A stretch of DNA of 64,000 bases, from contig CM055113.1 in the NCBI GenBank assembly GCA_029204225.1, positions 9,386,364 to 9,450,363 of the forward strand, given 5' to 3'. Source of the stretch: Diphasiastrum complanatum (taxonomy: Eukaryota > Streptophyta > Lycopodiopsida > Lycopodiales > Lycopodiaceae). Below the pieces are notes generated by a model. The model saw nothing but the letters and a program-made list of their open reading frames with translations, did no database searches and was not told where the DNA came from. Every line of letters begins with the position of its first letter. Positions within the stretch are counted from its first letter, which is position 1. The translations under genes were made by a program, and so were the position numbers. This document shows, piece by piece, positions 1 through 64,000 of this stretch.

Positions 1-364
<364 letters not shown>

Positions 365-365
365 G

Positions 366-383
366 TGGTGCCGTTGCCGGGGA
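366..383 (+). other. Retrotransposon primer-binding site (element A)
   Basis: TGGTGCCGTTGCCGGGGA lies two bases after the LTR end. Elements B and C carry the same 18-mer with one C/T difference each at CpG-like positions. TGGCGCCGTTGCCGGGGA is the primer site I recall for Athila/Tat-type elements, complementary to the 3' end of a tRNA (reported as tRNA-Asp); the tRNA identity is from memory. Confidence 0.85.
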
Positions 384-1916
384 TAGGACTCACTAAGTAG
401 TTTTAGTTGCTTTTGCTTTTTTAGCTTATTTGGAGTGGACTTTGGGTAGACTTAGCTAGTTATTTGTGCTTTCTTGTGCTTGGATTGTTCACAGCTAGCA
501 CTCCAAGGCCCATGCACCACTAGTAGTGCACTGTGACACCTCACTGGACACCTCTGCAGCCTATCTGGGCCACATCATCTAGTTCCCCAATGACTCACTG
601 AAAGATCCATACCAACTCCACCACCATGTGTTTAGGCCTACAACCATTAATTATGACCATGTACACATAAGGGCCCCAATTCCCTTATAGTCACAATTAA
701 CTTACGGATTGATGGTCTACTAGTCTCTAGCGTGGACACGCTATCCAAGACTAGTCATGGGCATGACATTAGGTGTGGAAGGGTAGTGGAGACCCAAAAC
801 AACCTCTAAGAGCTTGGCATCCAACCAAAAACCTTGAAAAACCATAAAAATTGTTCAAATCTATTTTTGAAGAGAAAGAGTGGCCAAAAACCACTCCAAT
901 CTTTAAATTTCAAAATTCCCTTGAAACTAACTTTGCATGACTAGCAGCAGCCCCAGGGTACTGTCCCAGACCTGCATAGAAGCCTGCGAGGGTTACTTTC
1001 CAACAAATTTTCAAAAAAATAGAAAAAAAACCATTAAAAATTCAAAAAACCCTTGAAAAATCAAAGAAAATTCAAATCTTCAAAAGGACCCTTGCAGAGC
1101 CCTCTGAAGTTCCATCTTAGTGAGACGAGACACAAAGAAGGCTGTGAAGGTTCATTTTTAGAGGAAGTGCCCATGCAAAGGTTCCCAAGTGAAAAAAGAC
1201 GAGAAAAGAGTCGTGAACCCTCGTAGACAACAATTCTTTGAGTTCTAGTGGCAGGTAAACTTTGTAGAGAATTTTTAAATTCCATCTCAATGAGACAAGG
1301 ACACAGAAGAGCCTGTGAGAGTTAGTTTGATCCCAGTGAGCCAAAAAGTGGATTTGAGTGCATAAAAATCAGCAAAATCAGAAGATCCAGAGAATCCTTG
1401 CATAACTATCCTTTGCAGACCAAAATGTCATTTTACATCAGTGATGAAGTTTGCGAGAGTTAGTACAAGATAGTGGTGAAGATCAGAGCAAAAAGGTGTC
1501 CTTGGACCACCGTAGACAATGAAATTTTCATTTCCTGTGAGAGTTAACCTTTGCAGACTTTTCCAGAGTCAGATCCATACCAGATACAACTCCAATAAAG
1601 CCTGCGAGAGTTACTTCTCGTTAACTTTGAGAAAATCAAGATTTTTCTTACTGAAAAATAGTGAAAGAACCCTCGCACAACCAACCCTCGCATGATTAAC
1701 CTTCACAGATAGGATCAATAGTTAGATCTGCACCAAATCTAGCTACTGTGAAAATCTCAAGCCAATCCAAGCAAGGATCAAAAAGCTAACAAGGAAAAAC
1801 CATTGTAAGAGGCCTAAAACCACACTATTGGCCAACCAAACTGATCAGATTCCTTAAAATCCAAATTGAATTCTACTGAATCAGGAAGATCCAACATCCT
1901 TGAACTTTACCGCCAA
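384..1916 (+). other. Untranslated leader of element A with dispersed GCGAGRGTT words
   Basis: No coding potential was recognised between the primer site and the gag start. The leader shares blocks with the leaders of elements B (27366-28651) and C (45591-46877). It contains roughly ten degenerate copies of a word like TGCGAGAGTTAAC, in both orientations, for example near 985, 1310, 1450, 1540, 1600 and 1670-1700. A 267-base foreign block (502-768) interrupts it. Confidence 0.7.
502..768 (-). mobile_element. 267-base fragment of a copia-type LTR inside the leader
   Basis: This block is about 90% identical by eye to 18531-18796 and is absent from the leaders of elements B and C, which run from the GCTAGC word directly to the AGGTGTG word. 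It ends at GCATGACA, exactly where the second copy also loses similarity. In the second copy the block is the U3 end of a putative minus-strand copia LTR that finishes at a tRNA-iMet primer site, so I read 502-768 as a truncated LTR. It could instead be an independent short repeat. Confidence 0.6.
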
Positions 1917-3470
1917 ATGAATCTGAGATCCGGATGATCAGTAGCCAGAAAAATAGCGAATCAAGCACCAGATCTTCCTAGAGTTGCGGCCACGCAAATT
2001 GAGGTAGAATCATAACTAGCACCAATGGATCCTATGAGTCAACCCGTACCTGTCACACCCTTGCAAGGAGTCCGGAGAGCACCTCACATGGAAATATCAA
2101 AATATGATGGGTCATCGGATCCTATCAAATTCATCTAGATCTATGAGCAAGCGTACGAAATTTATGGTGATCGAACACCAACAGAAAAACTGATGTTGTT
2201 CCTCATGTCTCTGGTAGCTGTAGCACAAGATTGGTTTTTGAACTTATCAGAAGAAGAGAAAACCACTTGGGAAGGGGCTAAAATGGCTCTCATCACGCAC
2301 TTAAAGCCAAGGAAGTTCTTGGAAGATCCATTTTTCTTGCTGAGCAGGGTCAAAATGGGCAAAACAGAAAGGGTCAGGGACTACATAGAACGGGTCAAGC
2401 ATTTGAGATCTGAATGCAATGTATCCCTAGCTCTCGATCATGAGGTCATTATGTGTTCCTCGTGAGGTTACCACAAAGTATCAAAAGAGAACCTAAAAGA
2501 CAGGAGCAATATGCTACATTTTAGGAAGCAATGGAAGATGCCATCAGGGTAGAAGATGAGGGTTCAAATGATGAAACATATCCGACCACCCATAATTCAA
2601 ATTCCTCGGTAGCATCATCATCCAATGCATCTAATATATCAACAAAGCTATTGATGGAACAAATGACGAAGTTACACAAGCAGCAGATGGAACAACTTAC
2701 GACGCAGTTTGATCATAAATTGAAAGTCTTGCAGGGAGCTGTAGCACCAGCTCCAAATCTACCAGAACAGAACTAGCTACAATATCCCTAATGAGAAAAT
2801 TTATGGTGTTCAATTTGTACCCAGAACCATACAGCGAATGAGTGTCCAGTTTTGAAGCAAAATCTCAAACTAACACAGAGGTTTTGCCACCTATGCAATG
2901 CATCGTCGCACGAAACAACATTTTGCTTATTCGACCCTCGGATCTTACAACAAAAGAAGAATCAATATCAGACCTCTTATCCTTACCATCAGGGAGCACC
3001 GAATGTGGCACCGTGGTATGGCGCGCCAATTAACCAACAGTGCATGGCCTTACCTACACCACCAGGGCAAGCTAACAACCAAGTGGCTCATGTAAATCTG
3101 GCCACAACAGAACAAGGACCACCACCCCAACCTAAGCAGCAGCAGTGGTACGGTCCAGAAGAGACATTTGTCTTCGGCAATCAACAAATACTATGCGACC
3201 TATGCTACATAGCCTCAACGTCAAGGAGGTAGGATCAATGGCTGCTATGGATGCGGTGAAGGCCAGCAAATTGTAGAATGTCCTTATAAGAGACAATATA
3301 CGGCTTTTTGTTGAGAATGCGGATATGGGAATTGCTACAAGAATTTTTCAATTAAACCTAGAATGACTGCACCCTTGAATCTAGTCTTAGTAAAACCGAT
3401 AGCAGTTCCAAGAAGGATGCCACAGGAAAAACAAAACCCCCAGGTTCCAATGCTATAAGTTACACCAGCA
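1917..3470 (+). pseudogene. gag: gag of element A (broken)
   Basis: The ATG at 1917 begins MNLRSG, the same start as gag of element C (MNLRSGRS). The capsid-like part follows, with MEISKYDGSSDP near 2090 and AQDWFLNLSEEEK near 2225. Next comes an acidic and coiled segment ending in a heptad-like Met/Gln-rich stretch (2640-2720), then two zinc-knuckle-like Cys/His clusters (around 2815-2935), a Pro/Gln-rich linker and two more clusters (3240-3355). There are in-frame stops soon after the start (SG-stop-SV) and near 2462, and one knuckle Cys is lost at 3314. The product would have been the retrotransposon nucleocapsid precursor; this copy cannot make it. Confidence 0.85.
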
Positions 3471-6400
3471 CATAAACAAAAGGGAGTGGCTCCATCAACA
3501 ACATCATCAATATCAATGGCTGATGATCAATCCAAAATAGCAGGACCATATCCTAATGTGAGGGAGGAAGGAAGGCAATATCAAAAGATATGCCATTGGA
3601 TATAGGATGCACAAGCAGAGGAAGTAGCACAAGCAAAGGAAAAACCAGCAGCACCTCTACCATCAGAAGTACCAGCACCACCTGTCAACTCCCCATTGCG
3701 ATCAGATCAAAATAATTGTTTGCACCATCACGAAATACCATTTCACATGAGTGAGCATGGGGTCCCACAATTGGGAGTGCTTGCAAGTTTGCTAGCTAGT
3801 CGCATGGACATATCCTTTGGAGAACTCATGCGGATGGTGCCACAAGCTAAAAGCAGTCTGACAAATTGGCTCAATTCAGAGTCAGAACCAACCAGAAGGA
3901 GCCCTTATATTGTGCAGGCTACGAATGAACCAACAACGTCCTCCATATTGGGGTAGCATGGAAACGTGAGGAGCACAACATCACCCTGCCAATCAAGCAT
4001 AAAATATTTGAGGACAAGGTAGCAATGGTAGATGGAGGATCATGTGTAAATTTGATCTCCGCTACCTTGTATCAGAAATGGGGTTTGCAAAGATTGAGAC
4101 CAGCAAAATTTGCCATCAAATTAGCAAATCAATCTTGTGTAAAACCAAAAGGTGTAGTTGACGACATCCCGATAAAAATAGCGAGAATGCAGTTCGTAAT
4201 CACCTTCGTGGTGATGGACATACCAGAGTGCCCTTCTGCCTACCGTGTTTTACTAGGAAGACCTTGGTTGAGGATTGCACAAGTGGTTCACAACTAGGGA
4301 ACCGACAAACTTACCTTTGAAAACAAGTAGCAAGCTGTAAATGTTGACCAACCACACGGGCGGTGAACCCAATAACACCAAAAGCTGATGTAGATTGTCC
4401 ACCACTGATCACACTATTGATCACCCAAGGCAAGCCAAGGTAGGTCATTACGACTCTGAAACAGATATTGTGAGATGGACAGACGCATTGATGACAATTG
4501 ACTGTATGGCTGGGCATGCTTGTCAACCAGATTCAGATCCGAAATCTAGCACATCTTCACCCAAGTGCTATACCTTGGACACACCAATTACTTTCGGGAC
4601 GAATATGATCAATGTAACATGGATGTCTACGGAAACTATTGAGGACCCTATGGACGATGATCTAGTCCCTTGGAAACATGCTTTTAGCTACAACAAGGAG
4701 GACTGAGTTGATTGATGACCTACAACATATGGACCCATATCACTATGGAATGAGAAAAGTACCAGCTCAGCCACCTCAAAAATCGGCCATGGCGAAAGTC
4801 TCCAAAATAGATCCACCCAAGGCACCTGTAAATAAGAAAAATCAGCTGAAACAACAATACAGCTAGGTGATCCATTGGAGTAATCTACCAGAAGAAGCAA
4901 AAGCCACGGTGGATATTGATATTTGTAATTGTGAAGCGAATATCAATCTGGTTTCCAAGAAAGATAACAAAGACATGCCCAACTATGTTGATACAAAAAG
5001 AAAAAAGAAAGTGTTGGACTCCTTGAAATCAATCCGATTGGAGCCAGAGGCAGCGTCATCATCTTCAAAGATGACCGAAATTCCAAAGATCACAAGTCGG
5101 GTTAGGATCAACATATTGAAAGAGGAATCTCGTCGAACGCCCGTTCATGAGATGCCAGAAACCCTCAAAAATTATACCTTGGACAACGTGATAATCATGA
5201 TGTTGCAAAATCAGGAACCAGCGGAACAAGTTTTCGAAGGACTTGCACGTACACAACTTATGAGTCTTATGAATCTAGCTGAGCCAGGTGAAGAAGAGAA
5301 AATTGTATATGTGGGAGAACAGCTGACACCCACCCAATTCAACAGGCTATACACATTATTGGTGGAATACAAAGATTGCTTCGCATGGAATTACAAAGGT
5401 ATACCACCAACCGTAGTCCAACAGACCATACCCTTGGTGGATGGAACAGTCCCCAAGGTGAGCCGCTATTATCGCTACAATCCTAACTATACGGAGTTGA
5501 TCAAGAAAGAGTTGCAAAAGTTACTTGATGCCGATTTCATTTATGAAATCGAGCACACAGAATGGGTATCACCGATAGTCATAGTACCCAAGAAGAATGA
5601 CAAAATGCGAGTCTTTGTGAACCTGAAAGCGTTAAATGTAGTCACAAAGAAAGATCATTTTTCCTAAAGTGTTCTGGATAGAGTAGTAGGAGTGAAAGCC
5701 TACAGTTTTATGGACGGTTTCAGCAGCTACAATTAGGTGAAAATAGCGCACGATCAGCATAAGACAACATTTTCCACTGAATGGGAAACCTATGCCTACA
5801 AGGTGATGCTATTTCGACTTTGCAATGCCCCAAGTATCTTTCAACGGATTATGCAAGCGGCATTCAAAGAATATTTGCAAAATTTTTTGGAGATCTTCCT
5901 GGATGATCTGTGCGTGCACAGGCCTAACTCTGAGCACTTATCCAACTTGGAGAAGGTGTTAATGAAGTGTTGCAAATATCAGATCTCCTTGAACCCAGAA
6001 AAGTGTTAATTTTGGGTGACGCATGGCCTCATACTAGGCCATATTGTATCACGACACAGAATCACCACTAATCTATCAAAGATTTGGATCATTGTCAATC
6101 TACCACCTCCAGGGACGATTCGCAGAGTCTATGTGATTATGGGTCAAGCTAACTTCTACCAGATTTTCATTCTAGATTTTGCAGAGTTAGCACAACCAAT
6201 CTACAAGCTCACAACTGAACCACATTGGACGGAGGAGGCCCTACAGGCTTTCTAGAAGCTTAAATATGCATTGGTCTCAGCGCCAATATTATGCCCACCT
6301 AATTGGTCCATAGAGTTTCATGTGCATACCGACACATCAAAGTATGCAGTGGGAGCATACAAAAAGGATTTCCCAATCTGATTTGCTAGCCAACAGCTCA

Positions 6401-7976
6401 GTGATTCAGAGATAAACTATTCGACCACCGAGCAGGAGGCACTGGCTATGATTTACGCGGTTAAGAAATTTTGACATTATTTGATAGCCACCCACTTTGC
6501 CTTTTATACGGACCATCAACCCTTGCTTTATCTTGTTAATAAAACCTGCAACACAGGGAGAATTACTCGTTGGTTACTGTTGTTAAAGTTTGATTTTTGG
6601 ATCGTCGTGTGCAAGGGAATGTAGCACTATATGGCAAACCATGTGTCGCGAATCAAGGGGAAGGAGACAACAACCCTACCTAATGATGAGCTACCTGACG
6701 TTGCCTTGTTTTACATTGATGTTAATGGGCCGCTGACATTGTTGAGTATCTTATGCAGGGCCAACCAGACAAATCCTTACCCAAGGTAGAACAGCGAAAG
6801 TTGATTCTAAAAGCTAGACCCTATCAGTTGATTGTCGGCCAATTATATCGAAGAGGATCAGATGGAATCCTTCGAAGATGTATTCTTCCACACGAGGCCA
6901 CCCAGATTATTTCAATTTTGCATGAAGGCATGGGTGGTGGTCATTTCACATCCGACATTACAGTTCGCAAGATCTGGCAATCAGGATGCTGGTGGCCAAT
7001 AAGTCATAGGGACGTGGATGAATACTCAAAGAAATGCAATGTGTTCCAGAGAGCTAGAAGACCAACAAGGTTGAACTATGATCTTCTGAATCCAATCCTA
7101 GCTCAGGCATCGTTTGAAAAGTGAGGATTGGACTATATCGGTCCAATCCATCCTTGCTGCAAGAAGTTCACAAGCCCGATATATTATCATGTCTACGGGT
7201 TATCTCACCAAGTGGGTAGAAGCCAAGGCAGTGCAAACAATTGATGCTCGAGCAACGACCAAGTTCCTGTATGAAAATATCATTGTGTGCTTCGGATGCC
7301 CGATGGAGATAGTCAGCAACTGTGGAAGCCATTTTGTCAATGAGACCATTAAAGTCCTATTGGATGAACTCTTCGTGATCCATCAATTCAGCACACCTTA
7401 TTATCCTTGTGGTAATGGGTAGGCAAAATCACCCAACAAGATCCCATGTAGCGTTATCACGAAGACAGTTGAAGCTAGCAGATCTAATTGGGAGCACAAG
7501 TTACATGCTGCACTATGGGCATTCATAACAACATACAAGGGAGGCACTGATCAAACACCCTTTCGGCTGGTTTATGGTCAAGATGCAGTAGAGCCAATAG
7601 AGTTTTTGGTGCCGTCATTAAGAGTTGTTGTGACACATCGCCTAGATGAATCCAAACCTCTACAACTACGCTATGAAGCCTTACATAAACTTTGCGAGAC
7701 GCGCATCTTGGTAGTACATGCATTAGCGGCCAAGAAATCCCAACGCAAGGCATGGCACGATCGCTGGTTACACAAGAAGGATCTTCGATCTGGAGACTTA
7801 GTCCTCATGTATAAAACCAAGGCGATCAAGAGAAATTTGAAGTTCACAGATGAAGGCCCATATCGTGTTAAGGAAATCCTAAGCCATGGCGTGGTGAACC
7901 TTGAACAACTTGATGGGACGCCATTCGCTACACCCATCAATGATAGCCGACTCCATGAGTACTGGCCACCGCAGTA
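3471..7976 (+). pseudogene. pol: pol of element A: protease, RT, RNase H, integrase (broken)
   Basis: Order of domains: a spacer rich in Ala/Pro; an aspartic-protease-like segment at 4015-4296 with active-site word VDGGSCVNLIS and the LLGRPWLR block; a roughly 250-residue linker without known motif; reverse transcriptase at about 5500-6270 with VSPIVIVPKK and the catalytic FLDD at 5893-5908; RNase H about 6310-6700; integrase zinc region about 6890-7060; catalytic core about 7130-7430; and a C-terminal part ending HEYWPPQ at 7976. Damage includes stops at 4297, 5665, 6007, 7122 and 7420, the zinc-binding CxxC changed to CNVF, and the integrase glutamate changed to lysine. No chromodomain follows. 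The element is inactive. Confidence 0.9.
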
Positions 7977-8850
7977 AGACAGATCTAGCTAGGTGATGAC
8001 TATCTACACATACATGGATCAGATCAAGCCCTATCGGATCTAGTCAGATCGAGCCCTATCGGACTAGATCTGGCCATCAGCAAGATTCAGCAAGATCAGG
8101 CAACATCTGGGCAGTTTAGACAAGATTCGACATGATTCAAGTAGGATTTAGATCCAGATGAGATCAAAAGATTAGCAGATTATCATCAGATACTACTTAG
8201 CCTTAAAAAATACAGATCTAGAGCACAGATCTCAAAAAAAAATACCAAAAATAGGAGTGAATATCATTTAAATTGATGGATCAGCAACCAAATATCCATA
8301 AGAATTCTTGTAGGATTCTCCATAGTCAGATCTGACTTGGATGCAAGTGTATACCAGCCTGCAAGAGTTATGGATCGAAGAATCTCAAGATATCACCAAA
8401 AATCACTAAAAAAGAGCACTTTTTCCATGATTTTTTGAGATCCCTTGGGAACTAACCCTCAAAGCCTTGTCACAGTCACTAAATCTGACTCAAATACATC
8501 CATAAAAATCTCTGCAAGAGTTATTGATGGAAAAATCATTAAATTTGAGTGTATGCCGAGGGTTCAAAGAGTCAAAATCTTTGGAACCTTTGTAGAGCAT
8601 CAAGATATTAGAACTAACCTTTGCAAAAACCATTTTTGGACTCAGGGCAGTGAAATTAACCTGTTTGCATAGTCAAATCTTGAAAATCAGATAGAAAAGT
8701 AGTGCGAGAGTTCACTTTTTGAGAGAGTTCAACCCTCGCAGAGCCTGCTAAACCCATAGTCAGATCTTGAAAATCAGATTTATAGAAAGGTGGTGCGAGA
8801 GTCTAGCCCTCCCCCCACACGACAATGCACTAACCCTCAACCACTAACCC
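7977..8850 (+). other. 3' untranslated region of element A, GATC-rich then GCGAGRGTT-rich
   Basis: Directly after the pol stop, 7980-8240 is packed with GATC and AGATC words. From 8340 to 8830 there are again degenerate TGCGAGAGTT/AACCCTCGCA words. The same order is found on the minus strand after pol of element C (39571 down to about 38820). No coding signal is seen. Confidence 0.65.
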
Positions 8851-8852
8851 TC

Positions 8853-8913
8853 ATGCGAAGCTGAATATGTCGCAGCTTTGAAGATGGCGAATGAGGTATT
8901 GTGGTTACAGATG
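8853..8913 (+). pseudogene. Ty1/copia RNase H scrap
   Basis: One frame reads CEAEYVAALKMANEVLWLQ, the conserved start of the copia RNase H region (family pattern TEAEYMA..A..E..WL). Only about 20 codons remain. It sits at the junction between element A and the unknown gene relic that follows, and may mark an insertion boundary. Confidence 0.75.
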
Positions 8914-10743
8914 TCATATTCTTCCACTCAGAAATACTCATCTCAGTTGGTATGAGTTTTAATATGTGAGTGGTGGCAACAACCTTTTTTTTGGATTTCG
9001 AGCCTCCTTGAACTGGTTGGCCCTTTATTTCAAAATTTTTCCATTTGTCAAAAAAAATTTCTACAAGAGCCCACACCTGGAAAAATAACATTATGAAAAC
9101 AAAATTATATTTTAAATTTTTCGAAATTTCATTTATTAATGTTAAAAACTTTTAATCCAAACATTGCATGCTAAGCATAGTAAAACAATAACTTAAATTA
9201 AAAACTTTTAAAACAAACATTCTATGCTTAGCATAATAAAGTAATTACTTGGCCACTACGATATGCAAGCTCATAAAAACTATCATATTTAATAAGGCTC
9301 TACGTCGGATTCTTAGAATCAAATGGTAGTGCTTTAAGCTCCAATTGGTTAAAATCTCCAGCTTTGGAAACTCTGACAAATTCTTTGTGAAAAAATCTGA
9401 TCCTCTAGATGACCGTCATTTTCATCTTGTAGTCTTGGTCAATGTTATGGTCCCAGACAAGAAGTTTACCTTCTTCCATTGTCAACCTAGCAAAAGCAAT
9501 GGCACTAATAGTTCGGAAAGAAGCTACATGAGAGTACTCCTGGGACAATTGCTTTCTGGCTTGTAAACTATGAATGCGTCCCAAAACAAAAAAAAATGAT
9601 AAGAATCTAAAGAAGAAAAATCAAATTTGGGAATAGATTTACATTCATCCGGATCTACCAAAACAACAAAAGGTGTCACAATTGCTTGCATATGATCTTT
9701 AAATTTAGTTTTTAAATTATGTGCATGTGTGTCGTTAGGCTCTCGAACCTCCATTGGTCGATCTCATGTGGCTGGGTCAATGGGAGGTCGATCACACTGG
9801 TCTATATCCAAAATTGATGTAGTTTATGTAATTTTTTTTGTTTTATGAATTTGATCTCTAATTTTAGATATCTCAGATGAATCCTTCAATGGTTGGATAG
9901 TGGCTCTAGGCAAAACTAAAGTGGCCTCTTCTAATTTTTTTCTACTTTCTTCAAAAGGAACTACTTTTGGTCGCTTGGCCATGGATTTGTTTCTGGACCT
10001 TGTTTTTTCAGTTGCGGATTCAATATGTGTAACAACCTGAGATCTCTTTTTTTTGGGAAAGAGGGCTGATTCGGAGGGTGTAGACTTACCAATAGCATCT
10101 GTGTGGGATGAAACAGTGGAAGAAGCTATATTGCCACATGCCACTGCCACTATCTTTGTACTACGAGAAGAAAAGACTAGATTCTTTCCCTCAGCAATAG
10201 CACAGAGCACGTTTGTTAAACATTGTTTGAGGCTCTACATGAAAGAAAACAAAAGGATAATGTTAGAGAACTTCGAGTATTCATAAAGTAATCTATGCTC
10301 AACATAGATCGGATTTATTATAATACCAGATAATGTAAAACCTAATTCATTGCAAATAATATAATTTATTCCTTTCAATGTGTTCGTACCAATGTCACAA
10401 GGGCTTTGTCAAAATCCATTTTAACGGCATCGTGTTGGCAAAGTCGAATCTTAAACATCCCCTCATCCAAAATGAATATCGAATGACTTTTGTCAAGTTC
10501 TTTCACAAGAACATTGACCAAGCTCTCTTGCTCCACATCGTCATCGGGCTGCTGATCAGCAAGGACTCTACCTTGCACTTGAAATGGAGCTTCACCTCTT
10601 CCTCTCTTCTCAGCAATATGGATAAATAGTTCATTCATTTTACTGTTATTTACACTTATTGTAAAATAAAACATGTATTTCTTTTTGTCCTTCAGAGGAA
10701 CATCTTGAGCCTGGCCTGATATCCGAAAGGAAATCTTTGACAT
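8914..10743 (-). pseudogene. Unrecognised spliced gene relic, possible transposon accessory gene
   Basis: I do not recognise the protein. Exon 1 runs from the ATG at 10743 (MSKISFRISG) to 10390, where CATTG precedes GTACG. A pyrimidine-rich stretch ending ATGTAG, followed by exon 2 at 10234, gives an in-phase join. Exon 2 reads in one frame to about 9524 with only two internal stops, near 9824 and 9755 (the latter TGA probably from CGA). It has a basic Lys/Arg-rich middle (PKKKRSQ, a candidate nuclear signal) followed by the word FVVLVDPDECKSIPKF. After a frameshift near 9570 coding resumes (FARLTMEEGKLLVWDHN, about 9500-9440). A last exon may start at 9079 after TTTTTCCAG (VWALVEIFFDKWKNFEIKG). 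The gene points away from the palindrome array at 10945-11452 and is divergent from the transposase-like relic. Confidence 0.55.
9142..9235. repeat. Two direct repeats ending in the ATGCTNAGCAT palindrome
   Basis: A 38-base unit (TTAAAAACTTTTAA..CAAACATT..ATGCTNAGCATA) occurs at 9142-9179 and 9198-9235. Each copy ends in the same palindrome that forms the array at 10957-11501, which ties this spot to that array. Confidence 0.8.
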
Positions 10744-10944
10744 TTTTAATTTTTCAAAAATTTCGCTCTAAGTCTGCAAAATACAGCTATTATTGGCAAT
10801 TTATTAGAATTTTAACAAAGAAATCTTTTAAAATTTGAGTATGAATGACAAAACTTTACCCAAAATTTTGATTAAAAAGTATAATTTCTATTTGGATTTC
10901 TATTTTTTTTTAACATTTTTAAGTCCAAGTCAAAAAAAAAAAAA

Positions 10945-11452
10945 TCCTATTTTCTTTGCTCAGCATAGAAGTTTTTTTTATTTTGCAACTATTGCCTATG
11001 CTCAGCGTAGAAGCCTCTCTTCCTCGCTCCCAAGTCTTATGTTGTAACACCTCTATGCTCAGCATAAGCTATTCTCTTAATTTTTCTGGAGTTCTATGCT
11101 GAGCATAGCGTGCTATCTCACTCCACGCAAATATGTTATGCTGAGCATAGGATCTTCTCTGTCGCTCGCCCACGATCTATGGTCAGCATAGCATGCGGGC
11201 AAGCGAAAGATGAGTTCCTATGCTTAGCATAACATAACCGCGTGGAGTGAGAAACCACGTTATGCTCAGCGTAGAACTAGGGAGAAATTAAGAGAATATC
11301 TTAGGCTGAGCATAATATAAGCACTTTAACATTGAAGAGGTGTTATGCTCAGCATAAGACATGGGAGCGAGGAACGAAGGTTTCTATGTTGAGCATAGCC
11401 AATAGTTGCAAAATAAAACAATTTTCGATGCTCAACATAGAATTTAAAAGAA
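10945..11452. repeat. ~500 bp imperfect inverted repeat built of 41-42 bp phased palindromes
   Basis: Left arm 10945-11173 and right arm 11195-11452 are imperfect reverse complements, with a symmetry centre near 11184. Within and just beyond the arms the self-complementary word TATGCTNAGCATA (allowing a few changes) is centred at 10962, 11003, 11059, 11101, 11143, 11184, 11225, 11267, 11308, 11349, 11391, 11433 and 11496. Successive spacings are 41, 56, 42, 42, 41, 41, 42, 41, 41, 42, 42 and 63 bases. A decayed copy near 11043 and a small deletion explain the 56. Single outlying copies lie at 9173, 9229 and 10299. The arms separate two divergent genes, so it could be a bidirectional regulatory or transposase-binding region (inference). 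Confidence 0.92.
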
Positions 11453-12088
11453 ATTAAACATTTTTTTAAAGAATATGGCGGCACAATACTATGCTGAGCA
11501 TAAAGAAAAAAAAATTTAAAGTTTAAAAAATTACAAATATTACCTGGACAAGAAGTGGATTGTTGATAGCTATGCGCGAGATTATAGAAGGTTATCAAAT
11601 GAATGATTCTATCACTCTGATGACAACCTTGAACGCAAATTCGCAAATGAGGTGCCATGTCTTACTCTTGGGCTCTTTAAGTAAAAAAAAAATTGACCTT
11701 CAAACTTTAATGGGCCCCCATTTTACTTCGCGACCAACTTTTTTTTTCACGACCAACTTGTTCGACGACCAACTACTCGAACGAACCCGTGTCAAGTATA
11801 TCAACCCTAACCCTACGACTAGAAGGAAGACCTAATCCTAACCTTTTAACATAAGAGCAATCTTTTGCAGTTGGAAATTATCTTTGTTATTGTTGATTTT
11901 ATGTTAAATGCGCTCTTTGCAAATTTCAGTGTGTAGTTCTATTGATGTTGGCATAGTCTATTTAACTTTTTCTATGACTAGCATAACATAATGTAAAATT
12001 TTTGTTTGTTGTGTTATTTTTACTTTTATATTTTTATTTTTGTTTATGCTTGTCATAGGACTAGAGTCAAAAATTTTAAATTTTTGCA

Positions 12089-14883
12089 ATGGCAAGTAGT
12101 TCTTCTTCTTTTATTTCTATAGTTGTGACTCAGTAAGTAGCCACATCTGAGTCATCCTCCTCTGATATTCCTAATGAAAGTTACTATTATGAAGTCACTC
12201 CTTCAGGTTCTCATCCTAATACCCTTTGTGTTTCTCCGTCAACATCATTTGAAATTTTTCATTGAACTACTTTTCAAGAAATGACACATTTGACACAACT
12301 TGTTACAAATTTGGATTCTTCGTCTTCAGATTCAGATGTTAGAGAAACAACATTGCAAGATCGTTTTGACGAATTAGAAGAGTTAGTCAGTGATGATTCA
12401 CAGGATTCAATTCACTCAGTCACGGATTCAAGTAAAACTACAGATCCCCGTCAATCAATTCATGTTCAACATGCAAGTTTTTCACGTATTTGAAGGAGGT
12501 CTACTTCTCAAATCCAGAATCCGGTCAAATCCAAAAGAGCTATATTTGTTGGGAATCTTTATTCTTCTGACACTGTTGAACTAGCAGAGGCAAATCAACA
12601 ACAACCTGATGTTCAGGTAGATATTCCCACACCTTCTGAACCTGATCAATTTACAAATATAATTTCAAAAGAAAGAAAAGATATAAGAGAGACTTGAAAT
12701 CTTCACCTATTTTGATAAAACGTAAAAAACAATTGATTACAATAGAGGAGATTCGAAAGATATGATGCATTATTTGTTGTTCATCCTGTTGCTTATAGAA
12801 ATTAAACAACAAAGAGATCGAGAAGTTGAGATCCGATTTTTTTTGTGAAGTAAAGATGAAAAAAATTACTATTTTGTGCCACATTGAGACCCGACAAAAA
12901 CTCGTATGCATATGTTTTAAATGCAACAGAGGCTTTTCGAAAAGCCTACAAAGTTGTTCATGCAATGGGAAATTCACGCTTTTAAAGAATGCACACACGA
13001 CTTCAAAAAGATCCAACATTGCGAGGATCACTGCAGGGTAGAACTATGTCTCTGGATGCTTTGAATGCTATGACTTGGCTAAAGCATTTTGTGGATGTGC
13101 ATGGAGAAAAATGACCAAATTCATTGATAAGTTTACAAAATTGGAGATATTTTTTATGTACAAGGAGTTTGCTAAGACAAAAAAAATGTTGCCTATTTAA
13201 GTTACTCGTATTTCCTTAGGATTTGGAAGAGAGACTTTGGTTTGGTGAAGAATCCTTAAAAAATATCGAATGACAGTTTGTTTGACATGCGAGTTGTTAA
13301 AATCTGCCAAACAACTAGCAAAGACCAATGATGAGAAAGGTAAAAATTAATTAACTTTCAGTACTTTAAAAATTTTATTTTTCTGTTAATTTTTTGGTTT
13401 TCAAATTATTAATGTTATGATATTATCATAATTTTATTGAATATTTTAATTGTTACATTTTGTACTGGATGCTGTAAAAACGCTTCAAATACACAGAGAT
13501 CAACAAACAATGGAAAGACAAAAAATAACGAAACATAAAAAAAAATGCCTAAAATTTTCACAAAAATATCTGGGCCTTGTCATCGATGGCATGGATCAGA
13601 AGAAAATGATGTTACCTCATTTCGTTAGACTGCCAAAAAATTTGAACGAGGCAGATTTTATTCAGGTTCATCTCGTTGAAGCACTTGTGTTTAATGGCAC
13701 ATTGAAGTCGAAAGTATTTTTTAATTATCCCAATGCTCGAAACGATCCAAATTTGACCATCACCATTGTGCAAAAGATAATTTGCAAATTTGGTGATAAT
13801 CTTCCAGAAATACTGTATTTGCAATTGGACAACACACTAGGGAAAATAAAACTCAAACTGTACTAGCTTGTCCATGTTAATAAAGAAAAAAAAAATTCAA
13901 AAAAATAAAAACAGGATTTTTGTTGATCAAATTGATCAGATGTTTAGTCATTTTTCCAAAAGACTAAGATGCAAGAAGGCAATTTTTTTACCAGTGCTTC
14001 AGAGCATTGTTGAAGAATCATACGTGCCAAAGCCAAATATTAAGGCATCCAATGAAACAAGTCGTTGTGTTGCTACCATTAATGATATTAGCTTTCAACA
14101 TCAGTTCAAAATCAAATGTAATAAAACTGGCATCACATTGCTGTGGGGCAAACAATTTTCAAGTTTAGTTTCATGGTTACCTGTTGAAGGAATACGGTTT
14201 TTGTTCGATATACAATCTGGTCAAATCAAGCTTGCTGCATCATCTCCCTTGAAGTCCATGCTAGAAGAACAAAAAACGCACAGAGAGCATCATGAGGTTG
14301 ACCCATTTGCCTCATTAATTTTTTTGGATTCAAGTATTCAAGCAGCTTATCAATTTTTTGATGAGTTTGATCAACATTGGTGGATGGACTTTTTCGAGGA
14401 ACCAAAAATTAGTTTGTTCAATCTTGAACACGCATCAACAACTGAAGAATTTCAATGGCCTCATAAATTAGGAACTTCAACTACCATTGTCACGAACCTT
14501 CAAATCTACCTTGAGATAATGATTTCTTGGAGCTTGTGCAAGGCGAGGAACGTGAAATTTATTTGGGCTCAAGGAAGAATAGGCAAAGTGTAAAAGTTGC
14601 AAAAATGAAATGGTGTGGTGATTTGAATGAAATCCAAATTGGAAGCCTTGTTGCACTTCTAGCTTCAGAAAACAATGAAGGACATCCATTTTGGATTGCC
14701 AAAGTACTTGGTTTCATTCAAAACAACAATCAGACAAAAGTATTATGTGTCCATTGGTTGCGCACCACTTCAACAAATGTTTTTTTGGGAAGGTACGATC
14801 TTGAAATGTCGCAAGTAGATCCAAAGGGCAAGAGAAAACGATTGCCAAAGAACCAACCGAGGATTGATGATTTGAATTTATAA
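12089..14883 (+). pseudogene. DUF7869-like, transposase-like gene relic
   Basis: The ATG at 12089 (MASSSSSF) opens a Ser/Asp-rich N-terminal part that stays in one frame to about 12698 despite four stops. A degraded middle keeps words such as AFRKAYKVVHAMG and MTWLKHFVDVHGEK (12930-13112). The core at 13450-13866 has VIDGMDQKKMMLPHF and LPEILYLQLDN, and 13930-13960 keeps DQIDQMFSHFSKRL. From memory these match the order DGMDQ, QLDN..RENK and GHTH..IDQ in plant and animal proteins annotated as DUF7869, an RNase-H-fold, transposase-like domain. The C-terminal part (14600-14800) has GHPFWIAKVLGF and VLCVHWLR, resembling the small BAH/chromo-like domain of these proteins. Frameshifts near 13860 and 14590 and many stops make it non-functional. 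Confidence 0.7.
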
Positions 14884-15119
14884 GATGTAGATGTTTTGGC
14901 TTTTAATTTTGAGTTAACAATGACCAATCATCTACGAAAGTCAACCGTCATCGTCTGTACATCTCTTCCATCGAACTAGATGCTTGGTAACTACACGATT
15001 TCACAATCATTTAGTTCTTGTATCCAAGATCTTTCCGGGTTCAAGCAGAGACACACCCGATGATTCATCCAACAGGTCCAATCGATCTCCAGATCTAAGA
15101 TGCTCTCCTTCACGTAGAC

Positions 15120-15830
15120 TCTTTCATGTTTGGATATTCGGACGGTGCAATTTATATGCACATACCAGACAAATTAAGAAAGAAACTCGATGAAAAGATA
15201 GAACAAGATTACGTTCGTCATATTATTGAGTCTACATACCCGAAATTGGCAGAATAAAAGTTGTTAGAGATGTCAAATTCGATGAGTCAAAGTACGTAGC
15301 TGACAGTGACTTAGTGAGTTATGAAATTCTCAAAAATTATTGTGAGTTACCAACGACAGAAGTAAAACAAGCAGATGATGAATGAGAGATTCAGTGGGAG
15401 TTCAAGATCGAGTACTTGATAGATTTGAATCACCAGTTCGAATTCTAGCAGATCATGTCAAACCCAAAAATGTGAATCGAATTCAAAACCTGTACAAACT
15501 GTGAGAAGATTTGATAGACAAAAAAAACCACCAGTAAGGTCTGATTAGGATGTTTCAACCAATATGGCCATCGAATTTTGTGGCTTCACAAACGAACTTC
15601 AAATATTTGAGAAAGCTATTGATGGACCAGATAAAGATCATTGGATTCAAGCAATGGAGGTCGAAATGTCATCCATGTATAAGAACAATGTATGGACACT
15701 TGCACCTATACCTGATGGAAGAAAACCAGTTAAATGCAAGTGGATCTACACACAAAGATCTGAACAAATCAACCTTAAAGATCAATCCCCCACTTGGAAG
15801 TCTCTCGATGATCTTTTCAGACTTGCATAA
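15120..15830 (+). pseudogene. Ty1/copia integrase-to-RT fragment
   Basis: Fragments in shifting frames read GYSDGAIYMHIPDK, VRDVKFDESKYVADSD and, in one 88-codon frame from 15564, DHWIQAMEVEMSSM, NNVWTLAPIPDGRKPV and KCKWIYTQ. The last words are the start of the copia reverse transcriptase. Similarity stops at about 15800-15830. The flanks have no matching LTR that I could see. Confidence 0.85.
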
Positions 15831-17439
15831 TGTCGGTCCCCATCCTGGAGACTCTAGACATTCTCACGTGCTATCCGTAGCATTTCCTGCATATCATGTA
15901 GGAAAACTGCTATTCTCTGAACTTTGAACGCCTGAGTCTCTACCGCAATGGGTGATATAGGTTAAAAACTATATGTAAGCACGCACAGGGCTATAACCGG
16001 TATCCAAATGCTTACTATAACTCAATCTCCATCAAGGATAACTTCCTCTCCGAGGAGATTGTTAAAAAGTTATGAATACATATCTTAACTGATCTTCTGA
16101 TCACCCAAGTATTCCTTTCTTTTAAACAATAAAGTATAACTAGAATCTGAACTATGATTTGTCAATCATAATTTATCAGATTCTCATCCTATACTCAATA
16201 AAAGAAGGCAACTACCAATGATTAGAAGAACTTTAAGTTCAAAGTCATCTCTAGTTTAGCAAATACGGCCACCAAAAGTGACCCGTGAACTTTGAATCGT
16301 GAATGTTCATAATGTCACTTTGGTAATCCGCAAAGCCAAAAAAGACACTCTATAACTTCTTGGTCTATACCCGAATAAACATAGTCGATTTGGTAAGGTG
16401 ATCAGTCGTACCAAAGTTCCACTAACCTGTTTATTCATCCGGGGTATGAATACTATTCTCTCCTGTGGATTAGGTATTTCCTAAAATCTGAGTTATGATG
16501 CACCAATCCCAACTCTCCAGATTTTCGAGACCATAAAAGTGTATTACAATTCTTAAAAGACACATGAGCTGTTCACAAAGTCCTTTCCATCTGGAAAGTT
16601 TTGGACTTTTACAACTCACACATGGTGCCGATATAAGGATTGTAATATAAAAAAACGCCCTTACTTTAAACATGGCACAAAGTGTCATTCCAAAGCAAGC
16701 TTAAGTAGCTTTGGCCAACGATTTATCCAGTCATGAACAACTTCAGGGCTTTCAATCGCCGGAATAAATTTCTGGTTGTTAGCCCAAGTTGTAAATCACA
16801 ATGGCTAATTGTTGAATAGATTTTGCATTAAGTTTTTTTTTTTTTTTCCAGTTTATTGCCTAAATGAAATTCCCACACACAATGGTCAAAACTTTGCAAC
16901 CATGTGTTTAATATTTTAAAGGGTCAACACAGTCGAGTGATGCCGAGCGAATTTTCATTTGCCACCCCTTACAAGAATTTCATTTCCACCATTTGCAAAA
17001 AAATCGAAAAATTTTACGTTCGGTTGAACTCATTACCGGTATAATTTTCTAATAGAGCAATGTCCAAAAAAGACGTAGTTTTTTTTAATGGACAATACCG
17101 TCCGTGTTTATAGAATGTATACCAATGATTATGCAAAATGGATCTGTGCAACAAATTTGGAAAAAAAAACCACTACACTCATCGAAATCCAATTCACATG
17201 AATTTTAAAGCCATTGATATTTCACAAGTGCCTTAACTGCATTCCATAAAAAACATAGTCTAAAATGACTATATATAGCCCATGGAATATCTAAAAGAAT
17301 GAAAAACAAAAAACCTCACCAGGCCCCTACCGGCCCTGGCCCTCCTCCCCTTTACCCCTACCAACCAACATGGATACAAACTTTAGGTTTAATAATTGTA
17401 AACTTTAAGCTCACAGGGACACCTACATCCCCCTCTCTT
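15831..17439. other. Unassigned AT-rich DNA
   Basis: No protein or RNA gene recognised; only short, unconvincing ORFs. A poly-T run lies near 16830. A TATA-like ACTATATATAGCC at 17268-17280 is followed by a pyrimidine/C-rich stretch (17310-17440) that could be a dead promoter. Confidence 0.5.
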
Positions 17440-17635
17440 CCTTTCAACTATTCTCCCCTCCTCGGGCACCTTCCCATGGCCTGATCGCGCGATACACGGG
17501 ATTCCAAAAACTCCCGAACAGAGAGCTACCAGAGTATCCGCCTTTCAACTATTCTCCCCTGGCACCTTCCCACGGCCTGATCGCGCGATACACGGGAATC
17601 CAAAACTCCCGAACAGAGAGCTACCAGGGTATCCG
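17440..17635. repeat. Tandem duplication of a ~98 bp unit
   Basis: 17440-17540 and 17541-17635 are direct copies, starting CCTTTCAACTATTCTCCCCT and ending in GTATCCG. Both contain CTGATCGCGCGATACACGGG and differ by small indels. The second copy runs straight into a GC then GA microsatellite. Confidence 0.92.
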
Positions 17636-17641
17636 CGCGCG

Positions 17642-17711
<70 letters not shown>
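17634..17711. repeat. (GC)n followed by (GA)n microsatellite
   Basis: About 24 bases of alternating GC (17634-17657), then about 55 bases of GA. Alternating GC of this length is uncommon in an AT-rich plant genome and can adopt non-B structure. Confidence 0.95.
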
Positions 17712-17713
<2 letters not shown>

Positions 17714-18286
17714 TGAGCGCCCATCCATGTTTTGCATTTGCAGGTATCAGGGTTTGGAAGAGGGCGTATTTCCAGTGGCTCCTAGCTTTTTGTTTTTCAC
17801 ATTTCTTTATCAACAGTTCTTTAGCTTTTATCACGCAGAAAGTAAAAAACACTACCCATCTGCTGTTCTTTGCAGATTATCACTGCCTTTGCAATGATTT
17901 ACAGCTAGCTTTACATGTATTACTTGTTTCCAGCAAAAGCAATGGTTTTAATACAAGATTTTGCAGGGTTTTGCTTCACTGTGCATGAAAAACAACAGTT
18001 ACGCTGCCAAAAATTTCCAGAAACCCTTGTTTTTGCAGGCATTAACAACTACTTTCCAAAATACTCATTTAATCTGGACCCAACCATCCTCAAGAATAGC
18101 TTTACAGCACTTAACACTTCAAATAAGGAAATCCACGGGAAGAATAATCCGCAGTTTCACCACTTCATTGCATACTCCATTGAATTTTCGAAAAAGTGTC
18201 GAGATTCCATATCACACAACGGAAAAATTCTCACAATTCGAGATTTCTTCATGAACACAAATCAAAGGCAAAACGGGCTTAGAATT
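17712..18286. other. Unassigned stretch beside a copia primer site
   Basis: Overlapping plus-strand ORFs exist but show no family features, and the longest runs into the antisense of a primer-binding site. It may be the degraded leader/gag of the minus-strand copia element whose LTR is at 18301-18796. No recognisable gag motif is present. Confidence 0.4.
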
Positions 18287-18796
18287 GGCTCTGATACCAA
18301 TATAAAGTCCTCAATCCAAGGATCCTATTCTAAGCATGCCAATCACAAGCAACACAAGGGAACCTGATGGTGGACAAACCAACCCAACCAAACCTAGATC
18401 GAACGGATCTAGCCCCCAAGCTATGGATCAATCACTCAGAGAGAAATGAGGCATCACACCAGCAGCATCCTGCCACTAGTCATGCTATCAAGCATACATT
18501 AGTGAGAGCCCAATAGGTATACTTATATCTTCCAAGGCCCATGCACCACTAGTAGTGCACTATGACACCTTACTGGACACCTCTGCAGTCTATCTAGGCC
18601 ACGTCATCCAGTTTTCCAATGACTCACTGATAGACCCATACCAATCCACCATCAAGTGTTTAGGCCTACAACCATTAATTATGACCATGTACACATAAGG
18701 GCCCCAATTTCCTTATAGTCACAATTAACTTACAGGTTGTCAATCTACCGGTCCCTAGCATAGACACGCTACCCGAGACCAGTCATGGGCATGACA
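18287..18796 (-). mobile_element. Putative copia 5' LTR with tRNA-iMet primer site
   Basis: GGCTCTGATACCAA at 18287-18300 is the reverse complement of TTGGTATCAGAGCC, the classic Ty1/copia primer-binding site. On the minus strand the LTR would run from TGTCATGCCC at 18796 to the primer site. It contains a TATA-like AGATATAAGTATACC about 250 bases in (near 18515-18530). The expected terminal CA is not present (TATA instead), so the 3' edge is mutated or misplaced. Bases 18531-18796 recur at 502-768. Confidence 0.6.
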
Positions 18797-19505
18797 GGAT
18801 CATATCACCCATTATACTTTGGTATCTGTAACCGAGGTGATCTTCTAACAATAACTAGTGGAACGTCCATCGGACCTCCATCAGCTATATTTGCAAATCA
18901 CTTCAATTAGACAATGAGATTGGATCTAGATTTTTCAATCAATTCCTGTCTTAGATCAGATCTGTAAAAATGCTATCACTTGACAATAATTAGATTTCTA
19001 ATTTCTAGAAAAAGATCTTAATCAAAAGATCGCGACACTTTTAAGAATAAAGATTTCTCAGATTCAATATCAAAATGTAATAGAATGTTCCAAAAATTTG
19101 ACAGTGGCTAGATCTAGTAGATCAGAACTCAAAAATAGGACTGGCGAAGGTTGACTCGACGAAGGTTCCTCACTACTATTTTGATAAAAATCACTAATTT
19201 GGTTGTTTCTAATAAATCTGTTAACATTCACTTTCGTTTGATGGACACTGGATAAATCTGACATAGATAAAACTAGAGTAGAACTGGTGAAGGTTCTTTT
19301 TGATGAATAATAATGTTTTTACAGCTTGATGAGGATTAAAATAGACTTTTTGGATGATCCTGGTAGATTTAACCTTTTTCTAACTCAAAAATGATAAAAT
19401 CCTATATTTAGAATCCTCAGAAAAGTCGACGAAGGTTCTTGTAAAGGTTCAAGAGTAATACTGTTTTTTTTGCAAAAAAAATTTTTTTGACAAAAATAGA
19501 TCAAT
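18797..19505. other. Unassigned AT-rich DNA with repeated CGAAGGTTC words
   Basis: No gene recognised. GACGAAGGTTC-like words occur near 19145, 19158, 19278, 19430 and 19448, including GTCGACGAAGGTTC. It directly precedes a copia RT fragment. Confidence 0.4.
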
Positions 19506-20110
19506 ATGACAACTGGTCTCATTCTAAACTCGGCAGACTCAAATGTTTATTTTAAGTCTGTATCGGATTCTTTCATAATCATCACTCTTTATGTTGATGA
19601 CACGTTACTGTTTAGTAACAGTTTAAATTTGTTGAAGGATACCAAATGCTTGTTAGCACAAGAATACAAGATGACAGATATGGGTCCTGCTCACTACTGT
19701 CTTGGAATTTAGATTTTTCGAATTCGACCCAGCAAACAGATTTTCATCAGCCAGTAGAGATACCTCACCAATGTGTTGAAGAAATATGGAATGACCGAGT
19801 GCAAACCGAGCCACTTTCCACTCGACCCTAATTTGAAACTGTCAAAGGAGCAATGTTCAAAATTCGAGTCAGAGAAGGAGGAAATGAAGTAGTATCCATT
19901 TCACTCCATAATCTGTTTATTGATGTATGCTATGCTCTGCACTCGACTCGACCTTGCTTACTCAATCAGCTCTCTCGGCCAATTTCTTTCAAATCCAGGT
20001 CCACTCCATTGGAAGGCTCTCATGAAAGTCATGAAGTATGTCCAAGCTACAAAACACCTCAGTATTTGCTATGGAGGCAGCTAATCTGCCAACATTCCAG
20101 AGAGCTACAC
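19506..20110 (+). pseudogene. Ty1/copia reverse transcriptase fragment
   Basis: Reads ITLYVDDTLLFSNSLN (copia catalytic YVDD box), AQEYKMTDMGPAHYCLGI, then after a stop and frameshifts LKKYGMTECKPSHFPLD, MYAMLCTRLDLAY and LSNPGPLHWKALMKVMKYVQ. It is homologous to the fragment at 47717-48375. Neither end of the element is present. Non-functional. Confidence 0.93.
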
Positions 20111-20905
20111 AACACACTAAGATATTGCTTCAACCTGTAAAACCACATGTAAACCACACTTCTAAAAGTCTATAGACTCCCTCAAGTGATAAATACAAGC
20201 TTTAGAGTGAATGTATAAGCACACTTAGTGAATCACAAGACTAGCTTCACTAGCTTGTCAAATCTTGATGTTTAGATGTAGATCTAAGATCACTTCACAT
20301 GATAATGTTCCTCAACCTATTAAGAATCTGAAAACACATTTGCATAATGGCTAAAACCTTCCAGCAAATGCTCCAATCAAATTACATAAGGAGAGTTACT
20401 TACATGCTCAACAAAGTACACCAAAATTTATGCCAAAATTGATGACAATCTCTACAATATGCTCTTCACAATGGAGCTTACAATACGTTCACCCAAAAAG
20501 GGGATCTTTCATCAAAATGAGAGCTTTGCTAAGCCTTTAGGAGAATTACAAACTCACTCAAAAGATCATTTGTCATCTACTTAAGAAGAAGGTTCATCCA
20601 CTTAAAGAGAGTGTTCATCCAAAAAATGGAGATTGTCAACAATAGAATCAAAAAACCATTGTGAGTATTGAATATGCACAAGCCTCACAATCACCAAATG
20701 ATTAGATGTGATGATCTGATCCAAAATAGCTTCTTCTTAGCCTCTGATCTTCAATAGACCTGAGGTATGATTTTCATCCACAAGTTCAACTCACAAAACA
20801 AAGGTTAGTAAGATTTGATCAACAATGCAATATATCACCATGCTAGAACTTGATCAAACATCCAAATATCACCATAAAGAAAACCTTATTAGAAATAGAT
20901 GCCAA
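20111..20905. other. Probable degraded copia internal region, no ORF
   Basis: This lies just inside the LTR and primer site of a minus-strand copia element (20906-21572), so by position it should be leader and gag. I see no gag motif or long ORF on either strand. Confidence 0.35.
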
Positions 20906-21572
20906 CCAACTCTGAAACCATGTGAAAAATTTAGATCCTAAGTGGATCTAAGATCCCAAATGATTTGGCTAAGATCTTTGCAGAACAAGCTACAAAAGCT
21001 AACAATGGCAAAGCATCCTAATGCTACCTTTGATGCACAAGAACTTGAAGCATTCAAAGAACAAAAGAAACTAAAGTAAGGTACTGTTGGCTGCCAAAAA
21101 TATCCGCATACAGGCCTTATTACAACAACTACCACTTTTGGAAAGCTCCTAAGATCATACACACAAGTTTGAACTCAATCACTACACATTGCCAACAATG
21201 GAAGGAGAAACCAATAGAAAAATCTTTCATTAAGCAAATGAATACAATGGATCTACTCCAACCTGTTTCTCCACAAAATTCAGCCTAATATAGGTGAGAG
21301 AGATGACTCTCTCTCCTCTCTCTAGAACTTAGGACCCAATTTTAGGGCACCACTAGCCTAAAATAGCCAATTTTGGCCTGCATGTCCAAATGACATGATT
21401 TTGGTGTCATTTTGAAGGTCTTGAAGTTTGAAACTTCTTCAATATGAAATATATACTAAAATAAAAGTATTTAGAAATGTTTCACATGTGTGAAAGGTTA
21501 GATCCAAAACTATGTGCCAAAATTACCAAATTTGGCCAAAAACTAGTCAAGGAAATGTTGACAATTTTCACA
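20906..21572 (-). mobile_element. Copia-type 5' LTR with degenerate primer site
   Basis: 20921-21572 begins TGTGAAAAAT and ends ATTTTCACA, a matching terminal inverted repeat for a 652-base LTR. Next to it 20906-20920 reads CCAACTCTGAAACCA, whose reverse complement TGGTTTCAGAGTTGG is a decayed TGGTATCAGAGCC primer site, so the element points leftwards. No partner LTR was found in the window. Confidence 0.65.
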
Positions 21573-22459
21573 GTTTCTAGGTCCGCCGTATGGGGACCAT
21601 ACTACCCAATGTAATTGCCAATGTTAGTAGATATTTTCATACAAAAAATCGGGCTAATATTGAAGCTTTCTTGTGCAAAATTGTAAAACCAACATGTAAA
21701 ACTCAACTATTAGAAAAAAAAAAAATTGACATAAAATTGCCTGGAGAATTGGGTCCCGGCCTGCTCTAAATATGGCTACAGAAAATTTTGTGGCCGTAGA
21801 AATGGCCTGTAAAAATGTTGCGCAACCTTTAAAATTTTCCAGTTGTAGAATTAAAAATAGCCGACAAAGCAGTGCTGAAATTTCAACATGTACTGAGTCA
21901 ATTTTAATTAATATATTATTGCACAATGTATTTTTCAGGGAAAACAGTTTGTTGAGGGAGCCCTAGTCATGAATGTTGGAAAAAGTCAGTTCGAAGCAAA
22001 AACCGAAAAAGACAGAATGTTGTAAAAAGTTGGGTCTAGCAAATATGAACATCCTAACAACAAAATTTGGGCAAATTTCGAGCACAAAGTGGAATGTGCA
22101 AGCCAACTTAGTAACCCAACAGAGCAAAAACCCAATGAATGGGCCAAGCAGTATACGCTACTTGGAAAACCAAGGAAAGGCAAATGGAGTGCTAAGGAAA
22201 TCGAGTCCATATACAAACATAGGGGTTGACAAAGGGTACCACCCAAAATTTGGATAATAATAGGAAAGTACCCTTGGAAGGTAAAAACCTATGTTGGGTA
22301 CACCACTAGCCTTTGACAAAATCGACCATCATGCTACTTTCAGGTGTTCCCAAGAGGAAGGCTTTAAATGCACCACTCTCCCACTCTCTCATGGAAGCCA
22401 CGGTGCACTTTCCGACAGGGTGTGGGCAATTGGCAAGAAAGGCGTGAAGTGAATGAAGG
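21573..22459. other. Unassigned AT-rich DNA
   Basis: No gene recognised. Small ORFs near 21973-22257 lack family features. Homology to gypsy element B begins at about 22460 within integrase, so its truncation point lies there. Confidence 0.45.
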
Positions 22460-25400
22460 GTGAATTGGACCGATGTAATCAATCCACACTTTTTGAATGG
22501 TGCTTGGGCTAAGACCGAGTGCAGTAGGTCATAATTCAATCTCGTTGGCCTTCTCGCCCTTTGGCACACATCACACTTTTTCAAGTATTCCTCTGTATCC
22601 TTATGAATCGTTGGCCACCAACATCTTGATTGTAGGATCTTGCAAACTGTAATGTCGGATGCAAAATGGCCTCCACCCATGCCTTCATGTGAAAGCAAAA
22701 TGATCTGGGTGGCCTCAAGAGGAAGAATACACCGCTGAAGAATTCCGTCTGGTCAGGCTTTGATACAACTGGCTGGCTATCAGCTAATAAGGTCTAGCCT
22801 TCAAGATCAATTTTGTTGTTCCGCCTTTGGTAGTGATTTGTCTCAGCCCATTCTGGTACTGTGTCCACGTAAAATAAGGCAACATCTGCCAGCTCATCGT
22901 CGAGTTGGGTTGCAATCTCCTTTCCCTTGATTCGTGACACATGATCTGCCATGTAGTGTTGTTTTCCCTTGCAAACTACTATCCGAAAATCAAATTCCAA
23001 CAATAGAAGTAGCCATATGATGATTCTTCCAGTGTTGCAAGTTTTATTAACGAGATAGAGCAAGGGTTGATGGTCCGTATAAAAAGCAAAATGTGTGGCC
23101 ATCAGGTAGTGTCAAAATTTCTTAACCGCATAGATCATTGCCAGTGCTTCCCACTCTGTGGTTGAATAATTCATTTCGGTACGTGAAACTCAATGGATCA
23201 ATTGGGTGGGCGTAAGATTGGTGCTGAAACCAATGCATCCTTAAGCTTCTGGAAAGCCTTTAAGGCTTCCTTGTTCCAATGTGGATCCATCGTGAGTTTG
23301 TAAATTGGTCGGGCTAACTCCGCAAAATCAAGAATGAAAATCCTATAATAGCTAGCATGACCCATGAAGATGTAGACTTTGTGGATCGTCCCCGATGGTG
23401 GTAGATCAACAATGATCCTGATCTTTGATAGATCTGTGGTGATTCCGTGTCTTGATACTATATGGTCGAGAATCAAGCCATGTGTCACCCAGAATTGACA
23501 TTTTTCTGGATTCAGGGAAATTTGGTAGTCGCGATATTTTTGTAATACCTTCTCCAAATTGGATAAGTGTCCTGAGTCTGGTCCATGCACGCACAGATTG
23601 TCCAAGAAAATTTCCAAATTTTTTTGCAGATAATCTTTGAATGTCGCCTGCATGACTCATTGGAAGTGCTTGGGACATTGCAAAGTCCGAATGGCATCAC
23701 TTTATAGGCATAGGTTTCCCATCCCGTGGCAAATGTTGTCTTGTGCTGGTCCTGGGGGGCTATCTCTACCTGGTTGTAGCCGCTGAAGCCGCCTAGAAAA
23801 TTGTAGGCTTCGGCACCAGCTACTCTGTCGAGGACACTTTTCGTAAATGGTAGAGAAAAATGATCCTTTTTTGTGACTGCATTTAGCGCCTTCAGATTCA
23901 CACAAATCCACATTTTGTTGTTCTTCTTGGGTACTATAACTATCGGTGATACCCATTCCATGTGTTCGATTTCATAGATGAAATCTGCATCCATCAACTT
24001 CTGCAACTCTTGCTTGATCAGCTCAGTATAATTCGAGTTGCAGCGGTGGCTGGTGCCGGACTTTGATCAGGTTCTCTCTGGGCTTGCGACATCATAATTA
24101 CCACGTCATCCAAGGTATAATTCTTGAAAGTCTCAGTCATCTCGTGAACTGGCGCTCGTCGAGATTCCTCCTTCAGCATATTGATCATAGCCTGACTGGT
24201 CATTTTTTAATTTTTTGTCACTTGTGTAGAAGATGACGCTATATCTGAGTCTATCTTGGTTGACTTCAAGGAGTCCAACACCTTCTTTTTGCTCTTTTTT
24301 GTCATTTTGGTGGGTTCATCCTTGTTGTCTTTCATCGAGACTGCCGTGACATTCGCCTTGTGGTTGCGAATATCAACATCCACTGTAGCTATCGCCTCTT
24401 CGGGTAGATCACTCCATCGGATCAGCTGGTTGTAGCGTTGCTTCAACTGATTCTTCTTATTTGCAGGTGCCTTGGGTGGATCGATCCTTGAGATTTTTGC
24501 CATAGCATACTTTTGTCGTGGTTGAGCTGGTACTTTCTTGGTTCTGTAACGATCTGGGTCCATGTGATGTAGGACCTGTTCATCAGTCAGCTCAATCTCC
24601 TTATTATAAGTTAGAGCATGTTGCCAAGGGACTAGATCATCATCCAGTGGGTTCTCAATAGGCTCCGTTGACAGCCATGCTATGTTTATTATATTCACCC
24701 CAAATGTGATTGGTGTGTCCATAGTGTAATACTTGGGTGAAGATGTACTGGGTTCCGGATCTGATTCATATTGACATGTCCGGAAGTCAATAGTTGCTAA
24801 TGCATCCGTCCATCTTACGACATCCGTCTCTGAATCATAATGACCTCCCTTGGCTGTCCTTGGGCGATCAATCGTGTGATCTGTTATAGATGATCCGTCA
24901 TCATCTTTGGGTGCAATAGGTTTCACCGCCCATGTGGTTGGATCAACCTTTACAGCCTGTTCTCTGTTCTTGAAGGTGAATTTTCCCGTATGCCAGTTGT
25001 GTACTACTTGCGCAGTCCTCAACCATGGTCTTCCCAGTAAAACACAGTATGCAGATGGAGATTCAGGTATATCCATGACTACAAAAATAATCACAAACTG
25101 CATGCCTGCTATCTTTACGGGGATATCGGCAACTACACCTTTTGGTTTCACACAGGATTGATCTGCTAGTTTGATGGCGAATCTTGCTGGCTTCAACCCT
25201 TGCAAACTCCATTTTTCATACAAAGTAGTGGAGATCAAATTGACACCCGATCCTCCATCTACCACTGCTGCCTCGTCCTCGTATCTCTTGTGTTTGATTG
25301 GTAAAGTGATGTTGTGTTCCTCACTTTCCCATGCTGCTCCGATGTGGAGGACGTTACTTGTTTCTTCATAGCTCGTATAGTATATGGGCTCAGGCGCTAC

Positions 25401-25850
25401 TGGCTCCTCATCTGCTTTGGCCCATTCAGCTAGAAGGCTTTTCGCTTGTGGTGCAATCCATAGTAGTTCTCCGAGTGGTAAACTAACATGGCTTGATAAT
25501 AAAAGTGTGAGCCTTTCAATGCATGGTTCCTCAAGATCCACTATGTGAAAAGGTGATTCATGTTGGTGCAACCGATCATTCTGATCAGTGCGCAGTGGTG
25601 AGCCCGCTTGCGATATCCGTTCGACGCCAACTGGAGGTTCCGTGGGATTGTCTCTTTCTTGATCTTTTTCCTCCGCTTGTGCTTTCTGTACCCAGTGTCT
25701 TATTTTCTGGTACTGTCTTCTTTCTTCCCTCACATTCGGATATGGCGTGGAAGTTGAGGGTTGGTCGTCAATGACCGATGGTGGTGGTGAGGGAGCCACT
25801 TCCTTCCTCTTCTGTGCTTACGAAACAGTTAACACAGGAGCGTGGATCTG
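22460..25850 (-). pseudogene. pol: pol of element B (truncated in integrase)
   Basis: An open frame 25799-24207 covers the Pro/Ser-rich spacer, the protease-like segment (VDGGSGVNLISTTLYEKW near 25245, LLGRPWLR near 25030) and the linker. Stops and frameshifts follow at 24206 and 24018-24010. RT 24006-23400 reads VSPIVIVPKKNNKM and MPFGLCN, then shifts frame near 23660. The rest of RT and connection is 23653-23198, RNase H 23102-22794 (YTDHQPLLYLVNKT), and the integrase zinc region 22698-22550 has GGHFASDITV and CDVCQRARRPT with both Cys kept. The catalytic core is cut off near 22460. The catalytic RT box reads FLDN instead of FLDD. Confidence 0.92.
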
Positions 25851-27365
25851 TCATCCTTACGATGGCATCCCTGTTGGAACTGTTGTTTGCTGTATTGCAA
25901 TGAAGTTAAGAGGTGCACTGGTTCCAGGTTTAAATGGACAATTCTTGAAACAGTGTCCATAACCACATTCTCGGCAGAAGGATGTATATTGTCCGTTGTA
26001 GGGACATTTGGCAATTCTGTGTCCTTCGCTGCATCCGTAGCAGCCGTAATTTCTTTCATCTTGATGTTGAGTTTGAGCTGCATAGGCCGCAACATATTCA
26101 TTTATGACAGGATCCATAAATGGTTCATCTGGTCCGTACCATTGCTGCTGCTTAGGTTGAGGTGGCATTTGCATCTCTGGTTCCGCTGCTATTAGGTTTA
26201 CATGGGCCACTTGTTGATTGGTTGGCCCTGGTGGTGCAGGTAAGGCCATACGTTGTTGTTGATTCGGTGCACCGTACCTTGGTGCCGCATTGGGTGCCCC
26301 TTGATGGTAAGGATAAGAAGTATGATAAGGACTTCTCTTCTGTTGAAAAATCCGGGGGTTAAACGGACAAAATGCCGTATCCTGCGATGTTGCATTGCAC
26401 AGATGGCAGAATCTATGTATCAGTCTCTAGGACTGGACACTCGTTCGTTGTATGGTTTTGCGTGCACACTGAACACCATACATTCTCCCATCTTGGATAC
26501 TGTAGCGGTTCGGTTCTGGTTGATGTGGCGTTAGTGCTACAGCTCCCTATAAGGCTTTCAGTTTCTGGTCAAACTACGTCGTAAGTTGGTCCATCTGTTG
26601 TTTGTGTAATTTCGTCATTTGCTCCAACAACAGTTCTGTGGATAGATCATATGTGTTTGATAATGATGATGCGATCGAGAGAGTAGGAGTGTGGGTGGAT
26701 GGATATTCGTCGTCAGATCCCTCATCTTCTTCCTTGATGGCATATTCCATAGCTCCTTGCAAAGTAGCGTACTGCTCTCGTCGTTTCAGTTCTCTTCTGA
26801 TGCTTCGTGGTAGTCTGCCTAGAAACCACATGATCATCGCGTGATCGAGAGTTAGGGCTGCACTGCACTCAGATCGTAAGTGTTTGACTTGCTCAATATA
26901 GTCCCTGACCCTTTTTCGTTTTCCCATCTTGACTTTTCTCAGCAGGAGGAACGAGTCTTCCAAGAACTTTCTTGGTTTAAAGTGCGTAATGAGAGCCGCT
27001 TTAATAGCTTCCCAGGTAGATTTTTTTTTTTCTGACAGGTTGAAAAACCAATCTTGAGCCACTACCAATAAGGACATGGGGAACAACATCTGCTTCTTCG
27101 CAGGTGTCCGTTCGCCGTAGATTTCACAAGCTTGCTCGTAGATCTGGAGGAATCGGATGGGATCTGATGATCCGTCATATTTTGGTATTTCCATTCATGG
27201 TGCTCTCCGGACTGCTTGCAAGGGAGCGACAGGTACGGATTGGCCCATTGGATCCATTGGTGCTGGTTCCGGTTTCACTTCTTGTTGCACAACTGCTAAT
27301 CTGGGAAGGTGTGGTGCTTGATTTACTATCCTTCGTGCTATTGATCGTCTCGATCTTAGATTCAT
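25850..27365 (-). pseudogene. gag: gag of element B
   Basis: The ATG at 27363-27365 gives MNLRSRRS, matching the other copies. The capsid-like region (EIPKYDGSSDPIRFLQIYEQ, AQDWFFNLSEKKKS) spans 27194-26574 in one frame with a C-terminal Gln/Met-rich helix. A first Cys/His pair (26360-26480) is damaged by a deletion. A Pro-rich linker follows, and a well-preserved second pair at 26060-25940 reads CYGCSEGHRIAKC and CRECGYGHCFKNC. There is a stop just before MEIPKYDG (near 27195). Confidence 0.88.
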
Positions 27366-28651
27366 CCGATGATGGGTTCCAAAGTGATTGGATCTTGCTT
27401 ATATAGTAGGATGCAGTCTGGATCTCAAGGATCTGATCGACCAGAAGTGAATTTTAGACCTTTTGCGGTGGTTTTTCCTTGATAACTTTTTACTCATTAC
27501 ACTGATTGACCTGAGAGATTTTGACAGTAGCTGGATCTAATGCAGATCTTTCCACTGATCTGGTCTGCGAGGGTTCTCTTGTGCGAGGGTTGGCTGTGCG
27601 AGGGTTCTTTAGCTGTTTTTGCAGATAAAAAACATGATATCTCTCAGAACCTTGGGAAGTAACTCTCGCAAGGCTCACAGTACCTGGATCTGGGTCAGAT
27701 CTCACTGTAGAATCCTCTACGAGAGTTAACTCTTGCAAGAAGTGAAAATTTCACTGTCTATGAGAGTTCAAAACCATTTTTTTTGGCTTGATCTTCACCA
27801 AATCTCAAAACTAACTCTCACAGGCTTCATCACTGATGGAAATTATCATTTTAAATTGATTGAGAGGGTCTGCGAGAGTTCTTATTGGAAGAATTTGCTG
27901 GATTTTCAATTTTTAGTGATTTTTTTGCACTTAAATCCAATTTTCTGCTCACTGAAATCAAACTAACTCTCGTAAGCTCTTCTGTGTCCTGGTCTCACTG
28001 AGATGGAACTTCAAAATCCTCTACGAGAGTTCTTGACCTTTGGAACTGAAAATTTTGCTGTTTGCGAGGGTTCACCAGTACTTTCCCGTCTTTGTTTCAC
28101 TGGGAACTCTCGCACCGACACTTATACATCAAACTAACTCTCGCAAGCTTCTCTATGTCCTGGTCTCACTGAGATGGAACTTCAGAGGGCTCTGAGAGAG
28201 TTCTTATAAAGATTTGAATTTTTTTGGATTTTTTCAAGGGTTTTTTGAATTTTTATGATTTTTCTCTGATTTTTACAATCTGCTTGGAACTAGCTCTTGC
28301 AGGCTTCTATGCAGGTCTGGACAGTACCCTGGAGCTACTGCCAGTCATGCAAGGGTTAATTCACACTGGTTCTGGAGATATAAAAATTTGATGAGATTTT
28401 AGGCTCTTTTTCCCTCCAAAAATACAGATTGGTGTGTTTTTTGAGTTTTTTGGCTGGTTGGTTTGGGTTTCAAGCCCTTAGAGGTTGTTTAGGGCCTCCT
28501 CTACCCTCTCACACCTCCTCCGCTAGCTGTGAACAGTCCAAACACAAAAAAATACAAAAAAATAACTCTAAACACCCAAAAATCTACCTAAAACTACTCT
28601 AAAAAGCAAGAAAATAGCTAAAATGCAGCTAAACTAGTTAGTGGAAACCTA
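27366..28651 (-). other. Leader of element B
   Basis: Non-coding. It carries at least a dozen GCGAGRGTT-type words in both orientations (for example 27566-27605, 27660-27680, 27715-27760, 27860, 28020, 28060, 28105, 28140) and aligns block by block with the leader of element C. Confidence 0.7.
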
Positions 28652-28669
28652 TCCCCGGCAACGGCGCCA
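28652..28669 (-). other. Primer-binding site of element B
   Basis: The reverse complement reads TGGCGCCGTTGCCGGGGA, two bases from the LTR end; this is the undamaged version of the site at 366-383. Confidence 0.9.
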
Positions 28670-28670
28670 C

Positions 28671-29492
28671 TGTAGGGTCGAAGATCTTGCGTAGTATAGC
28701 CCTCCCGCCTGTCAACAAGGGTTAGATCACTGGATAGGTACCTAACTATGCATAGATGTTATTTCTAGTTAGTTTCCTACTTTCTCCCTTAACTCTATTC
28801 ACCACTAACACTACTCTCCTTTAACTCTACTCCTCTACACTAACATTCATCATGCTTTTGGGTGAAGGGAAAGGATAGACAAGAAGAGGAAGAGAGAAGA
28901 GAAGAGAGAAAGAGAGAGAGATGAGATGGAGGTTAGCTCAAATGCTCAATGTCATTGCTTATGGAGAAACCTTAACTAATCACAAACAAGAAGCATGGAA
29001 GAAATGGAAATAACAAGCAAATACAACAATAGCATAAGCAAGATTGATTAGCAAATGAGGATGCTTGAGCTCTCAAAATAGTAGAGTCTCATCCTCTTTA
29101 TTAAGCATGCAAATAGTGTACAAATGGTGCCTTTTTATAAAATGGGGAAGGCCCTTGCCCCTCAATCCTATTGGCTAATATTCACATTGATCCTATCCAT
29201 TCATCTTGGACCCAACTTGATCCAAGGGTCCACAAAAAGTACATTGGAAATCACAAGATTCATGTGAGTTCAAAATTGGACCCAACTCTAAAAAGTAAAC
29301 TCTAAGTTTAAAATTGACTTTGGGCCTCAGTTTTATTTTAATTACAAAGGCCCAAGTCTATTTTATTTTATTTACACTTTGGCTTGCATGCTCATTGGGC
29401 CATGGACTTATACGCGCAGGATGCCATGCCCTCACAACACATTTTATTGGACGATTTTATTTATTTACACTTTGTTGGGAATACTCCCAACA
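28671..29492 (-). repeat. 5' LTR of element B
   Basis: 822 bases, starting TGTTGGGAGTATTCCCAACA and ending CGACCCTACA on the minus strand (terminal TGT...ACA). It contains a TATA box (TTTTATAAAAAGG, about 29131-29144) and a downstream TTAATAAAGAGG polyadenylation-like word. The first 20 bases form a palindrome. It abuts a reverse-transcriptase relic at 29493. Confidence 0.9.
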
Positions 29493-31735
29493 TTGGTTTG
29501 CTCTTTCAAGTTTGCTCTTCCGTAGCATGTGGTCGTATTCCTCTTTCTATTGCTCGTATTCTTGGTGTTGCTCATTTGATAGCCTTGGATAAGCCTGGCG
29601 ATGGAGTGCGTCCCATTGCTGTTGGAGAGGTTTTATACAGATTGGTTTCTAGGGCTCTTGGTTTTCAGCTTCGTGACAGTTTTCATGACCACAGGTTTCC
29701 TCATCAGTTTGGCTGTGCTACTCCTGGCGGTTGCGAGACAGTCGTACATGCTTTGCGTGCTACCTTGGATCTTCATCTAGATTGGGTTGTCCTTCAAGTG
29801 GATGTTAAAAATGCTTTCAATTTTGTTTCTCGAGGGGCCATTTTCCAAGAACTTCGTGCGGCTCATGGTCCTCTCGCTTAGCTCATCCCGTCTGTTCGCT
29901 CTTTTTATTCCATGGATGCGCCTCTATATTTTAGTCATGCTTCTTGCTCAGGTGATGTTTTGGTTATCTCGTCTGCTCATAGTATCAAACAAGGTGATCC
30001 CTTGGGTGGTGTTTTTTTTGCTTTGGCGCACTTTCAGGCATTGTGTGCTTCTTCTGCTGCTTTTCCTTCTTGTTTGTTTCCCTCTATTGCTGATGACATG
30101 CATATTGTGGGACCTGCTAATGACGTCTTTCCGGCTTTCCTACATTTCTCTCAGCAACTTTTGGCTTTGGGCCTCATTGTCAATCCCTCTAAGTGCGTTG
30201 CTTGGTGTCCTCAGGGCCTCCTTCCTGAGCTCCCTTTACCTACAGGTTTCAATACTCCGTTTGATGGGATTCGAGCACTTGGTATTCCTATAGGTTTCTC
30301 GGATTTTGTGGCTTTCTCTTTGCGGGACACTTTGGACGCGCATCTTCGTCACGCTGATTTGCTACCAAAGCTTGGCAATGCTCAAGTTGCTCTAGGTATT
30401 CTCACTCAATGCTTCGCTCAACAGCCAAGTTATATTCTACGGTGTGTTCTTCCCTCTCCTGATGTTTTGGCTTTGCTACAGGATTTCAATAATACTTTAT
30501 CAGATATTTTGGGTCGCTTGATGGGTTCAGAATCCTTTCGTATTCCCAATGGTCAGTTCGTTAAGCGACAAGTCTCTCTTCGCCCGGAGGTGTTGGTCTT
30601 TCTTGCACAGCTTCTATTGCTCCAACTGCTTTTATGGGAAGTTGGGCCCTTGTTGCCTCTGCACTTATCTCTCAGTTTCAGCAGGACAACAAGCCCATTC
30701 TTCTTGATTCAGTAGCTCATGTGGAAACAGGCATTCTTCCTTTTCAACAACATCTTCGTGCGGCTAAGGATCTCATCCCTCCACCTGTGCGAGCTTCTTT
30801 GCCTCTCTTTGAGACTTCGCTTAGCCATCAGCGTGCTCATTTTCAAAAGTATCTTTTGGAGCGCTTCCACTCACATGCTTTCACTCAGCTTCTTCCGATG
30901 AGACTCGAGCTCGCCTTCTGTCTTGTGCAGGCCCAAGTGCTGGTGCTTGGCTTGTTGCGCACCCTATTGTTCCACACTTGCGCCTTTCTTCAGAGTTGTT
31001 TCTCACCGCTCTTCGGGTTAGGTTGGGTCTCCCTCATCCAGTGTTGGCTGGTTTGACAAAATGTTCCCGTGGTCACCCTGTTGATCCTATTGGCACTCAT
31101 CTCATGCGTTGTCCTTCTCGCGGAGAGCGCACTGTGACTCATGATTCCATTCGCGACGTATTGGCCTCTATTGCACATGAGTGTGGCTTTCATGTTGTCC
31201 GGGAGCAGATGGATTTCATGTTGTCCGGGAGCAGACCCACATCTTGCCTGTGTCTGATTCACAGTCGCCTCGGCGTCGAGTTGATCTTGTTCTTTCACGC
31301 GAGGGGATCCGTACGCTTGGGGATGTTGTTGTTGCTGATCCTTCGTGGCCTGACCTCCTTCGTCGTGCTTCAACTACTCAGGGTGCCGCTGCTTCTCATG
31401 CAGCTCTAGATAAAGAGCAAGATTATTCACATCGCACTCCTGGAGAAGACTTTATTCCTTTTGCTTTGGAAACATATGGGTGCCTGCATAAGAAATTCAA
31501 TGTTTTCTATCTTGTGCAGGTTTTGCAGCGAAACTCCAAGGACGTGGTGCCTCACCATTATCTATCATTACGACTTATTATGGTCAATGAGTTTCTATGA
31601 CTTTACAGCACTTGCAATACTTCAACGTGCCGTAGTTGCAGGAACGGCTGCTTCACAGCTTCCTGCACTACGTAAACTTCCAACTGTCTTAACTAGCGAC
31701 TTACACCAAGCAGTAGACTTTATGTAAATCTCTGT
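29493..31735 (+). pseudogene. Non-LTR-type reverse transcriptase with zinc finger and restriction-like endonuclease
   Basis: The sequence opens mid-gene. VRPIAVGEVLYRLVSRALG (29605-29660), DWVVLQVDVKNAFN (29780-29820), SIKQGDPLGGVFFALAHF (29980-30035) and the catalytic ADD at 30089-30097 mark the RT. The C-terminal third has KCSRGHPVDPIGTHLMRC, a Cys/His cluster. It then has HDSIRDVLASIAHECGFHVVRE, RRRVDLVL and DVVVADPSW, which fit a restriction-endonuclease-like nuclease (H..IRD, E, D, DV pattern), and ends with FIPFALETYGCLHKKF. Disruptions: a TAG at 29879, frameshifts near 30590 and 30915, and a 26-base tandem duplication at 31188-31239. The 5' part is missing at the LTR of element B. I recall similar RTs from algae, mosses and ferns; a precise clade is not assigned. 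Confidence 0.85.
31188..31239 (+). repeat. 26 bp tandem duplication disrupting the endonuclease domain
   Basis: TTTCATGTTGTCCGGGAGCAGA occurs at 31188 and again at 31214. A 26-base gain is not a multiple of three, so the frame shifts inside the nuclease. The reading frame after the second copy continues correctly (THILPVSDSQSPRRRVDLV). Confidence 0.95.
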
Positions 31736-32065
31736 GAGATGGTTGCTTTGTTATAGTTGTACAATATCTCAATTCGCATTATGGCTTTTACGCTTTCAAC
31801 ATGCATTCCTTTGTACTCTGATGGGTTTTCCCATCTTTTAAAACAGGAAGTTTCTTCACAACTGAAGCATAGGCAATATTTGCTCCTCATACATGCTAGC
31901 AAAGTCATCACACATGCCAGCCTTCATCTTAACTCTCTCTCCTACAGCCACCATTGCACCTCAAGGGAGTCTTCACATTAGGCTTGAGCGATTTCCTACA
32001 GGAGCGACCTTCTTCAACAACAGCACATTCTTGCACAGGAAACACCCTATTCGCATCCACTCCTT
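31736..32065. other. Unassigned spacer
   Basis: No gene or repeat recognised between the RT relic and the SINE array. Confidence 0.4.
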
Positions 32066-32235
32066 CCATTTCCAGAAAAACTCCCAGGTTCGAGCCTCCC
32101 CTTGGAAACCAAGAAGCATTTCCAAAAAAACAATACCCAACGGGGTTGGCTCAACTGGTTAGCTTGGCATCCAAAGTTTCTTTGGTCCCAGGTTCGAGCC
32201 TCCCCTTGGAAACCAAGAAGCATTTCCAGAAAAAC
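32066..32235 (+). mobile_element. tRNA-derived SINE, partly tandem
   Basis: 32147-32158 (TGGCTCAACTGG) fits a pol III A box, and 32191-32203 (GGTTCGAGCCTCC) a B box, 32 bases apart as in tRNA-derived SINEs. The B box and its tail (CCTTGGAAACCAAGAAGCATTTCCAGAAAAAC) are present twice, the first B box at 32087, 104 bases upstream. A third tail piece (CATTTCCAGAAAAAC) ends just before the first. The first unit lacks an A box. The flanking arms do not fold as a functional tRNA acceptor stem. Confidence 0.7.
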
Positions 32236-33082
32236 AACCTTCTCTGCCAAAGAATAAATGACTACTAAATGGGCCTTCGCTTTTGTTAGGTTATCACTAA
32301 ATGGACGTGGGGGCAGCAATGCATGAGTTAACGCTTACACAATATGATGACTGCTAACTTCACAGAGGTAACACTAGGTGGGTGATGAGCACTGGGTAGG
32401 GAAGTACCACATGAGGTTCACTACTGTCACGACCCCATGCACGGCTGAGTCACGGTGATACTCAAGATTTTTGCTGAGAGCGACAGCTATGAGAATTCAA
32501 CGATCAATTTGAAGAGAGAAAAGAACGGGACTGATGAATGGAGACCACTCGTTTCTAGCTTGGGGGCAGTAGCAAATTAGCTGTGCCTTCAATACACGGA
32601 TGCCATGGCTTTGATGGCTCTTGCTTGCTTTCAATGTGTTCTGTTCAATGGGGGCTGATCTGTTTTTCATTATATTCACCTTCTAGGCTTCTTTCCTTCT
32701 GAGCATGTACATCTAATTGAGCTTTTGTTATCTTGATTGGCTTGATATGAATTGCGGATGTATGGAGGACTCTCACAGACAGGTTTTCTGGTAAATTAGC
32801 TGGTCTTTTGGCTGTGATTTAGGTGTGAAAGGAAGAATAAACGAGGGCTGTTAGCACGATTGCCTGACAAAGCTTGTCATTTATAAGATCTCTACGTTCT
32901 GATTATAAGAGGATAACTGTTCCCGATTTTCTCTGCAGGTGTCTAGCGTCAGCCAGACAGCACATAATCAACAGGTCAACCGTCTGCCAAGTTTCATCTG
33001 TCATGCCAACCTTAAAAGGAAAATAGGAAAGCGCAAAACATAGAGCCCAGTTGTAAAGAAGCTAGAAATCGGATCCTTGGGT
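32236..33082. other. Upstream region of the receptor kinase gene
   Basis: No gene recognised. It should hold the promoter and 5' untranslated region of the receptor kinase. I see no unambiguous TATA box; TTATAAGATC (near 32880) and TTATAAGAGG (near 32900) are weak candidates about 180-200 bases before the ATG. Confidence 0.4.
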
Positions 33083-36000
33083 ATGGAGAATTACTGCGCA
33101 CAGAGACTGCTGCCAAGAGCATTTGTTGCAACTGTATGGTTCTTTGAAGTCCTGCAATTTTCCTTCTTCATGACAGGAGAGTCAATTTCGAATGAAGCAC
33201 AAATCCTGCTGTCCTTGAAGAATTCTCTCAAGGATCCATTGAATAACCTCCAAAATTGGAGAGTCGAAGGCAACAACAGCGTATGCACTTGGACGGGAGT
33301 CACTTGTGGTAACGATTCGCTGTCTGTGGTGAAGCTAGATCTCAGCTCCATGGGTCTTTTGGGTGGTCTTTCTCCTGATGTTACTAGCCCGACATCTTTG
33401 CAATATCTTTCCCTTGAATAATCTCAGTGGTGAAATTCCTTCAAACATTTTCAATATCACTGGTCTGCTTACGCTCGACCTAAGCAGCAATTCTTTCACG
33501 GGCAAAATGCCTCGAGGCTTTGCAAATCTCAGGGAGTTGCAGGTATTGGATCTTTCTGACAATTTTCTCATAGGAGAAATTCCCACGGATATTAGCAACC
33601 AATCAGCCTTGTTGCAACTCCGCCTAAGAGGCAACAATAATTTGGGTGGCAGCATACCATTGCAGCTCTGCACGCTTCCCAATCTCCAAAATCTTTCTCT
33701 GGCGTCCTCTGCGCTCGTTGGCAATATTCCAGACTGCCTTGGAAATTTGTCGCAACTGCAATGGCTTTATCTTGGGTGGAACATGCTCACTGGGCCTATT
33801 CCTGCATCTCTTGGAAATTTGGAAAACATATTTTGGCTTGACCTCACCTCTAACTCTTTAACAGGAAGCATTCCCCTAGAGTTGGGGAAACTTTCCAAGC
33901 TCACGAACTTGTATCTTTACAGCAACAGCTTGTCGGGGGAACTTCCTGCACAACTTGGAAAACTGTCCCGATTAACAGATTTTGATGTTGGCCAAAATAA
34001 ATTGACAGGCAGGATTGCTGATGAGCTCGGAGGACTTGTCAATCTCAAGCTCTTTCGTGCTTATCAGAACTCACTAACAGGAAGCCTTCCGTTGTGGCTG
34101 GGCAATCTTTCGAACATATACCATATCGCACTTTTTGAAAATTCCCTGTCAGGGACGATTCCTGAGAATTTGGGTCGTTCTTCGCCACTTGCCCTCTTGG
34201 ACTTATCCACAAACTACCTCTCAGGAGCGATCCCACCAGAACTCTGCCATGGCCGTGCCCTTTTCAAACTTATTCTATTTTCCAATAGGCTAACAGGAAT
34301 GCTCCCGGAAAGCTTAGGGATGTGCCAGAGTTTGACCCGCTTAAGACTGGAAATGAACAGCCTCTCGGGAAACATTCCACATACTTTGTTTGCTCTTCCT
34401 TTACTAAACTTTGCCACCCTCTCACAGAATCGTTTCAACGGCACAATCGATTTCGAGCCTGTGAAAGTTTCTTGTTTACAAACGCTTAATCTTTCTCATA
34501 ATTTTCTTTCAGGGAACTTGACGCCTGCGCTTGGAAGCCTTCAAGCTCTGTTGCGACTCTTCGTATCCTATAATCTGCTGCACGGGAACATTCCCCCAGA
34601 ACTTGGGAAACTTAGTAATCTTTCCTCCCTAGATCTGAGCCACAACGCATTCTCAGATGGTATCCCTCCGAGTCTGAGCAATTGTACAACTCTCGTTACT
34701 TTAAATCTTAGCCGCAACTCTTTAAGTGGAAACATTCCCTCCGAACTGGGAAGCTTGCCGATGCTCGGAGCACTAGATCTCTCAGAAAATCTTATGGAAG
34801 GTGGCATCCCTCCACAACTTGCAAGCTCTTCGACTCTAGAATTCATCGACCTTTCTTACAACAATTTATCTGGGCCGGTGCCTCAGAGTGGCATTTTCCT
34901 TCACCTCAACGAATTATTTTTACAGGGTAATCCGAATCTCTGCGAGGCAGCCAATACCAAGGGCTTTAAGGTCTGTACAGCAAGCGACAATGGGAGCCAG
35001 GATGGCACTCGGAAGCACTTAGGAAGAATACGAACAGCATGGGCAACCGCAGGCTGTGCAATTTTCGCTACGCTAATTCTGATTGTTTGTGGTTCCTATT
35101 ACTTTCAAAAAAGATATGTTGGTAAGAAAGGACATGAACAATACTTTACCGATTCCTGGCATATTATCAGCTTCCAGAAAAAAATTCACATACGTCTAGA
35201 AGATATTCAGAGCTGCCTGGATGAGAATAACATCATAGGAAAGGGCACCGCTGGCACAGTATATAGAGGCGCGCTGAAGGACGGCCAAAAAGTTGCTGTG
35301 AAAAGAATGTGGATATATAATAATCTTGGACAACAAATAGGAGATCCAGGGTTCAAAGCAGAGATGGAAATCTTGGGAAACCTTCGCCATCGGAACATAG
35401 TTAAGCTATTAGGCTGTTGCTTTAGCCAAAGAGAGAACCTGCTTGTGTTTGAATACATGCCTAATGGCAACCTTGGAGATGCTCTTCATAACCAAGCCAT
35501 AGGACGAGAATTTCTGGACTGGGACACCAGACTCAACATTGCAATCGAGACAGCGCAGGGGTTACATTATTTGCACGAGGATTGCGTCCCAGCGGTGCTC
35601 CATCGCGACGTCAAGTGCCACAACATCCTCTTAGATGCAGAGCTGAGCGCACGTCTTGCTGATTTCGGGCTGGCAAAAGTGATGAATCCAGACGGTACAC
35701 CCGTAACAAACTCGAAAGTCGCAGGCTCTCACGGCTACATAGCTCCTGGTATTAATGCTTAATCATCTCAAAATACTGATATCCATCCTATGACTTAAAA
35801 TTCCTTGTGTCCACCGTTTTCAAAAGCTTTTATGGATGTTTTTGCTAGCTCCAGTGCGTCTGCATTGGTGAGATAGCTTCACTTGTTCTTACGATCCTAG
35901 CGTACTTATCCATAAACAAAGGCAAACTGGTCCTAATCTTCTGCCATTTAAACCATATCTAGAGTGAAACATTTTCATTTCTCCTTTTCTATTAAGTTGC

Positions 36001-36718
36001 TTGCACGCTTAAAGTTCGAGTAACTGATTTAACCTTTCTTTGCCTGTCTGCGTTTACGGAGCATCGATCTTTGCATAATTTACTTGAATAGTCAAATGCA
36101 TAAATATCATAATCTGCATAGTATCACCAGATTTCTCACCTATAATGGTACTGAACTACAAACTTATCAGAGTAGCTGTTAGTTTTCTAGCATCATTGAG
36201 TTACGAATTTCATTTATCCATCATGATATCCCTCGAGTCCCTCGACATTGCACCGATTTTGTGGCATTTTCATGTGTGCAGAGTATGCCTACACACTGAA
36301 AGTTGATGAAAAGGCCGACATATACAGCTTCGGAGTGATCATTCTTGAGCTCGTCACAGGGAGACATCCCACAGACCACATACAATTTTGCGAAGACATG
36401 GAAATGGTACGCTGGCTGCACACCAAAGTGAACATGATCAATTTTCATGACTTTGCAGTGGAAGAAATTGTAGACGAAAGACTAAAGCCATGCGCTCCAT
36501 CAACAGCCATGGAGATGAAATCAGCAACGAGGATCGGACTCATGTGCACAAGCGCGTCGCCCTTGCATCGCCCTCGCATGCAACAAGTAGTAAACATGCT
36601 GCTGGCCATTCGTCGGCCTCACAACAAGAACAAGAACAACAATAATAAGCCCCTCATTTCCAAACCACTCCACTCTCCTCCTCATTCTCACTTCTCACTC
36701 TCCCACCCACCATTCTAA
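33083..36718 (+). CDS. LRR receptor-like kinase, subfamily XI type, one intron, N-terminal frameshift
   Basis: Predicted plasma-membrane receptor kinase. ATG 33083 (MENYCAQRLL) starts a hydrophobic signal-peptide-like segment. An LRR N-cap (NEAQILLSLKNSLKDP, WTGVTC) follows, then about 22 LRRs of 24 residues to about 34920, a Cys pair (NPNLCEAANTKGFKVC) and a membrane span (ATAGCAIFATLILIVCGSYY, 35050-35105). The kinase has IGKGTAGTVYRG, VAVKRM, HRDVKCHN and DFGLAK. Exon 1 ends at 35748 inside the APE triplet and exon 2 starts at 36282, restoring APEYAYTLKVDEKADIYSF; it stops at 36716-36718 after an Asn/Lys- and His/Ser/Pro-rich tail. LTRLRL in LRR 14 matches the RxR pocket of HAESA-like peptide receptors. 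Near 33412-33420 the frame shifts between LQYLSLE and NNLSGEIP: about 5 bases seem lost, so it is either a young pseudogene or a sequence error. The ligand is unknown. Confidence 0.9.
35749..36281 (+). other. Intron in the kinase activation segment
   Basis: A 533-base GT...AG intron (GCTCCTG/GTATTA ... TGTGCAG/AGTATG). Joining G+AG makes the Glu of the APE motif. It has a high AT content and in-frame stops soon after the donor, so retention would truncate the kinase. Single introns in the kinase region are common in CLV1/HAESA-type genes (family knowledge). Confidence 0.9.
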
Positions 36719-37189
36719 ACCATGTAACCCTAGTGTATATTATAATACAATACACCACTGGCGTGTACTTTTTTAGCCCTCCCTCAAAGAGGTCTTTCAC
36801 TCAATAATGTGCAACTCTATTTGCTTATGTTTTGGCGTTAAATTTCAATTAATTTTAAAATATTTTGATTTCTTTGCATTTTAAGAAATTCTATGCACGA
36901 CATGTGATATCAAATGTACAATAGTAGTTTTTTTTTGTGAATTCTAGATTTTTTTTTCTAAATTTCTAATTATTTCTAAGTCTTTTTTTTTTCATGTTTA
37001 TCGTGGTGCCCTATCTTTAACTGTGTGGTGAAAGTCAATCACGACCTTGCATTTTTGTCCATATACTATAGTTGCATTGGGACCCATCCCTTGGCCCAAT
37101 ATATACAAAATGGGCCAAAACAAGAGCCGTACTAACAAGAGCTTCTTGGTTTAGAGTTGTGTGGTCCTCACTAACCATAATCAATGGCT
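36719..37189. other. 3' flank of the receptor kinase gene
   Basis: Probable 3' untranslated region, with TATAATACAATACACC near 36740 and ACTCAATAATGTGC near 36800 as polyadenylation-like words; then AT-rich filler with T runs up to the retroelement fragment. Confidence 0.45.
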
Positions 37190-37820
37190 TACAGACGACT
37201 ATCATTCTTCCATAGAGTGGCGTCAACAGTTGTTCGAAAGAGACCCTGCGATCATTAGGGCCTACGTGACGAGTCCGCAACAATTATGGGTGAACGCGCA
37301 CTTCCTGCCATGTACACGATGATCCAAATGGGTGGAATGTAGCACCCCTCTGGACAAGATCACACTGCAAAATTTTAATTGGCTGATCATACCATCAGAA
37401 TATGGGTGGACTACGGATGTAGATGCCAGAAGGGCTCTCACCACGTTCGCAAATCAATATATTAACTGCCCTGATCCAATAGTCCGCGCGGCAGCCACTT
37501 ACGCCCGGGACTTGGAACATTTAATGGGCATTGAAACAAAATGAGATTTTTCCTCAATATTCTTTGATCCTAATAAGGCACTAGCTTCCGACAAAGTCGA
37601 AGATCAGCTGCCAGTCGCTCGTGTATAATACCGAGCTGCATTCTTTGGAGATCCCTGGACGCGCCGATTCCAAGCATGGGTCGATCAAGAATGGCTGACA
37701 GGAGTCCACAAGTCCTTCCACACACCCAAGGACTCGAAGAAACTAGACCGTCTCAACTTCATGGAAGACGTTATGGGCTACCTGATCCACCAGAGGCGGG
37801 CAAAGCGGACACTATACTAA
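37190..37820 (+). pseudogene. Unknown retroelement ORF, copy 1 (C-terminal domain)
   Basis: Homologous to the C-terminal part of the ORF at 51628-52308 (minus). Shared words: EWRQQLFERDPA, IRAYVTSPQQL, STPLDKIT, TDVDARRALT, AATYARDLEHLMGIETK, KVEDQLPVARV, FGDPWTRRFQAWVDQ and FMEDV, ending RTLY-stop at 37818-37820. It contains at least three internal stops. The 3' LTR begins 46 bases after the stop, so this is the last gene of a retroelement whose 5' part is missing. I do not recognise the domain. It occupies the position where env-like genes sit in some plant gypsy elements, but no membrane segment is evident in this part. Confidence 0.8.
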
Positions 37821-37865
37821 ACCGGCAGAGTGTCGAGGGACCGGCACTACTTCAGGCCGTGGGTC

Positions 37866-38590
37866 CTGTTGGGGGTATTCCCAACAAAGTGTAAATAAAC
37901 AAAATCGTCCAATAAAATGTGTTGCGAGGGCATGGCATCCTGCACGTATAAGCCCATGGCCCAATGAGCACGCAAGCCAAAGTGTAAATAATATAAAATG
38001 GACTTGGGCCTTTGTAATTAAAATAAAACTTGAGGCCCAAAGTCAATTTTAAACTTAGAGTTTACTTTTTAAAGTTGGGTCCAATTTTGGACTCACATGA
38101 ATCTTGTGATTTCCAATGTACTTTTTGTGGACTCTTGGATCAAGTTGGGTCCAAGATGAATGGATAAAATCAATGTGAATATTAGCCAATAGGATTGAGG
38201 GGCAAGGGCCTTCCCCATTTTATAAAAAGGCACCATTTGTACACTATTTGCATGCTTAATAAAGAGGATGAGACTCTACTATTTTGAGAGCTCAAGCATT
38301 CTCATTTGCTAATCAATCTTGCTTATGCTATTGTTGTGTTTGCTTGTTATTTCCATTTCTTCCATGCTTCTTGTTTGTGATTAGTTAAGGTTTCTCCATA
38401 AGCAATGACATTGAGCATTTGAGCTAACCTCCATCTCATCTCGCTCTCTTTCTCTCTTCTCTTCTCTCTTCCTCTTCTTGTCTATCATTTCCCTTCACCC
38501 AAAAGCATGATGAATGTTAGTGTAGAGGAGTAGAGTTAAAGGAGGGTAGTGTTAGTGGTGAATAGAGTTAAGGGAGAGAGTAGGAAACTG
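37866..38590 (+). repeat. LTR (5' 725 bases), plus orientation, truncated
   Basis: Starts TGTTGGGGGTATTCCCAACAAAG and follows the LTRs of elements B and C (read on their own strand) up to GAGTAGGAAACT. The last ~100 bases (including GACAGGCGG and CCCTACA) are missing. It then joins the 3' region of element C, which lies in the opposite orientation. Confidence 0.88.
38214..38263 (+). promoter_or_regulatory. LTR TATA box and polyadenylation-like signal
   Basis: TTTTATAAAAAGG at about 38215-38230 is followed 30-40 bases later by GCTTAATAAAGAGG (AATAAA at 38258-38263). Both words recur in the LTRs at 28671-29492, 46897-47716 and (TATA) 50771-51581, so they are likely the element promoter and R-region signal. 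Confidence 0.7.
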
Positions 38591-38599
38591 AGATCGGTG

Positions 38600-39571
38600 T
38601 TTAATATGAGCAGATGACAACTGGTAGGAAGTTTGGTTGAGAACAGAAAACTTGGTATTTTCAGTGGAAATTTCGGCAAAGCTTCGCTAGCAAAGGTGAC
38701 AAATGACTCGAATTTAGCCCTTATATAGCGGAATTTAGAGTGTGTATTAGGTGAAATTCACTTTTCCTTGTTCAGTTCCACCCAAATTTTAGCAGGCACT
38801 TTCTTCACAAAATTCTAAGACCTCAGGGAAGTTTGCGAGAGTTCAAAAGGTGATTTGACTGCCATGCGAAGGTTCTACGAGGGTTCAGGCTGTCTGCGAG
38901 GGTTCAACTCTCGCAGGAAGTGATCTCTCGCACAACTTGTTCCTGTTATTGGATTTTCAAGATCAGACCATGTAGGCAGACTAATTTCACTGCTCTGATT
39001 CCATTTAGACACCTTGCGAGAGTTGGTAAGTTGATCTTGATGCTCTGCGAGGGTTCTGAAAATTTTGCTTCTGAGAACTCTCGCATACACTAAAAACACT
39101 AAAAAAAAAAGATTTTTCCATCACGAACTCTCGCAGAGATTTTCATGGATGCATCTAGGTCAGATCTGATGACTGTCCAATTTTCAAGAGCTATCTCCTA
39201 GGGGATCTCAAAAAATCATGAAAAAAGTGCTCCTTCAGAGTGTTTTTTGACAAGATCTCAAGATTTTCTGATTTTTAACTTCTGGAAACTGGTAATCAGC
39301 TTCATCCAGGCTTGATCTAACTGTTGGTAGTGCTCTGGAAGTTCTGATGGACTCTTGGTAGTAGATCCCTCAGTCAATCTGATGATCTACTTCCTTTTTT
39401 ACCCTATCAGGATCTGGATCCTCCTTGGATTCTGATGGATTTCCCTGATCTTGTCAGATCTGGCTGAATCTTGATGGATTTAGCATGATTTGGCTTGATC
39501 TCCTTAGATCTAGTGGTGATGGATGAGCAAATTAGCATTTTGTAACGTGTCACCCCCAATCTGGATTTGTC
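38600..39571 (-). other. 3' untranslated region of element C
   Basis: Non-coding. GATC/AGATCT-rich next to the pol stop (39350-39540), then GCGAGRGTT-type words in both orientations (38830-39140). It mirrors 7977-8850 of element A. Confidence 0.65.
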
Positions 39572-42500
39572 TTACTGTGGTGGCCAGTACTTGTGCAACC
39601 GGCTACTGTTGATGGGTGTGTCGAAGGGCGTCCCATCAAACTGTTCTAAGTTCACGGCCCCATGATTAAGAGTTTCCTTGATCCTATAAGAACCTTCACC
39701 CATGAATTTTAACTTTTTCTTGATCGCCTTGGTTTTATACATCAGGACCAAATCTCCTGAACGAAGATCCTTCTTTTGTAATCTGCGATCATGCCAAGCC
39801 TTGCGTCTTTCCTTTTCAGTTGTCAGTGCATGCACAGCTAGTAAGCATGTTTCAAAGAGTTTATGCAGAGCTTCGTGGCGTAGTTGTAGAGATTTGGACT
39901 CATTAAGACGTTGCGCGGTGGCAATCCTTAATGAAGGAACTAAAAACTCTACTGGCATCACAACATCCTAACCATATACCAATTGGAAGGGTGTTGATCA
40001 GTGCTCCCTTTATATGCTGTCCTGAATGCTCACAGTGCAGTATGCAACTTATGTTCCCAATCTGATCTGCTAGCTTCAACTGTTTTCGTGAGCACGCTAC
40101 ATAGGATCTTATTGGATGATTCTGCTTGCCCATTACCACGAGGATAATAAGGCGTACTGGTTCTGTGGATCACGAAGAATTCCTCCAACAGGATCTTGAT
40201 GGTCTCGTTGATGAAATGGCTTTCGCGATCACTGACTAGTTCCACCGGGCACCCGAAGCGCACAATGATATTTCCATAAAGGAACTTGGTAGTGGTCCTA
40301 GCATCAGCTACTCTTACTGCCTTGGCTTCGACCATTTGGTGAGGTAGTCTATGGCTACAATTACGTATTGAGCCTGGGAACTCCTTGCTGCAAGGTGAAT
40401 TGGACCAATATAATCCAATTCCCATTTTTCGAATGGTGCTTGGCCTAAGACTGGGTGCAGTAGATCATAGTTCAATCTCGTTGGTCTCCTTGCCCTTTGG
40501 CACACATCGCACTTTTTCAAGTATTCCTCCGTGTCTTTATGAATCGTTGGCCACCAACATCCTGATTGTAGGATCTTGCGAACTGTAATGTCAGATGTAA
40601 AATGACCTCCACCCATGCCTTCATATGAAAGCGAAATGATCTGGGTGGTCTCATGAGGAAGAATACACTGCCGAAGAATTTCATCTGGACTTCTTCGGTA
40701 CAACTGGCCGGCAATCAGCTGATAAGGTCTAGCTTCAAGATCAATTTCCGTTGTTCCGCCTTTGGTAGTGATTTGTTTGGTTGGCCCCACATTAGATATT
40801 CAACAATGTCGGCAGCCCATTCTAGTACTGTATCCACGTAAAATAAGACAGCATCTGCCAGCTCATCATCGGGTTGGGTTGCAATCTCGTTTCCCTTGAT
40901 TCGTGACACATGATCTGCCATGTAGTGTTGTTTTCCCTTTCGAATCACTATCTGAAAATCAAATTCCAACAACAAAAGGAGCCATCTGGTGATTTTCCCG
41001 ATGTTGCAAGTTTTATTAACGAGATATAGCAAGGGTTGATGGTCCGTATAAAAAGCAAAATGTGTGGCCATCAAATAGTGTCGAAACTTCTTAGTTGCAT
41101 AGATCATTGCCAGTGCTTCCCGCTCTGTAGTTGAATAATTTGTTTCGGTATCACTGAGCTATCGGCTTGCAAATCGAATTGGAAAATCCTTAAGACTGCT
41201 CCAACTACATACTTCGATGCGTCCGTATGCATGTGGAACTCAATGGACCAATTGGGTGGTTGTAAGATTGGTGCTGAGACCAATGCATTCTTAATCTTCT
41301 GGAAAGCCTTTAGAGCTTCCTCATTCCAATGTGAATCCGTTGTGAGCTTGTAAATTGGTCTGGCTAACTCTGCAAAATCAAGAATGAAGATCCTATAATA
41401 GTTAGCATGACCCATGAAAATGTAGACCTCGCGAATCGTCCCCGGTGGTAGTAGATCAACAATGATCTTGATCTTTGATAGATCTGTGGCGATCCCGTGT
41501 CTTGACACTATATGGCCGAGTATCAAGCCTTGTGTCACCCAGAATTGACATTTTTCTGGATTCAGGGAGATCTGGTATTCGCGACATTTTTGTAACACGT
41601 TCTCCAAATTGGATAAGTGTTCTGAATCTGGTCCATGCACACACAGATCGTCCAAGAAAATTTCCAGAAATTTTTGCAAATAATCTTTGAATGTCGCCTG
41701 CATGACTCGCTGGAAAATGCTTGGGGCATTGCAAAGTCCAAATGGCATCACTTTATAGGCATAAGTTCCCCATTCTGTAGCAAATGTTGTCTTGTGCTCG
41801 TCCTGACGGGCTATTTGCACCTAATTGTAGCTGCTGAAGCCATCTAGAAAACTGTAGGCTTCGTCGCCAGCTACTCTATCAAGGACACTTTTCATAAATG
41901 GTAAAGGAAAATGGACCTTTTTGGTGACTGCATTAAGCGCCTTCAGATTCACACAGATATGCATTTTGTCATTCTTCTTGGGTACTCTAACTATCGGTGA
42001 TACCCATTCCGTGTGCTCGATTTCATAAATGAAATCTGCATCCATAAGTTTCTACAACTCTTGCTTGATCAATTCTGTATAATTCGGGTTGTAGCAGTAG
42101 TAACGACTTACCTTGGGGACTGCTCCGTCCACCAAAGGTATGGTGTGTTGGACTACTGTTGGCGGAATGCCCTTTAGATCACTATAGCTCCAGGCAAAAC
42201 AGTCTTTATATTTCACCAACAAGGATCGTAGTCTCTTGAACTGCGTGGGTGTTAACTGCTCTCCCACATGCACTATCCTTTCTTCTTCTCCTGATTCCGC
42301 AAGATTCATCGGCTGTGTTCGTGCGGGTCCCTCGCAGACTTGTTTCGCTGGTGACTGACTTTGATCAGGTTCTTGTTGGGCTTGCGATGAATCTTGCGGA
42401 ACCATATCGTCCAATGTATAATTCTTGAAAGTATTAGGCATCTCGTGAACTGGAGCTCGTCGAGATTCCTCTTTCAGCATATTGATCTTGGCCCGACTGG

Positions 42501-44130
42501 TCATTTTTTTATTTTGTCACCTGTTTAGAAGATGACGTTGTATCTGTGTCCAACTTGATTAACTTCAAGGAATCCAACACCTTCTTTTTGCTCTTTTTTG
42601 TCATTTTGGTGGGTTCATCCTTGTTGTCTTTCTTCGAGACTGTTGTGACATTCGTCTCATGGTTGCGAATATCAACGTCTACTGTAGCTATTGCCTCTTT
42701 AGGTAGGCCACTCCATCGGATCACCTGGTTGTGACTTTGCTTCAACTGATTCTTCTTATTTGCAGGTGCCTTGGGTGGATCGATCCTTGAGACTTTCACC
42801 ATAGCAGACCTTTGTGGTGGTTGAGCTGGTACCTTCTCGGTTCTGTAATGATCTGGGTCCATGTAGTGTAGGACTTGTTCATCGGTCAGCTCAATCTCCT
42901 TATTATAAGTTAGAGCATGCTGCCAAGGGACTAGATCATCGTCCACTGGGTTCTCAATAGGCTCCGCTGACAGTCATGCTACATTTATCATATTCACCCC
43001 AAATGTGATTGGTGTGTCCACAGTGTAATACTTGGGTGAAGATGTACTGGGTTTCGGATCTGATTCATACTGACATGTCCGGAAGTCAATAGTTGCTAAC
43101 GCATCCGTCCATCTTACGACATTCGTCTCTGAATCATAATGACCTCCCTTGGCTGCCCTTGGGCGATCAATCGTGTGATCTGTCATAGATGATCCGTCAT
43201 CAGCTTTGGGTGCAATAGGTTTCACCGCCCATGTGGTTGGATCTACATTTACAGCCTGTTCTCTATTCTTGAAGGTGAGTTTTCCTGTACCCCAGTTGTG
43301 TACTACTTGCGCAGCTCTCAACCATGGTCTTCCCAGTAAAACACGGTATGCAGATGGAGATTCAGGTATATCCATGACCACAAAAGTAATCACATACTGC
43401 ATGTCTACTATCTTTAAGGGAATATCAACAACTACACCTTTTGGTTTCACACATGATTGATCTGCTAGCTTGATGGCGAATCTGGCTGGCTTCAATCCTT
43501 GTAGTTCCCATTTTTCGTACAAAGTAGTGGAGATCAGATTGACACCCGATCCTCCATCTACCACTGACGCCTCGTCCTCGTATCGCTTGTGTTTGATTGG
43601 CAAAGTGATGTTGTGTTTCTCACTTTCCCATGTTGCTCCGATGTGGAGGACTTTACTTGTTTCATCATAGCCCACACAATAGATGGGCTCAGGCACTACT
43701 GGCTCCTCATCCGTGTTGTCCCATTCCGCTAAAAGGCTTTTCGCTTGTGGTGCAATCCGTAGTAGTTCTTCGAGTGGTAAACTAACGTGGCTTGACAGCA
43801 AGAGTGTGAGCCTTTTAGTGCGTGGTTCCTCAGGCTCCACCATGTGAAAAGGTGGTTCATGTTGGTGCAACCAATCATTCTGATCAGTGCACAGTGGTGA
43901 GCCTGTTTGCGGTTCCCGTTCGACGCCGACTGGAGGTTCTGTGGGATTGTTTCGTTCTTGCTCTTTTTTCTCCTCTCGTGCTTTTTGTACCCAGTGTCTT
44001 ATTTTTTGGTACTGTCTTCTCTCTTTCCTCACATTTGGATATGGCGTTGAAGTTGAGGGTTGGTCGTCAGTGACTGATGGTGGTGGTGAGGGAGCCACTT
44101 CCTTCCTCTTCTGTGCTTACGAAACAGTTA
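39572..44130 (-). pseudogene. pol: pol of element C
   Basis: The spacer and protease-like segment lie in an open frame 44098-42974 (VDGGSGVNLISTTLYEKW, LLGRPWLR). The linker continues at 42946-42509 and 42504-42052. RT 42045-41280 has VSPIVRVPKKNDKM, MPFGLCNAPSIFQRVMQ and FLDDLCVHG with an intact DD pair. RNase H reaches 40880 (YTDHQPLLYLVNKT). The integrase zinc region is 40690-40480 with CDVCQRARRPT, then LDYIGPIHLAARSSQAQYVIV, VSDRESHF and GNGQAESSNK, keeping the D,D,E residues. The C-terminal segment ends HKYWPPQ at 39572. Interruptions are few: stops near 42960, 42508 and 42048, a frameshift near 41160-41100, one near 40330 and one near 39965. No chromodomain is present. Confidence 0.93.
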
Positions 44131-45590
44131 ACACAGGAGCGTGGATCTGTCATCCTTACGATGGCATCCCTGTTGGAACTGTTGTTTGCTGTATTGCAAT
44201 GAAGTTAAGAGGTGCACTGGTTCCAGTTTTAAATGGAGAATTCTTGAAACAGTGTCCATAACCGCAATCCCGACAGGAGGTTGTATATTGTCCCTTGTAG
44301 GGACATTCTGCAATTCTGTGTCCCTCGCCGCATCCGTAGCAGCCATGATTTCTTCCACCTTGGCGTTGAGTTTGAGCTGCATAGGCCGAAACATATTCAT
44401 TTATGGCAGGATCCATAAATGGTTCATATGGTCCGTACCACTGCTGCTGCTCAGGTTGAGGTGGAAATTGCATTTCTTATTCTGCTGCTATCAGATTTAC
44501 ATGGGCCACTTGTTGATTGGCTGGCCAAGAAGTCTGATAAGGACTTCTCTTCTGTTGAATAACCCTGGGGTTAAACGGGCAAAATGCCGTATCGTGCGAT
44601 GTTGCATTGCACAAATGGCAGAATCTATGTGTCAGTCTCAGATTTTGCTTTAGGACTGGACACTCGTTCGTTGTATGGCTTTGCGTGCATATTGAACACC
44701 ATACATTTTTTCGTCGAGGATATTGCAGCTGGTTTGGTTCCTGTTGATGTGGAGTTACTGCTACAATTCCTTGTAAGGCCTTCAGTTTCTGGTCATACTG
44801 CGTTGTAAGTTGCTGCATCTACTGTTTGTGTAATTTTTGTCATTTGCTCCAACAACAGTTCTGTGGATAGAGCGGATGCGTTTGATGATGATGATGTGAT
44901 CGAGGGAGTAGGAGTGTGGGTGGAAGGATATTCGTCGTCGGATCTCTCATCCTCTTCCTTGATGGCATCTTCCATAGCTTCTTGTAGAGTAGTGTACTAC
45001 TCCCGTCGTTTCAGTTCTCTTCTGATGCTTCGTGATAATCTGGCTAGGAACCACATGATCACCGCATGATCGGGAGTCAGGACTGCACTGCACTCGGATC
45101 GTAGATGTTTGACTAGTTCAGTATAGTCCCAGACCCTTTCTCATTTTTCCATCTTGACTTTGCTTAGCAGGAGAAACGGGTCTTCCAGGAACTTTTTTGG
45201 TTTAAAGCGCGTAATGAGAGCCGCTTTAACCGCTTCCCAGGTCGATTTCTCTTCCTCTAACAGGTTGAAAAACCAATCCTGAGCCACTGCAAGCAAGGAC
45301 ATAGGAAATAGCATCAGCTTCTCTGCAGGTGTCCGTTCGTCATAGATTTCACAAGCTTGCTCGTAGATTTGGAGGAATCGGATGGGATCTGATGATCCGT
45401 CGTATTTTGGTATCTCCATCCGTGGTACTCTCCAAACTGCATGCAAGGGTGCGACAGGTATGGGTTGGCCCATTGGATCCATTGGTGCTGGTTCCGGTTT
45501 AGCCTCTTGTTGCACAACTGCTAATCTGCGAAGGTGTGATGCCTGATTTGCTATCATTTGTGCTATTGATCGTCCTGATCTCAGATTCAT
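44130..45590 (-). pseudogene. gag: gag of element C
   Basis: ATG at 45588-45590 (MNLRSGRSIAQMIANQAS). The capsid-like part extends to about 45140 (EIPKYDGSSDPIRFLQIYEQ, AQDWFFNLLEEEKS), with interruptions near 45120-44980. A coiled Met/Gln-rich segment follows. The first Cys/His pair at about 44700-44560 reads CSICTQSHTTNEC and CHLCNATSHDTAFC. A Pro/Gln linker follows, then the second pair at 44360-44230 (CYGCGEGHRIAEC, CRDCGYGHC). Four zinc-knuckle-like clusters in one Gag are more than the usual one or two. Confidence 0.9.
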
Positions 45591-46877
45591 CCAATGGTGG
45601 GTTCCAAAGTGATTGGATCTTGCTTATACATTAGGATGCAGTCTGGATCTTCAAGGATCTGATCGATCTGATAGACCGGAATGAATTTTAGGCCTTTTAC
45701 GGTGGTTTTTCCTTGATAGCTTTTTACTCCTTGCACTGATTGACATGAGATTTTGACAGTAGCTGGATCTGATGCAGATCTTTCCACTTATTTGGTTTGT
45801 GAGGATTGTCTTGTGCAAGGGTTGGTCGTGCGAGGGTTCTTTAGCTATTTTCGCAGGTAAAAAACTTGATATCTTTCAGATCTCTGGGAAGTAACTCTCG
45901 CAAGCTTCACAATAGCTGGATTTGGGTCAGATCTCACTATAGAATTCTCTGCGAGAGTTAACTCTCGCAAGAAGTAAAAATTTCACTGTCTACGAATCAC
46001 TTTTTGTGCTTGATCTTCCCCAGATCTTCATACTAACTTTTGCAAGCTTCATCACTGATGTAATTTGACATTCTAAATCGATTGAGAGGGTCTGCGAGAG
46101 TTCTTACTGGAAGAATTTGCTAGATCTTCACTTTTTAGTGATTTTTTAGCACTTGAATCCAATTTTCTGCTCACTGGAATCAAACTAACTCTCACAAGCT
46201 CTTCTGTGTCCTAGTCTCACTGAGATGGAACTTCAAAATTCTCTGCGAGAGTTCTTGACCACTGGAACTGAAAATTTCACTGTCTACAATTTTTCACTGG
46301 TACTTTTCCGTGTTTTTTTCACTGGGAACTCTCGCATAGGCACTTAATCATCAAAATAACTCTTGCAAGCTTCTCTATGTCCTGGTCTCACTGAGATAGA
46401 ACTTCAGAGGGCTTTGCGAGAGTTCTTATGAAGATTTGAATTTTTTTGGATTTTTTCAAGTGTTTTTTGAATTTTTTATGATTTTTCTCTGATTTTTACA
46501 ATCTGCTTGGAACTAGCTCTCGCAGGCTTCTATGCAAGTCTGGGACAGTACCTTGGAGCTGCTGCCAGTCATGCAAGGGTTAATTCGCACTGATTCTAGA
46601 GATATAAAAATTTGATGAGTTTTTTTTGGCTCTTTTTTTCTCCAAAATGCAGATTGGTGTTTCTTGAGTTTTTTGGATGATTGGTTTGGGTTTCAAGCCC
46701 TTAGAGGTTGTTCAGGGCCTCCTCTACCCTCTCACACCTCCTCCGCTAGCTGTGAATAGTCCAAACACAAAAAAAAAAATACAGAAAACTAACTCTAAAC
46801 TCCCAAAAATCTACCTAAACTACTCTAGAAAGCAAGAAAATAGCTAAAATGCAACTAAACTAGTTAGTGGAAACCTA
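45591..46877 (-). other. Leader of element C
   Basis: Non-coding and closely similar to 27366-28651. GCGAGRGTT-type words occur in both orientations, for example 45830, 45895, 45950-45970, 46095, 46190, 46243, 46330, 46418 and 46517. Confidence 0.7.
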
Positions 46878-46895
46878 TCCCTGGCAACGGCGCCA
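46878..46895 (-). other. Primer-binding site of element C
   Basis: The reverse complement reads TGGCGCCGTTGCCAGGGA, one transition from the site of element B. Confidence 0.88.
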
Positions 46896-46896
46896 C

Positions 46897-47716
46897 TGTG
46901 GGGTCGAAGATCTCTCGTAGTATAGCCCTTCCGCCTGTCAACAAAGGTTAGATCAGTGGATAGGTGTCTAACTATGCATAGATGCTACTTTTAGTTAATT
47001 TCCTACTTTCTCTTTTAACTCTACTCACCACGATACTACTCCTCTTTAACTCTACTCCTCTACACTAACATTCATCATAGTTTGGTTGAAGGGAAGGAAT
47101 GGAGAAGAAGAGATTGAGAAGAGAAGAGAAAGAGAGAGAAAGAGAGTGAGGGTGGAGGTTAGTTCAAATGCTCCTTATGCTTGCTAATGGAAAAACATTC
47201 ACTATGGCAAACAATAAACATGGAAATAGAAAGCAATAGAAAACACAACCAAGAGCAATAGCAAGTATTGAATAGCAAATGAGGATGCTTCTCTTCCAAA
47301 AATAGTAGAGTTTCCTCCTTCTCATTAAGCATGGAAATAGTGTACAAATGGTGCCTTTTTATAAAATGGGGAAGGCCCTTGCCTCTCAATCTTATTGGCT
47401 GATATTCACAATGATCCTAACCATTCATCTTGGACCCAACTTGATCCAAGGGTCCACAAAAAGTACATTAGAAATCACAAGATTCATGTGAGTCCCAATT
47501 TGGACCCAACTCTAAAAAGTGATCTCTAAGTTTAAAAATGACACTGGGCCTCTAGTTTTATTTTAATTACAAGGCCCAAGTCAAGTTTATTTTATTTACA
47601 ACTTCAATTGCATGCTCATTGGGCCATGGGCTTATACACGCAGGATGTCATGCCCTCGCAACACATTTTATTGGAGGATTTTATTTATTTACACTTTGTT
47701 GGGAATACCCCCAACA
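46897..47716 (-). repeat. 5' LTR of element C
   Basis: 820 bases, minus strand TGTTGGGGGTATTCCCAACA ... GACCCCACA, with a TATA box near 47354-47367. Its outer end meets a copia RT relic at 47717, which indicates insertion into that copia copy. Confidence 0.9.
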
Positions 47717-48375
47717 AAGTTAAGCCTGGATTTGATAGGATCTGGTTAAGTGTACTGGTTGAATATGCAAGATCTGGTCGCGTGTATATCATTGCGTACA
47801 TCAGTGAGCCGATGATGGATTGAAACGGGTAGCGCTTTATTTTCACTTTTTCAGCCAGCCTCAATTTGAGGAGACCGTTCCTTTGATAATTTTAGTCCAA
47901 GGTTGAGTGGAAAGTGACTTGGTTTGGAGTTGGCCATACCATACTTTTTCAGGACGTTGTTGAGATATTGTTGTTGACTGATAAAGATCAGTCTGCTGGG
48001 TTGATCTCGTTGGATTTGGATTTTGAGACAATAGTTGGCTGGACCCATGTCATTCATCTTGTATTCCTGGGCCAGCATGCATTTGGTATCTTTCATCAGA
48101 TTTAGATCATTACTGAATAGTAGTGTATCATCTACATAGAGAGTGATGATGATGAAGTATTCTGATACAGACTTGAAATAAACATTCGAGTCTACCGAGT
48201 TTTAAATAAAACCATTCTCGATAAAAAATGCATTGATTTTCTAGAACCAAGCTCTGGGTAATTGTTTCAGCCCATAGAGAGCCTTGTGGATTTTGCATAC
48301 AAGGTGATTTTGATTGCCCTTAAGTTCGTATCCCCTTGTCTGCGACATATAGATTTCCTCTTTGATGGTTCAGTT
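47717..48375 (-). pseudogene. Ty1/copia reverse transcriptase fragment
   Basis: Minus strand, from about 48375 down: [43 protein letters not shown] (catalytic YVDD), YKMNDMGPANYCLKI, LKKYGMANSKPSHFPLN, then SLMYAMIYTRPDLAYST and LSNPGL, stopping exactly at the LTR of element C. Similar to 19506-20110. Contains a stop in place of a codon before NSVDSNVY. Confidence 0.93.
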
Positions 48376-48526
48376 GAGGAAAGCGGAGAACAATTTGCGA
48401 AATTAAGAAGCTTGAACATGAACTCGAACAATTCATGAAATTGAAAAGCTTGAACACAAACTCGAACAAATAATTGTCGTAAAACTGTCGCGAACAATTT
48501 TCTTTTGAGAAGATCGACTCGCTCGA

Positions 48527-49685
48527 ATCAGACAACATGCACTGATTGAACAAAATCGTTCTCTCGAAACACAAATTCAGACTGCAATAAACAAAGCTGA
48601 TTCTTTGAAGCAGACCAATAAGGCTATTGAGGCCAAGTCTATTAAATTTTAGACTCAAAATGATTCTTTGAAACAACAGTTGTTAGTTGCAAATCAACAA
48701 AATGTCGCTCTCCAGAAGCATTTGCAAGAGGAGCGAGCATTACGAATAAAGACAGAAGCTGCTCTTACTTTGTGCAGCAATGCAGGCTCGATCATTGTAG
48801 ACCTCATGAAGCTGAACCAACTCCAAGGCCAGATGCTCAAAACATTTTGAGTCGAGTTCTTGCAACCGCTCGAGGATGTGAAGACACTTGTCGAGGAAGA
48901 GTTTGCTGAGTTAAAGGAGTTGTCTAGTATTGCCACCCCAACTTGCAGTGGGCCCGACTCTCACGAAGAATACCTTCAGGCCCTGCTACACATTGATGAT
49001 CTAATGCAGCAAATTCAAGCTATGCTTGCCTGCTCGGGAGTCACTGACCATGCTCGGGAGTCACTGACCATCCAGAGTATTTGGAGACAGTCGTGAAGAT
49101 CGACAAGCTCGAACAGGAGTTGTCAGATCTCAAGCAACAGTTGGAAGACCAAAAGTTAGCTGCTAAGTTGCAAACTCAGGACCTGGCCACAGTAAGTACT
49201 CAGGCAAAGCGAACACAATGAAATCAGTCGAAGGCGTAGTAGGCATCGCCTTCGACGATTGGAAGCAACCATGGGACAATGACGACTTTCTCTGGTTCTA
49301 GGCCCAGTTATCTATCGAGCAGAAAAGATGTCTCTACTGGGGCATAATCTAAGGTAAATTCCAGGTCGTGCCTTTCGGTTCAGTAGAGTTATACATAGGC
49401 TCTTCTGCTATTTATGCTCTCGAATATATTCGAATCAAAGAATTCCCATTTTTACGAAATGAAGACAATACGCGATATTTTTGGAAGCAAAAGACGCAGT
49501 TTCAACTGGACAAACCACAAGTTGTTGCAGATCTAGGCGCTTTCGACAATGCAGGTTTGTTGATCCACGTAAATATGGCCTACCCTAAACTTTTCAGTCT
49601 TTACGTGGATTGGGAGCGAAACCTTGCAAATTATTTTGCGGAGATTCGACACTCTACATTTATCGAAATATTTTCTATAAAATAG
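48527..49685 (+). pseudogene. Unrecognised coiled-coil ORF relic
   Basis: Plus-strand frame with few stops. A long Gln/Glu/Lys-rich coiled-coil-like part (RQHALIEQNRSLETQIQTA, QLLVANQQNVALQKHLQEER) is followed by HIDDLMQQIQAML and KIDKLEQELSDLKQQLEDQK. After stops near 49229 comes a globular part: FDDWKQPWDNDDFLW, EQKRCLYWGII, then an open stretch 49368-49685 with FGSVELYIGSSAIYALEYI. In 49023-49070 the word CTCGGGAGTCACTGACCAT is tandemly duplicated. Its layout (coiled coil then globular domain, close to retroelement ends) recalls the ORF at 58390-60700 but I see no direct sequence match. Function unknown. Confidence 0.55.
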
Positions 49686-49689
49686 GATT

Positions 49690-50009
49690 TAATGAAATCT
49701 TCCTATCTTATCTTCTAGAAGCTCATCCACACGTGTGAATGGTATCTTGACATGTGTGAGTAATAACTCATTCACATGGAAGTCCAATCTATTTACATAA
49801 AATTTGACCAATTTGACCATTTTCAAGATTCTACTCAAAGGTCACTTTCACACTAGTGTAGATCAAGCTAAAATCAATCTAACTTCATAAAAGTGACTTA
49901 TGTACATTCTTTCAAACGTGGAAACAGACTCCACACATGTGAGATCCTATCAAGATCAATTAACTTGAGATCTACAAGGTACATCAAGTTGGAAGTGATA
50001 TTTTTAACA
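49690..50009 (-). repeat. Partial copia 3' LTR
   Basis: On the minus strand, the RNase H end is followed by a purine tract (GTGAGGAGGAG) and TGTTAAAAATATC, the expected polypurine tract and LTR start. The far end of the LTR was not found; the boundary near 49690 is approximate. It contains several near-palindromes of the CACACRTGTG type. Confidence 0.6.
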
Positions 50010-50765
50010 CTCCTCCTCACTTCTAGCTTGGCAATTCTAATGTACATCTATCTACAACTCCAAGAGCATCTCTTAGCTTGAAAAATGAATCTTTAGCCAA
50101 AGGTTTGGTTAAGATATCAGCTATGCACTCGGATGATGGCACATGATGAAGTTGAATTTCCTTGGATTGCACCTTCTCTCTCACAAAGTGATGAGCTATC
50201 TCAATATGCTTTGTTCTAGCATGGAAGATCGGATTGGTAGCAATTTGTTGAGAAGCTTGATTGTCACAATAGATGCAAGGGACCTCCTCGGCCTTTAGCA
50301 CTTGAAGCTCCACCAAAAGTCTTCTTAGCCATAGGATTTCTTTGGTTGTTGAGTGTGATGTCTTCAAAGGATGCTTCATCACAATCATTAGTAACTTTAC
50401 AAGCTTGCTCCATAGGGGTGTCAATCCCTTTACAATATTTCATGCCAAACCTTTCAAGAATGGAAGTAGCATACTTTGATTGACTTATAGAAGTAAAATC
50501 ACTTCCTCTAGTAACTTCTATTCCAAGTATGAACTTAAGAAGTCTTAGATCTACCATCTTGAACTCACTAGACAAGGAAACTTTAACATTTCTTATGCCT
50601 TCACCATCATTTCCTGTCAATATGATATCATCAACATAAAGTACTAAAATGATGATCTTTCCATCATTACATTTGATGTACATGAAGGCTCATAAGAGCT
50701 AATCACAAAGCCAAGAGAGTAGAGAAAATCATGCAACCTAGAGTACCAAGCATCTCTCCAAACTT
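50010..50765 (-). pseudogene. Ty1/copia RT-RNase H fragment
   Basis: Minus strand: HDFLYSLGFVISSYEPS, IILVLYVDDIILTGND (YVDD), FKMVDLRLLKFILGIEV, then after frameshifts TTKEILWLRRLLVELQ, YCDNQASQQIATNPIFHART and CIADILTKPLAKDSF, the canonical end of copia pol. It is truncated upstream at the LTR that begins at 50771. It belongs to a different copia family from the fragments at 19.5 and 48 kb. Confidence 0.93.
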
Positions 50766-50770
50766 GTGAT

Positions 50771-51581
50771 TGTAGGGTCGAAGATCTTGTGTAGTATAGC
50801 CCTCCCGCCTGTCAACAAGGGTTAGATCACTAGATAGGCACCTAGCTATGCATAGATGCTACTTTTAGTTAGTTTTCTACTTTTTCCTAACTCTACCACC
50901 ACTAACGCTACTCCCACTAACTCTACTCCCCTAAACTACCTTCATCATAATTGTAGGTGAAAGGAAAGGGAAGATTAGAGATTGAGAAGAGAAGAGAGAA
51001 AGAGAGAGATAGAGAGTGAGGGTGGAGGTTAGCTCAAATGATCCTTATGCTTGCTAATGGAGAAACATTAACTAAGACAACCAATAACATGAAAATAGAT
51101 AGCAATAGAAAACACAATCAAAAGCATTAGCAAGTAGTGAATAGCAAATGAGGATGCTTCTCTCCAAAAAGTGGTAGAGTTTTCTCCTTCTCATTAAGCA
51201 TGGAAATAGAGTACTGCCTTTTTATAAAATGGGAAAGGCCCTTGCCCCAAAATCCTATTGGCTAATATTTACATTGATCCTATCCATTCATCTTGGACCC
51301 AACTTCATCCAAGTGTCCACAAAAAGTACATTGGAAATCACAAGATTCATGTGAGTCCAAAATTGGACCCAACTCTTCAAAAGTAATCTCTAAGTCTAAC
51401 ACTGACTTTGAGCCTCAAGTTTTATTTTAATTACAAAGGGGTCCAAGTCTATTATTTTATTTACAACTTAGCTTGCGTGCTCATTGGGCCATGGGCTTAT
51501 ACGTGCAGGATGCCATACCCTCGCAACACATTTTATTGGACGATTTTATTTATTTACAATTTGTCGGGAATACCCCCAACA
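50771..51581 (-). repeat. LTR of the A/B/C type, here the 3' LTR of the unknown-ORF element
   Basis: 811 bases, minus strand, starting TGTTGGGGGTATTCCCGACA and ending CGACCCTACA; TATA box near 51218-51230. Immediately upstream in element orientation (51582-51628) is the end of the unknown ORF, as at 37820-37866. The downstream flank is the copia RT relic. The bases at the two edges do not show a target duplication, as expected if only one LTR of the element is kept here. Confidence 0.88.
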
Positions 51582-51627
51582 GGACCCACGGCCTAAAGTA
51601 GTGTCGGTCCCTCTGGACTCTGCCGGT

Positions 51628-53085
51628 TTAGTACAAAGATTGCTTGGCCCGCCTTTGGTTAATCAGGTAGCCCGTGACATCTTCCATGAAATTAATACGG
51701 TCCAGTTTCTTCAAGTCCTTGGGCGTGCGAAGGGACTTGTGGACTCCTGTCAGCCAGTCTTGGTCGACCCACGCTTGGAATCTACGCGTCCAGGGATCGC
51801 CAAGGAATGTAGCTCGGTAATAGACTCGAGCGACTGGCAGTTGATCTTCGACTTTGTCAGAGTCTAGCGCCTTATTAGAATCAAAGAATATGGGAGGGAG
51901 AAAATTGTCCCACTTGGTTTCAATCCCCATTAGATGCTCTAAGTCTCGGGCGTAAGTGGCTGCCACGTGGACTGTTGGATCAAGGCAGTTGAAATATTTA
52001 TTGGCGAATAGGGTGAGAGCCCTTCGGGCGTCTACATCCGTATTCCCACCATGCTCTAAATGGATCCTTGGCCAATTGAGATCTTGAATGGTGATCTTGT
52101 CTAGAGGGGTGCCACATTCCGCCCATTTAGATCGTCTTGTGCATGGCATGAAGTGTGCGTTCACCCGTAGTTGTTGCGGACTAGTCACATAGGCCCTGAT
52201 GGCCGCAGGGTCTCTTTCAAAGAGTTGCTGGCGCCACTCTGGTTGCGGGTAGTGCTTGCAGCTCATTGTCTTATATTGTCTACGCCGAAAATGATATCTA
52301 CTAGCCACCTCTAGATGACTCGTGGGGATACTTAGCTAGAAATTCGTTTATTTTCTCCTCCAAGGACTTTGGTCTTTGGAAGGCCTGTGTGCCAGATATG
52401 GTGCGCAAGCCTCTTGATGAGGAGGCTTGTCTTTCCTCGTGGCTTTGACTGGGACTTGCATCTTGGCCTTGGTCCCGCGTTTCAGTACTCATATCAACTA
52501 CTCCTTGGTCTTGGCCTTTGGATCCATGATCTTGACTTATCCCCCCCCCCCTCCGCTGCTGACAGACCTTGGTCCTGGCTAGTGCTTGCTTGTGCAGCAT
52601 CAAAAACAGGAGGCGGTGGAATCACCACTGGGGTGGGTTGGGTCTTCTTTTCCTTGTACTACTGGCAAGCCTGTTTGGCATGGGAGAGCTCGTGAGTTGC
52701 GCTTGCCCGGTACTTGTGAACTCCGCCTGGTAGCTGTTCAACATTTGGCTATATACCTGCACCTGACGCCTGAAGAATTCATCTCTGAGAGAGCGGCCTT
52801 GAGTTTGGTGCAGGTTGAGCTAGCCAGGCAAGTTTTTCACTTTGTAACGCTTTCACTTCCGCCCCCAGGTGCATATTCTCTATTTCATAAATTTGTAGTT
52901 GCGCCTAGAGGAGAGCAAGCCATTGGGATCCTTCGGATTGAAGCTCCCACACCTTCGTGGAGGCCGCTTTCAGCGCTTTGGAGAGGCTTTGGATATATTG
53001 GTTGAGGCAATCCTCCTTCTGCTGTAGCTTGGCGATCTCTCAGTGTTCGTCTTGTTCATGTTGTTGAACTATAATAAGCTCTTGC
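51628..53085 (-). pseudogene. Unknown retroelement ORF, copy 2 (coiled coil plus C-terminal domain)
   Basis: Minus strand. About 53085-52750 is coiled-coil-like (QQKEDCLNQYIQSLSKALKA, EIENMHLGAEVKALQSEKL). A Ser/Gln/Pro-rich linker follows (52650-52370), then KINEFLAKYPHESSRGGW near 52305-52350. A 226-codon open frame, 52308-51628, carries EWRQQLFERDPAA, RAYVTSPQQLRVNAHFM, NTDVDARRALTLFANKY, DLEHLMGIETKWDNFLPP and DQLPVARVYYRATFLGDPW. The part upstream of 52308 has a stop and frame change right after HESSRGGW. The 3' LTR starts 46 bases after the stop. No transmembrane segment or known catalytic motif is seen. It is the best-preserved copy of the C-terminal domain. Confidence 0.8.
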
Positions 53086-53264
53086 TGCAGCTTTTAGTTA
53101 GTTCTCTACTTTCTCCTAACTCTACCACCACTAACGCTCCCACTAACTCTACTCCCCTAAACTACCTTCATCATGATTGTAGGTGAAAGGAAAGGGAAGG
53201 TTAGAGATTGAGAAGAGAAGAGAGAAAGAGAGAGATAGAGAGTGAGGGTGGAGGCTAGCTAATA
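53086..53264 (-). repeat. Internal fragment of an A/B/C-type LTR
   Basis: Closely matches 50865-51035 (TTTTAGTTAGTT.TCTACTTT ... AGAGTGAGGGTGGAGG.TAGCT). It has the same orientation as the 3' LTR at 50771-51581, so it may be the remnant 5' LTR of the same shortened element. Both LTR ends are missing. Confidence 0.85.
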
Positions 53265-55050
53265 CATGTCGTTTCCAAACCGCCATGAAACAGATTGCTG
53301 AAAAATCCTTTCCAAGAAGGGAAAATGTCTGGTGTCCAATCTGCTCACAGCATCACACTGCTAATGAATGCCCTTAACTACGAAACCATTTCCCAGTAGC
53401 CACTAGACCCACCATCTAGCGAGCTTACCGCCCTTACCCTCCACAACAGCCTGTGCCACGACCAGGGGTCTACCAACCACGACCAACTGCACCAAATCAA
53501 TACCCATCCCCACGTCAACAGTTTGTTGTTAACCAACCTGCCCCACAAAACGTTGTCCATTATCTTGATCCGAATACCATCAACCCGAACACCTACTATG
53601 TGGAAGACAATACTCAACCACAGTACTCTATTGAAATGGTTGTTTACTATACCTATGATTCTAATGCTCAAACAGTGGATCCCAATGCCCAAGCTTAAAA
53701 TTCAAACCAAGCTGTCTTTGCCGCACATCAACTACTTGCAATACGAGGATGTTTTATCTGTGCAGGTAAACATCCTAGTATTCGCTGCTCAGATAAGATC
53801 TGTTTTTCTCCAGCTTGTGAAAACTGTGGTGTTGAACATCACGTAAAGTCGCCCATCCCGATCTAAGCCAGCTACTCCTACCTGTTCAGTGCAAGTAGAA
53901 ACTTTACCCATCGAAACACATCCTGCTTGGGTCTTGACTTAGGCACAAACCCAACGCCAAGTTGCACCCAACAAAACTCAGCCGCAGGTTGTTCCTCCAA
54001 GTGAAGATTCGACCCCGTTAGTTTACCCTCACCCATCTGAAGAGATTCGATTGCATCATCAGTATCGCCAGCAAATCCGCAATTCCCACCAACAATCTTC
54101 CACTTCCCATAAAGTACCTCACAAGTCCTTTGAAAGCAAAAACCCTTGAAGGTACCGAAGTTTGGGGAGATTTAAGCCAATGTCACTCTTCTTTTTCGTG
54201 TACTCTGGAAGCATGATGGCTAGTGGAAACAACAGATCCAATTCAATAACACCACAGCCACTGACGAGTTGCTTGAAATGCCCTTACATCTAACCAATCC
54301 ACTTAGCGAACGAGGCAACATCAACATCCCAGCTACCCATCATCAATCCCGAGTTTTAGCAGTAAACTTTCATCACTTCGGTGTCAATATCATTTCCACA
54401 TCCCTCATGATAGAATGGAATCTGAGAGACAAGTTAGCAAATCCACTTGTCAGCTTCGGATGGTTGATCAAAGTGTGGTCCGACCTACCGGTTTCCTTCC
54501 ACACGTGCTGATCAAACTAGGAGGTCTCAAGTTTTCTGTCAATCTCGTAGTACTTGATATTCCCAATAATGTCTATTCTTGTGAATTACTACTTGGTCAT
54601 TCGTGGCTCACCAATGCACAAGTTGTTCATGACTGGAGCAAAGGCTGAGTCACTTTTGGAAATCGTGACAGTTCTGTCACCATTGACTCAATAGGTAAAC
54701 TCAAACCTACATGCATCCATGATGAAGGGTCCTCAACCACCAACTCAGTATTTGAGCCATACCAGTCCAGCCACGAAAAAGGTCATTATATTAAATCTAC
54801 TGATATCATAAACTAGAGTCATAGTCTAACTACCATTGATTGTGTGAATGCCGATTACTGCGCTCAGCATCAGGATAATTGTACCTCTCCACTCCCGATT
54901 GATCATGACCAAGTACTTGATCTGGATACACCTATCACTAATATCAATTTTACTGATATTCTTCCACACCATGATGAGCTACTAAATGTTGCATGGCTAC
55001 CTACTAATGAATCATATGATTTATTCATCGATGGGATGGATATCTTACTA
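53265..55050 (+). pseudogene. Diverged gypsy gag-protease relic
   Basis: Plus strand, distant relative of elements A-C. A Gag part has VWCPICSQHHTANECP (zinc-knuckle-like) at 53320-53380, an open Pro/Gln/Asn-rich stretch 53453-53695, and a second knuckle pair with CFICAGKHPSIRC and CENCGVEHH near 53740-53850. After broken sequence the protease-like part reads FGVNIISTSL (54380-54410), VVLDIPNNVYSCELLLGHSWLTNAQVVHDW (split by frames, 54560-54640), then the linker LDTPITNINF and LNVAWLPTNESYD up to 55050. RT and integrase are absent. Confidence 0.8.
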
Positions 55051-57799
55051 TAGTATGATTTTCTCCCAATGGTATCACTATAGGTTGGCACTCATTTGTA
55101 ACTAAAATGGAGTAGGTGCCCGTAGTATGATATATATCAGCCTCATGTTTTCATGTATCTTCCCTTACGCTTCCTACAAAGCCCTACTACCTTAATCAAC
55201 ACTATGGAGTAGGTGCCATACTGTGATATACATTGGTCTCAAACTTTTGAACATCCGCCTTAGATACTTCCACGTGAAAAATATCAAGCAAAAACACCAA
55301 GCGACTCCACCTCACCCACGACAAACATCATGCATGTGCCTTCAAGACATTACGTACATGCATATTTGTAAGGCATCACAATCTAGAATAGAAAATACGT
55401 CAATGCAGACATTCAAACATCAGCAAGCATAGCCGCCATCCCAATCGCATCGAAACTCTATTAAGAGAGCAAAGACATAAAGCGCCAAAAGCACTATAGG
55501 GGGTTGGTAGCCCCAAAAACATGCAATTACCAATCTGAGGGCGCAAGTGGTAGGTTAGATTGTAGGGGGTGTTACATTAGGTTTTAAGTTCAAGAGAGGG
55601 GGGTATTAGCTTAGATTTTTGTGGGGTTTAGCATTTGTGAGAAGAGAATGGCCTCTTTTTTCCTTTTGCACGATGTGCGGTTTTGTGGTTTTTATTCTCG
55701 CGTGGCACTAATTAAGTACTTAAATAAATATTCATTCACGCGCACGGTCTTACAACACAAATGCCATGGCGAATAATTAACTACTATTTACAAAAAATGT
55801 ATCTTGGAGGGAATCTAGTCCAACACAATCATAAAAAAGAGAGAAAAAAAAAAATTGCCAAAAAAAAGACTTGACATTATATTGTAACTCCATACTTTCA
55901 ATTTGTAGAATGAAAATCAAGCTCGACATAAAACACAAAACATGATGCTCATATGACTCCACAATTTTCACTTTTGCATTTCTACTTTTGTCCATTATGA
56001 ATCCAACCAAAGTTTTGCTCCCAATTTGAAATATAATATTATAACTATCTTTAATTTGTCTAACTATGTTTCAATATTATTTCCTAGTATATTTTCTTTT
56101 TCAAAATACTTGTTGACAGGACAACATGCGAACATAGTCATCTACCTATCTTTAGCAATGGCCTATTGAGAAAAAGATGAATACAAAACAAAAATGTAAA
56201 TTCATGTTTTGTCCTAATATCAAATGTATATGTTTTTTATATTGAGAGTCAATATGTATCTTCTGATGCAAGGCCTCAACCATCCAAATGAACCAAGTGT
56301 AGCTTTCCCATCATCTTCTCTGAATTTATCAAGAGTAGATGCTACAAAAAGACGTTCATTTCTCCATTACCCTAGCATCATACCTACAACATCCAAGTAA
56401 AGACTCATAAATTATGCTCAAGTGAAAAACACTAATATGGACAAATGGTCACACTGTGAAAATAGAGCTTGACACTCTTGATCCTTGGAGCAACAATCCA
56501 CAATCCTAACTTAAGTGTTCAGTATTTCATAAGTTATATTCTAAATGTTATATGGTCTATCATCGAGCCCTTACAATGAGTTGTCTCTTGAAGACATGAT
56601 GTTGGCAGAATTTTGATTGCAGCTTCTTTAAGGTCAATTGTACCATTGAGAGCTCCATGAAAGATTGCTTGGAATAGATGCCTGAACGATCGCCATTTTT
56701 TTTTTCATAAAATAGTGCCCTTTGAATAGTCAACAAGTGAATAACTTGTCAATTTTTTTAATTGCGAAAACACCACATGTTGTTTTTTTGTGAAAAATCT
56801 CCAAGGTCCTTTTGATAATATGCTTGTCTTTGCTCGGTGGGAATTCTGAATTGGCATCGTTTGCATGCTGCAGATGTTGTAGACTTGTCTGCTCTGCGAA
56901 GTGCTTCAATTAAGAAATACAGCAAGTTTAGATTGATCAATCGGGTGGGAAGGAGGTCTTGAAGCGTGGATGGGAAATGTGAGATGAATCTTCAAGATGA
57001 ATTATATGGTGGAACATGGGGAAGGAATGGGTGTGGACAAGGGATGATAGGGATCTTGTGTGTTGTGTTATACCTGTTCATAACCAATGCTCAGTGTACA
57101 TGTTGTATCTTCGGCATCCACACCGGCTATGGCTCCAACTAGCATAACTATGGCAGTCTCCCAACTAGTCTATGCTATGGCTTCTCCAACTAGCTTGGAT
57201 ATGGATGCAAGGAGACAGTCATGAGCATGGTGGTGAGTATTCTGATGGGTAAGATCCACTCTTCTCTCTTTTCTCTCCTTAGTTTCTAACAAATGACGAC
57301 TTAACCTAAAAGATAAAACCCTAAACTAAATCTCATCCTCTAAGGCTTACCCTACTAGAGAATGGAGGGCCTAGATTAATTTAACCTGTTGCCAGATGAA
57401 TAATATACAATACAATGTGAAGTAACACAGTACATGAAACCACACAAGGGAGAACACTCAGAGAGAAAGATAGGCTTGTATTGAAAATGAGGTTCTTGTC
57501 GAAAATGGACTCTTCCACTCCTATATATACTTGGAGTGGTGGTCACTTACAAGAAGGCATTAGGGACTAAATTAATTGTGAATCACATTGGTGCCATGGG
57601 ACAAACCCTCAATAGGCCTTTGTGACTAGCTTTTACATAACTTGAAATCACATATCTATGTGCAGTGCCCATGACAATTTTGAATGCTATTTATGCCAAT
57701 TTTTGTATATGTACAAAGTGGGTAACCGCCCTTGGGATATTTAGCGGTCCAGCTGTTTTTTGGGTTGATGATAAGTTGGCGACGTCGATCTGCCACTGT
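55051..57799. other. Long unassigned AT-rich region
   Basis: No gene, RNA or known repeat recognised on either strand. Notable only for a G-rich stretch at 55550-55600 (GTAGGGGGTGTTAC, GAGAGGGGGGTATT) and three CCAACTAG words at 57130-57195. Confidence 0.45.
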
Positions 57800-58150
57800 T
57801 GAAAAAACCCAAAAAATGTGAAGGTGCCCCTGAATAGAGAAAACATGTAAATCCCGAAAGTGCAAAAATTCCGAAGGTGCCTTTAAAACAAAGGCAGAGA
57901 AATAACAAAAAGACAGCAATGTCTTTAAATGGATTTTGGTCACAGTGTCGCATTTTTTTCGAAGGTGTAAAAAATGCAAAAAAACCTGACAGTGCCTTTA
58001 AAATGAAATTTGGTCACAGTGTCGCATTTTTTCTAAAGGTGCAAAAAATGCGAAAAAGGCGAAAGTGCTTTAAAATGATTAAGGCACAAAATCCCTAAGG
58101 TGTGAAAAGGACGACTGTGCCTTAAAACGAAATGTTTTAAGAAAAAACGA
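57800..58150. repeat. Degenerate ~74 bp tandem repeat
   Basis: GGTCACAGTGTCGCATTTTTT recurs at 57938 and 58012 (74 bases apart), each followed by AAGGTG.AAAAAATGC and a GTGC.TTTAAAATGA word. More decayed units lie on both sides (AAGGTGCCTTTAAAAC near 57865, AAGGTGTGAAAAGGACG near 58098). Confidence 0.8.
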
Positions 58151-58389
58151 AGTTTTTGAAAAAATGCAAAGGTCCGAAATATGGTGTCGGCCATTTCAGG
58201 ATGCTCATTACTTGAACGATTTGTTTAAGGCTAAGTATAAAAAATCTAAGATTTTCAAGAAAGATCAACATGAATTTTATAACCATGGCCTTTAGCACCT
58301 GGACAGAGGCCAAATCAAAATTTTATATCACCTATCGGACAGCAACCTAGAAGGTGCGTGTGACGGAAGCTGCCCAACCATAGGCATAA

Positions 58390-60700
58390 CTTCTGGCACA
58401 CAGCCATCGCCAAACCATAAGCATGTCAAAACTGCCATCAAACCATTCGTTGGTACCTTTGATGAACTCTACTGGATCAATGACGGCTACCTTGTCGAGT
58501 CCATCCGAGATCTTGCTACCTGTGCCGCCGCTCACCTTCTGAACAACTTCCTGATGGCTGGCAACCTCAAGAAGGAGCGCATCTCTTTGTAGATCCTGCA
58601 TCGCATTGTAGATTCCCACTACAAAATTACGATCCAGACCCTTAGAGCCCTATACTGGTATAAAATAGTATACAGGGAATTAAAGAGAGCCATCAAGACA
58701 AATTCCAAACAACAATTTGTTGTGGGCTTTCTTCTCTCCTCCCTTGTTGTTTCAGACCTAGTTAACAAGGTCCATGGATTCTGGCTGACAACGTTTTATC
58801 CGTGTACGAAGACACGCTTGCTGAGTCTTCACACCAGGCATCCAGTTTTCATAGACGTCGTCGTGTGCGCAGCGAAGTCGTTATTCCTGACTTGCCTCCC
58901 GCATCCCAACGCCATACTAGGCAGACATCTTCAACTGTGCTTCCACCCCCTACTGCCATTCGCACTGAACTACCCATCCCCCAATCCACTGATGCCCAAG
59001 ACTCTTCTTCCTCACAGGGTCAGTCTATGACCATTGGATCTACCATTCCAATCACAACTGTCCAAGCCGTCTCACCCCCACACACTCGAGTGATTTCACC
59101 AAATACCTGAGCTTTTAAGGATATGTTCGATGATTCCAACCCGTTGGGCCTAGATGAAATATTTGAAATGCCCAAGAGTACAGGACCCTTTGATCCCCAA
59201 TCTCCTAGAAAAGGATTGGAACAGTTCCATGACAGTTCTACTATTTCTGATGACTCTTTCCAGATTAATCAGCAAGATCAAGCTGAAGTAGCACCGGATA
59301 CCGTCAGGGTCAATCATGCGGTCAAATCTCCGAAGCAGTCCGATGCCATGGTGCCAGAAGGATTTGAAGGAGCAAATACTTTTGAAGAGGAAGAGTCGGC
59401 TAGACACCTGAGCCAAACCAACATCATCTCTACAAGTGTTGCTTCTACTATTGCTGCTACAACCCAAGTGGATTCTGGTGACACATTAGGTTTAGTCTCA
59501 AACCTTGCATGAGTGATCCAGACGATGATAGATGAAAAGAAAGACATGGACAAACGCATATCAGAGCTGAGTAATGAGAATACCCTGATAAGTCAAAAGG
59601 TCATTCAGTTGAATCGCGAGTTCCAGATTGCCAAGCAACATGAGGCAAAATCTGAAGTTGAACTGAAGAAAGCCCAACAAACAATTGATGCTCTTGAAGG
59701 CTATGTGGAAACTCTTCAGGATTCACTGACAACAACGCAAGATCAAGTGGGCAAAGTGGTCCAAGACGCTAAACAACAGGTCTTGGACATGGCTGAATTG
59801 GAATGTGAACATCTTCAAGGTGAATTGGATGCAACCACCCTTGAACGCAATTCTTATCTTCAGACACGAGTGCCTGATCGTCCAGTCACACCGGACGAAA
59901 TCAGATACTTATTCAGGAAAGTTGAAACCTACCCCATTTCATTGGTAGGGTTTTAGAAAAAATTTGATAAACTCAAACGTACGGCAACCACTAAGCTAGC
60001 AAAGACAAAAGCGATTTTCAAAGATTATGAAAAGGTGGCTCCCAAGTGTTGGAAGCCGGCCCTCATATTCTAGTTCCTGTGATGCCGCAAATCTCTCCTC
60101 AACACCAAGATCAGGGAGGCTTGGATATAGGTTTGGACGGGCCAGAAATCCAAGATATAGCAGATGTCCAGGCCAAAGAAGAAGGTCCATCCACATCAAG
60201 GCCCAGGCCTTTGTTTCAAAAATCGATCACCATCGAGGACCAGATCCAAACATTTCTACAACAACATCCGCATCATGAGTCCTCGAGAGGTGGATGGGTA
60301 ATCAAATTCAAGACCTTCGAGATAGAGGAGGGCAAAGAGCTAGACAAGCTACCAGCCTTGGCGTTAGGCAATTTGCGCATTTTGCAAATGATTTGACAAT
60401 GTTGGCGTCTGTAGCAACAAGGTGAGATGATTGCCTACCTCAATTGGCTTTTGATCCAAATAAACCAATGGTGTCCGACAGTGTTCAAGATCAATTGCCA
60501 CTTGTCAGATTGTACTATCGTGCTGCGATTCTGGACGAACAGTGAGAATCAAGATTTACAGCATGGACCACATCAAAATGGATTGCTAGGGCCAATAAGT
60601 GCTTTTTATCGCACAAAAAAGACCTCAATATGGCGCACCTAAAATTCATGGAAAAGGTGCAGTATCATCTTACCAAAGTACCACGAGAAGCCAATTAGAG
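58390..60700 (+). pseudogene. Unknown retroelement ORF, copy 3 (longest, most diverged)
   Basis: Plus strand, mostly one frame to about 60040, then frame changes. Parts: N-terminal segment (FDELYWINDGYLVESIRDLA) followed by a hydrophobic stretch FVVGFLLSSLVV near 58720; a Ser/Pro/Thr-rich and acidic linker (58800-59500); a coiled coil 59520-59850 (MDKRISELSNENTLISQKV, KKAQQTIDALEGYVETLQDS); a second linker; TFLQQHPHHESSRGGW at 60250-60297; and a C-terminal domain with FDPNKPMVSDSVQDQLPLVR, LYYRAAILDEQ and KFMEKV ending near 60699. HESSRGGW and DQLP.(A/V)R.YYRA tie it to copies 1 and 2. Stops lie near 58591, 59108, 59510, 59954 and 60542. By position it is the last gene before an LTR. Function unknown; the hydrophobic stretch is only a weak hint of a membrane protein. 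Confidence 0.75.
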
Positions 60701-60759
60701 CCCTAAGTGAATAAATCTTGTGAGGTGTCGTGGGACCGCCACCGGTTTTGGTGGGGGAT

Positions 60760-62204
<1,445 letters not shown>

Positions 62205-62389
62205 GGGTTAGTCCATCGTTGATGGGCGGCCGACAATTCGGGTGGCGGCTTGTGGTCGAGACGTGTGGATGATGCTCAGAGCGAGCAATTGATGATTGGA
62301 GGACATAATTAGATGTGGCCAAAAGTTTGTCGGACAGACATTTGGGGGGTGGTGTTTTGGATGGCTTCGACACCTTGAGATGTGTGTGC

Positions 62390-62650
62390 GGGTGTGTGCT
62401 TTTAGGTGTGCATGTGTGTGTGTGTGTATGTGCATGCATGATTGTATGTGTGTATGTGTGCATTTGTATGTGTATGTGTGCTTTTAGGTGTGCATGTGTG
62501 TGTGTATGTGCGTGCATGTTTGTATGTGTGTATGTGTGCATTTGTATGTGTATGTGTGCTTTTAGGTGTGCATGTGTGTGTGTATGTGCGTGCATGTTTG
62601 TATGTATGTATGTATGTGTGCATTTGTATGTGTATGTGTGCATGTGCGTA
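62390..62650. repeat. ~80 bp TG-rich minisatellite, three units
   Basis: TGTGCTTTTAGGTGTGCATG recurs with CTTTTAGG at 62399, 62481 and 62559 (spacing 82 and 78), each followed by TGTATGTGCRTGCATG and GTGCATTTGTATGTGTATG. ORFs through it are Val/Cys-rich on one strand and His/Thr-rich on the other and are not genes. Confidence 0.9.
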
Positions 62651-62720
62651 TGTATGCAAATATATGTTTATGTTTGTGTACATGCAGATGTGTGTGTGTG
62701 TGTGTATGTACGTGTGTGCA

Positions 62721-63165
62721 TTATCTATGTCAAAATCTTGGATAAAGAATAGATTTTGAAATATTTTAAAATACATCATACACAAAAAAAATCCAAATGT
62801 ACTCGTGTATACATTATGAAATTCAATTGTACTCTTGTATAAAATTTGCAAACATTTCATGAAAGTCAATCTATCAAAACTTGATAAATCTAAAAGGGTA
62901 TGCATTTCAATAGGATGTAGAGTCTGAATGTTACAAAATTTTGTTGGAAAGAGGGAAGTGAAGAGTCAATTTGATAAGTCGAAGACTGTTAGCGACCTAT
63001 CGAGCGCAGCAGAATGAGCCTTCTTTCTTAGTGAATAACTATGCCTATCAATGATTGAAAAAAGCTATAATGACAAAAGTCATGTTCAATCTTTAGCAAC
63101 TAACTTTGAAATCATTAGCACTTAAGTGATTTTGTAGCCAAACAATGATATATTGAATATTGCAA
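62721..63165. other. Unassigned AT-rich DNA
   Basis: No gene or repeat recognised between the minisatellite and the copia LTR. Confidence 0.4.
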
Positions 63166-63861
63166 TGTTGACGCATTCAACAGATAAGACAAAACAATAA
63201 GAGATTTATTAGTTACAAATAACTACAGAGAAGCATACATTCTAACATGATACTGAACGCAATGAAAAGATAGATTAATTTAGTAAGTAGCATGTACAAA
63301 TCAGAAGATGAGAACACAAAAAAAATAATGGGTTAAACCACATACTCTAAGCTAACTCTGAGTAACTGAAAACTCTGCCTGATGCACTTCTGCTAGTAAG
63401 CAGTAAGCGCGAATAACAATAGACTAATAGAACTCTATAAGAAGACTGAGCTAAAGAGTTATGCAAGTCTTTGATGATCAACTATTTATACTAAGTAGTT
63501 AACGTGTATCCAGTAGGACAACTAATTAGGTTGTAGATCGCAATTGCCAGTTGGCCATAATGCACTGTCATCTATTCAGTTAGAACTTCCCAAAAATTCA
63601 CTTGAAAAGCGGTTAGGGCAAGTCTTTAGCTTCATATCAAGTGGAACAATAAGTGTCGTTCTTCGACATGGTCAACTCCTTCAACTTTCGTCGACATCGT
63701 CGATATGTCAGATGATGTCCGATATGTTGGAGCCACCTGTTGACCAATTTCGGAGTATTTCTGTAGACTGTGTAGAAACACAAATAAGACTGCAGAATTG
63801 GATAATGAAAGGATAAATATTAAAGATTGATTACTCACTTTGATAGTAGAATAATCCAACA
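63166..63861 (-). repeat. 3' LTR of a copia element running off the window
   Basis: 696 bases with terminal inverted repeat TGTTG...CAACA (plus strand start TGTTGACGC, end AATCCAACA). On the minus strand it begins TGTTGGATTATTC right after a polypurine tract (TTAAGGGGGAG, 63862-63872) and has a TATA box AGTATAAATAG near 63485-63497. Confidence 0.8.
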
Positions 63862-63872
63862 CTCCCCCTTAA

Positions 63873-64000
63873 TCTGAATCTATAAATACTTTGACCTTCA
63901 AACTTAGTTCTGCACAAATTTTTTTGTGTACATCAAAGCTTAGTGCTTTAGTAAAACATCTGCTGTCATATCTTTGCATTTGACAGTACTGCAAATTTAT
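63873..64000 (-). pseudogene. End of Ty1/copia pol (RNase H tail)
   Basis: The minus strand reads KDMTADVL, then after a one-base shift TKALSFDVHKKICAEL, matching the copia end pattern (A)DILTKPL. It continues beyond the window. The frameshift suggests decay, though the LTR and purine tract are well kept. Confidence 0.8.

Follow-up and report, generated by a model that had tools for sequence, protein, structure and literature searches.

Thirteen copies of a short palindromic word lie between two divergent genes in the window, the whole 64,000-nucleotide stretch of DNA analyzed here (C22:9386364-9450363 in a 1.745 Gb assembly). Comparison of sequences across copies leads us to favor, with modest confidence, the reading that this array is the control region of a two-gene DNA transposon, in which the words would be sites for a dimeric protein, most likely an accessory protein that the element encodes and that we regard as the putative binder.

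The word array and its flanking genes

The word TATGCTNAGCATA occurs thirteen times with 0-2 mismatches at 10955-11502 (six exact copies, six with one mismatch, and one with two), at positions 10955-10967, 10997-11009, 11054-11066, 11095-11107, 11137-11149, 11178-11190, 11219-11231, 11261-11273, 11302-11314, 11344-11356, 11385-11397, 11427-11439, and 11490-11502. All thirteen words described in the initial annotation were recovered with their centers displaced by at most one base. The measured centers (10961, 11003, 11060, 11101, 11143, 11184, 11225, 11267, 11308, 11350, 11391, 11433, and 11496) are separated in order by 42, 57, 41, 42, 41, 41, 42, 41, 42, 41, 42, and 63 bp, ten of these twelve intervals being 41 or 42 bp, as had been proposed. 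Across the whole window, 19 matches were found at up to two mismatches versus 2.98 ± 1.81 in shuffled sequence, and none of 100 shuffles reached 19. Outside the array, two words at 9167-9179 and 9223-9235 lie just past the region of the fourth exon in the minus-strand gene, and a single word at 10294-10306 lies in the presumed first intron of that gene. As a palindrome, the word extends over 15 bp, with flanks specific to the subfamily around a conserved core, YTATGCTNAGCATAR. The view that this is not an ordinary tandem satellite was borne out: Tandem Repeats Finder, run over 8000-17900, returned no array with a 41-42 period, direct similarity of the window spacers to one another is low, and the gene context is kept, so that window-type arrays do not have the form of a head-to-tail satellite without fixed gene context.

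The array sits between the first exon (E1) of a minus-strand gene and a plus-strand gene carrying DUF7869. E1 (10375-10743, minus strand) is open, with its ATG 208 bp from the large palindrome described below. On the same strand are an E2 region (9824-10270) with an NLS-like PKKKRS motif, E3 (9524-9754) and E4 (9252-9548) regions, and a further exon piece (8915-9091); the introns of this gene are presumed from the exon matches, and homology to four other copies stops at 8915, a left truncation. The plus-strand gene comprises a degenerate N-terminal part (12122-12843), the DUF7869 (PF25273) core (13450-14593) in two broken frames with domain pieces at 13636-13857 and 13928-14158, and a C-terminal part (14177-14955) at the end of which protein homology stops. 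The right end of the element was not found within the window, and both ends of this copy are lost. Retrotransposon-like reading frames, identified by eye, flank the element at 4867-7977 and 14941-15927 and probably truncate it; the frame at 4867-5667 gave no Pfam match over the cut-off. Adjoining dinucleotide repeats, CG (12 copies) and GA (27 copies), are present at 17634-17710.

The two DUF7869 pieces in the window score 42.9 and 34.5 bits against Pfam and the L050 copy scores 167 bits, with a cut-off of 26 bits. DUF7869 was the sole family over the Pfam cut-off in the scanned pieces; a MULE-type transposase domain was not found, and PF02992, the CACTA transposase domain, was absent from the Pfam matches of these pieces. 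Structure modeling tentatively suggests a transposase/integrase-like, possibly RNase H-like, fold for the DUF7869 product. In a Foldseek search with the protein model, weak matches to the C-terminal part include BAH domains (DNMT1, EBS, and polybromo), and a chromatin-reading tail on this protein is possible. By sequence, DUF7869 gave three PDB matches at E values of 0.17-0.31, all to unrelated enzymes. Among the 57 relatives of DUF7869 found, three are labeled with a species, in the fern genus Adiantum or the liverwort genus Riccia, so a land-plant host is likely. No paper in the literature searched names DUF7869. For the minus-strand accessory protein, no Pfam family was found at the curated cut-off, E4 had no PDB match by sequence, protein searches with E1 and E4 returned no relatives at E ≤ 0.001, and a single-sequence structure model of E1 (pLDDT 42) was left unused. 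Substitutions in E1 were compared among five copies, leaving out L010, which has stops in frame. In nine of ten comparisons, they amounted to 0.43-0.89 at synonymous and 0.16-0.31 at non-synonymous sites, and between L008 and L050 to 0.19 and 0.09. As judged from these rates, E1 is under purifying selection; its synonymous sites are saturated between L050 and either the window or L012.

Gene association, spacing, and conservation of the words

The initial annotation had tied the phased words to two divergent genes and had asked whether other loci with such words flank the same pair, and the tie is supported by the copies compared here. Among ten arrays chosen by their words (the window and nine on C1), E1 adjoins seven (window, L006, L007, L008, L010, L012/L013, and L016). 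The other three are L005 (4862-5350) and L009 (4348-5125), whose arrays are rich in 28-bp spacings and in whose surroundings, over about 5 kb, no element gene was recognized, and L014, which has a distant exon piece only. L009 appears, by eye, to be built from a larger tandem unit. L050 was chosen for both genes with words between them and is not counted among these ten. When the best 150 of 2954 DUF7869 candidates were paired with the best 150 of 1175 E1 candidates, ten pairs lay within 15 kb, where 0.39 were expected by chance, and all ten were divergent, with gaps of 1.7-2.9 kb. A listed word pair lies 234-624 bp upstream of E1 in 6/6 matches on C1 below 32.92 Mb (6 of the 150 E1 matches; base counts used words at ≤1 mismatch); for the four E1 matches between 32.92 and 54.7 Mb, an incomplete test found at least one with a 51-81 bp word pair among the matches listed. 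The words are mostly non-coding, as 150 of 155 words in 16 stretches lie outside protein-matching DNA and five overlap protein-matching stretches, with 25 of the 155 in three stretches without any protein match. All five copies in which the two exons are retained (window, L008, L010, L012, and L050) carry a word with 0-2 mismatches in the presumed intron 1. A second, smaller word cluster was seen at or near a presumed intron of the minus-strand gene at L011:1165-1346, L017:4906-5042, and 1729-1865 of the L050 reverse complement.

Genome-wide, the exact word occurs in 6330 copies, about 175 being expected from window composition, while control words gave 13 (the word reversed), 31 (another palindrome), and 204 (that palindrome reversed). 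Word pairs 20-50 bp apart number 1550 and those 51-81 bp apart number 826, versus zero for the reversed control in both ranges. Among the 50 matches listed for the shorter range, 40 have a distance of 40-42 bp, and among the 50 listed for the longer range, 26 fall at 52-57 bp and 12 at 79-81 bp. A preferred distance between words is supported by these counts, and related arrays also space their words 28 bp and 53-56 bp apart. The earlier proposal that all sites face one side of the helix stands only within the 41-bp class, in which 41-42 bp corresponds to four turns, and falls as a general rule with the 28-bp and 53-56-bp arrays. The 59 of 119 spacings that fall outside 40-43 bp (words with ≤2 mismatches; spacings >100 bp dropped) fit a 10.45-bp phase no better than expected by chance (an equal or higher score in 392 of 2000 random sets), and helical phasing as the sole rule was rejected for this reason. 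A 13.8-bp lattice was also rejected, since it fits the peaks at 28, 41.5, 55, and 83 bp but 58-72 bp is nearly empty (2 of 50 among the matches listed).

The words are better conserved than the DNA between them. Between window-type and L050-type arrays, words are 82-91% identical, in columns picked by word match, which somewhat inflates identity, whereas spacers are 35-40% identical and without detectable similarity. This is consistent with the earlier suggestion of protein sites, for which such conservation across diverged copies is expected. Words in the window arms are 85-90% identical to those in the L050 arms, in an arm and spacer comparison that left out the L014 arms. Unusually fast spacer evolution was considered and is unsupported, since spacers differ by 28-30% between the window and L012/L013 and E1 synonymous sites by 43%. 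The 6330 exact words and 1550 close pairs form a natural series in which the putative site and its spacing were kept while the intervening DNA drifted beyond recognition, and in which site, spacing, and symmetry are separable for testing.

The element would then be a two-gene DNA transposon with a plus-strand DUF7869 transposase-like gene, a divergent minus-strand accessory gene, and the array at its center. A symmetric word that recurs at a fixed spacing upstream of both genes is best accounted for by a dimeric protein loading many sites, and each word, with its conserved core, would be the site for such a symmetric DNA-binding protein. Since the gene for the element's accessory protein goes along with the array, that protein is the leading candidate. 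Regularly spaced dimers would occupy many sites, both in intron 1 and between the regions where the two genes start, and could control how active the two genes are, either as an activator or anti-silencer or as an autoregulator. The main rival to the accessory protein is a host protein: the element would have captured a transcription factor or chromatin protein of the host that recognizes the words, and the accessory gene would do something else, a reading that we judge to be unlikely but a serious alternative. It would account for a core word that is constant across subfamilies while E1 diverges (62-83% identical to that of the window in the other 149 scored matches and 36-41% in L006) and for the arrays without recognized genes at L005 and L009. 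In this constancy the core word differs from the VANC targets, which change fast (PMC5735166). Word pairs just upstream of E1 in all six testable cases, and the lack of such an excess for two other palindromes, make the link to the element clear, although a host binder is still compatible with both.

Mirror symmetry and element ends

The whole array forms one quasi-palindrome (10952-11442), a feature that the initial annotation missed, with outermost arms bounded by words and a center near the word at 11178-11190. The inner arms (11054-11181 and 11187-11314) are 82% identical and the outer arms (10952-11044 and 11350-11442) 83% identical, and folding of 10920-11530 gives -184 kcal/mol versus -65 ± 4 in 20 shuffles. 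Spacers in the window pair in mirror order (0-10, 1-9, 2-7, and 3-6, with 4-5 barely above shuffles), left spacer 1 (44 bp) facing spacers 8 and 9 plus the word separating them; spacers 8 and 11 match no other spacer better than shuffles do. The claim that the spacers do not repeat along one strand is right, but mirror-image copies do recur on the opposite strand. Because the two halves are mirror copies, the twelve intervals amount to about six independent ones, and the regular spacing counts about once per arm.

Mirror order was tested between different spacers in ten arrays, L009 not being among them, and is clean in four (window, L010, L013, and L050). L014 has three mirrored pairs and one out of order, L007 and L016 have one mirrored spacer pair each, and L005 and L006 show no clear mirror order, the direct similarity of spacers in L005 being as strong as the inverted. 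No two different spacers mirror each other in L008, yet a 96-bp palindrome is present there. With clean order in 4/10 arrays and partial or no order in the others, symmetry can disappear while the words persist. Inverted repeats cover the words in 9/9 multi-word C1 arrays, with very different length and quality, and the palindrome is centered on a word in the window and L010 and on a spacer in L013 and L050. Arm-to-arm spacer identity is 83% in the window, 80% in L010, 99% in L013 (where the palindrome covers 436 columns at 97% identity), and 76% in L050. The L013 arms are 99% alike while its spacers are 70-74% identical to those of the window and L010, indicating that the arms became alike after the lineages had split. 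The window and L010 arms, by contrast, are closer to their counterparts (about 90%) than to one another (80-84%), which argues against recent copying there. In the favored reading, the palindrome is a second layer, with the arms apparently re-made alike in at least one lineage by conversion, template switching, or new inverted duplication. A bolder and rather doubtful extension is a self-renewing "palindrome of palindromes", in which a dimer site recurs at a fixed distance, the block is occasionally re-symmetrized by arm-to-arm copying, the divergent genes share the platform, and the spacers can drift, for instance so as to escape silencing RNAs. If true, this would be an anti-silencing or autoregulatory system with an origin separate from VANC/VANDAL. 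The arrays also offer a usable system for how long palindromes get renewed.

That the hairpin itself is the functional form, either as transcribed dsRNA leading to siRNA silencing or self-limitation or as a DNA cruciform, is improbable. The folding energy, the long L013 palindrome, and the inverted repeats in every multi-word C1 array are in line with it, but the absence of mirrored spacer pairs in L008 (despite its palindrome), the single pairs in L007 and L016, and the equal direct and inverted similarity in L005 are not. The words are, moreover, alike across lineages with unalignable spacers, a likeness that a hairpin would not require.

Both ends were seen in three copies (L050, L007, and L010/L011), all of which lack words in roughly the first 0.8 kb from the left end and the last 2 kb before the right end. 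The L050 element occupies 11-8555 of the reverse complement, and its words (≤2 mismatches) span 1729-5297, which leaves 1.7 kb free of words at the left end and 3.3 kb at the right. The insertion site of this copy is a long GA microsatellite (ends 11 and 8555, reverse complement). Ends in other copies read AACATG[AG]T[AG]A on the left and GTCAT[CT]GT[AG]TT on the right. The notion that the words are end-recognition sites of the transposase does not survive this distribution, and their presence in intron 1 and mid-element and absence near the ends fit a regulatory role better. Sites for synapsis and cutting, like the TNPA sites of CACTA, are accordingly quite improbable, even though CACTA subterminal regions carry repeated stem-loop-forming motifs bound by an element protein (PMC2613891). 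Against this, the words lie mid-element in L050, and L007 and L010/L011 agree. Least probable of all is a functionless by-product, in which duplication spread a motif array and template switching at short palindromes alone made it symmetric: quasi-palindromes are mutation-prone, which counts for this reading, as do the palindrome centers that vary by lineage, the larger tandem form seen by eye in L009, and the unclean symmetry of 6/10 arrays, but it sits poorly with words kept against unalignable spacers and saturated synonymous sites, with the gene context, and with the intron-1 word in 5/5 copies.

Comparison with known systems

The word itself was not found in the literature under four spellings, no paper with GHTHD was among the matches listed, and no such architecture appeared in the titles and abstract openings of the palindrome and divergent-promoter literature. 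Bacterial REP/BIME sequences (PMC2817692) are similar in being regularly spaced short palindromes in high copy and different in being linked to tyrosine transposases, with no divergent DUF7869 gene pair.

Defining features of both MULE/VANDAL and CACTA elements are missing here, and we therefore claim membership in neither. CACTA elements (En/Spm, Tgmt*) are alike in having reiterated direct and inverted motifs that form stem-loops and an element-encoded DNA-binding protein, which here is putative (PMC2613891). The CACTA repeats lie just inside the ends (PMC2613891), whereas the array here is central and the termini and gene family differ; copies with ends do not have CACTA-starting termini, and motif repeats near both ends were not found.

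The likeness to VANDAL21/VANC21 of Arabidopsis lies in an element-specific, dense, short motif that is non-coding and found in accessory-gene introns and upstream of an element gene (PMC5735166 and PMC10398659), VANC21 motif arrays being described in introns and upstream regions (PMC5735166). The words here likewise lie in non-coding DNA, including accessory-gene introns as presumed from exon matches. The VANC21 motif, YAGTATTAY, is non-palindromic, is tandemly repeated with all copies in the same orientation, and has diverged quickly from one family to the next (PMC5735166, PMC10398659). Unlike it, the 15-bp word here is palindromic and keeps its core, and its copies mostly lie 40-42 bp apart within a larger palindrome; in place of one-orientation tandem motifs there are palindromic words and, in the window, mirror-ordered spacers. 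The transposase-like gene also differs, being DUF7869. The array links DUF7869 to an accessory gene and a regulatory architecture and may be a second example of a transposon that brings sequence-specific control of silencing with it. By analogy, VANC21 of VANDAL elements is the closest working precedent, with TNPA of CACTA next (PMC5735166, PMC10398659, PMC2613891).
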